NCBI GenBank assembly: GCA_018645325.1
Contig: JABGOU010000028.1
Location: forward strand, 6,856-51,145
DNA from: Desulfobacula sp.
Lineage (GTDB): Bacteria > Desulfobacterota > Desulfobacteria > Desulfobacterales > Desulfobacteraceae
Direction: 5' to 3'
Length of the DNA stretch: 44,290 nt
Part shown: piece by piece, positions 1 to 44,290 of the stretch
Layout: each line of letters opens with the position of its first letter
How positions within the stretch are numbered: position 1 is the stretch's first letter
The notes under the pieces: generated by a model
What the model was told of the DNA's origin: nothing
Seen by the model: only the letters and a program-made list of their open reading frames with translations
Databases searched by the model: none
Made by a program: the position numbers and the translations under genes

Positions 1-175
1 AATGCTGCTCCTATAGGTAGTTATACCTATTGACGCTATTTAAAACATATGATCTTATCAACAAATATAGTCTCAGATATCTATTAATTTGTTTTATAGC
101 AAATATATAGGACGATGAATCGCACTGAATTGATCTGATTCAAATAGAATTATGAAAAGCTTGGAGATCTAACAT
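1..175 (+). promoter_or_regulatory. Leader upstream of the hybrid histidine kinase
   Basis: AT-rich non-coding stretch ahead of the kinase gene. It holds a perfect 7-bp inverted repeat at 13-19/24-30 (ATAGGTA, spacer 4, TACCTAT) and a GGAG ribosome-binding site at 162-165, 10 nt before the ATG at 176. No convincing -35/-10 pair is visible, so the promoter may lie upstream of the window. A short TATAGCAAAT-like string near 96 recalls the vapBC leader near 2872, but the match is too short to interpret. Confidence 0.4.
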
Positions 176-2758
176 ATGGCTGAAAAACCGACTGTTAATG
201 AACTTAAACAGAGAATTGAAGATTTAAAAAAGGAGCTTACTGAACGTCAAATACATGATAATTCAATATTAGAAGAGTTAGATACAAGATACTCGAGTAT
301 CTTTGAATCAGTTCCAACATCAATTGTAATTCTTGATAAAAATGGTGTAATAATAGACATCAATCCTTATCATATCACTCATATCGGACAAGGAAAAACT
401 GTTAAAAAAGACTATCTAAACCACGACATTTTAAACTTTCCTAGTGTTGTTGAAGCTGGGCTTCAAGATGAACATAGAGACGTGCTTAATGGGAAACCAA
501 TGAATTTAAAACGCATCCATTTCCCGATGACTACTGGAGAAAGAGATCGTTTTTTTAATATTAGAGGTGTACCTTTATTTAAGAACAATGAAGTAACAGG
601 AGCTGTGATAATTCATGAAGATATCAGTGAAGTTGTAAGTTCAGAGAAAAATCTAAAAAAACTTCATGATGAATTAGAATTAAGAATTGAGGAGCGTACA
701 GCTGAGCTCAAACAAGAGATTACCGAGCGCAAACAGGCTGAAGAGATTAAAAAAGTTTTGTTTGCTATTTCAAATGCCGTGAATTTCACCCGAAATTTGG
801 AAGACCTTTTTGAAATTATCCACAAGACATTAGGCAATATTATTGATGTCACCAATTTTTTTATTGCCATGGTGGATATCAAAAAACGTACCCTTTATTT
901 CCCATATCAAGTGGATACAAATGATAATGATTTTTTTCCAATCACAAATTTTAACACAAAGAATTCTTTAACCGGTTTAGTCGTTTCTGAACGCAGACCT
1001 ATTTTATTAAAAAAAAATGATCTTGAAAAACTATCTGCACAAAAAGGGGTTTGGGGCCCTGTACCACTGATTTGGATGGGAGCTCCTTTAATCGTCAAAG
1101 ATGAGATTATCGGAGTAGTAGCTGTCCAGAGCTACTTGGATTCCAATCTTTACAATGAACAAGATCTGCAAGTTCTTTCGGGGATCTCTGATCAGATGGC
1201 CATCGCCATTGACCGCATGCAGGCGGAGGAGTCTTTGAAGATGAGCGAAGAAAAATATCGTACAGTTCTTGAAGCAAATCCCGACCCAGTGGTCGTCTAC
1301 GACATAGAAGGCAAAGTCATTTATTTCAACCCTGCTTTTACACGTCTTTTCGGTTGGTCACTAGAGGAGTGTTTAAATAAAAAAATGGAAGTTTTTGTGC
1401 CTGAAGATGCATGGCACGAAACAAAAAAGATGATCAAAAAAGTGCTGGCTGGGGAATGGTTTACTGGTATTGAAACTTGGCGATATCATAAAAAAGGAAA
1501 AATTATTCCTGTTAACATAAGCGGAGCCATTTACAAGGATAAAGATGGCAATCCTATCGGCAGTGTCATCAATCTGAGAGATATCAGTGATCAAAAGAAA
1601 ATGGAAGCCCAGTTCCAACAAGCCCAGAAGATGGAATCAGTGGGGCGGCTTGCCGGCGGGGTTGCCCATGATTACAACAATGCACTCACTGCAATCATGG
1701 GTTACACTGAACTGGCCATGACTGATGCAGAGCCCAAAGGGCCGTTGCATGATGATCTCAATGAGATTCTCAAGGCTTCGAGACATGCAAAAGACATAAC
1801 CCGGCAACTGCTGGCTTTTGCCCGTAAACAGACCATAGCCCCTAAAGTGCTTGATCTGAACACTAGCATAGAAAGCATGCTTAAAATGATTCGGCGCCTT
1901 ATCGGTGAGAATATTGATCTTGCCTGGTTTCCGGGAAAAAACCTTTGGCCGGTCAAGATGGACCCCGCGCAAATTGATCAAATTCTGGCTAATCTGTGCG
2001 TCAATGCTAAAGATGCCATTGCCGGAGTTGGCAAAATCACCATCGAAACATGGGTAATAGTGTTGGATGAAGCCTATTGTGCCGGCCACAGAGGTTTTGT
2101 TCCAGGCGAGTTTGTTCTGATGGCAATAAGTGACGATGGCTGCGGTATGGATAAAGAAACAATAGACAATATTTTTGAACCATTTTTCACCACAAAGGAT
2201 ATAGATAAGGGCACCGGCCTTGGGTTGTCCACAGTCTACGGTATCGTTAAACAAAACAATGGATTCATCAACGTCTATAGTGAACCGGGTAAAGGAACGA
2301 CCATCAAAATCTACCTTCCCAGGAATGAGGGTAAAGCAGTAGAGATCCAGAGGGAAAGAACTGAACAAATCCCGCAAGGCCATGGTGAGACGATCCTGCT
2401 GGTGGAGGACGATATCTCTATCCTGAAGCTTATTCAAAAGATCCTCAATGGGCTTGGTTACAAAGTACTGGCTGCCAACTCACCCAAAAGTGCCTTAAAG
2501 CTGGCCAAAGAGCATAACAGCGAAATTCATCTGCTCGTTACAGACGTGATCATGCCTGAAATGAATGGACTTGAAATGGCAAACAGTCTGCAATCTCTTT
2601 ACCCGGACCTCAAGCGTGTTTTCATGTCTGGATATACAGCCGATACCATAGCACATCATGGTTTTCTGGACGAGGGGATAGACTTCATTCAAAAACCATG
2701 CTCCCGAACCGATTTAGCAAAAATTGTCAGGAAAGTACTGAATGAGGGAAAAAGTTGA
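176..2758 (+). CDS. Hybrid sensor histidine kinase (PAS-GAF-PAS-HisKA-HATPase-REC)
   Basis: Cytoplasmic-type hybrid histidine kinase of 860 residues with no clear membrane segment. Order seen: PAS domain about 37-150, a charged coiled-coil linker about 155-192, GAF domain about 195-345, second PAS about 350-470, HisKA with phospho-acceptor His498 in the motif GGVAHDYNN, HATPase_c about 595-715 with N box (NAKDAI), G1 (DDGCGMD) and G2 (GTGLGLS), and a C-terminal receiver domain about 735-855 with phospho-acceptor Asp790 in VTDVIMP. The usual DFNN after the His is DYNN here. The start at 176 has a GGAG site. No transcription factor is next to it, so its output is unknown; the lone receiver protein at 42894 is too distant to pair by position. 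The signal sensed cannot be told from sequence; GAF and PAS modules may bind a small ligand, haem or flavin. Confidence 0.93.
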
Positions 2759-2852
2759 TTTTTCAATAAACATTTGATTCAATAACTTGTGGTTGGAAAG
2801 AATCATATTTTTAAAAGCATAATGCTATATACCCTTGCTAAATACATACTTA

Positions 2853-2877
2853 TGCTATATACTTCATATATATAGCA
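2853..2877. promoter_or_regulatory. Inverted-repeat operator candidate of vapBC
   Basis: Perfect 9-bp inverted repeat TGCTATATA / TATATAGCA (2853-2861 and 2869-2877) with a 7-nt spacer, ending 23 nt before the vapB ATG. The left arm is also partly repeated upstream at 2823-2832 (TGCTATATAC). VapBC modules are normally autorepressed by the toxin-antitoxin complex binding such repeats over the promoter; binding here is inferred. Confidence 0.6.
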
Positions 2878-2900
2878 AATTGAATATAGGAGATCGAATT

Positions 2901-3134
2901 ATGGATGTAGGAACCGTCTTTGTAAATAATAGAACCCAAGCGGTCAGATTGCCTGTTGACAGCAGGTTTCCCGAAAATGTGAAAAAAGTTGTTGTACGTA
3001 TTATCGGTAAAGACCGTGTACTTTCACCAGTAGAAAATACATGGGATAGTTTTTTTCTTTCTGAGGATGGTGTGTCCGATGATTTTATGACGGAACGTGC
3101 TTCACAAGAACAATCTGAAAGGGAATCTTTTTAA
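2901..3134 (+). CDS. vapB: VapB-type antitoxin (AbrB/SpoVT fold)
   Basis: Protein of 77 residues when started at the ATG at 2901, which has an AGGAG site (2888-2892) 8 nt upstream; an upstream in-frame start at 2835 would run through the operator repeat and is not favoured. The N-terminus (VFVNNRTQAVRLP) is typical of the swapped-hairpin AbrB-like DNA-binding domain of VapB/MazE antitoxins; the acidic C-terminal part is expected to wrap around and block the toxin. It overlaps the toxin gene by one base (TAATG), which implies translational coupling. Expected role: neutralises VapC and, with it, represses its own promoter. Confidence 0.85.
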   Translation: MDVGTVFVNNRTQAVRLPVDSRFPENVKKVVVRIIGKDRVLSPVENTWDSFFLSEDGVSDDFMTERASQEQSERESF

Positions 3135-3541
3135 TGTTAAAGTATATGTTGGACACCAATATTGTTATTTATGTGATTAAGCGTCGACCAATTGAAGTAT
3201 TAGACATTTTTAACGCCCATGCAAGACAGATGTGTATTAGTTCAATCACGTTGGCAGAATTATTACATGGTGTTGAAAAAAGCTCTATGGTGTCCCACAA
3301 CCTACGCAAAGTTGAGGACTTTGTATCCCGTTTGGAGGTCTTGCCCTATGACGATAATGCCGCTGCCCATTATGGAAATATCAGAGCGGATTTAGAAAAA
3401 AAAGGCACTCCTATAGGGGTCAATGATTTGCACATTGCCGGGCATGCTCGAAGTGAATCTTTGATCCTGGTCACCAACAACATGCGTGAGTTTGTGAGAG
3501 TCGAGGGCTTGCGGTTGGAAAATTGGATTGAAACAGAATAG
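3134..3541 (+). CDS. vapC: VapC-type PIN-domain ribonuclease toxin
   Basis: PIN-domain protein of 135 residues. Visible family marks are the N-terminal metal-binding Asp in YMLDTNIVIY, the Glu in ITLAELLHGVEKS, the Asp in GVNDLHIAGHA and the C-terminal LVTNNMREF, an order typical of VapC/MvpT toxins. Such enzymes are Mg-dependent RNases that cleave initiator tRNA or other RNA sites to stop translation; the exact target cannot be read from sequence. Start and stop are overlapped with vapB by one base. The frame is intact, so the toxin should be functional. Confidence 0.9.
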   Translation: MLKYMLDTNIVIYVIKRRPIEVLDIFNAHARQMCISSITLAELLHGVEKSSMVSHNLRKVEDFVSRLEVLPYDDNAAAHYGNIRADLEKKGTPIGVNDLHIAGHARSESLILVTNNMREFVRVEGLRLENWIETE

Positions 3542-3704
3542 CGATAAGGGATTCCAAAGCGAACAATATTTTTATCTATAAACTATCCAGCCTTTGTTAT
3601 TGGGGGCCTGATATATAAAATTTGGCCGATCAAACCGGGGCCGGTACATGAACCCGGTATGGTCTTGACGAATGAATATTGAACCATTAGACTGTCAGGC
3701 AGTT

Positions 3705-3720
3705 TGATGATAGATCATCA
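3705..3720. promoter_or_regulatory. Perfect palindrome upstream of the glycyl radical operon
   Basis: TGATGAT-AG-ATCATCA, a perfect 7-bp inverted repeat about 95 nt before the activase start. It sits in the 275-bp non-coding gap after vapC, together with a GC-rich repeat ACCGG-GG-CCGGT (3634-3645). No clear sigma-70 or sigma-54 promoter was found. Operator function is inferred only from symmetry and position. Confidence 0.4.
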
Positions 3721-3816
3721 TTGGGTTGCAAATATGCCACAAAAGATCTGGTAAAGGTTCAATTTACAAAGAAGACCATACGTCTGGATTGAATGGTTTA
3801 ATGGGGAAAATTCTGA

Positions 3817-4572
3817 ATGCTTGAAAATTCATATGTTTTTAAAATCCAACGGTATTCCACCCATGACGGCCCTGGAATCAGAACCACGCTTTTTTTCCGC
3901 GGCTGCCCCTTATCCTGTTATTGGTGCCATAATCCTGAAAGCCAGACAAAACCTTTGGAAATCAGTATGGAAGATATGGGCAAGTTTGCTGCTGTTTTGA
4001 TGGAAGAGATAGAAAAAGACCTTATTTTCTATGATGAGTCAGGCGGTGGCGTTACTTTTTCCGGCGGAGAACCTTTGTGCCAGCCTCAATTATTATTCAT
4101 GCTTTTAGACCTTTGTAGGGAAAAAGAAATTAATACCTGCGTGGATACTTCAGGATATGGTGATATTAAAGATCTTTTGAAGGCCGCAGAAAAAGCAGAT
4201 TTAATTCTTTATGATATCAAATTGATAGATGAGACTATGCATAAAAAATATACGGGTCAAGGCGTTGCACCTGTACTGGATAATTTAAAACAATTGTCAA
4301 AACAAAAGGGTGACGTCAGGTTGCGGTTTCCCTTCATCCCCAGAGTAACTGATACAGATGAAAATATTGGCCAGATTATTGCATTCTTAAGAGACAATAC
4401 AATTTACAGGAATATCCATATCCTGCCATTTCACAAGGCGGGTGAAGGAAAATATGACAGATTGAATATAATAAATTATATGAAAGGTATACGGCCGCCT
4501 CCCCAAGAGAGGGTTGCAAAAGTAAAAGAGCAATTTGAATCAAAAGGATTCAATGTAACCATTGGCGGATAA
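3817..4572 (+). CDS. Glycyl radical enzyme activase (PflA-type radical SAM)
   Basis: Radical SAM protein of 251 residues that should install the glycyl radical on the enzyme encoded directly downstream. The N-terminal signature STHDGPGIRTTLFFRGCP is that of glycyl radical activases, followed by the CX3CX2C cluster motif (Cys30, Cys34, Cys37) and the SAM-binding FSGGEP. The two extra [4Fe-4S] clusters found in many activases (benzylsuccinate synthase and hydroxyphenylacetate decarboxylase types) are absent: the segment after Cys37 is short and lacks ferredoxin cysteines, so it is of the short PflA type (PflA of E. coli is of similar length). The stop at 4570-4572 is 16 nt before the ATG of the partner gene, so the two form an operon with the activase first. 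Confidence 0.93.
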   Translation: MLENSYVFKIQRYSTHDGPGIRTTLFFRGCPLSCYWCHNPESQTKPLEISMEDMGKFAAVLMEEIEKDLIFYDESGGGVTFSGGEPLCQPQLLFMLLDLCREKEINTCVDTSGYGDIKDLLKAAEKADLILYDIKLIDETMHKKYTGQGVAPVLDNLKQLSKQKGDVRLRFPFIPRVTDTDENIGQIIAFLRDNTIYRNIHILPFHKAGEGKYDRLNIINYMKGIRPPPQERVAKVKEQFESKGFNVTIGG

Positions 4573-4588
4573 AAACGGCGGAAAAAAA

Positions 4589-6949
4589 ATGAATTCAAGA
4601 ATAGAAAATTTGCGAAAAAAAACCCGGGAAAAAGAGGTAACCATCTCCCATGAAAGAGCCGAGCTTGTTACCGCATTTTATAAAAAGACTAGCAGCATGG
4701 ATAAATCAATTCCGGTTCAAAGGGCTTTATGTTTGAAGCATGTGCTTGAAAATAAAAAAATATTTATTGATGACAATGAATTGATTGTTGGAGAACGCGG
4801 ACCTGAACCAAAAGCGGTTCCCACTTATCCTGAAATCTGTCTTCACTCTATGGAAGATCTTGAGATTTTAGACTCAAGACCCAAAGTGCCCTACAAAGTT
4901 TGCCCGGAAACAAAGAGAATATATGGGGAAAAGATTATCCCTTTCTGGAAAGGTAAAACTATAAGGGAAAAGATATTCAAGAGCATGGAGGATCTCTGGA
5001 TTGATTCTTTTAATGCCGGAATTTTTACCGAGTTCCAGGAACAGCGTTCCCCTGGGCATACAGCCGGTGGGGATTTGATTTATCAGAAAGGATTTAATGA
5101 TCTTAAAGATGATATCAGGCAATGTTTTAAGGGGATTGATTTTTTTAAGGATAAAGATGGCCTTGAAAAACAGGAGGTTTTAACCTCCCTTGATATAGCA
5201 GCCGATGCCCTGATCATTTTTGCCATTCGCCATGCAGAAGCGTTGGAAAGCCAGGCAAAAGATGAAACAGATCTCAAAAGGAAAGCAGAGCTTGAGAATA
5301 TGGCCCGTGTCTGTAAAAAAGTACCCGCCCAAAAACCTGAAACTTTTCATGAGGCATTGCAGTATTACTGGTTTCTGCATGTCGGGATCATAACGGAATT
5401 AAATCCCTGGGATGCTTATAACCCGGGCAGGCTTGATCAGAACCTGTATCCTTTTTATAAAAAAGATATTGAGAATGGAATAATCACCCGGGAACAGGCA
5501 AAGGAGTTTTTGTGCTGTTTCTGGATAAAGTTCCATAACCATCCTGCCCCTCCAAAGGTGGGTGTCACTGCCAAGGAAAGCAACACCTATGTTGATTTTT
5601 GTCTTATCAATCTTGGGGGTGTCACAAAGGATAACCAGGACGGTGTCAATGAGTTGACTTATCTTGTTCTTGATGTGATTGAGGAAATGAGGCTTTTGCA
5701 GCCAAGTTCCATGATACAGGTTTCAAGGAAAAATCCGGACCGGTTTATCAGGCGGGCACTAAAGATTATCGCCACAGGATTTGGCCAGCCTTCCGTGTTT
5801 AATACGGATGCCATAGTTCAGGAGATGATCCTTCAGGGCAAATCAGTGGAAGATGCAAGAATGGCAGGAGCTTCAGGCTGTGTGGAAGCAGGGGCTTTTG
5901 GCAAGGAATGCTATATTTTGACTGGCTATTTTAACCTTCCAAAAATACTGGAAATCACCCTTTGCAATGGCTGGGATCCTCTTACAAAAAAGCAGATCGG
6001 TCTTAAAACAGGAGATCCGAAAAGTTTTGAAACCTTTGACGATCTTTTTGATGCCTATAAAAATCAATTGGAACATTTTGTAAATATCAAGATCAAGGGT
6101 AACAATATCATTGACCAGATTAACGCAAAATATATGCCTGTTCCATTGCTTTCCCTTGTGACACAGGATTGCATAAAAAATGCAAAAGATTACAACCAGG
6201 GTGGGGCAAGGTACAATACCTCCTATATCCAGGGCGTTGGCATGGGTACTATTACAGATTGTTTTTCATCACTGAAATATAATGTGTATGATAAGAACCT
6301 TGTTTTAATGGAAAGCCTGCTGGCTGCTTTGAAAGAAGATTTTAAGGGAAATGACATCCTGCGTCACCAGTTGGATCAAGCCCCCAAATATGGGAACGAT
6401 AATGATGATGCCGATGATATATTAAAAATGATATTTAATGCATTCCATGGTTTAGTGACGGGCAGGCCCAATGCAAAAGGAGGGGTTTACAGGATTAATC
6501 TTTTACCCACTACCTGTCATGTTTATTTTGGTGAAATCACAGGAGCTCTGCCAGATGGAAGAAAAAAGGGAGTACCGGTCTCCGAAGGCATATCTCCGGT
6601 CCAGGGGGCAGACAGGAACGGTCCGACGGCTGTGTTGAAATCCGCAGCCAAGATTGATCATTTAAAGACGGGTGGGACACTCTTGAATCAAAAATTTCTG
6701 CCCGATCTTTTTAAGGAAGAAAAAGATGTTCAGGCCCTTGTGCATTTAATCCGGTCCTATTTTAAAATGGATGGCCATCATGTGCAGTTTAATGTGGTGT
6801 CTGAAGAGACTTTAAAGGATGCCCAGAAACATCCGGAAAATTATAGGGACCTGATTGTAAGGGTGGCGGGATACTCAGATTATTTTGTGGATCTTACAAC
6901 GGCTCTGCAGGACGAGATTATGCATCGTACTGCCCATAACATTAATTAG
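4589..6949 (+). CDS. hypD: Glycyl radical enzyme, trans-4-hydroxy-L-proline dehydratase-like
   Basis: Glycyl radical enzyme of 786 residues from the ATG at 4589; a TTG at 4562 inside the activase gene would add nine residues and is less likely. The thiyl-radical site is Cys431 in GASGCVEAG with Glu433 two residues on, and the glycyl radical loop is RVAGYSDYF with Gly761. Compared from memory with Clostridioides difficile HypD, nearly every published active-site residue has an equivalent at an offset of three: Phe149, His157, Asp275, Ser331, Asp336, Phe337, Cys431, Glu433 and Tyr447. HypD removes water from hydroxyproline to give pyrroline-5-carboxylate, normally reduced by ProC to proline. 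No proC lies nearby. The related hydroxyproline C-N lyase (HplG) is an alternative I cannot exclude. The two flanking peptide transporters fit a role in using hydroxyproline-rich peptides. Confidence 0.8.
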   Translation: MNSRIENLRKKTREKEVTISHERAELVTAFYKKTSSMDKSIPVQRALCLKHVLENKKIFIDDNELIVGERGPEPKAVPTYPEICLHSMEDLEILDSRPKVPYKVCPETKRIYGEKIIPFWKGKTIREKIFKSMEDLWIDSFNAGIFTEFQEQRSPGHTAGGDLIYQKGFNDLKDDIRQCFKGIDFFKDKDGLEKQEVLTSLDIAADALIIFAIRHAEALESQAKDETDLKRKAELENMARVCKKVPAQKPETFHEALQYYWFLHVGIITELNPWDAYNPGRLDQNLYPFYKKDIENGIITREQAKEFLCCFWIKFHNHPAPPKVGVTAKESNTYVDFCLINLGGVTKDNQDGVNELTYLVLDVIEEMRLLQPSSMIQVSRKNPDRFIRRALKIIATGFGQPSVFNTDAIVQEMILQGKSVEDARMAGASGCVEAGAFGKECYILTGYFNLPKILEITLCNGWDPLTKKQIGLKTGDPKSFETFDDLFDAYKNQLEHFVNIKIKGNNIIDQINAKYMPVPLLSLVTQDCIKNAKDYNQGGARYNTSYIQGVGMGTITDCFSSLKYNVYDKNLVLMESLLAALKEDFKGNDILRHQLDQAPKYGNDNDDADDILKMIFNAFHGLVTGRPNAKGGVYRINLLPTTCHVYFGEITGALPDGRKKGVPVSEGISPVQGADRNGPTAVLKSAAKIDHLKTGGTLLNQKFLPDLFKEEKDVQALVHLIRSYFKMDGHHVQFNVVSEETLKDAQKHPENYRDLIVRVAGYSDYFVDLTTALQDEIMHRTAHNIN

Positions 6950-6967
6950 TGTTTGAACGAAAACTCA

Positions 6968-6988
6968 CCCACCTGCTGCGTAGGTGGG
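6968..6988. terminator. Hairpin between convergent hypD and dppF
   Basis: Perfect 7-bp stem CCCACCT / AGGTGGG with a 7-nt loop in the 48-bp gap between two convergent genes, followed on the plus strand by CAGGCTTTTAAAT. The U-tract is short, so termination may be weak; position suggests it serves both genes. Bases 6984-6997 (GTGGGGTCAGGCTT) are identical to the start of the large inverted repeat at 22649, so this may be a relic of the same repeat family. Confidence 0.5.
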
Positions 6989-6997
6989 GTCAGGCTT

Positions 6998-7978
6998 TTA
7001 AATAAAAAAGCAGGCTGCAAAGTGCCCCTTTTCATGTTCAAGAAATTCCGGTTCTTTTTGTGAACAGATGTCCTGACGTTTGGGGCATCTTGTATGAAAT
7101 CTGCAGCCCGATGGCGGGTTGATTGGACTTGGCACATCACCGGTCAACGGCTTTGTTTTGTTTTGAAAGTTGGGATCCGGCATGGGTGATGACGATAAAA
7201 GGGCAATGGTATAAGGGTGTAAAGGATTCTTGTACAACTCTATTGATTCAGCAAATTCAATTATTTTTCCAAGGTACATGACAGCAACCCTGTCGGAAAT
7301 ATATTCTACGACATGCAGGTCATGGGAAATAAACAGGTATGTCAGGTTAAACTTTTCCTGAAGATCTTTTAACAGGTTGATCACCTGGGCCTGGATGGAG
7401 ACATCAAGGGCTGAGACAGCTTCGTCACAGACAATGAATTCAGGTTTCAGGGCAATAGCCCTGGCAATACCGATTCTCTGTCTCTGCCCGCCGGAAAACT
7501 GATGGGGATACCTTCTCATATGTTCTTTTCCAAGTCCTACCGTTTTCAGTATTTCCACAACTTGTCTGTCCCTCTGGATTCTGCTACGCATCCCATGGAC
7601 CAGGAGGGGTTCACCAATGATCTGTGAAATAGATTTTCTCGGGTTAAGAGAGGAAAAAGGATCCTGGAAAATGATCTGCATCTTTTTTCTCAAGCGCCGC
7701 ATGGCTTCAGGTTCCAGCTTCTGTATGGCCTGATCCTGGAAAAATACATGACCAGAGGTGGGTTCTTCCAGTCTTAAAATTGCTCTTCCAAGGGTTGACT
7801 TGCCACATCCGGATTCTCCCACAAGCCCCAGAGTCTCGCCCTGTTGAATGCTCAGACTGACGTTGTCAACAGCTTTTACTGCGGCCACTTCCTTCATTAA
7901 AATACCGCCCCTGATCGGATAATACTTAACCAGGTTTTCCACTCTGACCAATGGTTTTGATTTATTCACATCAAGCAT
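6998..7978 (-). CDS. dppF: Peptide ABC transporter ATP-binding subunit (DppF/OppF type), cluster 1
   Basis: ATPase of 326 residues on the inner face of the cytoplasmic membrane that powers peptide import with its DppD-like partner. Walker A is GESGCGKST, the ABC signature is FSGGQRQR, Walker B ends FIVCDE, and the H-loop is SHDLHV. The C-terminal extension with spaced cysteines ([16 protein letters not shown]) is the oligopeptide-transporter C-terminal domain typical of DppD/DppF. Its start overlaps the end of the dppD-like gene by 8 bp. Last gene of a five-gene operon (SBP, two permeases, two ATPases) on the minus strand, next to and convergent with the hypD operon. Confidence 0.93.
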
Positions 7979-8948
7979 ATTTTAAACACCGTACATAATG
8001 ATTTTCACTTATATTACAGATCTGGGGACTTGTGGTCATGCAGTCCTTGAATACATCCGGGCAGCGATTTGAAAAATAGCATCCCCGGGGAAGATCGAAC
8101 AATGAAGGAACCGAACCTTTTATGGTCTGAAGCCTGTCCATTTCCATATTTTTGCCCAGCACAGGTATGGACTCCATCAATCCTATGGTATAGGGATGTT
8201 TGGGGTTGGCAAAAAGCGTTTTAACATCCGTGTATTCAACGATTTTTCCTGCATACATGACGGCCACCATCTGGGCCATTTGTGCAATGACGCCAAGATC
8301 ATGGGTAATAAATAAGATAGCAGCGCCCGTCTCTGCTTTCAAACGATTCATCAGATCAAGTATCTGGGCCTGTATCGTCACATCCAGTGCTGTGGTGGGT
8401 TCATCGGCAATCATAAGTCTGGGGCCGCATGCCAAAGCCATGGCAATCATCACTCTCTGGCGCATGCCCCCACTCATCTGATGGGGATATTCATGGGGTC
8501 GTTTTTCCGGATCAGGAATTCCAACCAGTTTGAACATTTCAATTACACGGTTTTTTAATTCCTTTTTGGAAATATTTGTATGAAGTTCAATGACTTCTGA
8601 AACTTGATCTCCCACAGTAAAAACAGGATTTAAAGAGGTCATGGGTTCCTGAAATACCATGCTGATCCGGTTTCCCCGGATTTTTCTCATCTGTTTTTCA
8701 GTGTTTTTTACAAGGTCTTGTCCGTCAAAGAGAATTTTCCCGCCAATAATTTTCCCCGGAGGCTGAGGGATAAGTCTCATTATGGAATGGGCTGTCACGC
8801 TTTTCCCGCATCCTGATTCTCCCACCAAACCCAGAGTCTGGCCGGGTGCTATGCTGATGCTGACATTATCAACAGCCTTGGCAATCCAATCCCTGACAAA
8901 AAAATGCGTTCTAAGTTCTATTATATCCAGTAGATTATCGTTATCCAT
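7971..8948 (-). CDS. dppD: Peptide ABC transporter ATP-binding subunit (DppD/OppD type), cluster 1
   Basis: ATPase of 325 residues. Walker [14 protein letters not shown], signature MSGGMRQRV, Walker [13 protein letters not shown] and H-loop THDLGV are all intact. The DppD-type C-terminal domain carries the usual cysteines ([16 protein letters not shown]). It is expected to pair with the DppF-like ATPase below the two permease subunits. Its start codon follows a triplicated 18-bp sequence (8951-9004), and the nearest unit supplies an AAGAGA sequence that may act as ribosome-binding site. Substrate is not determined by this subunit. Confidence 0.93.
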
Positions 8949-8950
8949 TA

Positions 8951-9004
8951 TTAATCTCTTAACCAGTTTTAATCTCTCAATCGGTTTTAATCTCTCAATC
9001 TGGG
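8951..9004. repeat. Three tandem 18-bp units at the dppC-dppD junction
   Basis: Units 8951-8968, 8969-8986 and 8987-9004 share the core TTAATCTCT(C/T)AA(T/C)C. The last unit is the coding end of the dppC gene (read on the minus strand ...RLRD then TAA), so the dppC stop codon and its preceding codons appear three times in a row. The unit nearest dppD differs most, which suggests the copies arose from the dppC end by slippage and then drifted. Confidence 0.85.
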
Positions 9005-9880
9005 ATCAAGTGCGTCCCTCAATCCATCACCTAAAAGGTTGAATCCTAAAACCGCAAATAAAATAGCAAGTCCAGGCAGAGTCATCACCCATGAGGCCCT
9101 TAAAATCAATGATCTGCTTTGGGCGATCATTGCACCCCATTCAGGTGTGGGTGGCTGTGCGCCCAGACCCAGAAAGCTTAAAGCTGCCGCATCAAGAATA
9201 GCACTGGCAAAATTCAGGGTTGTCTGAACAATAAGCGGGCCCATGCAATTGGGAAGAATGGCCAGAAAAATAATTCTAAACTCATTTGCCCCGATGGCCC
9301 TGGCAGCTGTCACATAGTCTTTTTCGCATTCTTCAAGCACACTTCCCCGGACAATTCTTGCAAACCTCGGGATATAGGTTATTCCGATGGCAATCATGGC
9401 ATTTTCAAGGCCGGGTCCAAGATAGGCAACAATCACGATGGCCAGAAGAATATAGGGAAATGAAAGAATAATATCCATGATACGCATGACAATATTATCT
9501 ATCCATCCTTTTTTGTATCCTGAAATTGCACCAATCAGGGTCCCAAAAAAGAATGCAATACTTACACTGATGACGGATACCAGAAGAGAGATCCTGGCTC
9601 CATAAATCAATCTTGAAAGAATGTCTCGTCCCAGGTCATCCGTACCCAGATAATTTTTGGTAGTGCCGCCTTCATACCATACAGGTGGTTTAAGCTGATC
9701 ATAGAGTGCAGTCTCTAAAGGATCATGGGGGCTGATATAAGGGGCAAATATTGCAACCAGGAGGAAAACAACAATAATAATCAGGCCGGCAATAGCTGTT
9801 TTATTCCTCCACAACTGACTGAGCTGTTCCAGCATGGGATGCCGATCTAAGGGGTTTTTATTTATTACTTTCTTGTTCAT
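8987..9880 (-). CDS. dppC: Peptide ABC transporter permease (DppC/OppC type), cluster 1
   Basis: Inner-membrane permease of 297 residues. An N-terminal membrane segment (about 28-50) is followed by the extracytoplasmic stretch typical of DppC (FAPYISPHDPLETA ... YLGTDDLGRDILSRLIYGAR) and a block of about five membrane segments. The EAA-like coupling loop (AARAIGANEFRIIFLAILPN) and the family-typical DAAALSFLGLGAQPPTPEWG are present. Forms the channel with the DppB-like protein encoded 18 bp upstream. No strong ribosome-binding site is seen before the ATG, consistent with coupled translation within the operon. The gene's 3' end is triplicated downstream (8951-9004). Confidence 0.93.
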   Translation of the reverse strand: MNKKVINKNPLDRHPMLEQLSQLWRNKTAIAGLIIIVVFLLVAIFAPYISPHDPLETALYDQLKPPVWYEGGTTKNYLGTDDLGRDILSRLIYGARISLLVSVISVSIAFFFGTLIGAISGYKKGWIDNIVMRIMDIILSFPYILLAIVIVAYLGPGLENAMIAIGITYIPRFARIVRGSVLEECEKDYVTAARAIGANEFRIIFLAILPNCMGPLIVQTTLNFASAILDAAALSFLGLGAQPPTPEWGAMIAQSRSLILRASWVMTLPGLAILFAVLGFNLLGDGLRDALDPRLRD

Positions 9881-9898
9881 AAACCATGACTTTGTTAA

Positions 9899-10903
9899 TT
9901 ATTTAATACTGATTTTAGGATTTATTATGGCATAGAGAAGATCAACAAACAGGTTGATCACAATAAAGATTGTGGCAATAACCAATGTGCCTCCCTGTAT
10001 AACCATGTAATCTCTCTGCATTACTGCTTCATACATCCACTTGCCGACTCCGGGCCAGGCAAAAATAGTCTCGGTAAGGATCGCACCGCACAAAAGTACT
10101 CCGAACTGAAGGCCTATGGTGGTGACAACGGGAATCAATGCATTCCTCAAAGCGTGTTTGTACACCACTTTGAATTTAGAAAGGCCTTTGGCCATTGCAG
10201 TTTTAATATAATCCTGTTTTAGGACCTCAAGCATGCTGGATCGTGTCATCCTTGCAATAATCGCAGTGGGAATCGTACTTAAAGTAACAGCCGGCATGAT
10301 CAGATGCCAGATTGAATCCTTGAGCGCCACCCAGTTTTTTGTGATAATGGAATCAAGTACATAGAAATTTGTCACGACTTCAAGATCGATCAATACACTT
10401 AAACGGCCGGATATGGGAAGCCATCCCAGATTGACTGAAAATATCAGCATGAGCACCAGGCCAAGCCAGAATATCGGCATGCTGACACCTGTCAAAGCGC
10501 CGAGCATGCTAAGGTAGTCAAAAACTGAATATTGTTTTGTGGCTGAAACAATCCCCAATATGATTCCCACAAAACAGGAAATAAACAAGGCACAGACAGA
10601 TAATTCCAAGGTTGCAGGAAACCTGTGCTTGATTTCTGTCCAGACTTTTTGCCTTGTAAATATGGTTTCCCCCAGATCTCCTTTCATCAGCCGTTTCATA
10701 AACATGCCGTACTGAACATGAAGAGGTTCATTCAAGCCTAGGTGTTCTCTGACTTCATGGAGAGATTCTTCAGTTGCCCTTTCCCCCAGCATAAGCTCTG
10801 CCGGATCCCCCGGTGTCAAACGGAGCATAAAAAAGACGATCAATGATACGCCTAAAAGTGTAGGAATAAGAATAAAAACACGTCTGATAATATAAGCTAA
10901 CAT
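9899..10903 (-). CDS. dppB: Peptide ABC transporter permease (DppB/OppB type), cluster 1
   Basis: Inner-membrane permease of 334 residues from the ATG at 10903; a GTG at 10918 would add five residues. The opening MLAYIIRRVFILIPTLLGVSLIVFFMLRLTPGDPAELMLG is the classic DppB start, with the first membrane segment and the GDP motif. The EAA loop (AMAKGLSKFKVVYKHALRNALIPV) and the final segments are intact. It is separated from the upstream SBP gene by a strong hairpin, so it is probably made at a lower level than the binding protein. Confidence 0.92.
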   Translation of the reverse strand: MLAYIIRRVFILIPTLLGVSLIVFFMLRLTPGDPAELMLGERATEESLHEVREHLGLNEPLHVQYGMFMKRLMKGDLGETIFTRQKVWTEIKHRFPATLELSVCALFISCFVGIILGIVSATKQYSVFDYLSMLGALTGVSMPIFWLGLVLMLIFSVNLGWLPISGRLSVLIDLEVVTNFYVLDSIITKNWVALKDSIWHLIMPAVTLSTIPTAIIARMTRSSMLEVLKQDYIKTAMAKGLSKFKVVYKHALRNALIPVVTTIGLQFGVLLCGAILTETIFAWPGVGKWMYEAVMQRDYMVIQGGTLVIATIFIVINLFVDLLYAIINPKISIK

Positions 10904-10924
10904 AATGTTATGATACACTCTTTG

Positions 10925-10959
10925 AAAAGGGAAAGAGCTGTGTAAACTCTTTCCCTTTT
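10925..10959 (-). terminator. Hairpin between dppA and dppB, cluster 1 (attenuator)
   Basis: Perfect 13-bp stem AAAAGGGAAAGAG / CTCTTTCCCTTTT with a 9-nt loop, placed between the stop of the binding-protein gene and the first permease gene. On the minus strand it ends in a short U-rich tail. Such intercistronic hairpins usually cause partial termination or protect the upstream mRNA, giving excess binding protein. The second transporter has an unrelated hairpin at the same place (14448-14481). Confidence 0.75.
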
Positions 10960-10967
10960 TTTAACAT

Positions 10968-12572
10968 TTATTTAAACGACACGTTTTTCAATCTCACACT
11001 TCCCGTGGGATGAAGTTTGAAATTCATGACATTTTTTGTTGAAGGCCAGATAACCGTTGAATGGGCAATGGGGATCGTGCCCACTTCATCAAAAATCACC
11101 TGGAGTGCTCTTTCATAGATTTTAGTACGTTCAGCCTGATCAATGGTGGTTTTACCCTTGATCATCAAATCGTGATATTCAGCGTTATGCCACTGAGTCC
11201 TGATGGAAGGAGAGGCAAGGCCGTCAAAAAGAACGGCAAGGAAATTATCAGGGTCACCATTGTCACCGGTCCATCCAAGCTGGAACATATCCATGTCATC
11301 GGGCTGTTCACGTTGTTTTTTAAGGTAAGTACCCCAGTCATAGCTGACAATCCTTGCCTGGATGCCGATTTTTGCAAGATTTGAAACCATGGCAACACCG
11401 ACCTTAAGCCCTTCAGGGTTATAGGGACGGGGAACAGGCATTGACCAGAGTGTTATTTCGCCCAGGCCCTTACCGTCTTTAAAACCGGCTTTTTCAAGCT
11501 CTTGCTTGGCAAGCTCAACATCAAAGGCAAAACCCGGGACGTTTTTATTATACCCCCACATGGTTGGAGGAATCGGGTTATTTGCAACCTGGCCCATACC
11601 CTGATAGATATTATCAACAATCGCTTTTCTGTTGAGGGCGTGTGCAACGGCTTTTCTTAAATGCAGGTTACTCTTCCAGGGTTCCTTGGTAAAGTTGAAA
11701 GACAGGTAGCCAACATTCATGCCCGGCTGGGAAATCAGCTGGAGATTTTTATCTTTTTTTGCAAGGGGAATATCTGCGGGATTTGGGAATTGGCAGACAT
11801 TGATGGAACCGGTTTTAAGCTCAAGAAATCTTACTGAGTTTTCAGGGATCGCCCGAAAAATGACTTTATCAAAATAAGGACCGCCTTTTTTATCCCAGTA
11901 ATCATTAAACTTTTCAAGGACGATTTTATCATCTTTTACCCAGGAGACAAATTTAAAAGGACCTGTGCCAACAGGTTTTCTCAAAAATTCTTTTGGATTG
12001 GAAAGAAAGGCTGTGGGGCTGATAATATCGGCAAAATCCATTCCCATATTGGCAAGGAAAGGAGCCTCTACTCTTTTTAATTTGAATACAACACTATAGT
12101 CGTCAATTGCTTCAATGGAACCGATGGTGCCGTCCATTTCCATGGATGCCCAATATTCAGGGGTTCGATCCTGTTTAGGGATATCGTAACCTTTTCCAAT
12201 GAATTTGACATTGGTCTCTTTCATCATTCTGCCGATGGAGAAAACCACTGCATTTGCATTAAATGGGGTGCCGTCATGGAACTTGACACCTTTTCTCAAA
12301 TGGAAGGTATAGGTCAGACCATCAGCAGCAATTTCCCAGGATTCAGCAAGGCCGGGTTCAAGAGCGGTTGATTCGTCTTTGTAAAAAACCAGAGCTTCAA
12401 AGATATTGTCACATACCATAAACGAGTTACCGTCGGTTTCATATGCAGGATCAAGGCCTACACTATCACCACCACGGCCAAAAACAAAAGTTCCTCCGGC
12501 CTTTGGGGCCGCAAAAACAGAACCGGAAAATAAAAACATTAATAATGTTAAAAGTATCCCTATCTTTTTCAT
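10968..12572 (-). CDS. dppA: Peptide ABC transporter substrate-binding protein (DppA/OppA type), cluster 1
   Basis: Periplasmic family 5 binding protein of 534 residues. The ATG at 12572 has an AGGAGG site 8 nt upstream and opens a clear signal peptide (MKKIGILLTLLMFLFSGSVFA, cleavage before APKAGG). There is no lipobox Cys, so the mature protein should be free in the periplasm. Family marks include LAESWEIAADGLTYTFHLRKGVKFHDGTPFNA and the C-terminal hinge regions. First gene of the minus-strand dppABCDF-like operon and divergent from the second transporter. Its ligand is probably short peptides; dipeptides, oligopeptides or related compounds cannot be told apart from sequence. Confidence 0.92.
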   Translation of the reverse strand: MKKIGILLTLLMFLFSGSVFAAPKAGGTFVFGRGGDSVGLDPAYETDGNSFMVCDNIFEALVFYKDESTALEPGLAESWEIAADGLTYTFHLRKGVKFHDGTPFNANAVVFSIGRMMKETNVKFIGKGYDIPKQDRTPEYWASMEMDGTIGSIEAIDDYSVVFKLKRVEAPFLANMGMDFADIISPTAFLSNPKEFLRKPVGTGPFKFVSWVKDDKIVLEKFNDYWDKKGGPYFDKVIFRAIPENSVRFLELKTGSINVCQFPNPADIPLAKKDKNLQLISQPGMNVGYLSFNFTKEPWKSNLHLRKAVAHALNRKAIVDNIYQGMGQVANNPIPPTMWGYNKNVPGFAFDVELAKQELEKAGFKDGKGLGEITLWSMPVPRPYNPEGLKVGVAMVSNLAKIGIQARIVSYDWGTYLKKQREQPDDMDMFQLGWTGDNGDPDNFLAVLFDGLASPSIRTQWHNAEYHDLMIKGKTTIDQAERTKIYERALQVIFDEVGTIPIAHSTVIWPSTKNVMNFKLHPTGSVRLKNVSFK

Positions 12573-12872
12573 TTTTTCTCCTCCTTTGAAAATTGGATTA
12601 AACAAGAAATAACATTGATCACTTCAGTACCACATTCTTGCCTAATAACAATGTTTTTTATTAATGTCAAACACTCGTATTTTGATTTTTGTAATATTAA
12701 TGGCTATCAATGTTATTCCCTTTTATTTTTACGAAAGACTAAGGAATTCTTGACCAGTTTGTTATTTTTTGATACTTGCAAACTATCTGAAACTTTTTAA
12801 GTTCTTTTATTGTAAAAATGTGTTTTCCAAACACATTTTATTATGTATTGTAATTTTTTAATGGAGGATAGA
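12573..12872. promoter_or_regulatory. Divergent promoter region between two peptide transporter operons
   Basis: The 300-bp gap holds no gene; it must drive both divergent operons. It is very AT-rich. The clearest structure is a perfect 11-bp inverted repeat AAAATGTGTTT / AAACACATTTT (12815-12825, 12829-12839) with a 3-nt loop, ending 23 nt before the AATGGAGGA ribosome-binding site of the right-hand operon. It could be an operator or an RNA hairpin in the 5' leader. A TTGACC near 12750 has no well-spaced -10 box, so no promoter is called. Confidence 0.5.
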
Positions 12873-14423
12873 ATGAAAAAAATTGTATTGTTTTTATTAG
12901 GCTTTTTTTTAGTTTTATCATTTGCTTTTTCAGCAAATGCCAAGACTTTAAAATTAGGACTTGCCGCTGACCCTGTGTCCCTTGACCCACAGGTACAGCT
13001 TTCAGGTGGAATGCTTCAATTATCACACTGGGTATTTGATCCTTTGGTTCGCTGGACCCAGGATGGTCAATTTGAACCCCGTCTTGCTACAAAATGGGAA
13101 AGAATTAATGAGTACAGAGTTCGTTTCCACTTAAGAAAAGGAGTCAAATTTCACAGCGGTAACACATTTACAGCAAAAGATGTAAAATGGTCATTTGACA
13201 GAATGAAGAAAAGTGCTGATTTTAAAGGTCTTCTTGAGCCTTTCGTCGGCGTAGGAATTGTTGACGATTATACGATTGATATTGTTACAACAAAACCCTA
13301 TGCACTCCTTCTTAATATGGCAACTTACTTTTTTGCCATGGACTCTGAGTTCTACACAGGGGTAGATGAGAATGGCCAGCCAAAAGATGCCATTAAAAAA
13401 ACCACCCATACCTTTGCAAATGACAATGAATCCGGAACAGGTGTATTTGTCATTAAAAGTTATGAGCAGGGTGTTAAAACTGAAATGACACGCTTTGCAG
13501 ATTACTGGGATAAAGATTCAAAAGGTAATGTTGACACTTTTCTCCTTATGCCTATTAAAGAGAATGCCACAAGGGTTGCAGCACTTCTCTCAGGTGATGT
13601 TGACATGATCGACCAGGTACCACCCCAGGATTACCAGAGACTTGAGTCAGATTCAAAAGTTGATCTGGTTACCATCAATGGTGGTCGGATTATTACGATT
13701 CAGATCAATCAGAACAGGGTTGAAGCATTCAAGGATGTCCGTGTTCGTAATGCTATTGTTCATGCCATTAATAATGCCGGTATTGTTGAAAAAATCATGA
13801 AGGGAACAGTAGAAGTTGCAGCACAGCAGAGCCCTCCGGGTTATGCAGGATACAAAGCAAGCCTTAAACCCAGATATGACCTTGCAAAAGCCAAGGCTCT
13901 GATGAAAGAAGCGGGTTATGAGAAAGGGTTTGAAATTACCATGATGGCTCCCAATAATCGCTATGTAAATGATGCAAAAATTGCAGAAGCCTCGGCTCAG
14001 ATGCTCGCAAAAATCGGAATTAAGGTTAACCTTAAAACTATGCCAAAGGCTCAGTACTGGGATGAATTTGATGCCAGAGCGGCTGATATGATGATGATCG
14101 GCTGGCATTCAGATACAGAGGATTCAGGAAATTTTTCTGAGTTTCTTACGATGTGTTACAATAAAGAGACTGGGTTTGGACAATACAACAGCGGCTATTG
14201 TAACAAAAAAGTCGATGAGCTGACCCTTGCTGCTCAGTCTGAGATTGATCTTGACAAAAGAGCTTCAATGCTCCAGGAAATTGAGCAGATTCTTTATGAT
14301 GATGCAGCGTTCGTACCTTATCACTGGCAGAACCATGCCTATGGTGCCAAGAAAAATTTTAAAATTAAACCCATTCTTAATTCTATGAATTTTCCATACA
14401 TTGGCGATCTGGTCATTGAATAA
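12873..14423 (+). CDS. dppA: Peptide ABC transporter substrate-binding protein (DppA/OppA type), cluster 2
   Basis: Periplasmic family 5 binding protein of 516 residues. The ATG at 12873 has a GGAGG site 7 nt upstream and begins a signal peptide (MKKIVLFLLGFFLVLSFAF, cleavage after SANA). No lipobox. Typical family stretches are LATKWERINEYRVRFHLRKGVKFHSGNTFTAKDVKWSFDRM and DYWDKDSKGNVD. It is clearly diverged from the cluster 1 protein, so the two systems probably prefer different substrates rather than being a recent duplication. First gene of the plus-strand operon, followed by a strong hairpin. Confidence 0.92.
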   Translation: MKKIVLFLLGFFLVLSFAFSANAKTLKLGLAADPVSLDPQVQLSGGMLQLSHWVFDPLVRWTQDGQFEPRLATKWERINEYRVRFHLRKGVKFHSGNTFTAKDVKWSFDRMKKSADFKGLLEPFVGVGIVDDYTIDIVTTKPYALLLNMATYFFAMDSEFYTGVDENGQPKDAIKKTTHTFANDNESGTGVFVIKSYEQGVKTEMTRFADYWDKDSKGNVDTFLLMPIKENATRVAALLSGDVDMIDQVPPQDYQRLESDSKVDLVTINGGRIITIQINQNRVEAFKDVRVRNAIVHAINNAGIVEKIMKGTVEVAAQQSPPGYAGYKASLKPRYDLAKAKALMKEAGYEKGFEITMMAPNNRYVNDAKIAEASAQMLAKIGIKVNLKTMPKAQYWDEFDARAADMMMIGWHSDTEDSGNFSEFLTMCYNKETGFGQYNSGYCNKKVDELTLAAQSEIDLDKRASMLQEIEQILYDDAAFVPYHWQNHAYGAKKNFKIKPILNSMNFPYIGDLVIE

Positions 14424-14447
14424 TAGTGTAACAACTTAATTTATGAA

Positions 14448-14481
14448 GCCGGGGATCTGAGATGTATTTCAGATCCCCGGC
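14448..14481 (+). terminator. Hairpin between dppA and dppB, cluster 2 (attenuator)
   Basis: Perfect 13-bp GC-rich stem GCCGGGGATCTGA / TCAGATCCCCGGC with an 8-nt loop, 24 nt after the binding-protein stop and 33 nt before the permease start. It is followed by TCAATAAATCC rather than a U-run, so mRNA stabilisation of the upstream gene or partial termination is more likely than full termination. Confidence 0.75.
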
Positions 14482-14514
14482 TCAATAAATCCATACTAAA
14501 ACAAGAAAAAATTT

Positions 14515-15498
14515 ATGTTTGCATTTATTATAAGAAGAAGTATCCAGGCAGTTTTAGTTATGCTGGTGATAAGCCTGGTGGGATTTTCAATTAAGAATAA
14601 TATGGGCGATCCGGTTCGTGATCTTGTAGGCGAAAGGGTTACCCCCCAGGAAAGAGCACAAATAGCACAGAAACTGGGTCTGAATGATCCGTTCTTGATC
14701 CAGTATGGAAGATTTGTAAAAAACGCTCTTCATGGCGATCTTGGTACCTCTTTTATCTACAGAAAACCAACCCTTGAAGTTATATTGAAACATGCGCCTG
14801 CAACCATTGAACTGGTTTTGGGTGCTGCACTTATTGTCGTCTTTGTCTCCCTGCCGCTTGGAATTTATTCCGCTTTAAAACCCAGGAGTCTTATTTCCAG
14901 ATTTACAATGGGCTTTTCCACGCTTGGGGTCTCAGTTCCGGTCTTTTTGACTGCCATCATGTTTATTTATCTTTTTGCTGTAACCTGGCATGTTCTTCCT
15001 TCCTATGGGCGCGGTGAAACAATTGATTTGTTTGGAAACGGATATTGGCAGACCGGTCTACTTACTATTGACGGTTTAAAACACCTTATTCTTCCCTGCA
15101 TATCCCTGGCTTCCATAATGCTGCCTCTTTTTATCCGCCTGATAAGATCTGAAATGATGGAGGTTCTTGAAACAGAATATATAAAATATGCATGGGCTAA
15201 AGGACTTTCGCCCATGCGGATCTGGCTTGTGCATGCTTTTAAAAACACCTTGCTCCCTGTTGTAACTGTTTTTGGTGTGCAGGTCGGTATCATGTTTGCC
15301 TTTACAATTCTGACCGAAACAGTCTTTCAATGGCAGGGGATGGGTTTTATGTTCCTTGATGCGGTTCAAAGGGCGGATATTTCTCTTTGGATTGCCTATC
15401 TGGTTGTTGTTGCGGCTGTATTTGTATTTGTAAATACGGTGGTGGATATTCTGTACGGGTTTATTAATCCCACCATTAGGATAGCAGGGACAAAATGA
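14515..15498 (+). CDS. dppB: Peptide ABC transporter permease (DppB/OppB type), cluster 2
   Basis: Inner-membrane permease of 327 residues with the DppB opening (FIIRRSIQAVLVMLVISLVGFSI, then GDPVRDLVGERVTPQE), about six membrane segments and the coupling loop AWAKGLSPMRIWLVHAFKNTLLPVV. The ATG lies after a hairpin and an AAGAAAAAA sequence rather than a strong ribosome-binding site. It overlaps the following permease gene by 4 bp (ATGA), so the two are translationally coupled. Together they form the channel of the second transporter. Confidence 0.92.
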   Translation: MFAFIIRRSIQAVLVMLVISLVGFSIKNNMGDPVRDLVGERVTPQERAQIAQKLGLNDPFLIQYGRFVKNALHGDLGTSFIYRKPTLEVILKHAPATIELVLGAALIVVFVSLPLGIYSALKPRSLISRFTMGFSTLGVSVPVFLTAIMFIYLFAVTWHVLPSYGRGETIDLFGNGYWQTGLLTIDGLKHLILPCISLASIMLPLFIRLIRSEMMEVLETEYIKYAWAKGLSPMRIWLVHAFKNTLLPVVTVFGVQVGIMFAFTILTETVFQWQGMGFMFLDAVQRADISLWIAYLVVVAAVFVFVNTVVDILYGFINPTIRIAGTK

Positions 15499-16412
15499 CA
15501 AAATTCCAAAAATTTAAAGAATCATATTTTCTATATAGTTTTAAGCGTGACAAGGTTGCCATTGCCAGTTTTATTGTTCTGGTAATATTGATTATTTTAG
15601 CTTTAACAGCACCATGGATTGCTCCCATGAATCCATATGATGCCCATAATATAGATATCATGGATTCTGAGATCCCTCCCATGTGGAGTGATCAGGGAGA
15701 ATCAAGGTTTATACTCGGGACCGACAACATGGGAAGAGATATGCTCTCCACCATGTTATATGGACTCAGAACATCAATTCTTATTGCTGTGGGAGCCGTT
15801 TTCCTGCAGGCAACAATTGGCATACTTGTAGGTCTTACAGCCGGGTATATCGGAGGTAAAACCGATGCCATTCTTATGAGAATTGCAGATATTCAGTTTT
15901 CTTTTCCCTATCTGATGCTGGCCATTTTTATCAGTGCAATCTTTCAGGCCATTTATGGGATAGGCAGCTATGAAAGACTTGCAGTCCCGCTTTTAATCGT
16001 CATCATTGGCCTTGCCGAATGGCCCATGTATGCCAGAACCATCCGGGCATCGGTTATCGGTGAGGTGGGAAAAGAGTATGTTGAGGCCGCACGTGTCATT
16101 GGTTTGTCCAGACCCACCATAATGATCCGCCATGTACTGCCAAATTCTCTGACCTCGTTAATGGTTATTTCTACTATTCAATTTGCCAATGCAGTCATGA
16201 GTGAAGCCGCCCTTTCTTTTCTGGGAATGGGAATGCCCGTTACAAAACCCTCACTTGGTTCTTTGATTCAGGCAGGATTTGACTTTATTTTTTCCGGGTC
16301 GTGGTGGATAACGATTTTCCCCGGTATCTGGCTTGTTTTATTTGTCCTTGTGGTAAACCTGCTGGGTGACTGGCTCAGGGATGTACTCAACCCAAAACTT
16401 TATAAAGGTTAG
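15495..16412 (+). CDS. dppC: Peptide ABC transporter permease (DppC/OppC type), cluster 2
   Basis: Inner-membrane permease of 305 residues. N-terminal segment about 26-46, then APWIAPMNPYDAHNIDIMDSEIPPMW and FILGTDNMGRDMLSTMLYGLRTS, the typical extracytoplasmic and re-entry region of DppC. The coupling loop (AARVIGLSRPTIMIRHVLPNSLTSL) and the SEAALSFLGMGMP motif are intact. Starts within the last codons of the DppB-like gene and is followed 9 bp later by the first ATPase gene. Confidence 0.92.
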   Translation: MTKFQKFKESYFLYSFKRDKVAIASFIVLVILIILALTAPWIAPMNPYDAHNIDIMDSEIPPMWSDQGESRFILGTDNMGRDMLSTMLYGLRTSILIAVGAVFLQATIGILVGLTAGYIGGKTDAILMRIADIQFSFPYLMLAIFISAIFQAIYGIGSYERLAVPLLIVIIGLAEWPMYARTIRASVIGEVGKEYVEAARVIGLSRPTIMIRHVLPNSLTSLMVISTIQFANAVMSEAALSFLGMGMPVTKPSLGSLIQAGFDFIFSGSWWITIFPGIWLVLFVLVVNLLGDWLRDVLNPKLYKG

Positions 16413-16421
16413 AATTTTAAG

Positions 16422-17384
16422 ATGTCGCATCTTTTAGAAGTCCAAGATCTTGAAGTTAAATTTGCATTAAGGTTTGGTGATATTACTGCAATTGACGGTG
16501 TAAGCTTTACTTTGGATAAGGGAGAAAAGCTTGGCCTTGTCGGTGAAAGCGGAGCCGGCAAATCTGTAACGGGTTTTTCAATAATTAATCTGTTAAGTAA
16601 ACCTGGATATATTTCCAGGGGGAAAATATGGTTTGAAAAAAATGAAATAAGTTCTTATTCTGATGCGCAGATGCGGAAAATCCGTGGGGACAGAATCAGT
16701 ATGATTTTTCAGGATCCCATGATGACCTTGAACCCTGTATTTACCATTGGATTTCAGATGGTTGAAACCATACAGGCCCATAGGAAAATTTCAAAAGCAG
16801 GTGCACAAAAAATTGCATTGGAAAAATTAAAAAAAGTTCATATCCCATCACCTGAACAAAGACTTGGACAATATCCCCACGAATTATCAGGTGGGATGCG
16901 ACAGAGAATAATTATAGCTATTTCTCTTTTGACAGATCCTGCCATTATTATTGCCGATGAACCTACCACTGCTTTGGATGTGACCATTCAAGCTGAAATA
17001 ATGGATTTGTTACAGGAGTTATGTGAAACCGATAATATGGCCTTGATATTAATCACCCATGATTTAGGGGTTGTATCCCAGGTCACAGAAAAAATTGCTG
17101 TTATGTATGCCGGTAAAATTATTGAATACGGATCAACTGATCAGGTTGTGAAACATCCGGTTCATCCCTATACGGAAGGATTGATAAAGTCAATACCAGG
17201 GACTGTGATAAAACCTGGAGAAGATCTTGTGCAGATTCCCGGGATGATGCCGACATTAACAAATATACCGCCGGGTTGTGCTTTTAATCCCAGATGCTAT
17301 TTAAAAGATGATATTTGTATGACGAAAACACCGGAACTAAAGGATGCCGGCAATAGCGTTTTAGCAGCATGCCATATGAAATAA
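16422..17384 (+). CDS. dppD: Peptide ABC transporter ATP-binding subunit (DppD/OppD type), cluster 2
   Basis: ATPase of 320 residues with Walker A GESGAGKSVTG, signature LSGGMRQRI, Walker [13 protein letters not shown] and H-loop THDLGV. The C-terminal oligopeptide domain has PPGCAFNPRCYLKDDIC. It acts with the next gene product. The ribosome-binding site is weak and the gene starts 9 bp after the permease stop, again suggesting coupled translation. Confidence 0.93.
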   Translation: MSHLLEVQDLEVKFALRFGDITAIDGVSFTLDKGEKLGLVGESGAGKSVTGFSIINLLSKPGYISRGKIWFEKNEISSYSDAQMRKIRGDRISMIFQDPMMTLNPVFTIGFQMVETIQAHRKISKAGAQKIALEKLKKVHIPSPEQRLGQYPHELSGGMRQRIIIAISLLTDPAIIIADEPTTALDVTIQAEIMDLLQELCETDNMALILITHDLGVVSQVTEKIAVMYAGKIIEYGSTDQVVKHPVHPYTEGLIKSIPGTVIKPGEDLVQIPGMMPTLTNIPPGCAFNPRCYLKDDICMTKTPELKDAGNSVLAACHMK

Positions 17385-17407
17385 ACAGGGAATGAAAACT
17401 CAAAATA

Positions 17408-18430
17408 ATGAATGAAGATAATACAATACTTTCAATTAATAATGTAGTGAAGCACTTTGATATTTCAGGTGGTTTTCTGGATCAGCTCAGATTTAAAAAG
17501 GGTAAAATTTATTTAGAAAAAACCACTGTTAAAGCTGTAAATGATGTATCTCTTTTTATCAAAAAAGGTGAAACCTTAAGTGTGGTCGGGGAGAGCGGGT
17601 GTGGAAAGTCTACTCTGGCGCGCGTTGTTCTGGGTCTTTATCCGCCAAATTCCGGGGAAGTATATTATAGCGGCAAAAGAATTGATAACCTGAATCATGA
17701 ACAGATGCTGCCCTTTAGAAAAAAGATGCAGATGATTTTTCAAGACCCCTATGCATCTTTAAATCCAAGAAAAACAGTGCAGCAGACATTAGAAGAACCT
17801 TTGAGATTCCATCATCCTGAAATGTCCACTAGTGAAATCAATGATAAAATTGATAAGGTCATGGAACAGGTGGGTGTTGACCAGGCCTGGATAAAAAGAT
17901 ACCCCCATGAATTTTCCGGAGGTCAGCGACAGCGAATAAGCATTGCCAGGGGATTAATCCTTGATCCGGAATTTATTGTTGCAGATGAACCCGTATCAGC
18001 TTTGGATGTTTCCATCCAGGCACAGATCCTTAATCTTTTGATGAAAGCCGGCAGAGAAAGGGATTTAACCTATCTTTTCATCACCCATGATTTGTCTGTA
18101 GTCCGTCATATCAGTACACGAGTCGCTGTTATGTATCTTGGGACTTTATGTGAACTGGCCAAAGCCGAGGACTTGTTTGCTAAGCCGCAGCACCCTTATA
18201 CAAAGGCTCTTTTAAGCGCTATCCCTGTTGTTGGTGAGAAACGTGCCAAACATATTAAACTTAAAGGAGAGGTGCCAACCCCTGTTAATCTGCCATCAGG
18301 ATGTGTATTCCACGGGCGGTGTGTATATGCAAATAATAGATGTGTCCAAGAGATCCCTGTTTTATTAACATTGGACAACGGCACCCGTGTCGCCTGTCAT
18401 GCAGTGGAGGAAAATCGAATAAAGTCTTGA
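17408..18430 (+). CDS. dppF: Peptide ABC transporter ATP-binding subunit (DppF/OppF type), cluster 2
   Basis: ATPase of 340 residues; Walker [10 protein letters not shown], signature FSGGQRQRI, Walker B FIVADEPVSALD, H-loop THDLSV, and C-terminal SGCVFHGRCVYANNRC. It carries a longer N-terminal insert (GGFLDQLRFKKGKIYLEKTTVKAV) before the Walker A region than the cluster 1 DppF. Last gene of the second complete five-gene transporter. Confidence 0.93.
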   Translation: MNEDNTILSINNVVKHFDISGGFLDQLRFKKGKIYLEKTTVKAVNDVSLFIKKGETLSVVGESGCGKSTLARVVLGLYPPNSGEVYYSGKRIDNLNHEQMLPFRKKMQMIFQDPYASLNPRKTVQQTLEEPLRFHHPEMSTSEINDKIDKVMEQVGVDQAWIKRYPHEFSGGQRQRISIARGLILDPEFIVADEPVSALDVSIQAQILNLLMKAGRERDLTYLFITHDLSVVRHISTRVAVMYLGTLCELAKAEDLFAKPQHPYTKALLSAIPVVGEKRAKHIKLKGEVPTPVNLPSGCVFHGRCVYANNRCVQEIPVLLTLDNGTRVACHAVEENRIKS

Positions 18431-18461
18431 TAGATCAGCTGTCTAAGACAAAAAAAAATCC

Positions 18462-18653
18462 TTAAAGCAGTGAAATCAGGTACATGAAGATCATGGAATT
18501 CATGAGCCAGAACAATGCTTTTGCAGAACCTATGCCCACCATGCCAGACTCAATATTAAAAGAGATGGTTGGTTTATGAATCGGGGCAGTGGAATCTTCA
18601 GGCGTAAAAAAATAAATAAGTACTTGTATAACTTTTTTGAGTGATGTTTTCAT
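18462..18653 (-). CDS. Small hypothetical membrane protein
   Basis: Open frame of 63 codons. The ATG at 18653 has a GGAG site 9 nt upstream on the minus strand (GGAGACTTAAGAT-ATG), which supports it. The C-terminal third (ALFWLMNSMIFMYLISLL) is a likely membrane segment, and the N-terminus is basic (MKTSLKKVIQ), so it could be a single-pass or hairpin-anchored small protein. It lies alone between the end of the second transporter operon and the LysR gene, which points away from it. No family recognised; it may also be a chance frame. Confidence 0.45.
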   Translation of the reverse strand: MKTSLKKVIQVLIYFFTPEDSTAPIHKPTISFNIESGMVGIGSAKALFWLMNSMIFMYLISLL

Positions 18654-18779
18654 ATCTTAAGTCTCCAGTTTTTTTCGCCCAAACACGGGTTTCCGGTCAG
18701 GCACTATTTAACTTGATAATAAAACCATTTTAGTGTTAAGTAAAATTAAAACAATTTAATCTTAGGCTAACTATTACTA

Positions 18780-19733
18780 ATGCTACCGGATTTTAACAGA
18801 CTTAAAGTATTTTATTATATTTTTTTAAAAAAAAGTGTGGTCAATGCAGCCGGGAAATTGAATATTACAGCGTCTGCAGTCAGCCAGACATTGAATAAGC
18901 TTGAGTCTGAATTAAATGTTCTGCTGTTTACAAGACTTCACAAAAAACTTGTCCCAACCTGGGCAGGTCATCAATTATTTGAAATCCTTAATCCCTTTAT
19001 CAATGATCTTGAAAAGGGAATAAAGCATATCAGGCAGGCGAAACAGATACCTTCCGGAATGCTCAGAATAGGTTCCCCCATTGAGTTTGGCAAATCATAT
19101 TTACCAGGGCTATTTTCATCATTCAGAAAAAAATATCCTGAGGTAGTGTTTGATATGAAACTAGGTGACCCCACCGAAGTTTTTCCGTTGATAAAAAGTG
19201 GTGATCTTGATTTTGGTCTGGTGGATATTTTTTTAACCCGCGATCAGGTGTTTGAAGATTTCGGTATTTACAGTATTGATCCGCTAATAGATGAAGAAGT
19301 TATAATGGCCTGTTCAAAAGAGTATTACGTAAGAGAGATAAATGGAGATCATTCTTTTAAAAATCTGGCAATTAAAGAGTTCCTTTCATACCAGAAATCT
19401 TCGTTAACCTTAATGAACTGGTTCAAGCATCATTTTAAGAAAGCCCCGGTTAATTTAAACCGGGTCATGACGGTTGATAATCATCAAGCAGTCATTAACG
19501 GGATAAAAAATCAACTGGGAATGGGAGTGATTGCTTCTCATATTGTCCGCAAGGACATTAAACAAGGTAGAATCATTCCCATAAAAACACCATCAAAAGA
19601 TGTGATAAATACAATATCACTGGTTCAACTACAGGATAAAGAGCCCAGCCTGACGGAAAAAACATTTATAAATTTTCTCACAAAAGATATCCTTTCATCT
19701 GGTACTTTAAAGACATTCATTAATATCTCCTAG
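18780..19733 (+). CDS. LysR-family transcriptional regulator
   Basis: LysR regulator of 317 residues. N-terminal winged helix-turn-helix about 1-62 (AAGKLNITASAVSQTLNKLESELNVLLFTR), linker helix, and a periplasmic-binding-protein-like effector domain from about 90 on (GMLRIGSPIEFGKSYLPGLFSSFRKKYPEV). LysR proteins usually control a neighbouring operon, so the azlCD genes 130 bp downstream on the same strand, or the peptide transporter upstream, are candidates. No strong ribosome-binding site precedes the ATG. Effector unknown. Confidence 0.9.
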   Translation: MLPDFNRLKVFYYIFLKKSVVNAAGKLNITASAVSQTLNKLESELNVLLFTRLHKKLVPTWAGHQLFEILNPFINDLEKGIKHIRQAKQIPSGMLRIGSPIEFGKSYLPGLFSSFRKKYPEVVFDMKLGDPTEVFPLIKSGDLDFGLVDIFLTRDQVFEDFGIYSIDPLIDEEVIMACSKEYYVREINGDHSFKNLAIKEFLSYQKSSLTLMNWFKHHFKKAPVNLNRVMTVDNHQAVINGIKNQLGMGVIASHIVRKDIKQGRIIPIKTPSKDVINTISLVQLQDKEPSLTEKTFINFLTKDILSSGTLKTFINIS

Positions 19734-19864
19734 ACGATTAGTTTTCTTGTGAATATACCGGTTGAAATTTCAATTATATTATAGTAGTTACTGTGATAGT
19801 CACTAAAAAGTATTTGACAGTAGTCCACATGATTATATTTGAATTTTAAAGGATGGTAAGACCC

Positions 19865-20563
19865 ATGACAAAAGAGGTACGGGATGCATTTAAATCCGGA
19901 ATTCCGATTTTTATCGGCTATGTACCGGCAGCCATTGCATTCGGAATTTTATCAAAGGGGTGTGGAATCACTCTTTTGGAAAGCTTTTTGTTTTCAGCCG
20001 TCGTTTTTGCAGGTGCCAGCCAGTTTATAGCACTTAATTTATTGATGACCGGGATGGGTCCGGGCGGCATTATTTTAACCACTTTGCTCGTTAATTTCAG
20101 GCATTTTTTGATGAGCGCCTATTTGTCTACCAGAATTGGTAAGATGGCCAAAAGATATAAATTCATGATGGCTTTTGGCGTGACGGATGAGGTGTTTTCT
20201 GTCCTTTCATTTCAAAAAGGCCGGCTTTCAAAAACCTTTATTTTTATTCTGGAAATATCTGCCTATGCAGGCTGGGTCACAGGAACCCTGGCAGGATATA
20301 TCCTGGGTGGCTTTTTGCCGGAAATTTTGACAAAAAGTATGGGAGTTGCACTTTATGCATTGCTGCTTGCTATGTTGCTGCCTGAAATAAAAAAATCAGT
20401 TAAAGCATTGATTCTTACCATTGGTTCAGGGCTTTTAAATACCATTTTAATTAAACTTGATTTTCTTCCGAATGGATGGACCATCATTGTGTGTATTCTT
20501 GTTATTGCTTTGGCAGGGTCATTTTTTATCGTGGATGAAGTTCAGGAGGAAATCTATGAATAA
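19865..20563 (+). CDS. azlC: AzlC-family branched-chain amino acid exporter, large subunit
   Basis: Membrane protein of 232 residues from the ATG at 19865. An ATG at 19853 directly abuts the AAAGG site, so the later one, with spacing of about 12, is preferred. Family marks include FKSGIPIFIGYVPAAIAFGIL and FAGASQFIALNLL near the N-terminus. AzlCD pairs export branched-chain or other neutral amino acids and their analogues. The gene overlaps azlD by 8 bp. In a peptide-degrading context the pair may relieve build-up of unused amino acids; that part is inference. Confidence 0.9.
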   Translation: MTKEVRDAFKSGIPIFIGYVPAAIAFGILSKGCGITLLESFLFSAVVFAGASQFIALNLLMTGMGPGGIILTTLLVNFRHFLMSAYLSTRIGKMAKRYKFMMAFGVTDEVFSVLSFQKGRLSKTFIFILEISAYAGWVTGTLAGYILGGFLPEILTKSMGVALYALLLAMLLPEIKKSVKALILTIGSGLLNTILIKLDFLPNGWTIIVCILVIALAGSFFIVDEVQEEIYE

Positions 20564-20864
20564 CCTGATATTGATTATACTTGGTATGGCAGCCGTCACC
20601 TATATACCAAGGCTGTTGCCATTCCTTTTGTTATCCAATAAACAGATTCCAAAAAGAGTGGATGCCTTTTTAAAATGTATACCCGTGGCAGCAATCGGTG
20701 CCCTGATCATTCCAGGAGTGTTCAGCGCTACACCGGACATGCCCATGGCTGCAGCTTCAGGAATGGCCTTTACAATAATTATTGGGTTGTGGCGGGGGGG
20801 TATAATTATACCCGTGCTGGGATCTGTGGCTGTAACATATCTTGTATTGTTTTTTGCAGCCTAA
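20556..20864 (+). CDS. azlD: AzlD-family branched-chain amino acid exporter, small subunit
   Basis: Membrane protein of 102 residues with about four segments. The ATG at 20556 follows an AGGAGG site and overlaps the end of azlC by 8 bp. Typical AzlD features are MAAVTYIPRLLPFLLL near the N-terminus and the hydrophobic C-terminus. Works as the small partner of AzlC. Its TAA stop is also the left copy of a 3-bp duplication flanking the MITE-like element that follows. Confidence 0.88.
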   Translation: MNNLILIILGMAAVTYIPRLLPFLLLSNKQIPKRVDAFLKCIPVAAIGALIIPGVFSATPDMPMAAASGMAFTIIIGLWRGGIIIPVLGSVAVTYLVLFFAA

Positions 20865-21021
20865 GGGCCCACTCAAAAATAACTTTACATTTTGTAAGCC
20901 GAGTCATCCTGTCCGGCTGCGTAGTAAAAATACGGTATATGCCTGATATGCCTCAGTTTTCACGCCTTGCCGGACAGGCGACTCAACTCCCAAAATTGGT
21001 AATTTATTTTTGAGCGAACCC
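20865..21021. mobile_element. MITE-like element, 157 bp, flanked by TAA
   Basis: Non-coding element with long imperfect inverted arms. The left end GGGCCCACTCAAAAATAA matches the reverse complement of the right end, GGGTTCGCTCAAAAATAA; further inside, ATTTTG, GAGTC and CCTGTCCGGC are also shared in the same order, so each arm is about 55-60 bp. It is bracketed by TAA on both sides (20862-20864 and 21022-21024), a plausible target duplication, with the left TAA being the azlD stop codon. It has no coding capacity, so it would depend on a transposase elsewhere. The transcript should fold into a long hairpin. Confidence 0.75.
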
Positions 21022-21035
21022 TAAGGGAGGTTTTT

Positions 21036-21878
21036 ATGGATAAGGAAATTTTGATCATAAATGACATGAAAAAGCTCGGATTTTCTGAATACGAATGTAA
21101 AGCATATCTAAAACTTTTGGAAGATTTCCCGTTAAATGGGTATACACTCAGCCAAAAGTCGGGAATACCCAGGTCCCGGATTTATGAAGTCTTGAAAAAC
21201 CTCATGGAAAAGCAAATGGTGTTTGAACAGATCCGGGAGAAAAACAAGTTATATTATCCTTTAGACCCTGATATTTTTATTAATAAAGCGAAAGCTCATT
21301 ATGGAGATGTATTTTTAAATATATCACAATTTGCAGGTAAACTTTATAAAGAGAAAAAAAAAGATGACAAGCTGGTTGTTATCCAGGGACGAAAGAATAT
21401 CATCCGCTTTTTAAATCATTTGATAAGGGGAGCAAAAAAAAGAATTGCCCTGTCTGTTTGGGAAGAAGAAATAAAAGAGTTAACCCAAGAACTTGATGAG
21501 GCGATTACAAGGGGTGTGGTCTTAAGAGGAATTTATTTTGGAGGGAATATCCCCTATGGCACACTGGTTCCACATAGGAGAATGAAACGGTATATGGCTG
21601 AAAAAAACGAAAGATACATGTCCATAATAATTGATGGCGCCCATTCGATATCGGGTATTGTTTCAAGGGGGGAAGACAGCAAAGTGACCTGGGCACAGGA
21701 TGAAGCCTTTATTGAAATCAGTGAAGATTATATTGCCCATGACCTTGTTGTAAATCTTTATTCAGGCTCTCTTGATAAAAAATCCTATAAAGAGTTTGAA
21801 GAATTTGCAGATAAGGTCCATAAAGATTATTTTCATTATTCTGATGAAGAGTTTGAAATATATAAAAAATTAAAATAA
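21036..21878 (+). CDS. TrmB-family transcriptional regulator
   Basis: Regulator of 280 residues. N-terminal TrmB winged helix about 5-80 (KKLGFSEYECKAYLKLLEDFPLNGYTLSQKSGIPRSRIYEVLKNLMEKQ) and a C-terminal half of the TrmB effector/phospholipase D-like type (VVIQGRKNIIRFLNHLIRGAKKRIALSVWEEE). Strong ribosome-binding site AAGGGAGG. TrmB-like proteins sense sugars in archaea, but bacterial homologues near transporters have varied ligands. It sits between azlCD and a LysE-type exporter on the same strand, so it may control one or both. Confidence 0.87.
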   Translation: MDKEILIINDMKKLGFSEYECKAYLKLLEDFPLNGYTLSQKSGIPRSRIYEVLKNLMEKQMVFEQIREKNKLYYPLDPDIFINKAKAHYGDVFLNISQFAGKLYKEKKKDDKLVVIQGRKNIIRFLNHLIRGAKKRIALSVWEEEIKELTQELDEAITRGVVLRGIYFGGNIPYGTLVPHRRMKRYMAEKNERYMSIIIDGAHSISGIVSRGEDSKVTWAQDEAFIEISEDYIAHDLVVNLYSGSLDKKSYKEFEEFADKVHKDYFHYSDEEFEIYKKLK

Positions 21879-22007
21879 GGTTTTTTGTACCGGCGCTATT
21901 CCTACTCAACTTATTTCATTTGCGGTCCTAAAGATTGTGCTGCCAGAACGGTTTAAATGCTGTATGGTGGCTTTTTCAAATTATGAAATTATTGGATGGA
22001 AGAAGAA

Positions 22008-22625
22008 ATGATTCATTATTTAACTATCGGGATGGTTTTGGGATTATCAGCAGGGCTTGCACCAGGACCTTTATTGACCCTTGTGATCTCAGAAACCCTT
22101 TTGCATGATATCAGAGCCGGAATAAAAGTTGCTATGGCTCCCCTTGTGACTGATCCGCCTATTATAATTTTAACTATATTTATCCTGTCCCGGTTGTCTG
22201 GGTTCCATGGCATAATGGGCGTTATTTCCATAGTCGGAGGCCTGGTGGTACTTGTGATGGGGATTAAGGGTATAAAAGCCAAAGGCCTGGAAGTTGATAT
22301 TCAAAAACCAAGACCAAGATCTCTTGCAAAAGGGATACTGGTTAATATATTAAGCCCCCATCCCTACTTGTTCTGGTTGAGTGTGGGGTCACCCACAATG
22401 GCCCGGGCAAATGATCAGCATTTTTTTGTGGCAGCGGCATTTGTGATCAGCTTTTATTTTTTGTTGATCGGATCAAAAATTATGCTGGCCATTCTGGTTG
22501 GAAAGTCTAAAACTTTTTTAAAGGGCCGGATCTATATCTACACCATGAAATTATTAGGTCTTGCCCTTTGTGCTCTTGCTGTTTTTCTTTTTAAAGATGG
22601 TCTCACTCTTTTAAAAGTTTTGTGA
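22008..22625 (+). CDS. LysE/RhtB-family amino acid exporter
   Basis: Membrane protein of 205 residues from the ATG at 22008, which has a GGAAGAAG site; an ATG at 21996 would add four residues without a ribosome-binding site. The opening MVLGLSAGLAPGPLLTLVISETL is the LysE family signature, and about six membrane segments follow. The family exports lysine, threonine, homoserine, leucine or other amino acids; the substrate is not readable. Fits the neighbouring peptide uptake and AzlCD export genes. Confidence 0.88.
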   Translation: MIHYLTIGMVLGLSAGLAPGPLLTLVISETLLHDIRAGIKVAMAPLVTDPPIIILTIFILSRLSGFHGIMGVISIVGGLVVLVMGIKGIKAKGLEVDIQKPRPRSLAKGILVNILSPHPYLFWLSVGSPTMARANDQHFFVAAAFVISFYFLLIGSKIMLAILVGKSKTFLKGRIYIYTMKLLGLALCALAVFLFKDGLTLLKVL

Positions 22626-22650
22626 AATCCGAGTGGGGTCATAACAAAGT

Positions 22651-22712
22651 GGGGTCAGGCTTGCGTAGTTGCTTTTATCGAAAAATAAACTCAACTACGC
22701 AAGCCTGACCCC
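22651..22712. repeat. Perfect 21-bp inverted repeat (REP-like), likely bidirectional terminator
   Basis: Arms 22651-22671 and 22692-22712 are perfectly complementary; the left arm begins GGGGTCAGGCTTGCGTAG and the loop is 20 nt. It is followed on the plus strand by GTTTATTTTTTTT. It lies between two convergent genes (LysE-type exporter and pspC), so it can end transcription from both sides. A partial copy of the arm (14 identical bases) occurs at 6984-6997. I recall similar GGGGTCAGGCTT strings as interspersed palindromes in deltaproteobacterial genomes; this needs a genome search. Confidence 0.85.
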
Positions 22713-22726
22713 GTTTATTTTTTTTA

Positions 22727-23167
22727 TTATTCCCAGTCAAATTCTTTTGAAGTGACTGTGTGTTCCATTCTCTGTATCCGGCGTTCAATATCTTTAAATT
22801 TTCTCTTGATTTTCTGGAGTGCCGATTGCCTTGAATGGGTATAGGTATCATAAAACTCCTGATCTTTTTCATCCCGGAAGGGAGTTGCAGGTTCCATCTT
22901 TACAATCAAGCCTGCAATGATATACATGACTCCAACAGGCCAGAAACCCGTAAAAAGAAATAAGACCAGGGTAATTAATCTCAGCCAGAAAACACTGAAA
23001 TTAAAATATTCGGCAAGACCGCGGCATACTCCCATGAATATTCCTCTTCTGGATCGGTAGATCCCTTTGCTCGATACCAGAGCTTCAAGCCTGTCTCTAA
23101 TTCCGTTATAATGTCTTTTGTATTTTTTGAACTTATGGTTTTGTCTATGTCCATAGTGGCGTTTCAT
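22727..23167 (-). CDS. pspC: PspC-domain phage shock protein
   Basis: Membrane protein of 146 residues. A basic N-terminal stretch precedes the PspC domain (about 36-92: YRSRRGIFMGVCRGLAEYFNFSVFWLRLITLVLFLFTGFWPVGVMYIIAGLIV); the C-terminal part is a charged coiled coil. PspC helps PspB sense envelope stress and release PspA from PspF. It overlaps pspB by 4 bp (ATGA), last gene of the pspABC operon. Confidence 0.9.
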   Translation of the reverse strand: MKRHYGHRQNHKFKKYKRHYNGIRDRLEALVSSKGIYRSRRGIFMGVCRGLAEYFNFSVFWLRLITLVLFLFTGFWPVGVMYIIAGLIVKMEPATPFRDEKDQEFYDTYTHSRQSALQKIKRKFKDIERRIQRMEHTVTSKEFDWE

Positions 23168-23415
23168 TTGTTGAAATCCTTTCTTTGTCGCTCAATCAAT
23201 ATAGTTTCAAGCGCATCAACCCGTTCTTCCATTTTTGAAAGTCCATGATAAATATCCTGGATCATTTTAGTCTCTTCTGCATGGTTTTGCTTTTCTTTTT
23301 TGGACAGCCCCCCGGTTTTAGAAGCCCTGATGATACCGATGATAATCAAGCCAAGGGTGGCGATTAAAAGTATAGCACCTCCAATGCAGATTCCTACGAT
23401 AAGTGCGCCAGTCAT
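23164..23415 (-). CDS. pspB: PspB-like phage shock envelope-stress protein
   Basis: Protein of 83 residues with one N-terminal membrane segment (about 4-30) followed by a coiled coil with a leucine-zipper-like spacing (MIQDIYHGLSKMEERVDALETIL), the PspB layout. With PspC it senses membrane stress and binds PspA. The GGAG site lies 10 nt before the ATG. Located between pspA and pspC. Confidence 0.88.
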   Translation of the reverse strand: MTGALIVGICIGGAILLIATLGLIIIGIIRASKTGGLSKKEKQNHAEETKMIQDIYHGLSKMEERVDALETILIERQRKDFNK

Positions 23416-23451
23416 AATATAATTACTCCGGTTTGGTTAGTCTTGAATAGT

Positions 23452-24135
23452 TTATGAATCTTTTGTATCATTTTTTTTTGAAGATTGGGAGGACTTTAGT
23501 TTGTTGAGCTCGGCTTCAATGTCATCATCGGCCTCCAGGGCATCAAATTCTTCTTCCAGTGTTGAAGGTCTGCCAAAATTGACAAGATCTGCCTCAGCTT
23601 CCATTCTTTCGATATGGTTTTCAAGTTCTTCAAATTTTAACATTATCTCTGTGCTGCCTGCACGCCGTATTTCTTCCTGTGCTCTTTTTTTGCCATTGGC
23701 CCGGATATGTCTTTGTACAAGTAACCGCTGTTTTTCCCGAGCTGATTTGAGTTTGTTTTCAAGTTCGCAAATGTCATCCCTGTATTGTTCAATAATCATT
23801 TCCAGCTCAGTTAATTCGATTGCAACAGCTTCGGTTCTTTGGGTATACCTTCTCTTTTCCTGGAGAGCCTGTCTTGCCAGAGCATCTTTTCCTTTTTCTA
23901 CGGCAAGTTCAGCTTTATTTGCCCAGAAATTTTCTTTTTCCTGGATATCATCCAATAGTCTCTGGACTTTTTTCTGATTAGCAATGGCATTTGCACAGGA
24001 AGATTTGATTTCTATCAATGTGTCTTCCATTTCCCTGATCATCAGTTTGATTAATTTTTCAGGGTCTTCTGCTTTGTCCAGCATGGAACTCATGTTTGAT
24101 GCAACAATGTCTTTAAACCTTGTAAAAATTCCCAT
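23452..24135 (-). CDS. pspA: PspA/IM30-family phage shock protein
   Basis: Protein of 227 residues, coiled coil over most of its length. Opens MGIFTRFKDIVASNMSSMLDKAEDPEKLIKLMIREMEDTL, the PspA start. PspA binds stressed membrane and supports its integrity, and inhibits PspF when no stress is present. First gene of the operon, with GGAG ribosome-binding site and a sigma-54 promoter about 90 bp upstream, next to the divergent pspF gene. Confidence 0.93.
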   Translation of the reverse strand: MGIFTRFKDIVASNMSSMLDKAEDPEKLIKLMIREMEDTLIEIKSSCANAIANQKKVQRLLDDIQEKENFWANKAELAVEKGKDALARQALQEKRRYTQRTEAVAIELTELEMIIEQYRDDICELENKLKSAREKQRLLVQRHIRANGKKRAQEEIRRAGSTEIMLKFEELENHIERMEAEADLVNFGRPSTLEEEFDALEADDDIEAELNKLKSSQSSKKNDTKDS

Positions 24136-24224
24136 TTTGTTTTCTCCTTCTTGTTTTTGTCTTATAAATATCTTTATGCTTCATCAATTTAAAAAATTTG
24201 TAAAAACAATTTGAAAATAGAAAT

Positions 24225-24241
24225 AGCATTTAGTGTGCCAA
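24225..24241 (-). promoter_or_regulatory. Sigma-54 promoter of pspABC
   Basis: On the minus strand the sequence TTGGCACACTAAATGCT has the -24 TGGCAC block and a -12 TGC block with exactly 10 nt between the invariant GG and GC. It points into pspA, whose start is about 90 nt downstream. This fits the known control of psp operons by sigma-54 and the enhancer-binding protein PspF, encoded divergently. The enhancer sites should lie between about 24245 and 24340, but I cannot define them. Confidence 0.82.
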
Positions 24242-24289
24242 GTGTTACATATATGCATAATATCGTGTAATTTTAGTTGCTTATTGGTG

Positions 24290-24319
24290 TTGACTATTAT
24301 ATAATACATGTGGTAATAT
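24290..24319 (+). promoter_or_regulatory. Sigma-70 promoter candidate of pspF
   Basis: TTGACT (24290-24295) and TAATAT (24314-24319) with an 18-nt spacer, about 75 nt ahead of the pspF start. The region overlaps where PspF enhancer sites for the divergent pspA promoter are expected, so negative autoregulation of pspF, as in E. coli, is plausible. Confidence 0.55.
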
Positions 24320-24393
24320 TCACTAATAGTTGGTTGTATTTACCATTAAGTTAAATATTTCAGCAATCTTATGGTTTGTCTTGGGAGGAAAGA

Positions 24394-25479
24394 ATGGTTT
24401 TATCAAGCCAGAGTCAGGGGGGGAGTAAACATTTTTCAATACCTGAAGCGATCGGGCAGTCTGAGGCTTTCCTTGAATTCCAGGAGCAGATATCCAGAGT
24501 AGCACCCATTGAAAGGCCGGTTCTGATTTTAGGTGAGCGCGGTACAGGCAAGGAACTTGCAGCATCTAAGCTTCATTTTTTATCAAAAAGATGGCAAAAA
24601 CCTTTAATAACATTGAATTGTTCAGCCCTGACACCAACCCTTATCGGTTCTGAATTGTTCGGGTATGAAAAAGGTGCGTTCACAGGAGCAGGTGCACGGC
24701 AGCAAGGCCGTTTTGAGAAAGCATCCGAAGGGACGTTTTTTTTAGATGAAATCGGGACTATCCCCATGGAAGTTCAGGAAAAAATTTTAAGGGTGGTCGA
24801 GTATGGCAGTTTTGAAAGGGTTGGCTCTTCTGAATCTATCCATGTGGATGTGCGAATTGTGGCAGCAACAAATGTAGATCTTTTTATGATGGTGAAGTCG
24901 GGTAAGTTTAAACCAGATCTTCTTGACAGGCTTTCCTTTGAAGTGATTTATGTGCCGCCACTGAGACAAAGAAAAGGAGATATTCTTGTCCTGGCAAATC
25001 ATTTTGCGGCGAGGATGGCATTTGAGCTTGGCCGAGATGAGATACCAAAATTCTCTTCTCAGGCATTAAAAGAGTTAGATGTTTATTCATGGCCGGGAAA
25101 TATCAGGGAATTAAAAAATGTTATAGAAAGGGCTGTTTATAGATCTTCCTCTAATACGATTAAAGAGATATCCTTTGATCCATTCAAAAATCCCTATGAA
25201 GATGCTTTGGAGAGAAAAAGGGTGGTATTGGCCACAACAAAGGGTGAAGTCCCTCAGGATAAAAAAATTACAGATGAATTAAGCAGCAACGGGTACTTTG
25301 ATGTCATGGGTGAAATTTTAAAAAAACCATTTAAACAGGCCATTGGCGAGTTGGAATTTTTTCTGATATCAAAAGCATTAAAAGAATGCCAATTTAATCA
25401 GAAAAAAGCTGCAAAAAGGCTTGGGATTTCCTATGATCAGTTCAGGGGAATTAAAAAAAAATATAGCAGCAGGATTTAA
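24394..25479 (+). CDS. pspF: PspF-like sigma-54 enhancer-binding protein
   Basis: AAA+ activator of 361 residues from the ATG at 24394 (GGGAGGAAAGA upstream; a TTG six codons earlier is rejected). No N-terminal receiver or sensor domain, as in PspF. Walker A GERGTGKE, sigma-54 contact loop GAFTGA, Walker B FFLDEIG, and WPGNIREL are present. A Fis-type helix-turn-helix ends the protein (NQKKAAKRLGISYDQFRGIKKKY). It should drive the pspA sigma-54 promoter and be held inactive by PspA. Divergent from pspABC. Confidence 0.92.
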   Translation: MVLSSQSQGGSKHFSIPEAIGQSEAFLEFQEQISRVAPIERPVLILGERGTGKELAASKLHFLSKRWQKPLITLNCSALTPTLIGSELFGYEKGAFTGAGARQQGRFEKASEGTFFLDEIGTIPMEVQEKILRVVEYGSFERVGSSESIHVDVRIVAATNVDLFMMVKSGKFKPDLLDRLSFEVIYVPPLRQRKGDILVLANHFAARMAFELGRDEIPKFSSQALKELDVYSWPGNIRELKNVIERAVYRSSSNTIKEISFDPFKNPYEDALERKRVVLATTKGEVPQDKKITDELSSNGYFDVMGEILKKPFKQAIGELEFFLISKALKECQFNQKKAAKRLGISYDQFRGIKKKYSSRI

Positions 25480-25598
25480 GGATAAAAAATAAATTCATTA
25501 TAATGAACAATTTGATTTCATGAACAGGGATGATTCGAATTTCGCCAAACCCCCTACGCATGGGTTTGAACTATTATCATATTGTCTTTAAAAACAAG

Positions 25599-25627
25599 TT
25601 GACCCGCCCGGTTTCATCTTGTATTAT
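25599..25627 (+). promoter_or_regulatory. Sigma-70 promoter of the ferredoxin-metV operon
   Basis: TTGACC (25599-25604) and TATTAT (25622-25627) with an ideal 17-nt spacer. Predicted start of transcription near 25634, about 220 nt before the first ATG. Best-matching promoter in the gap. Confidence 0.7.
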
Positions 25628-25639
25628 AAATCTTTTTTT

Positions 25640-25655
25640 GTTCATAATGATGAAC
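25640..25655. promoter_or_regulatory. Palindromic operator candidate GTTCAT-N4-ATGAAC
   Basis: Inverted repeat centred about 13 nt after the predicted transcription start. A second palindrome with the same core layout (TTCAT-N4-ATGAA) lies at 25494-25507, and a shorter TTCATGAA at 25517-25524. Position just downstream of the promoter suggests a repressor site; the regulator is unknown. Confidence 0.5.
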
Positions 25656-25692
25656 ATTTATGTGTTGGGATCAAATTGATTGCTTGTTGTCA

Positions 25693-25799
25693 AACCCGGT
25701 GCTTTGCATCGGGTTACAAACTTAAGGATTAAAGCCCTTACGCAGCTTTGACCTTACGACCTATAGTCGAAAAGGCTGGCCACCCTTTTGCGGGTGGTC
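25693..25799 (+). ncRNA. Candidate structured leader RNA (cis-regulatory)
   Basis: Three consecutive stems are visible. Stem 1: AACCCGGTGC / GCATCGGGTT (25693-25702, 25706-25715), 10 bp with one G-U pair and a 3-nt loop. Stem 2: CCTT-CGAC / GTCG-AAGG (25752-25755, 25757-25760, 25766-25769, 25772-25775). Stem 3: GGCCACCC / GGGTGGTC (25778-25785, 25792-25799), 8 bp with one G-U. No U-run follows stem 3, so it is not a plain terminator. I do not recognise a known riboswitch class; unknown ligand or protein control is possible. Confidence 0.5.
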
Positions 25800-25852
25800 G
25801 TTAGCTCAATACCTGTAAAAGGTGAAGATGATAATAATGGAGATCTTTATCA

Positions 25853-26332
25853 ATGGATGTTAAAATGCTCATGATCCATCCTGAGAAATGCAATAATTGT
25901 GGAGATTGTGAAACAGCCTGTATTAAAACACGTGCAAGTTTAACCAGCCTTGGCTTATCCTGTATTCGAATCATGAAAGACATTGAAGATGAGGAATTCT
26001 TTTTCCCCATTGCATGTAAACAATGTGAAAATCCACCTTGTCTGGCAAGCTGCCCCAAAGAGGCCATTTATCGTGATGCAGACCTAAGCTGGGTCCTGAT
26101 AGACCGTCAAAAATGTGTAGGATGTGGTTGCTGTGTGACAGCATGTCCTTTTGGCGCAATGAAATTAGACAAGCAAAAGGCCAAATCCTATAAATGTGAT
26201 CTGTGCGAAGGTGATCCTGAGTGTGTGAAAGTTTGTGAACCTTTAGCCCTTGAATATTTAGATGTTGAAATGCTGAAATATCCTAATATGGCCCATGTGG
26301 CCGGTAAACTGGCCCGGTTGACAAAACCTTAA
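25853..26332 (+). CDS. Four-cluster ferredoxin (HycB/CooF-like)
   Basis: Electron carrier of 159 residues with four [4Fe-4S]-type motifs: CNNCGDCETAC, CKQCENPPCLASC, CVGCGCCVTAC and CDLCEGDPECVKVC. This layout is that of HycB/CooF/HydN-type electron-transfer subunits. The start has a GGAG site 10 nt upstream. First of three closely spaced plus-strand genes, so it probably passes electrons to or from the protein complex that includes the next ferredoxin and MetV. The redox partner is not in the window. Confidence 0.9.
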   Translation: MDVKMLMIHPEKCNNCGDCETACIKTRASLTSLGLSCIRIMKDIEDEEFFFPIACKQCENPPCLASCPKEAIYRDADLSWVLIDRQKCVGCGCCVTACPFGAMKLDKQKAKSYKCDLCEGDPECVKVCEPLALEYLDVEMLKYPNMAHVAGKLARLTKP

Positions 26333-26366
26333 AAAGATTTGGAAAGCAGCTTTAGGAGATATAGAC

Positions 26367-26756
26367 ATGTCCTTTTTTAAAGTAAATGAGAATTGTAATG
26401 GATGTCTTGCCTGTGTAAAAAATTGTCCGGCAAGCGCATTGAATTATTTTGATCAAAAAGACAGCCGGAAGATAATGCATAATATGTCTCTTTGTGCAAG
26501 GTGCGGTCATTGTTGGAGAATATGCCCCCAGGATGCCATTGAATTTAAGGTTTTGCTCGCAGGTAAATTTGATTTGGTAAAAACATTGGATCTTGTTCAT
26601 TGCAGGGTATGTGGAGAACCCATCTATACCGCAAGCCTTGGTGAAACCGTGTCAAATGATATCCAGAATAGCATTGAACCTTTGTGCCCTGATCATAAAG
26701 GTTCAGAACCTATAAATGTCTGGAAAAAACTTGCCTCCAAACGAACTTCTCAATAG
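26367..26756 (+). CDS. Two-cluster ferredoxin with C-terminal cysteine motif
   Basis: Protein of 129 residues. Two ferredoxin motifs in the first half (CNGCLACVKNCP and CARCGHCWRICP), then a C-terminal part with CRVCG and a later CPDH, which could bind zinc or another metal. Strong TTAGGAGA site. Gap to metV is 11 bp, so an operon is near certain. Comparable two-cluster proteins occur beside heterodisulfide-reductase-like and MetV genes in anaerobes. Specific role not known. Confidence 0.85.
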   Translation: MSFFKVNENCNGCLACVKNCPASALNYFDQKDSRKIMHNMSLCARCGHCWRICPQDAIEFKVLLAGKFDLVKTLDLVHCRVCGEPIYTASLGETVSNDIQNSIEPLCPDHKGSEPINVWKKLASKRTSQ

Positions 26757-26767
26757 GAGATAATGTA

Positions 26768-27451
26768 ATGATAGTCGGCGAACATAAACCAATTGAAGAG
26801 ATAATAGAATTAGTAAAAGACTTTTCAAATATACTGGTAGTAGGGTGTCAAACCTGTGTGGCAGTAAGCCTGACCGGTGGTGACAGGGCAGCAATATCAA
26901 TGACTGAAGCACTTGCCCATGCTTTTAAGGAGAAAACAAAACTTCATTTATTTGAAAGCACCATGTTGGAAAGGCAGTGCGAAAAAGACTGGATCAAACC
27001 TTTTTTTGATCTTCCCGAAGGCGTTGATGCCATTTTGTCCCTTGCATGCGGTGCCGGTGTTCAAACCATGGCGGATATATTTAAAGGCATCCCTGTTTTA
27101 CCTGGATTAAATACAACTTTTCTCGGTGCACAGGATCAGGCAGGTGTTTTTAATGAGAAATGCGCAGGATGCGGAGATTGTGTTCTAGGATTAACAGGTG
27201 GGGTATGCCCCATTGCCAGATGTGCAAAAAAACTTTTTAACGGACCCTGCGGTGGATCAACAAATGGAAAATGTGAGATAAGTATATCCATGGGCCATGA
27301 TGTTGAATGCGCATGGCATTTAATTGTAGAAAGGCTCAAAGAGCTTGACAAACTTGATAACTATGAAAAGATCAGTGAAATAAGAAACTGGATCCCAGGT
27401 GGTGCTGGAGGACCAAGAAAATTGGTCCATAAGGGTGAAACGCCTTTTTAA
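26768..27451 (+). CDS. metV: MetV-like protein (methylenetetrahydrofolate reductase C-terminal domain)
   Basis: Protein of 227 residues of the MTHFR_C family. Cysteines are rich: VVGCQTC near the N-terminus and, in the C-terminal half, CAGCGDCVLGLTGGVCPIARC and FNGPCGGSTNGKCE, which fit Fe-S/zinc binding as in MetV. In acetogens and sulfate reducers MetV pairs with MetF to form methylenetetrahydrofolate reductase in the Wood-Ljungdahl pathway. Here no metF is adjacent; two ferredoxin genes precede it instead. It may supply the electron-transfer module to a MetF encoded elsewhere, or have another partner. AATAGGAGA ribosome-binding site. Confidence 0.85.
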   Translation: MIVGEHKPIEEIIELVKDFSNILVVGCQTCVAVSLTGGDRAAISMTEALAHAFKEKTKLHLFESTMLERQCEKDWIKPFFDLPEGVDAILSLACGAGVQTMADIFKGIPVLPGLNTTFLGAQDQAGVFNEKCAGCGDCVLGLTGGVCPIARCAKKLFNGPCGGSTNGKCEISISMGHDVECAWHLIVERLKELDKLDNYEKISEIRNWIPGGAGGPRKLVHKGETPF

Positions 27452-27463
27452 AAATATTTATTA

Positions 27464-27646
27464 TCACAACCTGTTAACAGGGATATTGGCAAGTTTTTCC
27501 TCAAGGTACTCGTCCATGAGGTCTTTATACCTGTCTTCGGGATAATTTTTTGCACAGGACCTGCAGCAAAAATAGACTTTTGTTCAGGTCCTTTTAATAT
27601 ACAGTCTTCCGCCGCAGGCCAGACATTTCTCTTTTATATCTTTCAA
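27464..27646 (-). CDS. Small putative selenoprotein with dual CxxC motif (in-frame UGA)
   Basis: Frame of 60 codons plus stop that only appears if the TGA at 27584-27586 (codon 21) is read as selenocysteine. It starts with TTG at 27646, with AAGGA 7 nt upstream and an in-frame stop before it. The product has Cys pairs CLAC (8, 11) and CRSC (28, 31) plus Cys27, separated by IKRT-Sec-TKVYF. Downstream of the UGA the frame stays open for 39 codons with coding-like character and ends at TGA 27464-27466. A SECIS-like hairpin follows the UGA. I recall a database family called dual CXXC motif small (seleno)protein that fits this layout. Function unknown; a redox or metal-binding role is plausible. 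Alternative: a pseudogene with a nonsense mutation. Convergent with metV. Confidence 0.7.
27547..27572 (-). promoter_or_regulatory. SECIS-like hairpin downstream of the in-frame UGA
   Basis: On the minus strand, TTTTTGC / GCAAAAA form a 7-bp stem around a 12-nt top (TGCAGGTCCTGT) that shows GGUC at the tip. The GGU lies 22 nt after the UGA; in E. coli fdhF the corresponding distance is 18 nt and the tip is also GCAGGUC. This is the arrangement expected for a bacterial SelB-binding SECIS. Activity is inferred. Confidence 0.65.
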
Positions 27647-27747
27647 TATTTTATCCTTTATTTTTTAAATTCCTGAAGATAAAATAAAGCCTATGATTAT
27701 AAAAGTCAAAAAAAATACAACAATTGATAAATGGAGCCTTATAATAG

Positions 27748-28230
27748 ATGGGGAAAAACCAAGATAAATACAATATGAGCTATCCCATATCCTGGGAACA
27801 ACTCCACAGAGATTCAAAAGTGCTGTCATTGAGGCTGCACGACAGGGAGAAACCGTGGAAAGGTATTGTTGCTGTCACAAGAGGCGGCATGGTACCTGCT
27901 GCTATCATTGCAAGGGAACTTGGGATACACTATATTGATACCGTCTGCATCACAAGCTATAACTGGAAAGACCAGGGAAAGGCAAAAATCCTGAAATCGG
28001 TTGAGGGTTCAGGTGAAGGCCTTTTGATTATTGATGATCTTGTGGATACCGGCGCCACAGCCAAAATTGTAAGAAATATGCTGCCGGATGCATATTTTGC
28101 AACAGTATATGCCAAACCCGCCGGCAAACCCTTGGTGGATGCCTATGTGACCGAAGTAAGTCAGGATACCTGGATTCTTTTTCCCTGGGATTCAGAGTCT
28201 CAGTTTGTAGAACCTATAGCCGGAAAATAA
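27748..28230 (+). CDS. gpt: Xanthine-guanine phosphoribosyltransferase
   Basis: Purine salvage enzyme of 160 residues that joins xanthine or guanine to PRPP. The PRPP-binding loop is LLIIDDLVDTGATAKIV, and the N-terminal VAVTRGGMVPAAIIARELG and C-terminal WILFPWD are typical of Gpt. The ATG at 27748 has GGAG 11 nt upstream; a second ATG at 27775 lacks one. Stand-alone gene, convergent with argG. Confidence 0.9.
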   Translation: MGKNQDKYNMSYPISWEQLHRDSKVLSLRLHDREKPWKGIVAVTRGGMVPAAIIARELGIHYIDTVCITSYNWKDQGKAKILKSVEGSGEGLLIIDDLVDTGATAKIVRNMLPDAYFATVYAKPAGKPLVDAYVTEVSQDTWILFPWDSESQFVEPIAGK

Positions 28231-28241
28231 ATAGGTCAATT

Positions 28242-28269
28242 CCTGGAGATCAAAACAATGATCCCCAGG
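28242..28269. terminator. Hairpin between convergent gpt and argG
   Basis: Stem CCTGG-A-GATC / GATC-C-CCAGG with one mismatch and an 8-nt loop, 12 nt after gpt and 13 nt before the argG stop. No long U-tract on either strand, so strength is uncertain; location suggests it ends both transcripts. Confidence 0.4.
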
Positions 28270-28281
28270 ATATATGATAGT

Positions 28282-29511
28282 TTAGTTGTTTTTATTGATT
28301 ATATTTCTATGAGCCATAAGTCTGATGGCGTTGATTTTGATAAACCCTTCTGCATCTTCCTGGTTGTAGCCGCCTTCGATATCCATTGAAGAAAGATCCT
28401 GATCGTATAAGGATGAAGGGCTTGTCCTGGCAATGGGGTATGCCGTCCCTTTATAGAGTTTTAAGGTTACTTCGCCGTCAATGACTTCCTGGCTTTTATC
28501 AATGGCCACCATAAGAAATTCCATTTCAGGACTGAACCAGAACCCATTATATACCAGCTCAGCAAATTTGGCGGAAAGCATATCTCGAAGCCGCATTACT
28601 TCCCGGTCCATGGCCACACCTTCAATGTCTTTGTGGGCTTCATGCAAAATAGTGCCGCCCGGGGTTTCGTAAACACCCCTTGATTTTATTCCCACAAACC
28701 TGTTTTCAACCATATCCAGTCTACCGATCCCATTTTCTCTACCCAGGTAATTTAAGTATTCAAAGAGGTCAAGAGCATCAGTTTTAAAAGTATTATCTTC
28801 AAGGTTAGTCACTTTAACAGGGATGCCGTCTTTGAATTCAATTTTTATTTTTGTGGGAATGTCCGGGGCTTTTTCAGGAGACACAGTATGGGAATAAATA
28901 TTTTCTTCGCACTCATGGGCAGGATCTTCAAGAATGCCTGCTTCATGGGAAATATGCAATAGATTGTCATCTTCACTATAAGGCTTGGAAGCAGACTGTT
29001 TTGTTGGGATTCCGTGTTTTTCAGCGTAGGCAAGAAGATCGGTTCTTCCTTTGAAGGTGGCTAAAAATTCAGTGTTTTTCCAGGGTGCAATCACCTTGAT
29101 TTTTGGATTCAGGGCATAATAAGACAATTCAAACCGGACCTGATCATTTCCTTTGCCAGTTGCGCCATGGGATACAAATTGGGCGCCCACTTGTTTTGCA
29201 ATCTCTATTTGTTTTTTTGCAATGATGGGGCGGGCAATGGCTGTGCCTAAGAGATATCTCCCCTCATATATTGTGTTGGCTTTATAAACAGGAAAGATAT
29301 AATCAGTGACAAATTCTTTTCTCATATCTTCAATAAATACTTTGGATGCACCGATTTTTAATGCCTTTTTTTCTGCAGCTTTAAAATCTTCCTTCTGGCC
29401 GATATTAGCCATATAGGCAAATACTTCATAGCCTTGTTCTAATAACCATTTTAATATAACAGAGGTGTCAAGCCCGCCTGAATAGGCCAGGACAACTTTT
29501 TCTTTTGACAT
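28282..29511 (-). CDS. argG: Argininosuccinate synthase
   Basis: Enzyme of 409 residues that joins citrulline and aspartate using ATP, the penultimate step of arginine synthesis. The ATP pyrophosphatase P-loop is [15 protein letters not shown] at the N-terminus; [12 protein letters not shown] and [11 protein letters not shown] are other family marks. Length matches the family (about 400). AAGGAG site directly before the ATG. No other arg genes are nearby, so argH and others lie elsewhere. Confidence 0.96.
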
Positions 29512-29633
29512 GGGTTCTCCTTTATTTTCTCAAATTCCAATTGGATAAAAATTTCATGGCCTATTAATGAAGAAAAAAATGAAAATAGTCAACAAAAAAG
29601 GGTTTTTGGCACTGTTTTTCAGGAATCTGTTTT

Positions 29634-30170
29634 TTATGATATGATCAGTGAATTTAATGCCTTACTTAAGTCCTTCGGACCAAAAGCTGCAAAATTTTTG
29701 TGCAATGACCTTAAACCTTCTCGAATGATTTTTGTCTTGGGACATGGAGAAAGCATTTGGATCTCTATGGTTTTTATATCTATCACAAGCTCTTCTTGTT
29801 GAGCATAGGTGAGCTTGAGAAGGCTTAAGCTGTCTTTTATATCCTGAATGATTTTTTCAAGATTTTTTTCCCCCTGGTCTTCTATAACACTTCCAATACC
29901 CAGGGTCAGTGTTTCAGTTTTGGATTCAGGCACAATTTTTATATTCAACACCTCTAACCCCTTAAGAGTGATACCGATGCCACCGGAAAGGGTTTTCAGT
30001 TCAGCATAGCCCTGAATAATAAGATCTTCAGCCATGGCCCCGGACTCTGTTTTTTCAAGGCCTAAAGAAGTACCAACATCATCTGTGGATACCTGTTTAT
30101 TAATATCGCCGTTGGTCTGGGTATAGAGTTCAAATAAGAAGGCTTTTGCTTCAGGCTTATCAATATTCAT
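29634..30170 (-). CDS. Hypothetical protein with winged-helix-like N-terminus
   Basis: Protein of 178 residues. The first 75 residues read like a small winged-helix fold (TDDVGTSLGLEKTESGAMAEDLIIQGYAELKTLSGGIGITLKGLEVL), as in archaeal and bacterial DNA-binding proteins; the rest is helical (LEKIIQDIKDSLSLLKLTYAQQEELVIDIKTIEIQML) and may oligomerise. AAGGA ribosome-binding site. Seen in no recognisable operon. Could be a regulator; function not known. Confidence 0.7.
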   Translation of the reverse strand: MNIDKPEAKAFLFELYTQTNGDINKQVSTDDVGTSLGLEKTESGAMAEDLIIQGYAELKTLSGGIGITLKGLEVLNIKIVPESKTETLTLGIGSVIEDQGEKNLEKIIQDIKDSLSLLKLTYAQQEELVIDIKTIEIQMLSPCPKTKIIREGLRSLHKNFAAFGPKDLSKALNSLIIS

Positions 30171-30347
30171 TCAAATATTCCTTTGTTCATGGTCGTTTCA
30201 ATAATAGAATATCATAGCATGGCTAAGAGCCCAAAGAAACTTTTAAAAATTGTTTATGGCTGGCCTGTCGGTCTTAAACTGTCTTTTCCCGCGAGATTTA
30301 TGGACATAGTGATTGATAAAGCCTTATGTCAGCTTATTTTATATGGA

Positions 30348-30611
30348 CTATGATTCGGGCGTGGCCCACAAGATATGATCCTTGTTAATGAAAAAAGTTT
30401 CATGCTTTGTCGGGTTATCAAGGCCCGGCGTATGCAGTGCTGCATTCATCAAAATCAAAAACGGTTCACGATCGCTGCTGATTAAATCGCTTAGCCTGTT
30501 GTATCCAGGTTCTCGATCAATATTTACACATGCACTTATTTGGGTTCCATCCACAAGTGATACCCTGATGGTACGAGAATTAATGTCCCTGCAAAGTTCT
30601 TGATTTTCCAT
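30348..30611 (-). CDS. Small hypothetical protein (possible DUF6812 type)
   Basis: Protein of 87 residues, mostly beta-strand in character (RTIRVSLVDGTQISACVNIDREPGYNRLSDLISSDREPFLILMNAAL). AGGAG site 8 nt before the ATG supports it as a gene. The pattern resembles small PilZ-like or DUF6812 proteins that contain a short beta-barrel, but this is a weak memory match. Faces the same way as the 178-residue protein downstream, separated by 177 bp without other genes. Confidence 0.65.
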   Translation of the reverse strand: MENQELCRDINSRTIRVSLVDGTQISACVNIDREPGYNRLSDLISSDREPFLILMNAALHTPGLDNPTKHETFFINKDHILWATPES

Positions 30612-30720
30612 GATGATTCTCCTATTTATATTTAGAAAAATGATGCATTTTTTAGTGTTAATTTAAAATTACAAGCACCTTAAAAAAATGTCAACACCAT
30701 ATGATTTCACAATTAACACA

Positions 30721-31662
30721 TTATTTTTTTTCAATTTCCTGAAAAAGGATAAACAGGGCCAGTCCAATAAATACAAGACATATGCCGGCAATGGCAAGGC
30801 TGTTAGGCAAAGGTGCATTCAAAATCAATATTTCACCTATAATAGCAAAGATGACTTCACTGGATTGGGTTGCATCAACAGCAGCCAATTGGCTTGGCTT
30901 ATAGGCTCTGTTTCGAGCCATTAAAAAAAGACTGGTGGCAATGATACCTGAAAATATGGCAACCAGAGCCGTGTTAACAATTTGGCTGTGGGATGGAAGA
31001 TCGGGCCTTATAATTGCAATCAGTATTATCCAGAAGGGTACAGATCCCCATGATAATAACAACACCTTGTGAAACGGGTTCACAACCAAAGGGTCATCAA
31101 TCTTGGGAAGGGACGGGTTCCCATTAATAGCTTCCCAAACCAGCTGGTTTCCGATGGGATAACAAAAGGCTGCAATCAAAACAGGCAGTCCCCCCATTAA
31201 CAATTCTTTAATGGATAACATTTGGACATAACTCAGGTTGACCATTAAAACTCCTGCAAAAATAATGATGGAAAAAAGCCATACTTTTTTTGGAAAAGAT
31301 CTCCCAAAACCCATCAACACCACAAGGGTGGCAATAATTGTCAATTGCCAGGTCGCCGCTATGACCCACCCTGGTGAATGATCGGAGCTAAAGCAGATTA
31401 ATGAATAAAACCCACCAAAGCCGATGGTCCCTGCCAATGTCCAGAATTTCCAGTTATTTAAAAAAAGCCTACCCAGTCCTTTTATCGTATCAAATCCTTT
31501 AAGCAAAGAAATAAAACCGGTTAAAATAATGATCATAAAGGCATATCGAAGACTTGCCGACCATAGCCAATGCCCGCCTTCCAGACTCATTATCCGGTTC
31601 AAAATAAAGGTTATACTGAAAAAAAGGCCTGACAAAAGACCGATAGAAATTAATGAAATCAT
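30721..31662 (-). CDS. EmrE/DMT-type multidrug efflux family transporter
   Basis: Membrane protein of 313 residues with about ten hydrophobic segments (for example LISIGLLSGLFFSITFILNRI at the start and SLAIAGICLVFIGLALFILF at the end). The two internal repeats and WSASLRYAFMIIIL fit the drug/metabolite transporter superfamily, multidrug resistance efflux branch. It sits at the edge of a decayed region and has no operon partner. Substrate unknown. Confidence 0.82.
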   Translation of the reverse strand: MISLISIGLLSGLFFSITFILNRIMSLEGGHWLWSASLRYAFMIIILTGFISLLKGFDTIKGLGRLFLNNWKFWTLAGTIGFGGFYSLICFSSDHSPGWVIAATWQLTIIATLVVLMGFGRSFPKKVWLFSIIIFAGVLMVNLSYVQMLSIKELLMGGLPVLIAAFCYPIGNQLVWEAINGNPSLPKIDDPLVVNPFHKVLLLSWGSVPFWIILIAIIRPDLPSHSQIVNTALVAIFSGIIATSLFLMARNRAYKPSQLAAVDATQSSEVIFAIIGEILILNAPLPNSLAIAGICLVFIGLALFILFQEIEKK

Positions 31663-31695
31663 ATTTTGTTATTTTATCCTAGGTTTTTTCTGGCG

Positions 31696-31871
31696 CATTA
31701 AAATGACTCATCTGACCCATATATCAAAACTATACAGATCACAAATCCTTTTCTTTTTCTTGCAAGATAACCTGATCATATGGTAATTTTGCCATTTTTT
31801 GTTTGGGGCATTAAAATGGTTCATCTGACCAATATATCAAAACAGCACGGATCACAGATTCTTTTTAAAAA
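31696..31871 (+). repeat. Duplicated ABC-F gene start (two diverged copies)
   Basis: The segment from 31696 and that from 31809 (offset 113) are diverged copies: CATTAAAATG then (A/G)(C/T)TCATCTGACC, ATATATCAAAAC and GATCACA. Each encodes an ABC-F start (MTHLTHISKLYRSQILF and MVHLTNISKQHGSQILF). The first copy breaks up after about 26 codons; the second continues into the Walker A relic. This indicates that two tandem ABC-F genes or a partial duplication once stood here. Confidence 0.7.
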
Positions 31872-32146
31872 AGCGAGCCTGCAGATTCTGGCCGGCGCAC
31901 GAATTGGACTTGTGGGCGCCAAAGGAACGGGCAAAACAACCATCTGGACATCCAGTCCAGGGAGATCCCTTGCTTGCGGCCCTGAAAAAGTTCACGGGCA
32001 CCCTTGTACTGGTCAGCCATGACCGGCATTTTCTCCGCTGCCTTGTGAACCGGGTTTTCGAGATCGGCCAGGGGAAAATGACCCCTTATGAAGGGGATTA
32101 CGAATACTACCTTTCAAAAACAGGGCGGGATCACCGGGCAATTTAG
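31816..32146 (+). pseudogene. ABC-F ATPase remnant, internally deleted and frameshifted
   Basis: The N-terminal 45 codons encode an ABC-F start with Walker A (GLVGAKGTGKTT). The sequence then jumps, with a frame change, to the end of an ABC domain: LLAALKKFTGTLVLVSHDRHFLRCLVNRVFEIGQGKMTPYEGDYEYYL, i.e. the H-loop and the following strap region, ending at 32146. The signature motif, Walker B and the second domain are missing, so the product cannot work as a ribosome-associated ATPase. Remnant of an Uup/EttA-type gene. Confidence 0.8.
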
Positions 32147-32960
32147 GACCGCAAAGTTTATAACTTGAAATAAATGAGATGACCTGTCCTGAATGTGGAA
32201 ATGTCAAAAAATAGACATGGCCGTGTGCAGGACTCGGTATCGACCAGACAATGCCATCCTCCAAAACAGGCGGTCTGGGGTCAAAATAAAGATAACATTA
32301 AGATTATGCAAACAACCTGATAAACAGTTCCGTTGACAGGGGAAAGTCCAGTAAATGGGTGACTTTCCAGCCGCAAGTTTCAAGCAATCTGACATAGGTT
32401 AACATCAGGATAGCATTATCCTGGATTTCTCTTGCGCTGAATTCATTTGGCTCAAGCGTTGCCGGAAGAGGAAGGGAATGTCGGTTAATAAAATCAGGTC
32501 ATTCATCAGAAAAGACTGCCATGCTGCTCTTGAGGGGCGGGAATTTATCCTCCCTGCAAAGCATTCCCAATTATACTTTTTTATTCTATCATAAAAAATT
32601 ATGGATCAAATATCTATAATATCATTAAAATTAAAGGGATAATTTTATTATTTCAATCTTTTACATCGCTTGATTGCACGATTATTGATCCTCTTTATGA
32701 CCATAACCAGGACCAAACTTATCAAGAGAAAATATGGTTGTAAAGTGAGATTAAAGTATATTGGACTTGCCCCTTTTTACGGCCTCAGATAATACAATTT
32801 AACAGCCGTGGAAAATTATTAATTTCGCAAAAATTTGCATTATTAATAATTTGAGCTACTTCTTTCTGGATCATCCCGGTTATTTCTGAAGAAATAACGG
32901 GAGAAGAGCCTGTTGGCTCATATTCGTATAACCTGAAAAAGGGGATACTATGCCGGAATC
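32147..32960. other. Gene-poor, decayed region
   Basis: About 800 bp without an intact gene apart from the fragment on the minus strand at 32304-32498. It includes a short start-like stub (MTCPECGNVKK then stop, near 32185), several isolated stops in otherwise coding-looking stretches, and a hairpin at 32875-32901 (CCCG-TTATTTC / GAAATAA-CGGG with one bulged G). Composition turns very AT-rich after 32570. Confidence 0.55.
32304..32498 (-). pseudogene. C-terminal fragment of an unrecognised protein
   Basis: Open stretch of 64 codons without a credible start, ending at the stop 32304-32306. The amino-acid pattern looks coding (for example LPLPATLEPNEFSAREIQ and ILMLTYVRLLETCGWKVTH), but a stop lies just upstream in frame and no ribosome-binding site is present. 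Probably the tail of a larger, now deleted gene. Family not recognised. Confidence 0.35.
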
Positions 32961-33131
32961 ATGGTATATAACAGAACATCTCTGACAATCATCCACAAAC
33001 AACCATATATCGACTGGGCGAATAGTTTTGAAGATACAGAAAAATATGATGACCCTCATGTGACAACAATTTTAATTCCCGATGAATATTATGAATTCAA
33101 GTATTCAGGATGTACCCCTAAAAGATATTAG
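32961..33131 (+). pseudogene. Short, probably truncated protein of unknown family
   Basis: Frame of 56 codons beginning MVYNRTSLTIIHKQPYIDW and containing TTILIPDEYYEF, then a compositionally different tail. The first part looks like the N-terminus of a longer small protein, from which the rest has been lost. No strong ribosome-binding site directly upstream (GGGGATACTATG belongs to another frame). It lies 15 bp before the amphi-Trp gene and could be co-transcribed with it. Confidence 0.4.
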
Positions 33132-33146
33132 GAAATATAAAGAATC

Positions 33147-33386
33147 ATGACAAAACGAAAAATTAAACCAGCAAGAGATCTGGAAAAAGATTATTTTCAA
33201 AAAGATTTTGTGGCCAAATTAAGGAGACTTGCTGATTCCATTGAACAGAATAAAAGGTTCAGAATACAAATTGCTGGTGAAAGAATCTCAGTGCCTCCAG
33301 ATGCTATTTTTAATATTGAGCATGAAAGAGAGGGGGATAATGAGGAAATTGAGTTTCAGATGAAATGGGTGGTGCCTGAGAAATAG
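33147..33386 (+). CDS. Amphi-Trp domain protein
   Basis: Protein of 79 residues that fits the amphi-Trp domain family: FVAKLRRLADSIEQNKRFRIQIAGERISVPPDAIFNIEHEREGDNEEIEFQMKW, ending with the family's conserved Lys-Trp. The N-terminus is basic. The GGAAATATAAAGAATC before the ATG offers a weak ribosome-binding site. Function of this family is not established. One of the few intact genes in the decayed zone. Confidence 0.85.
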   Translation: MTKRKIKPARDLEKDYFQKDFVAKLRRLADSIEQNKRFRIQIAGERISVPPDAIFNIEHEREGDNEEIEFQMKWVVPEK

Positions 33387-33860
33387 CTTTAAATATTGTT
33401 AATCTATGCAATTTTCCAGGGTGGACTTTAGCCAGAGTAGTCTGCTCCTGCCTCACATAATTTTTATATATTGGTACCCTTAAAAAATAATTGATGATGT
33501 GAATTTGTGAGAGTATTAGCAAGTTGAATCTGGGGGAATGGGTTTAATTAAGATTGTCAGAAAATACCAGTTGAATTTTAGCGTGGAATTCAGTGGTAGT
33601 TTTGGTATGCCCTTAATAAACCCTTAAAACCGGATCAGTTGTTCGCAATCTGTAGCTGTCGGCAAAAACCGCATGGACAAATGCCGATTGATCTTACGCC
33701 TTTCAACAATTATGGTTGAAAATATAACATATTGATATTATATCATGGCCATATTTTAGCAAGGCACAACGGGGTTTTCTCCTAATTTTTAATAAAATTG
33801 AGTAACATGTTTTAATAACGATACAGAAAAGGTCACTTTTAACAGAAGAAGGTTAACAAT
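33387..33860. other. Non-coding gap, possible insertion sequence relic
   Basis: 474 bp with no supported gene. The stretch about 33530-33615 (TTGAATCTGGGGGAATGGG, then GATTGTCAG, then GTGGAATTCAGTGG) has the look of a non-coding end of an IS21- or IS66-like element, but no transposase remains and inverted ends were not found. The last 90 bp before the methyltransferase are AT-rich, with AGAAGAAGG as ribosome-binding site. Confidence 0.3.
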
Positions 33861-34499
33861 ATGAGTATAATCAAAAGCGTATATGATAATGAAGAAGTTA
33901 TCATAGATGCTATTCTAAAATTACACTGTACACATCCAATACAGCTCGACCCAACGTATAGCAAAGGGAATTTCTATAAAGGCAAAATAAAGCAGCCAAA
34001 ACTCAAATATGATATATACCCACAGTCAGATGATGTCATTAAGGCTAATGCTGAATCACTACCTATAGAAAACAATTCATTACATACCATCATGTTTGAC
34101 CCTCCTTTCTTAGCTACAAAAGGCCCATCACTTCAGAAAGAAGATAATAGCAATAGAATAAATAAACGATTTGGTGTGTATCCTACTGAGATAGAACTTC
34201 ATACATTTTACATAAATGCATTGAAAGAATTCTATAGAATATTAGATAAAAATGGAATTCTAATATTTAAATGTCAAGATAAAGTAAGTAGTGGAAAACA
34301 ATATTTAAGTCATGTATTTATAATAAATGAAGCTGAGAAATTAGGTTTTTATACAAAAGATATATTTATATTATTAGCGAAGATGAGAATAGTTGCAGAT
34401 TGGCAGAAAAAGAATCAGAAGCATTGCAGAAAATTTCACTCATATTTTATTGTTTTCGCGAAGAGTAAAAAAAAAATAAAATATATTCTGGGGGCATAA
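33861..34499 (+). CDS. Solitary DNA methyltransferase-like protein (DPPF motif)
   Basis: Protein of 212 residues with the amino-methyltransferase motif IV DPPF at about 83-86 (HTIMFDPPFLATKG) and a downstream FYRILDKNGILIFKCQDK typical of N6-adenine/N4-cytosine methylases. A SAM-binding FxGxG motif is not obvious, so it may be a divergent or phage-type enzyme. Codon use is strikingly A/T-rich (ATA, AAA, TTA) compared with neighbours, which suggests acquisition from a phage or plasmid. No restriction partner adjoins it. Ends just before a bidirectional terminator. Confidence 0.75.
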   Translation: MSIIKSVYDNEEVIIDAILKLHCTHPIQLDPTYSKGNFYKGKIKQPKLKYDIYPQSDDVIKANAESLPIENNSLHTIMFDPPFLATKGPSLQKEDNSNRINKRFGVYPTEIELHTFYINALKEFYRILDKNGILIFKCQDKVSSGKQYLSHVFIINEAEKLGFYTKDIFILLAKMRIVADWQKKNQKHCRKFHSYFIVFAKSKKKIKYILGA

Positions 34500-34597
34500 T
34501 AACAAAATAAAAGAGATGAATCCCTGGCCTTGCAATAGCTGGACATTTACACCCAGAAAAATATTATCAAGGTATTTGGCATGGAGAAGTATGGAGA

Positions 34598-34627
34598 AAA
34601 AGCAGGGCCAGAAAAGCCCCTGCTTTT
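34598..34627. terminator. Bidirectional intrinsic terminator
   Basis: Perfect 10-bp stem AAAAGCAGGG / CCCTGCTTTT with a 10-nt loop, with an A-run on the left and a T-run on the right, so it can end transcription in both directions. It stands between the convergent methyltransferase gene and the gene at 34649. Confidence 0.8.
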
Positions 34628-34648
34628 ATGTACTCTTTCATTTGAAAA

Positions 34649-34975
34649 TTAACGATCTGGCATAGGTGCTTCTATGGCTTCCATCGCCTCCTCAATAGTT
34701 GCCCAGTTGTTAAATTCGTACACATAACCTTCAATGTCAAAAAAGGCAGTCATAAATTTGCGAAAATAGGCAGACGCTTCTTCATATTTACCAGGATTGA
34801 TTAAATAAGCTGACAAAACTTTTAACCCTTTTTTGTCACTTGAGATTGCAGTATCTATCAATGTGGTAAAAAGTTCTTCTGGTTTTGGATATTTCTGAAT
34901 AGCCCCTAGCCATGTTTCTAACACTTCATTTTGTTTGTGCATTGGGTAATGACTTTCAACGAAAATAATCGGCAT
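34649..34975 (-). CDS. Hypothetical protein
   Basis: Protein of 108 residues, mixed helix and strand, rather acidic, with two Trp-containing stretches (LETWLGAIQKYPKPEELFTTLIDTAI and FNNWATIEEAMEAIEAP). The AAGGAG site 7 nt before the ATG supports it as a real gene. No signal peptide or membrane segment. No family recognised; neighbours on both sides are accessory genes or relics. Confidence 0.7.
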   Translation of the reverse strand: MPIIFVESHYPMHKQNEVLETWLGAIQKYPKPEELFTTLIDTAISSDKKGLKVLSAYLINPGKYEEASAYFRKFMTAFFDIEGYVYEFNNWATIEEAMEAIEAPMPDR

Positions 34976-35517
34976 AATGTTCTCCTTCCTGATTTATATA
35001 ATTTAGGCAATATGTGCTTTGATAATGATATTGCCACCAAATATTACTTTTTGAAATGTAGCGAGTTAATTCTATCTAAATTCAGATATAGGGCTATGTG
35101 AATATTGTAACCAAGTTACAGAAGCTGGGTTTATCCAGAAGAAAATGAGTTTTAATAGTATCTAACGATGTAATAGCAAGAAAAGGAAATGAATTCAATA
35201 GGTAAAAACCCCTATTTTTAAAAGGAAAAAGCATTGCTAAAAACAGTATGGTTGCAAAAAACTTTCATTCAAATATATGGGAAATCGCCATAATCAAATT
35301 GGCAAAGCTTGCATTCTACATAATTGGATAAAAGGAAGGGGATATCCATTCTGCTATGGTGCAGATTATGTCTCTATTTATGTTGCGAGTTTATTTTGTT
35401 GCGTGATTTTCTTATAGTGTATTTTTAAGGGATGTATTTCCTTTGGATTTAAATTTTTTTTATGTATTATTAGGATAGGTGATTTCCTTTTAATTTATCT
35501 TTTGGGGGAGACATATA
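34976..35517. other. Non-coding gap without recognisable features
   Basis: 542 bp of AT-rich sequence with scattered stops in all frames. No tRNA, inverted repeat of note or strong promoter was found. The last part before 35518 carries a GGGGGAG ribosome-binding site that serves the fragment described next. Confidence 0.5.
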
Positions 35518-35634
35518 TTGAATCTATTGTATCTGGTTCCGGTTGCAGTAATTGGCGGGGTTGCAATTACTTTTCAAGGACAACTCATCGGCATTATCGA
35601 TAAAAAGGAATGCTTTTATGAAACTCATCGCTGA
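35518..35634 (+). pseudogene. N-terminal stub of a YdcZ/DUF606-type DMT transporter
   Basis: TTG-started frame of 38 codons with a strong GGGGGAG site 7 nt upstream. The reading (MNLLYLVPVAVIGGVAITFQ then GQLIGIIDKKE) matches my memory of the first membrane segment of DUF606 (YdcZ-type) transporters. It then runs out of register into the start of the methyltransferase gene, overlapping it by 17 bp. The rest of the transporter gene seems to have been deleted, leaving its translation start fused to the next gene. It may now act as a coupled leader peptide. Confidence 0.5.
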
Positions 35635-36412
35635 TAATCTGCGGATTACAAAACAAGAGATCCACAAGGCACTTAAGGATCTTGATCCTGAGCCCATTCA
35701 GGACCTTGTAAAACTATGCGTTCAAAAAGGAGCCAATGCCATTGATGTGAATACAGGGCCCCTGGGTAAATCGCCTGAAAAGGGTATGGCATTTTTTATT
35801 CGGGCAGTTGAGAGTGTAACAGACCTGCCTCTGCTCATTGATACGTCTAATCCGGCTGCCATGGAGGCGGGTCTCAAGATTGCGAAAAACCGGGTCATCA
35901 TCAACGGGTTTTCCCTTGAACCTCTTAAACTTGAAAGGATTTTATCCCTTGCAAAAGAATATAATGTGGATATTGTGGGCTTCTTATTGTATCCTGGCAG
36001 TCGGGTGCCAAAGGATGAGGCCCAGAGATGCGAGATTGCTATTGAGCTGTTTGAAAGGGCAGAAAAGGCCGGGGTGGCAAAAGAGAAAATCATTATTGAT
36101 CCGGTTGTACCGCCCCTGGCATGGGAAGATGGAATTGTCCAGGCAAGGGCTGTGCTGAATGTGATCCAGATGCTGCCCGATCTTCTGGGGTTTAAGGTTC
36201 AGACCATTGCCGGGGTGTCCAACCTGACAACCGGGGCAAAAGACAGGATTAAAAAAAATATTGTAGAGCAAAGCTATATGGCCATGCTGGCCGGCGCAGG
36301 TCTTAATTATGCGCTGCTGGATATATTGAATTGTCAGACGGTGGCGTTTGCCAGAACGTCTGCCATTCTTGCACAGGAAACCCTTTTTTCCTGGGAAATG
36401 ATTCCCGGGTAA
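35618..36412 (+). CDS. Methyltetrahydrofolate:corrinoid methyltransferase (pterin-binding)
   Basis: Pterin-binding TIM-barrel enzyme of 264 residues from the ATG at 35618 (AAAGGA, 8 nt upstream). Family marks: LCVQKGANAIDVNTGP, LPLLIDTSNPAAMEAGLK, VIINGFSLEP and IIIDPVVPPLAW, as in AcsE and MtgA-type methyltransferases and dihydropteroate synthases. AcsE moves the methyl group of methyltetrahydrofolate to a corrinoid protein in the Wood-Ljungdahl pathway; MtgA works in methylamine/betaine demethylation. No corrinoid protein is encoded nearby, so the acceptor is unknown. Confidence 0.87.
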   Translation: MKLIADNLRITKQEIHKALKDLDPEPIQDLVKLCVQKGANAIDVNTGPLGKSPEKGMAFFIRAVESVTDLPLLIDTSNPAAMEAGLKIAKNRVIINGFSLEPLKLERILSLAKEYNVDIVGFLLYPGSRVPKDEAQRCEIAIELFERAEKAGVAKEKIIIDPVVPPLAWEDGIVQARAVLNVIQMLPDLLGFKVQTIAGVSNLTTGAKDRIKKNIVEQSYMAMLAGAGLNYALLDILNCQTVAFARTSAILAQETLFSWEMIPG

Positions 36413-36434
36413 AGTAAAAATATTATAAGGAAAA

Positions 36435-37541
36435 ATGATGAGTCTCAGTAAAGAACAATTATTGGAAATGCTGGTGCAAATAGCGCCCAATCGTTATGTT
36501 CAAGCGTTGTTGATTTTTCTTTTGTTTCTGGGCCTGGCAAAGGTCATGGATATTATTACCACCAGGGGAATCAAAGGATGGATAGAAAAGACAAGACTTA
36601 AGCTGGATGACCAGTTAATAGAAATCTTTCACAAACCTGTCTTTTTAAGTATCATCCTTTTTGGCCTTGCCCTGGCCACTGAAAGATTGGCCTTTAATGA
36701 GACCCTTTCATTGATAACTTTGGGCGGGCTGAAAACCTTGGCAGTGTTTTATTGGGCATTTGCTGCAGCAAGATTTCTCAAGCTTTTACTCAACCTTGTG
36801 AGTCGTGATGAAAGCCGGTTTAAACTTGTACAGACCCGAACCCTGCCGTTGTTCAGTAATCTTTTGATTCTTCTTGTAACGGGCCTGTCAATTTATATTG
36901 TTTTCCTGGTCTGGGATATCGACCTGACCGCCTGGGTGGCTTCCGCCGGTATATTGGGTCTTGCCATCTCCTTTGCCGCAAAAGACACCCTGGCCAATCT
37001 GTTTTCAGGCGTCTTTATCATGGCGGATTCACCCTATAAACTTGGAGATTTCATTGTCCTTGATTCAGGCGAGAGAGGCGCTGTGACGCATATCGGTATC
37101 CGAAGCACACGTCTTTTGACCCGGGACGATGTGGAAATCACCGTGCCCAATTCAATCATGGGGAATACCAAAATCATCAATGAAGCCGGCGGCAGACATG
37201 AAAAATTCCGCATTCGTGTCAAGGTTGGTGTGGCTTATGGGTCCCAAATTGACAAGGTGCATAAGGTGCTGCTGGATGTTGCGGCAAGGTTTCCTGATGT
37301 CTGCAGAAACCCTGAACCGCGGGTGAGGTTTAGGGCTTTTGGTGATTCAAGCCTTGACCATGAATTATTATGCTGGGTGGAAACACCGGTATTGCGCGGA
37401 AAAATACTGCACCTGCTGAACACTGCCGTTTATAAACGGTTTTTGGAAGAAGATATTGAAATACCATTTCCCCAGCAGGATGTGCATCTCCATTCAGCAT
37501 CAAAGGATACAATTATTGACGCTTATGTGACTGAAAAATAA
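36435..37541 (+). CDS. MscS-family small-conductance mechanosensitive channel
   Basis: Membrane protein of 368 residues. Four to five N-terminal membrane segments, then the pore-lining segment and its continuation (WVASAGILGLAISFAAKDTLANLFSGVFIMADSPYKLGDFI), the beta domain (GERGAVTHIGIRSTRLLTRDDVEITVPNS) and the C-terminal alpha/beta domain. Releases solutes on hypo-osmotic shock. Two adjacent ATGs (36435 and 36438) follow AAGG; either could be used. Lies 22 bp after the methyltransferase, possibly co-transcribed. Confidence 0.92.
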   Translation: MMSLSKEQLLEMLVQIAPNRYVQALLIFLLFLGLAKVMDIITTRGIKGWIEKTRLKLDDQLIEIFHKPVFLSIILFGLALATERLAFNETLSLITLGGLKTLAVFYWAFAAARFLKLLLNLVSRDESRFKLVQTRTLPLFSNLLILLVTGLSIYIVFLVWDIDLTAWVASAGILGLAISFAAKDTLANLFSGVFIMADSPYKLGDFIVLDSGERGAVTHIGIRSTRLLTRDDVEITVPNSIMGNTKIINEAGGRHEKFRIRVKVGVAYGSQIDKVHKVLLDVAARFPDVCRNPEPRVRFRAFGDSSLDHELLCWVETPVLRGKILHLLNTAVYKRFLEEDIEIPFPQQDVHLHSASKDTIIDAYVTEK

Positions 37542-37676
37542 ATGGTTTGAATTGTTATGACCGCCTTTGCCGATCTTTGCAATGCCCTGGCAAAAGTCAA
37601 TTAAGTCTGCGCAGGCGTTGATAATACACTCAAGTGGCTCTGCAAGACAGATCAGATCAGAGGTTTTGAAAATCAT
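37500..37676 (-). CDS. Possible small protein, antisense-overlapping the mscS end
   Basis: Frame of 58 codons from the ATG at 37676, with AAGGA 8 nt upstream. The first 45 residues look coding (MIFKTSDLICLAEPLECI and NACADLIDFCQGIAKIGKGG), with four Cys and no rare-codon bias; the last 14 lie opposite the 3' end of mscS. No family recognised. It occupies most of the 294-bp gap before the BFD-type gene. Support is the ribosome-binding site and composition only. Confidence 0.4.
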   Translation of the reverse strand: MIFKTSDLICLAEPLECIINACADLIDFCQGIAKIGKGGHNNSNHLFFSHISVNNCIL

Positions 37677-37835
37677 AGATTTTTTCCTTGACAATCATTT
37701 TGAATAATATTATTCATGTATTTAAATATAGTGAAATCTATGTTTCATTTTGTTTTGATGCAGTAAGTTAAAATAAAGTGATATTAGATGATTTGACAGT
37801 ATGAAAAAAATAAACTTTTCTTTATGGAGATTTAG

Positions 37836-38492
37836 ATGCCATCTAATTTTATTTTTGTTGAGTCCATTCAAAAAATCATAAAAAATGGTGACCATGAAAT
37901 CAAGGTATCAAAAGGAACAAAAATCTCTCCTGCTGCTTTTGACTTGATTAAAGAGAACAATATCACGATCATTCATGAAGCAGAATCATTGTCTGGATCT
38001 GAAAAGCCCCCCCTGGGAGCTGTTTCCAGTGTGAAAAAAAATGCCGTGGAAAAATGTGAAACAAAGGTTGATCTTCCTGAAAAGAATACAGATGATACGA
38101 ATAAATCGACTGCTGATATAACACAAGAGGATGTCGATCAAATTACCCAACGGGTCATAGATCGTTTAAAGGAGTTGAAAACTTGTGAACACGAAATTCC
38201 AGATGCAGACCCCTCTTGTCCAGATGATGACCTGGTGATTTGCCGGTGTGAAGAAATCACTAAGAAAGAGATTAAAGCGGTTATCCGAAGCGGTATTAAC
38301 ACACTAAACGGTATCAAACGTGTAACTCGGTCCGGAATGGGCCTGTGCCAGGGCCAGACCTGTCAGACACTAGTGACCCGTATACTGGCCGAGGAGCTTG
38401 GAATTCATCCGTCAAAATTGGAGCCAACTACGGCAAGAGCTCCGGTGAGACCTGTTAGACTGGCGGTTTTTGCAGGACAGGGCGAATCTTGA
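37836..38492 (+). CDS. BFD-type [2Fe-2S] protein with EutT/EutQ-like N-terminal domain
   Basis: Protein of 218 residues in three parts. Residues about 10-48 (KVSKGTKISPAAFDLIKENNITIIHE) resemble the short N-terminal element seen in microcompartment-linked proteins such as EutT and EutQ. A charged linker follows (about 50-130). The C-terminal part binds a [2Fe-2S] cluster by Cys136, Cys138, Cys171 and Cys176 (CRCEE ... GLCQGQTC) and ends LEPTTARAPVRPVRLAVFAG, as in the C-terminal domain of HcnB/OoxA-type amine dehydrogenase subunits. In those systems the domain is fused to a FAD/NAD subunit; here it is not. It lies 20 bp before a DAO-family oxidoreductase gene, likely its redox partner. Confidence 0.8.
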   Translation: MPSNFIFVESIQKIIKNGDHEIKVSKGTKISPAAFDLIKENNITIIHEAESLSGSEKPPLGAVSSVKKNAVEKCETKVDLPEKNTDDTNKSTADITQEDVDQITQRVIDRLKELKTCEHEIPDADPSCPDDDLVICRCEEITKKEIKAVIRSGINTLNGIKRVTRSGMGLCQGQTCQTLVTRILAEELGIHPSKLEPTTARAPVRPVRLAVFAGQGES

Positions 38493-38512
38493 TTTAACAT
38501 TCAGGAGTGAAT

Positions 38513-39736
38513 ATGTCAAAAACAGCAGATATTGTTATAATAGGCGGCGGTGTGATGGGATGTGCCACTGCTTATTATCTGGCCAAAGAAGGCTTAAAAG
38601 CATTAGTAATCGAGAAATCAGATATTGGGGGTGAAGCTTCGGGCAGTAATGGCGGAGGCGTTCGGCAGTCTGCCAGGAATCTAAAGGAAATGCCTCTGGC
38701 CATGGAAAGTATCCGAATGTACGAAAGTCTTCATGAAGAATTGGGGATGGATGTTGAATATGTCCAGCAGGGAAACCTGCGTCTTTGCACCAATGATGAA
38801 GAGCTTGACGTCATGAGCAAGTCTGTGGAAAATCAGAAAGCAACGGGCCTGCACCTGGAAATGTTAGACCGTAGCCAGGTTCTGGAGATCAATCCATATG
38901 TTGGTGATAAAATTATCGGTGCTAGCTTTTGTCCAACCGACGGCCATGTAAACCCCTTTCTTGTAACCTATGGGTTTTATAAGAAGGCCCAGGAACTTGG
39001 GGCACGGTTTTATACTAACGAAGCAGTCACTGAGATACGTTTGCAGAAAGGCCGTGTAACTGCCGTTATAACCGATAAACAGGTGATCGAGACTGATCTG
39101 GTTATGAATGCCGCCGGGATCGCAGGCAGACGGATTTCCAATATGGTGGGGCTTGATCTTCCCATGAAACCAGTGTTTTCCGAAGCATTGATCACAGAGC
39201 AGTTTCCGCCGCTTTTTCCCCAGATGATCGGACATGCCAAAGGATTGTTTTATGGACGGCAGACAGGTCACGGTTCTTTTTTCTGGGGAGGGTTTGTGGG
39301 CACGGAAGATTACTTGTACCAGAAGGAACAAGCTGGCCACAGTGGTAAACCATTGTTCCATTTTATAGGTCCTTCCATTGCAAACAGTATTATTGATTTT
39401 TTTCCGGTTTTAAAAAATATGAATGTTATCCGAATGTGGTCCGGCTTGATAGCAGGTATGTCGGACAGTATTCCCGTATTGGGATTAACAAGTGAGGTTC
39501 CAGGGTTTATTTTCTGTACCGGGTTTAGCGGGCATGGGTTTGGGATAGGTCCTGTTGTAGGAAAATTGATGTCGGAACTGATTCTGGACTGCAATCCATC
39601 CATTCCGATCCATGATTTTTGTTATGGACGGTTCCACAAAGGGGCGGATCACGAGTGTTCGTGTAAAAAAAATGCAGCCTGTACAATTAATAGTGCCATC
39701 TGTCCTAATAAAAGACAGTGGCTAAAGCATATCTAA
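38513..39736 (+). CDS. DAO-family FAD-dependent amine/amino acid oxidoreductase
   Basis: Protein of 407 residues from the ATG at 38513 (AGGAG 5 nt upstream; a GTG at 38507 overlaps that site). FAD-binding GGGVMG motif near the N-terminus (DIVIIGGGVMGCATAYYLA), then the DAO fold, ending with CTGFSGHGFGIGPVVGKLM. Closest in kind to HcnC, sarcosine oxidase beta and D-hydroxyproline dehydrogenase subunits that oxidise a secondary or primary amine to an imine. An unusual Cys-rich tail (HECSCKKNAACTINSAICPN) follows the fold and could bind metal. With the BFD protein it probably forms a dehydrogenase passing electrons to a carrier. Substrate unknown. Confidence 0.85.
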   Translation: MSKTADIVIIGGGVMGCATAYYLAKEGLKALVIEKSDIGGEASGSNGGGVRQSARNLKEMPLAMESIRMYESLHEELGMDVEYVQQGNLRLCTNDEELDVMSKSVENQKATGLHLEMLDRSQVLEINPYVGDKIIGASFCPTDGHVNPFLVTYGFYKKAQELGARFYTNEAVTEIRLQKGRVTAVITDKQVIETDLVMNAAGIAGRRISNMVGLDLPMKPVFSEALITEQFPPLFPQMIGHAKGLFYGRQTGHGSFFWGGFVGTEDYLYQKEQAGHSGKPLFHFIGPSIANSIIDFFPVLKNMNVIRMWSGLIAGMSDSIPVLGLTSEVPGFIFCTGFSGHGFGIGPVVGKLMSELILDCNPSIPIHDFCYGRFHKGADHECSCKKNAACTINSAICPNKRQWLKHI

Positions 39737-39868
39737 CCGCCATGGGAAGAAACGGGTACTAGTCCATATTGGTTTGCGCGCAGCTAAACATGGCTTGAAG
39801 ACGCGAAGTCAAGTCATGAATTGGATTTGTAGAGACTTTCAACTAAAAAAGGGAGAAATAGAATAAAG

Positions 39869-40501
39869 ATGGCTATCAATCTTAGAGCGTTTGCCTTTAT
39901 TGATCAATTGCAAAAACAACTTGTCGGCTATATTAGTACTGCAGCAAAAGGATTTTATCCTATTGCGGGTCAGGCAGGTCTTTTTATTGAGATCGCACCT
40001 GGCATTGAGATCAATACCATCACCGATGTTGTATTGAAAAAAGCCAACGTCCGGCCGGGCGCTCTGGTCGTAGAGCGAACTTACGGCATGCTTGAAGTCC
40101 ATTCCGACTCTCCTGCCGATGTCGAGGAAGCAGGCAGGGTGATTTTGGAGTACCTTGGGCTAAAAGAAACCGACAGGATTAAGCCCCAGATTATCGCCTC
40201 TGATATCATAGAAAGGACTGATCCCTATATGACCGTAATTGTGAATCGCTTTAGGGACGGCAGTATGCTTTTAGGCGATGAAACACTTTATTTTCTTGAG
40301 GTGACACCTGCGGCATATGCGGGCTATGCTGCCAATGAAGCTGAAAAAGGTGCTGATATCAAACTGATCCACGCCAGTGTATTTGGTGCCAGCGGAAAAG
40401 TATATATTTCCGGAACCTCATCAGATGTTAAAGCAGCAAAAGCAGCAGCTGAAGATGCTTTAAATTCCTTAAAAGGCATAGAAGATAAAAAAGGAAAATA
40501 A
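39869..40501 (+). CDS. Tandem-BMC (BMC-T) bacterial microcompartment shell protein
   Basis: Protein of 210 residues made of two BMC domains: about 5-95 (ending ALVVERTYGMLEVHSDSPADVEEAGRVILEYLG) and about 100-203 (ending SGTSSDVKAAKAAAEDALNSL). Tandem-domain shell proteins form trimers that tile polyhedral shells. From memory it looks like the BMC-T type of the BUF (unknown function) loci rather than EutL or PduB. No BMC-H, BMC-P or signature aldehyde enzymes are visible in the window. Gap to the oxidoreductase gene is 132 bp and to the RpiR gene 35 bp. Weak AAAAGGGAG site. Confidence 0.8.
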   Translation: MAINLRAFAFIDQLQKQLVGYISTAAKGFYPIAGQAGLFIEIAPGIEINTITDVVLKKANVRPGALVVERTYGMLEVHSDSPADVEEAGRVILEYLGLKETDRIKPQIIASDIIERTDPYMTVIVNRFRDGSMLLGDETLYFLEVTPAAYAGYAANEAEKGADIKLIHASVFGASGKVYISGTSSDVKAAKAAAEDALNSLKGIEDKKGK

Positions 40502-40536
40502 GTTAGGGAGAGAAAAGGGGAGAGAAAAAGGGGGAG

Positions 40537-41436
40537 ATGAAAGCAGCTGAAAAAGAATTTTACAACAGGGTTGCCAAGAAATATCCAGAGCTATCCACCA
40601 AAAAAAAACGTGTAGCCGACTTTATATTGAAGGATTATAGAAAGCTTTCCCTTATGACTGCAAAAGAGCTTGCCCTTCAATGCAAGGTCAGTGAGCCTAC
40701 GATCATACGTTTTTCAGTGAATCTCGGGTTTTCAGGATACCTTGAGCTAACCAGACATGTAAAAAGTATGATCCAGATGCAGAGAAGCAGTGTTGACAGG
40801 CTGTTAAATGCACCTGGAAAGTCCAATGAGAAAACGATACTGGAAAATCACTGCGACAATGCTTTTCAAAATTTTGAAAACTTATTAGCCTCGGTTTCTG
40901 AAGAGGAACTTCAAACAATTGCGCAAACCCTCTATACAACCCAAAAAGTATATGTTGTCGGATACAGGGCCTCAGCCGTACCAGCTATTTATTTTGGGTA
41001 TTTTTTAAAAAAAATTCGTGAAAATGTAACCATTGATACAGCTCTTTCATGGGAAATAAACGATTCCATTGCCAACAATTCTAAAAATAGTGTTATTTTT
41101 GCCATTGGTTTTCGCCGTTACCCCCGGAAGATCATCCAGTTTTTAGAATATGCCAAAAAGAATAAGGTGAAAATTATTGGCCTGACAGATAATCTTATAT
41201 CCCCGATTATAAATTTATCAGATCAATACACTGTTATCGAATTAAAAGGCATTTCTTTTGTAGACCCAATCGCCCATGTTATGACATATTTAAGCGCTTT
41301 AATCCATGAAATTACCTTGATTGATACGGATAAGGCAATCAAATCATTAAAGAAATTTGAAAAATACGTAAAAAAACAAAATGAATTTTTTACGAATGAC
41401 AGAACGCCGGTGTGGATTCCGGCATCTGGAAACTAA
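40537..41436 (+). CDS. MurR/RpiR-family transcriptional regulator
   Basis: Regulator of 299 residues. The N-terminal HTH_6 domain (STKKKRVADFILKDYRKLSLMTAKELALQCKVSEPTIIRFSVNLGFSGYLELT) is followed by a SIS domain about 125-265 (TTQKVYVVGYRASAVPAIYFGYFL). SIS domains bind phosphosugars, but RpiR regulators near amine, nucleobase or amino-sugar genes take other ligands. Placed between the shell protein and ridA, it probably controls this gene group. The start codon follows GGGGGAG very closely; GGGGAG further upstream may be the real site. Confidence 0.9.
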   Translation: MKAAEKEFYNRVAKKYPELSTKKKRVADFILKDYRKLSLMTAKELALQCKVSEPTIIRFSVNLGFSGYLELTRHVKSMIQMQRSSVDRLLNAPGKSNEKTILENHCDNAFQNFENLLASVSEEELQTIAQTLYTTQKVYVVGYRASAVPAIYFGYFLKKIRENVTIDTALSWEINDSIANNSKNSVIFAIGFRRYPRKIIQFLEYAKKNKVKIIGLTDNLISPIINLSDQYTVIELKGISFVDPIAHVMTYLSALIHEITLIDTDKAIKSLKKFEKYVKKQNEFFTNDRTPVWIPASGN

Positions 41437-41518
41437 GGGAATTTTAGAAGCCTTACTGATTAATAGGGGCATCTGTTAGATTGTTGATAATTTCAGACTT
41501 TCGAGAGGAGAGTAGAAA

Positions 41519-41941
41519 ATGGGTCTATTAAAACGTGAAAATTTTTCTTCAGGGGCACCTTTTGAGGAAACAGTCGGATACAGCCGGGCAGTAAAGGTCG
41601 ATAATATGGTCTTTGTCGGGGGAACCACTTCCACCAATTCTAAAGGTATAGTGGAAGGGCCTGAAGACATCTATCTTCAAACAAAAATTAGTTTGAAGAA
41701 GATAGAAGATGTGCTTTTGGAGGCTGGTGCTGCTATAAGCGAGGTCATAAGAGTCAGGATATACGTTACAGATATCACCAGAGCCCAGGAGTGTCTTAAG
41801 GCATATTCGGAATTGTTTAAATCTGTAAAACCCGTAATAACCATGGCGGAAGTATCAGCCCTTGCAAGACCGGAACATTTGGTTGAGATAGAGGCTGACG
41901 CCATTATAGGGTCATATAAGGTTTCAAAATCCATTGGTTAA
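41519..41941 (+). CDS. RidA-family (YjgF/UK114) enamine/imine deaminase-like protein
   Basis: Protein of 140 residues. The family's conserved Arg and surroundings are seen in VSALARPEHLVEIEADAI, with the N-terminal YSRAVKVDNMVFVGGTT. RidA proteins hydrolyse reactive enamine/imine intermediates to keto compounds and ammonia. Beside a DAO oxidoreductase, whose product would be an imine, this is a logical next step. GAGGAG site, 8 nt spacing. Confidence 0.9.
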   Translation: MGLLKRENFSSGAPFEETVGYSRAVKVDNMVFVGGTTSTNSKGIVEGPEDIYLQTKISLKKIEDVLLEAGAAISEVIRVRIYVTDITRAQECLKAYSELFKSVKPVITMAEVSALARPEHLVEIEADAIIGSYKVSKSIG

Positions 41942-42048
41942 AAAAAGAGGCGATTGAAAAAATAAAGATGGATTGAAATTGATAATAACATCTTATTGAT
42001 ATCCTGCCATAACTTGAAACTAAAATTTTTTCTGGTTTGCATGCTATA

Positions 42049-42786
42049 ATGAAACCAATTCTAATCATACAGACAGGTGATATCTCTCTGGAATCCCCGT
42101 TATATTATGAAAAGAGAGGGGGGTATTATGAGATATTTACACGCACCGGTTGTTTAGAAGGACTGCCGGTAGAGCTTGTAAATGTTCCAGTCGGTGCACA
42201 GCTTCCCTCTTATACTAAGATATCTGCTGCAATCATTACCGGGTCTGCCGCCTTAATCAGCCAAAAATTAAAATGGAGTGAAACCTGCGCTGAATGGATA
42301 AGAAACACACTGCCGACAGGCCTTCCCATTTTGGGAATCTGCTACGGGCACCAGTTAATCGCACATGCTCTTGGCGGAACCATTGAAAAAAATCCCTATG
42401 GGCCGGAGTATGGGTCAATTAAAATCAAGCTGCTTCCGGAAGCAATGAGAGATCCGCTATTCAAAGAGGCACCAGTATCATTCCATTTACAGTCGGCTCA
42501 CTTAGAATCCGTAACAAAGCTACCTGTCGGAGCCACACTTCTTGCGCAAAATGAAAGAGGGGGGACAGAAGCGGTAAGGTATACCAAAACCTGTTGGGGG
42601 ATTCAGTTCCACCCGGAGTTCGACATTGAAGATATGAGGCTGTTTATCTCTGATCCCGATGAAGGTCTTAAATCTCTTGGAATAAATATTGATCGGCTGG
42701 TAGAGCAATTGCGCCCAACCCCCTTTGGACCTGTTCTGCTCAACAAGTTCACTAAACTGGTTGCAGAAGACGGGATCACTTTTTAA
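42049..42786 (+). CDS. Class I glutamine amidotransferase-like protein
   Basis: Protein of 245 residues from the ATG at 42049; a TTG at 42037 would add four. The catalytic Cys is in LGICYGHQLIAHALGG, and the His-Glu pair in WGIQFHPEFD, so the triad is complete. Members release ammonia from glutamine or hydrolyse gamma-glutamyl amides (such as PuuD in putrescine breakdown). No synthase partner is adjacent, so a gamma-glutamyl hydrolase role is as likely as ammonia supply. No good ribosome-binding site; a TATAAT string overlaps the start codon. Confidence 0.85.
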   Translation: MKPILIIQTGDISLESPLYYEKRGGYYEIFTRTGCLEGLPVELVNVPVGAQLPSYTKISAAIITGSAALISQKLKWSETCAEWIRNTLPTGLPILGICYGHQLIAHALGGTIEKNPYGPEYGSIKIKLLPEAMRDPLFKEAPVSFHLQSAHLESVTKLPVGATLLAQNERGGTEAVRYTKTCWGIQFHPEFDIEDMRLFISDPDEGLKSLGINIDRLVEQLRPTPFGPVLLNKFTKLVAEDGITF

Positions 42787-42893
42787 TACCCATATGGCAT
42801 TTATCGCTGCGGCTTTTAGAAAAGGCTGCTGTTTTTATTGAAATAGTCGAGTATAGGAATATATCAAACTTTATTTAATAGCAGGAGAATTCA

Positions 42894-43391
42894 ATGAGCT
42901 CAAAAAAACTTTTAAACGGAAAAAAAATACTTATTGTGGATGATGAGCCAGATGTCATCGAGTCTCTGGCCGAACTTTTAGATTTATGTAAAATAGAAAG
43001 TGCATCATCTTTTGAAGAAGGCAGGCACAAGCTGCAAACTGAGAGTTATGATATGGTAATCCTTGATATAATGGGTGTACAGGGATTTGAGCTGCTTAAG
43101 GTGGCAAACAGCCAGGGTATCCCGGCACTTATGCTCACAGCGAATGCTTTAAAAGTAGAAAACCTTAAGAAATCAATCGAAGAAGGAGCAGCTTATTTTG
43201 CACCAAAAGAAAAAATGATTGATATAGAACTCTTTGTTGCCGATATATTCGAGGCAATTGAAAATAAAAAAAATCCATGGATGAATCTATTGGATAGGCT
43301 GGGTGAGTTTTATGACAAAAGGTTTCAAAGATCTGACTGGCGGGAAAAAGAAGACGTTTTTCTAAAAAAATATATGGGAGGCAGAAAATAA
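42894..43391 (+). CDS. Stand-alone response regulator receiver protein
   Basis: Protein of 165 residues. Receiver domain about 10-128 with the acidic pair (LIVDDEPD), phospho-acceptor in MVILDIMGV, and Thr/Ala switch in LMLTANAL; the conserved Lys is in YFAPKEKM. A helical C-terminal tail (NLLDRLGEFYDKRFQRSDWREKEDVFLKKYM) has no DNA-binding domain, so it probably acts by protein contact. No kinase adjoins it. AGGAG site. Confidence 0.88.
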   Translation: MSSKKLLNGKKILIVDDEPDVIESLAELLDLCKIESASSFEEGRHKLQTESYDMVILDIMGVQGFELLKVANSQGIPALMLTANALKVENLKKSIEEGAAYFAPKEKMIDIELFVADIFEAIENKKNPWMNLLDRLGEFYDKRFQRSDWREKEDVFLKKYMGGRK

Positions 43392-43484
43392 CTACAACTT
43401 GTTTTGATCCCTGTTTTCATTTCTTAAAAATGGATTCAGACTCTGTATTTTTTATTCGTGAGGAAGGCAAGTACCCGGACTGGA

Positions 43485-43522
43485 TTAACCCCAGCGTTGC
43501 AGCGCTGGGGTTAAATGTTTTT
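43485..43522 (+). terminator. Intrinsic terminator
   Basis: Perfect 12-bp stem TTAACCCCAGCG / CGCTGGGGTTAA (43485-43496, 43503-43514) with a 6-nt loop, followed on the plus strand by ATGTTTTTTT. Best terminator in the window. It ends plus-strand transcription about 95 bp after the receiver gene; it also lies past the stop of the convergent TRAP gene. Confidence 0.85.
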
Positions 43523-43540
43523 TTAGACGTATCAATTTTA

Positions 43541-44290
43541 CTACATCATTTTAGATGGCAGCCACATTACCAGTTGTGGAAAAATCATTGCCAGTATTAA
43601 AACAAGCAATTGAATGATAATAAACGGGGGTGTTGCTTTCCAGATATCAATCATCTTGATCTCTTCGGGGACCACGCTTTTTAATAAAATCGATGCCCAG
43701 CCGAAAGGAGGGGTAAGATAAGCAACCTGCATGTTTAAAATAAACAGGATTGAAAACCAGATCTTATCGAAACCAAGTGCTTCTGCCACCGGTAAAAAAA
43801 TTGGAGCACAAATGAATACAATGGCGTAGTCGTCCATGAACATGCCGAATACAAATAAAATCACTTGCATCAAGATTAAAACCAACCATCGATTAAGCTC
43901 CCAATGGCCAAGCAGGTCTAATATTGCATCCTGCACCCCCACCATGGTATAAAAAATCCCGAATAAAATTGCCGGTAAGAAAATCCAGAGTGCCATACTG
44001 GTGATTTTGATCGTTTCAAAGCACGAATCTTTCATAATTTTAAAAGTTAATTTTCCATAAGCCGCGCATATGATGATTGATCCTACCACGCCTAAAGCTG
44101 CCGCTTCTGAAGGTGTGGCGATCCCCATAAAAATAGTGCCCAAAACCAAGATGACCAGAAGGGAAGGGGCGATCACTTCAGCCAGTGATTTCAGCTTAAG
44201 TTTTAACGAAAGGTTGCTTTTTCGTTCTGCTCGTGGGGCAAAATTCGGCTGTAAATGTGCCCTAATCACGATATAGACAATATAAAGAAA
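43541..44290 (-). CDS. TRAP transporter large permease (DctM type), partial
   Basis: C-terminal part of a TRAP dicarboxylate-type large permease; the frame is open to the window edge (reading FLYIVYIVIRAHLQP at 44290), so the N-terminal 40 percent or so is outside. Marks: IATPSEAAALGVVGSII, FGMFMDDYAIVFICAPIFLPVA and LTPPFGWASILLKSVVP. About seven membrane segments remain in view. TRAP systems import organic acids, taurine, sulfonates and similar compounds with a periplasmic binding protein; that and the small permease are expected beyond the window. Confidence 0.9.
   Translation of the reverse strand, partial: FLYIVYIVIRAHLQPNFAPRAERKSNLSLKLKLKSLAEVIAPSLLVILVLGTIFMGIATPSEAAALGVVGSIIICAAYGKLTFKIMKDSCFETIKITSMALWIFLPAILFGIFYTMVGVQDAILDLLGHWELNRWLVLILMQVILFVFGMFMDDYAIVFICAPIFLPVAEALGFDKIWFSILFILNMQVAYLTPPFGWASILLKSVVPEEIKMIDIWKATPPFIIIQLLVLILAMIFPQLVMWLPSKMM

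Follow-up and report, generated by a model that had tools for sequence, protein, structure and literature searches.

A probable selenoprotein gene of the dual CXXC motif family in Desulfobacula and the association of its family with dsrA

A short frame on the minus strand of a Desulfobacula contig carries UGA as its 21st codon, which raises the question of whether this codon ends a gene or is read as selenocysteine and, if it is read, what the resulting protein might do. The frame lies in a stretch of 44,290 nucleotides (GenBank assembly GCA_018645325.1, contig JABGOU010000028.1, positions 6,856 to 51,145), the whole of which we refer to as the window. A first-pass annotation, made from the letters alone, had proposed a small, unannotatable selenoprotein gene with a SECIS element.

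The frame and its product

The elements named in that annotation, a minus-strand frame with a TTG start, an AAGGA site, two CxxC motifs, TGA at codon 21 and 39 further sense codons (codons 22-60), can be read directly from the sequence.

27464..27646, minus strand: probable NF041197 selenoprotein gene encoding 60 residues, running from a TTG start to a TGA stop with TAA TAA behind it
27654..27658, minus strand: AAGGA ribosome-binding site, 7 nt before the TTG
27646-27644, minus strand: TTG start codon, as read from the sequence
27614..27625, minus strand: first CxxC (CLAC, codons 8-11), predicted zinc knuckle 1
27584..27586, minus strand: UGA codon 21, very probably read as selenocysteine; TGA in 21/21 close sequences, window included
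27554..27565, minus strand: second CxxC (CRSC, codons 28-31), whose codons carry the putative SECIS loop
27467..27478, minus strand: C-terminal tail VNRL, up to the stop; family consensus CDRL
27466-27464, minus strand: final TGA of the gene, with TAA TAA next in frame

With the codon-21 TGA read as U, the product is LKDIKEKCLACGGRLYIKRTUTKVYFCCRSCAKNYPEDRYKDLMDEYLEEKLANIPVNRL. The UGA codon sits between CLAC and CRSC, in the motif RTU. Thioredoxin-like selenoproteins of the CxxU/UxxC kind also have selenocysteine with cysteines nearby, but the window product contains neither CxxU nor UxxC, as the first reading had already remarked for CxxU. The TTG is the sole ATG, GTG or TTG codon upstream in the frame, and the block AAGGATAAA likewise precedes the TTG in L157, L158, L159, L160 and L166. 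Close relatives do not all share this exact start: eight of 20 have a non-start codon at this position (the others have TTG in six, ATG in four and GTG in two). Under table 11, no open reading frame of at least 60 amino acids overlaps the place of the gene.

Membership in a catalogued family

The window product matches the NCBIfam model NF041197.2, "dual CXXC motif small (seleno)protein", with 72.9 bits (cut-off 40; E 1.7e-20), residues 8-60 aligning to positions 1-53 of the 53-position model. This is exactly the family that the first-pass annotation had named; the label "unannotatable" does not hold, since the model covers the gene and the family is catalogued as OS_HP3. The UGA is conserved and flanked on both sides by coding sequence. 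The model is matched by all 64 members of our alignment A2, and the invariant columns in 64 sequences, with U given as C, are C8, C11, U21, C28 and C31. Compared with NF041197/OS_HP3, the window gene agrees in its whole-model match above the cut-off, dual CxxC, Sec column, length and RTU motif, and differs in nothing defining; it is one more member. No family scored above its cut-off in a Pfam search, and an Rfam search of the window returned nothing at gathering scores.

The catalogue entry for NF041197 gives it as hypothetical protein OS_HP3, with RxU as its motif and Zhang and Gladyshev 2007 as its source; an entry for hypothetical protein DW, with motif GxU, is placed under the same model (PMC13188914). 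The passages on DW in the deep-Sep paper present it as new, and OS_HP3 in Desulfosarcina widdelii is given there as the one known selenoprotein overlooked by the deep-Sep tool (PMC12013277). Where OS_HP3 appears in the relevant entries of these sources, it is given by name and motif, with no role (PMC13188914, PMC9312934, PMC12013277). Accession SMF39960.1 is listed as OS_HP3 in the 2022 review (PMC9312934) and as protein DW in the 2026 review (PMC13188914).

Conservation of the UGA codon

Of the 395 genomes of the phylum that we surveyed, 112 carry the family, 88 of them with a match above the cut-off; we read the sequence at 79 of 89 places above the cut-off and 40 of 55 weaker ones. Cultured carriers include Desulfatibacillum alkenivorans DSM 16219 (L177). 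The group above the cut-off is nearly all of the window's form (RTU type with a CDRL-like end, plus Cys lineages) with one place of a second, GRU type (G231); the 40 weaker places comprise 32 of the GRU type, four of family f59 and four of family f17. The column of codon 21 is readable in 118 places and holds U in 90 and Cys in 28: above the cut-off, 52 of 79 have U, 26 have Cys and one fragment (G370) is without the column, and among the 40 weaker places 38 have U and two have Cys. No relative that we read has an ordinary residue there. One scan of named genomes gave 24 loci from Desulfobacula, Desulfotignum, Desulfobacteraceae and others (35-83% identity), and UGA is present in all 24.

The codons after UGA also behave as coding sequence. 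In a comparison of 21 sequences, window included, in which 20 of the 24 scan loci also take part, pN/pS is 0.268 after UGA and 0.348 before it, and third positions account for 389 of the 612 post-UGA differences between the window and its 20 relatives. Purifying selection together with this third-position bias therefore indicates a frame in use beyond the UGA. That the UGA is a true stop followed by debris, in a nonsense mutant or a chance frame, is hardly credible: the frame is short, its TTG start is not common to all relatives and the hairpin alone is not significant (see below), but UGA is kept in 24/24 scan loci, the codons after it are under purifying selection and the product matches NF041197, and we rejected this explanation.

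Selenocysteine machinery

All four genes that the first-pass annotation had proposed to search for were found in the same genome: selA (582.9 bits, cut-off 267.9), selB (337.8 bits, cut-off 242.25), the tRNA-Sec gene selC (75.5 bits, cut-off 47) and selD (342.4 bits, cut-off 125). The selD gene at L156 (G000:C125:34334-35260) has an in-frame TGA of its own, and the selenophosphate synthetase of this genome is probably itself a selenoprotein. As a discriminator between genomes tRNA-Sec is useless, being present in 344 of the 395 surveyed; four of the 89 genomes with Sec forms lack it in a strict search.

Taken together, we consider it very probable on comparative grounds that the window gene belongs to family NF041197 (OS_HP3) and genuinely encodes a selenoprotein, its UGA being read as selenocysteine. 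The first-pass annotation was right on the selenoprotein, and the family itself was already known. That annotation had named three observations that would speak against its claim, and in each case we found the reverse: homologues carry U or C at codon 21, selABC is present and relatives with an ordinary residue at that codon did not turn up.

A probable RNA signal within the codons of the second CxxC

A hairpin follows the UGA, with the apical loop GUC, or GGUC when the closing G is counted as the first-pass annotation had done. That annotation likened this tip to the one in E. coli fdhF.

27547..27572, minus strand: putative bacterial SECIS-type hairpin, apical loop GUC at 27560-27558

The published bacterial SECIS model has a loop of 3-9 nt with G among the first two loop bases, lying 16-37 nt after the UGA, and a folding energy of at most -7.5 kcal/mol (PMC13188914). 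The window hairpin has 11 bp, one bulge and a folding energy of -8.3 kcal/mol, and its loop, GUC, lies at a distance of 23 nt from the UGA. It falls inside these limits but is not decisive by itself. Its folding relative to shuffled sequences has z = -1.38, with 18 of 200 shuffles folding equally well, and it ranks 0.205 among synonymous recodings. Taken alone, the window hairpin is weak evidence, and we rejected it as stand-alone proof since shuffles and recodings fold nearly as well.

SelB with Sec-tRNA would read UGA codon 21 guided by this hairpin, whose loop falls in the Arg and Ser codons inside the second CxxC (CRSC). Our own SECIS scan passes 47 of the 52 Sec places above the cut-off and 12 of the 26 Cys places there, the latter because CxxC codons favor such a hairpin, and 32 of 38 Sec and none of two Cys places among the weaker matches; it gave no match for the window itself, where the piece, folded in isolation, had to be paired at each end. 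Relative to synonymous recodings, z averages -0.79 at Sec places above the cut-off, -0.07 at Cys places above it (Mann-Whitney p 0.005) and -0.18 at the weaker Sec places.

Codon choice gives a clearer picture. Arg29, whose codon lies in the loop, is encoded by AGG in 20/20 cases among the 21 close sequences, compared with 2/18 for Arg19 and 4/21 for Arg59. At wobble position +24, G is found in 49 of the 52 Sec places above the cut-off and in 15 of the 26 Cys places there, which stem from five families (p = 1.8e-4); among the weaker Sec places the count is 27 of 38. We regard this RNA-level constraint on codons, as read from sequence comparison, as better evidence for a SECIS element than hairpin energy. 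The AGG data also illustrate how an RNA signal shapes the amino acids that separate the two cysteines of this motif in CRSC.

Covariation was mixed. Alignment A1 holds 30 of the 52 Sec sequences, picked for a loop register of 22-23 nt, and its pair counts therefore lean towards the hairpin. In these 30 sequences 77.8% of hairpin cells are paired, compared with at most 52.2% for slid versions, and doubly changed cells number 23 in A1 versus 9.7 in shuffles, a count reached by 0 of 500; the version slid by -1 exceeds the true register on this measure, with 32. Neither the number of pairs with double changes (5 vs 4.2, 201 of 500 shuffles as high) nor that of further pair types (16 vs 15.2, 211 of 500) was above shuffles in A1. 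RNAalifold retains five pairs.

Sec places of both groups show two loop registers, at about 16-17 and 22-23 nt after the UGA, corresponding to the stretches +16 to +20 and +22 to +26. Among the weaker places, Arg at codon +6 is encoded by AGG in 9 of 10.

Predicted fold

The AlphaFold2 model of the window's form is of low confidence (pLDDT 66) and has strands at 14-19 and 24-28 with residue 21 in the turn. For the sister (GRU) form, modeled with pLDDT 90, Sec16 lies in a loop between strands 9-13 and 20-23, and a long helix follows. Strand order and Foldseek neighbors lead us to read both forms as zinc ribbons; with both, Foldseek returned polymerase and other ribbons, with no match below E 0.2. 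The window's form gave many matches to chain I of eukaryotic RNA polymerases, which we take to be RPB9-like (best E 0.44, prob 0.94, rmsd 1.2, 33 columns), and the sister form matched ribosomal or initiation-complex chains. Sequence comparison also pointed weakly to zinc-ribbon proteins, HypA and LysW among them.

RPB9-type and other small zinc ribbons have two CxxC knuckles flanking a beta-hairpin. The window product would, on its model, resemble such proteins (HypA, LysW, IF2-beta) in this arrangement and differs from them in its Sec, and the matches are weak and short. As we read the model, its strand order also differs from that of thioredoxin. The product is predicted to be a small zinc ribbon with Sec exposed at the hairpin tip: the two knuckles would hold a metal, and the residue in the turn of the intervening beta-hairpin would present an exposed selenol. 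If this prediction holds, selenium would be employed here in an unusual way, as a Sec residue on the tip of a zinc ribbon.

Genomic neighbors of the window's form

The window gene stands alone between two genes on the opposite strand, given here for context only.

27748..28230, plus strand: xanthine phosphoribosyltransferase, divergent neighbor
26768..27451, plus strand: methylene-THF reductase C-terminal domain protein (DUF5981), convergent neighbor

The xanthine phosphoribosyltransferase adjoins the gene in 10 of 24 relatives. Across 61 of the 79 places above the cut-off, those on loci of at least 4,900 bases, we found no constant operon partner of the window's form. The gene truA lies downstream within 1 kb in six loci, from six families of the window's order, and fabD, asd, alaS or pyrE adjoin the gene elsewhere; for each of these five genes one or two representatives were named by NCBIfam and the rest by eye from the first 70 residues. 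In three families (L105, L106, L088, L095), Cys forms ending in IIYD or similar start 10-38 bp after pyrE, whose identity was confirmed for L105 and L088.

A sister form in dsr clusters

Profile comparison of the window's form with the sister form (hhalign 98.1%, E 1.3e-13, 62 of 64 sequences used) indicates that the two are homologous. We infer from the GxU motif alone that the GRU form is protein DW; if so, the window product and DW are homologous small proteins with Sec at the same place, differing in that the GRU form has GRU where the window's form has RTU. The GRU form further differs in its longer C-terminal helix, in the absence of the CDRL tail, in its position below the NF041197 cut-off (32 of the 33 GRU-type places read) and, in some families, in its occurrence in dsr clusters.

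Genes of the dsr set lie within 6 kb in seven of 40 weaker loci, all of the GRU type and from five families, and in none of 61 loci of the window's form above the cut-off. DsrM, K, J, O, P, A and B were named by NCBIfam at two of the seven, and in G029 a gap of about 170 bp separates the small gene from dsrA, which is downstream of it. Coordinate comparison adds five cases of the small gene and dsrA within 6 kb (G181, G290, G270, G346 and G249). The dsr-adjacent loci share gene order and may stem from one event.

Within the seven loci (L154, L128, L139, L140, L126, L143 and L118), dsrP is the immediate neighbor of the small gene in four; in one the small gene precedes dsrA by about 170 bp, and in two it lies farther from the dsr genes. 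Each of the seven also has, within 6 kb, genes resembling those for a DVU0298-family protein and a TPR protein.

Co-occurrence with dsrA and possible roles

Among the 395 genomes of this one phylum, dsrA, called by TIGR02064 at E <= 1e-80, accompanies the family in 106 of its 112 carriers, and 83 of the 283 genomes lacking the family have it too (Fisher p 1.4e-35, calculated without regard to phylogeny). Six carriers miss dsrA at this threshold, among them the window's genome; that genome has a partial dsrA match at 10939-11295 of the 11297-base contig C138, 2 bases from the contig end. Counted by family label, dsrA is present in 38/38 carrier families and in 17/70 others; among the 38, f1 is included on the strength of that partial match, and f18 because of genomes in it other than the carrier. 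Family NF041383, used as a control for the link, gave no usable signal, with weak matches in 249 genomes and none above the cut-off. Among open-licence PMC papers we found none linking the NF041197 family to dsr, and as far as these searches reach the association is new. It is the part of this analysis most worth following, as a first lead to the role of the family, and together with the sister form in dsr clusters it turns an orphan family into a testable candidate in sulfate respiration.

We tentatively propose, as a reading that may well prove wrong, that the product is a cytoplasmic selenol protein serving dissimilatory sulfur metabolism. Disulfides, persulfides or trisulfides, such as might be borne by a DsrC-like carrier, would undergo nucleophilic exchange with the selenol, and the C-terminal (C/V)(D/N)R(L/I) tail would act as a docking element. 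The argument for nucleophilic exchange chemistry is that the residue in the hairpin turn is always Sec or Cys in readable cases, and the company of dsrA would point to the sulfur species or disulfides of sulfite reduction. A stricter version, which we consider doubtful, makes the family a dedicated part of dissimilatory sulfite reduction, in which a zinc ribbon with a selenol at its tip would move or release sulfane sulfur, for example by resolving the DsrC trisulfide or by shielding against polysulfide, one form being encoded in dsr clusters and the window's form elsewhere in the genome.

Part of the dsrA link may reflect common descent among sulfate reducers. It is possible that such descent explains all of it, the protein belonging to a general cytoplasmic thiol-disulfide or peroxide defense of strict anaerobes: the neighbors are variable, the window's form is absent from dsr loci (0/61), and in 17 families dsrA occurs although the gene does not. 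Yet almost all carriers are genomes with dsrA while tRNA-Sec is far more widespread (344/395), dsrA accompanies carrier families in 38/38 cases as against 17/70 of the others, and the sister form lies in dsr clusters of five families.

The ribbon-like models invite two further explanations. One, which we judge rather improbable, takes Sec as a metal ligand or as a trap for metals or metalloids, in a zinc or soft-metal chaperone with no redox or sulfur exchange; the two CxxC knuckles and the matches to HypA, LysW and other zinc-ribbon proteins would suit it, but four knuckle cysteines could already complete a site, the models put Sec in the hairpin turn, and no metal transporter was recognized in neighbor clusters of at least four families, few neighbors having been searched against family models. 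A regulator acting on RNA polymerase or the ribosome, in which the Sec tip would sense redox state, is unlikely. The chain I matches, the ribosomal and initiation-complex chains found with the sister form, and the position of the window's form beside truA, alaS or pyrE in some families are consistent with it, but zinc ribbons are ubiquitous, the E-values are poor and the neighbors vary from clade to clade.

Variants among the weaker matches

Two groups among the weaker matches depart from both the RTU and the GRU form. In family f59 (L124, L127, L130, L150), CxC replaces the first CxxC, and the Sec and a CDR(L/V/I) tail are kept. Family f17 (L145, L148, L149, L152) represents a third variant, with the motif UQG and without the CDRL tail.
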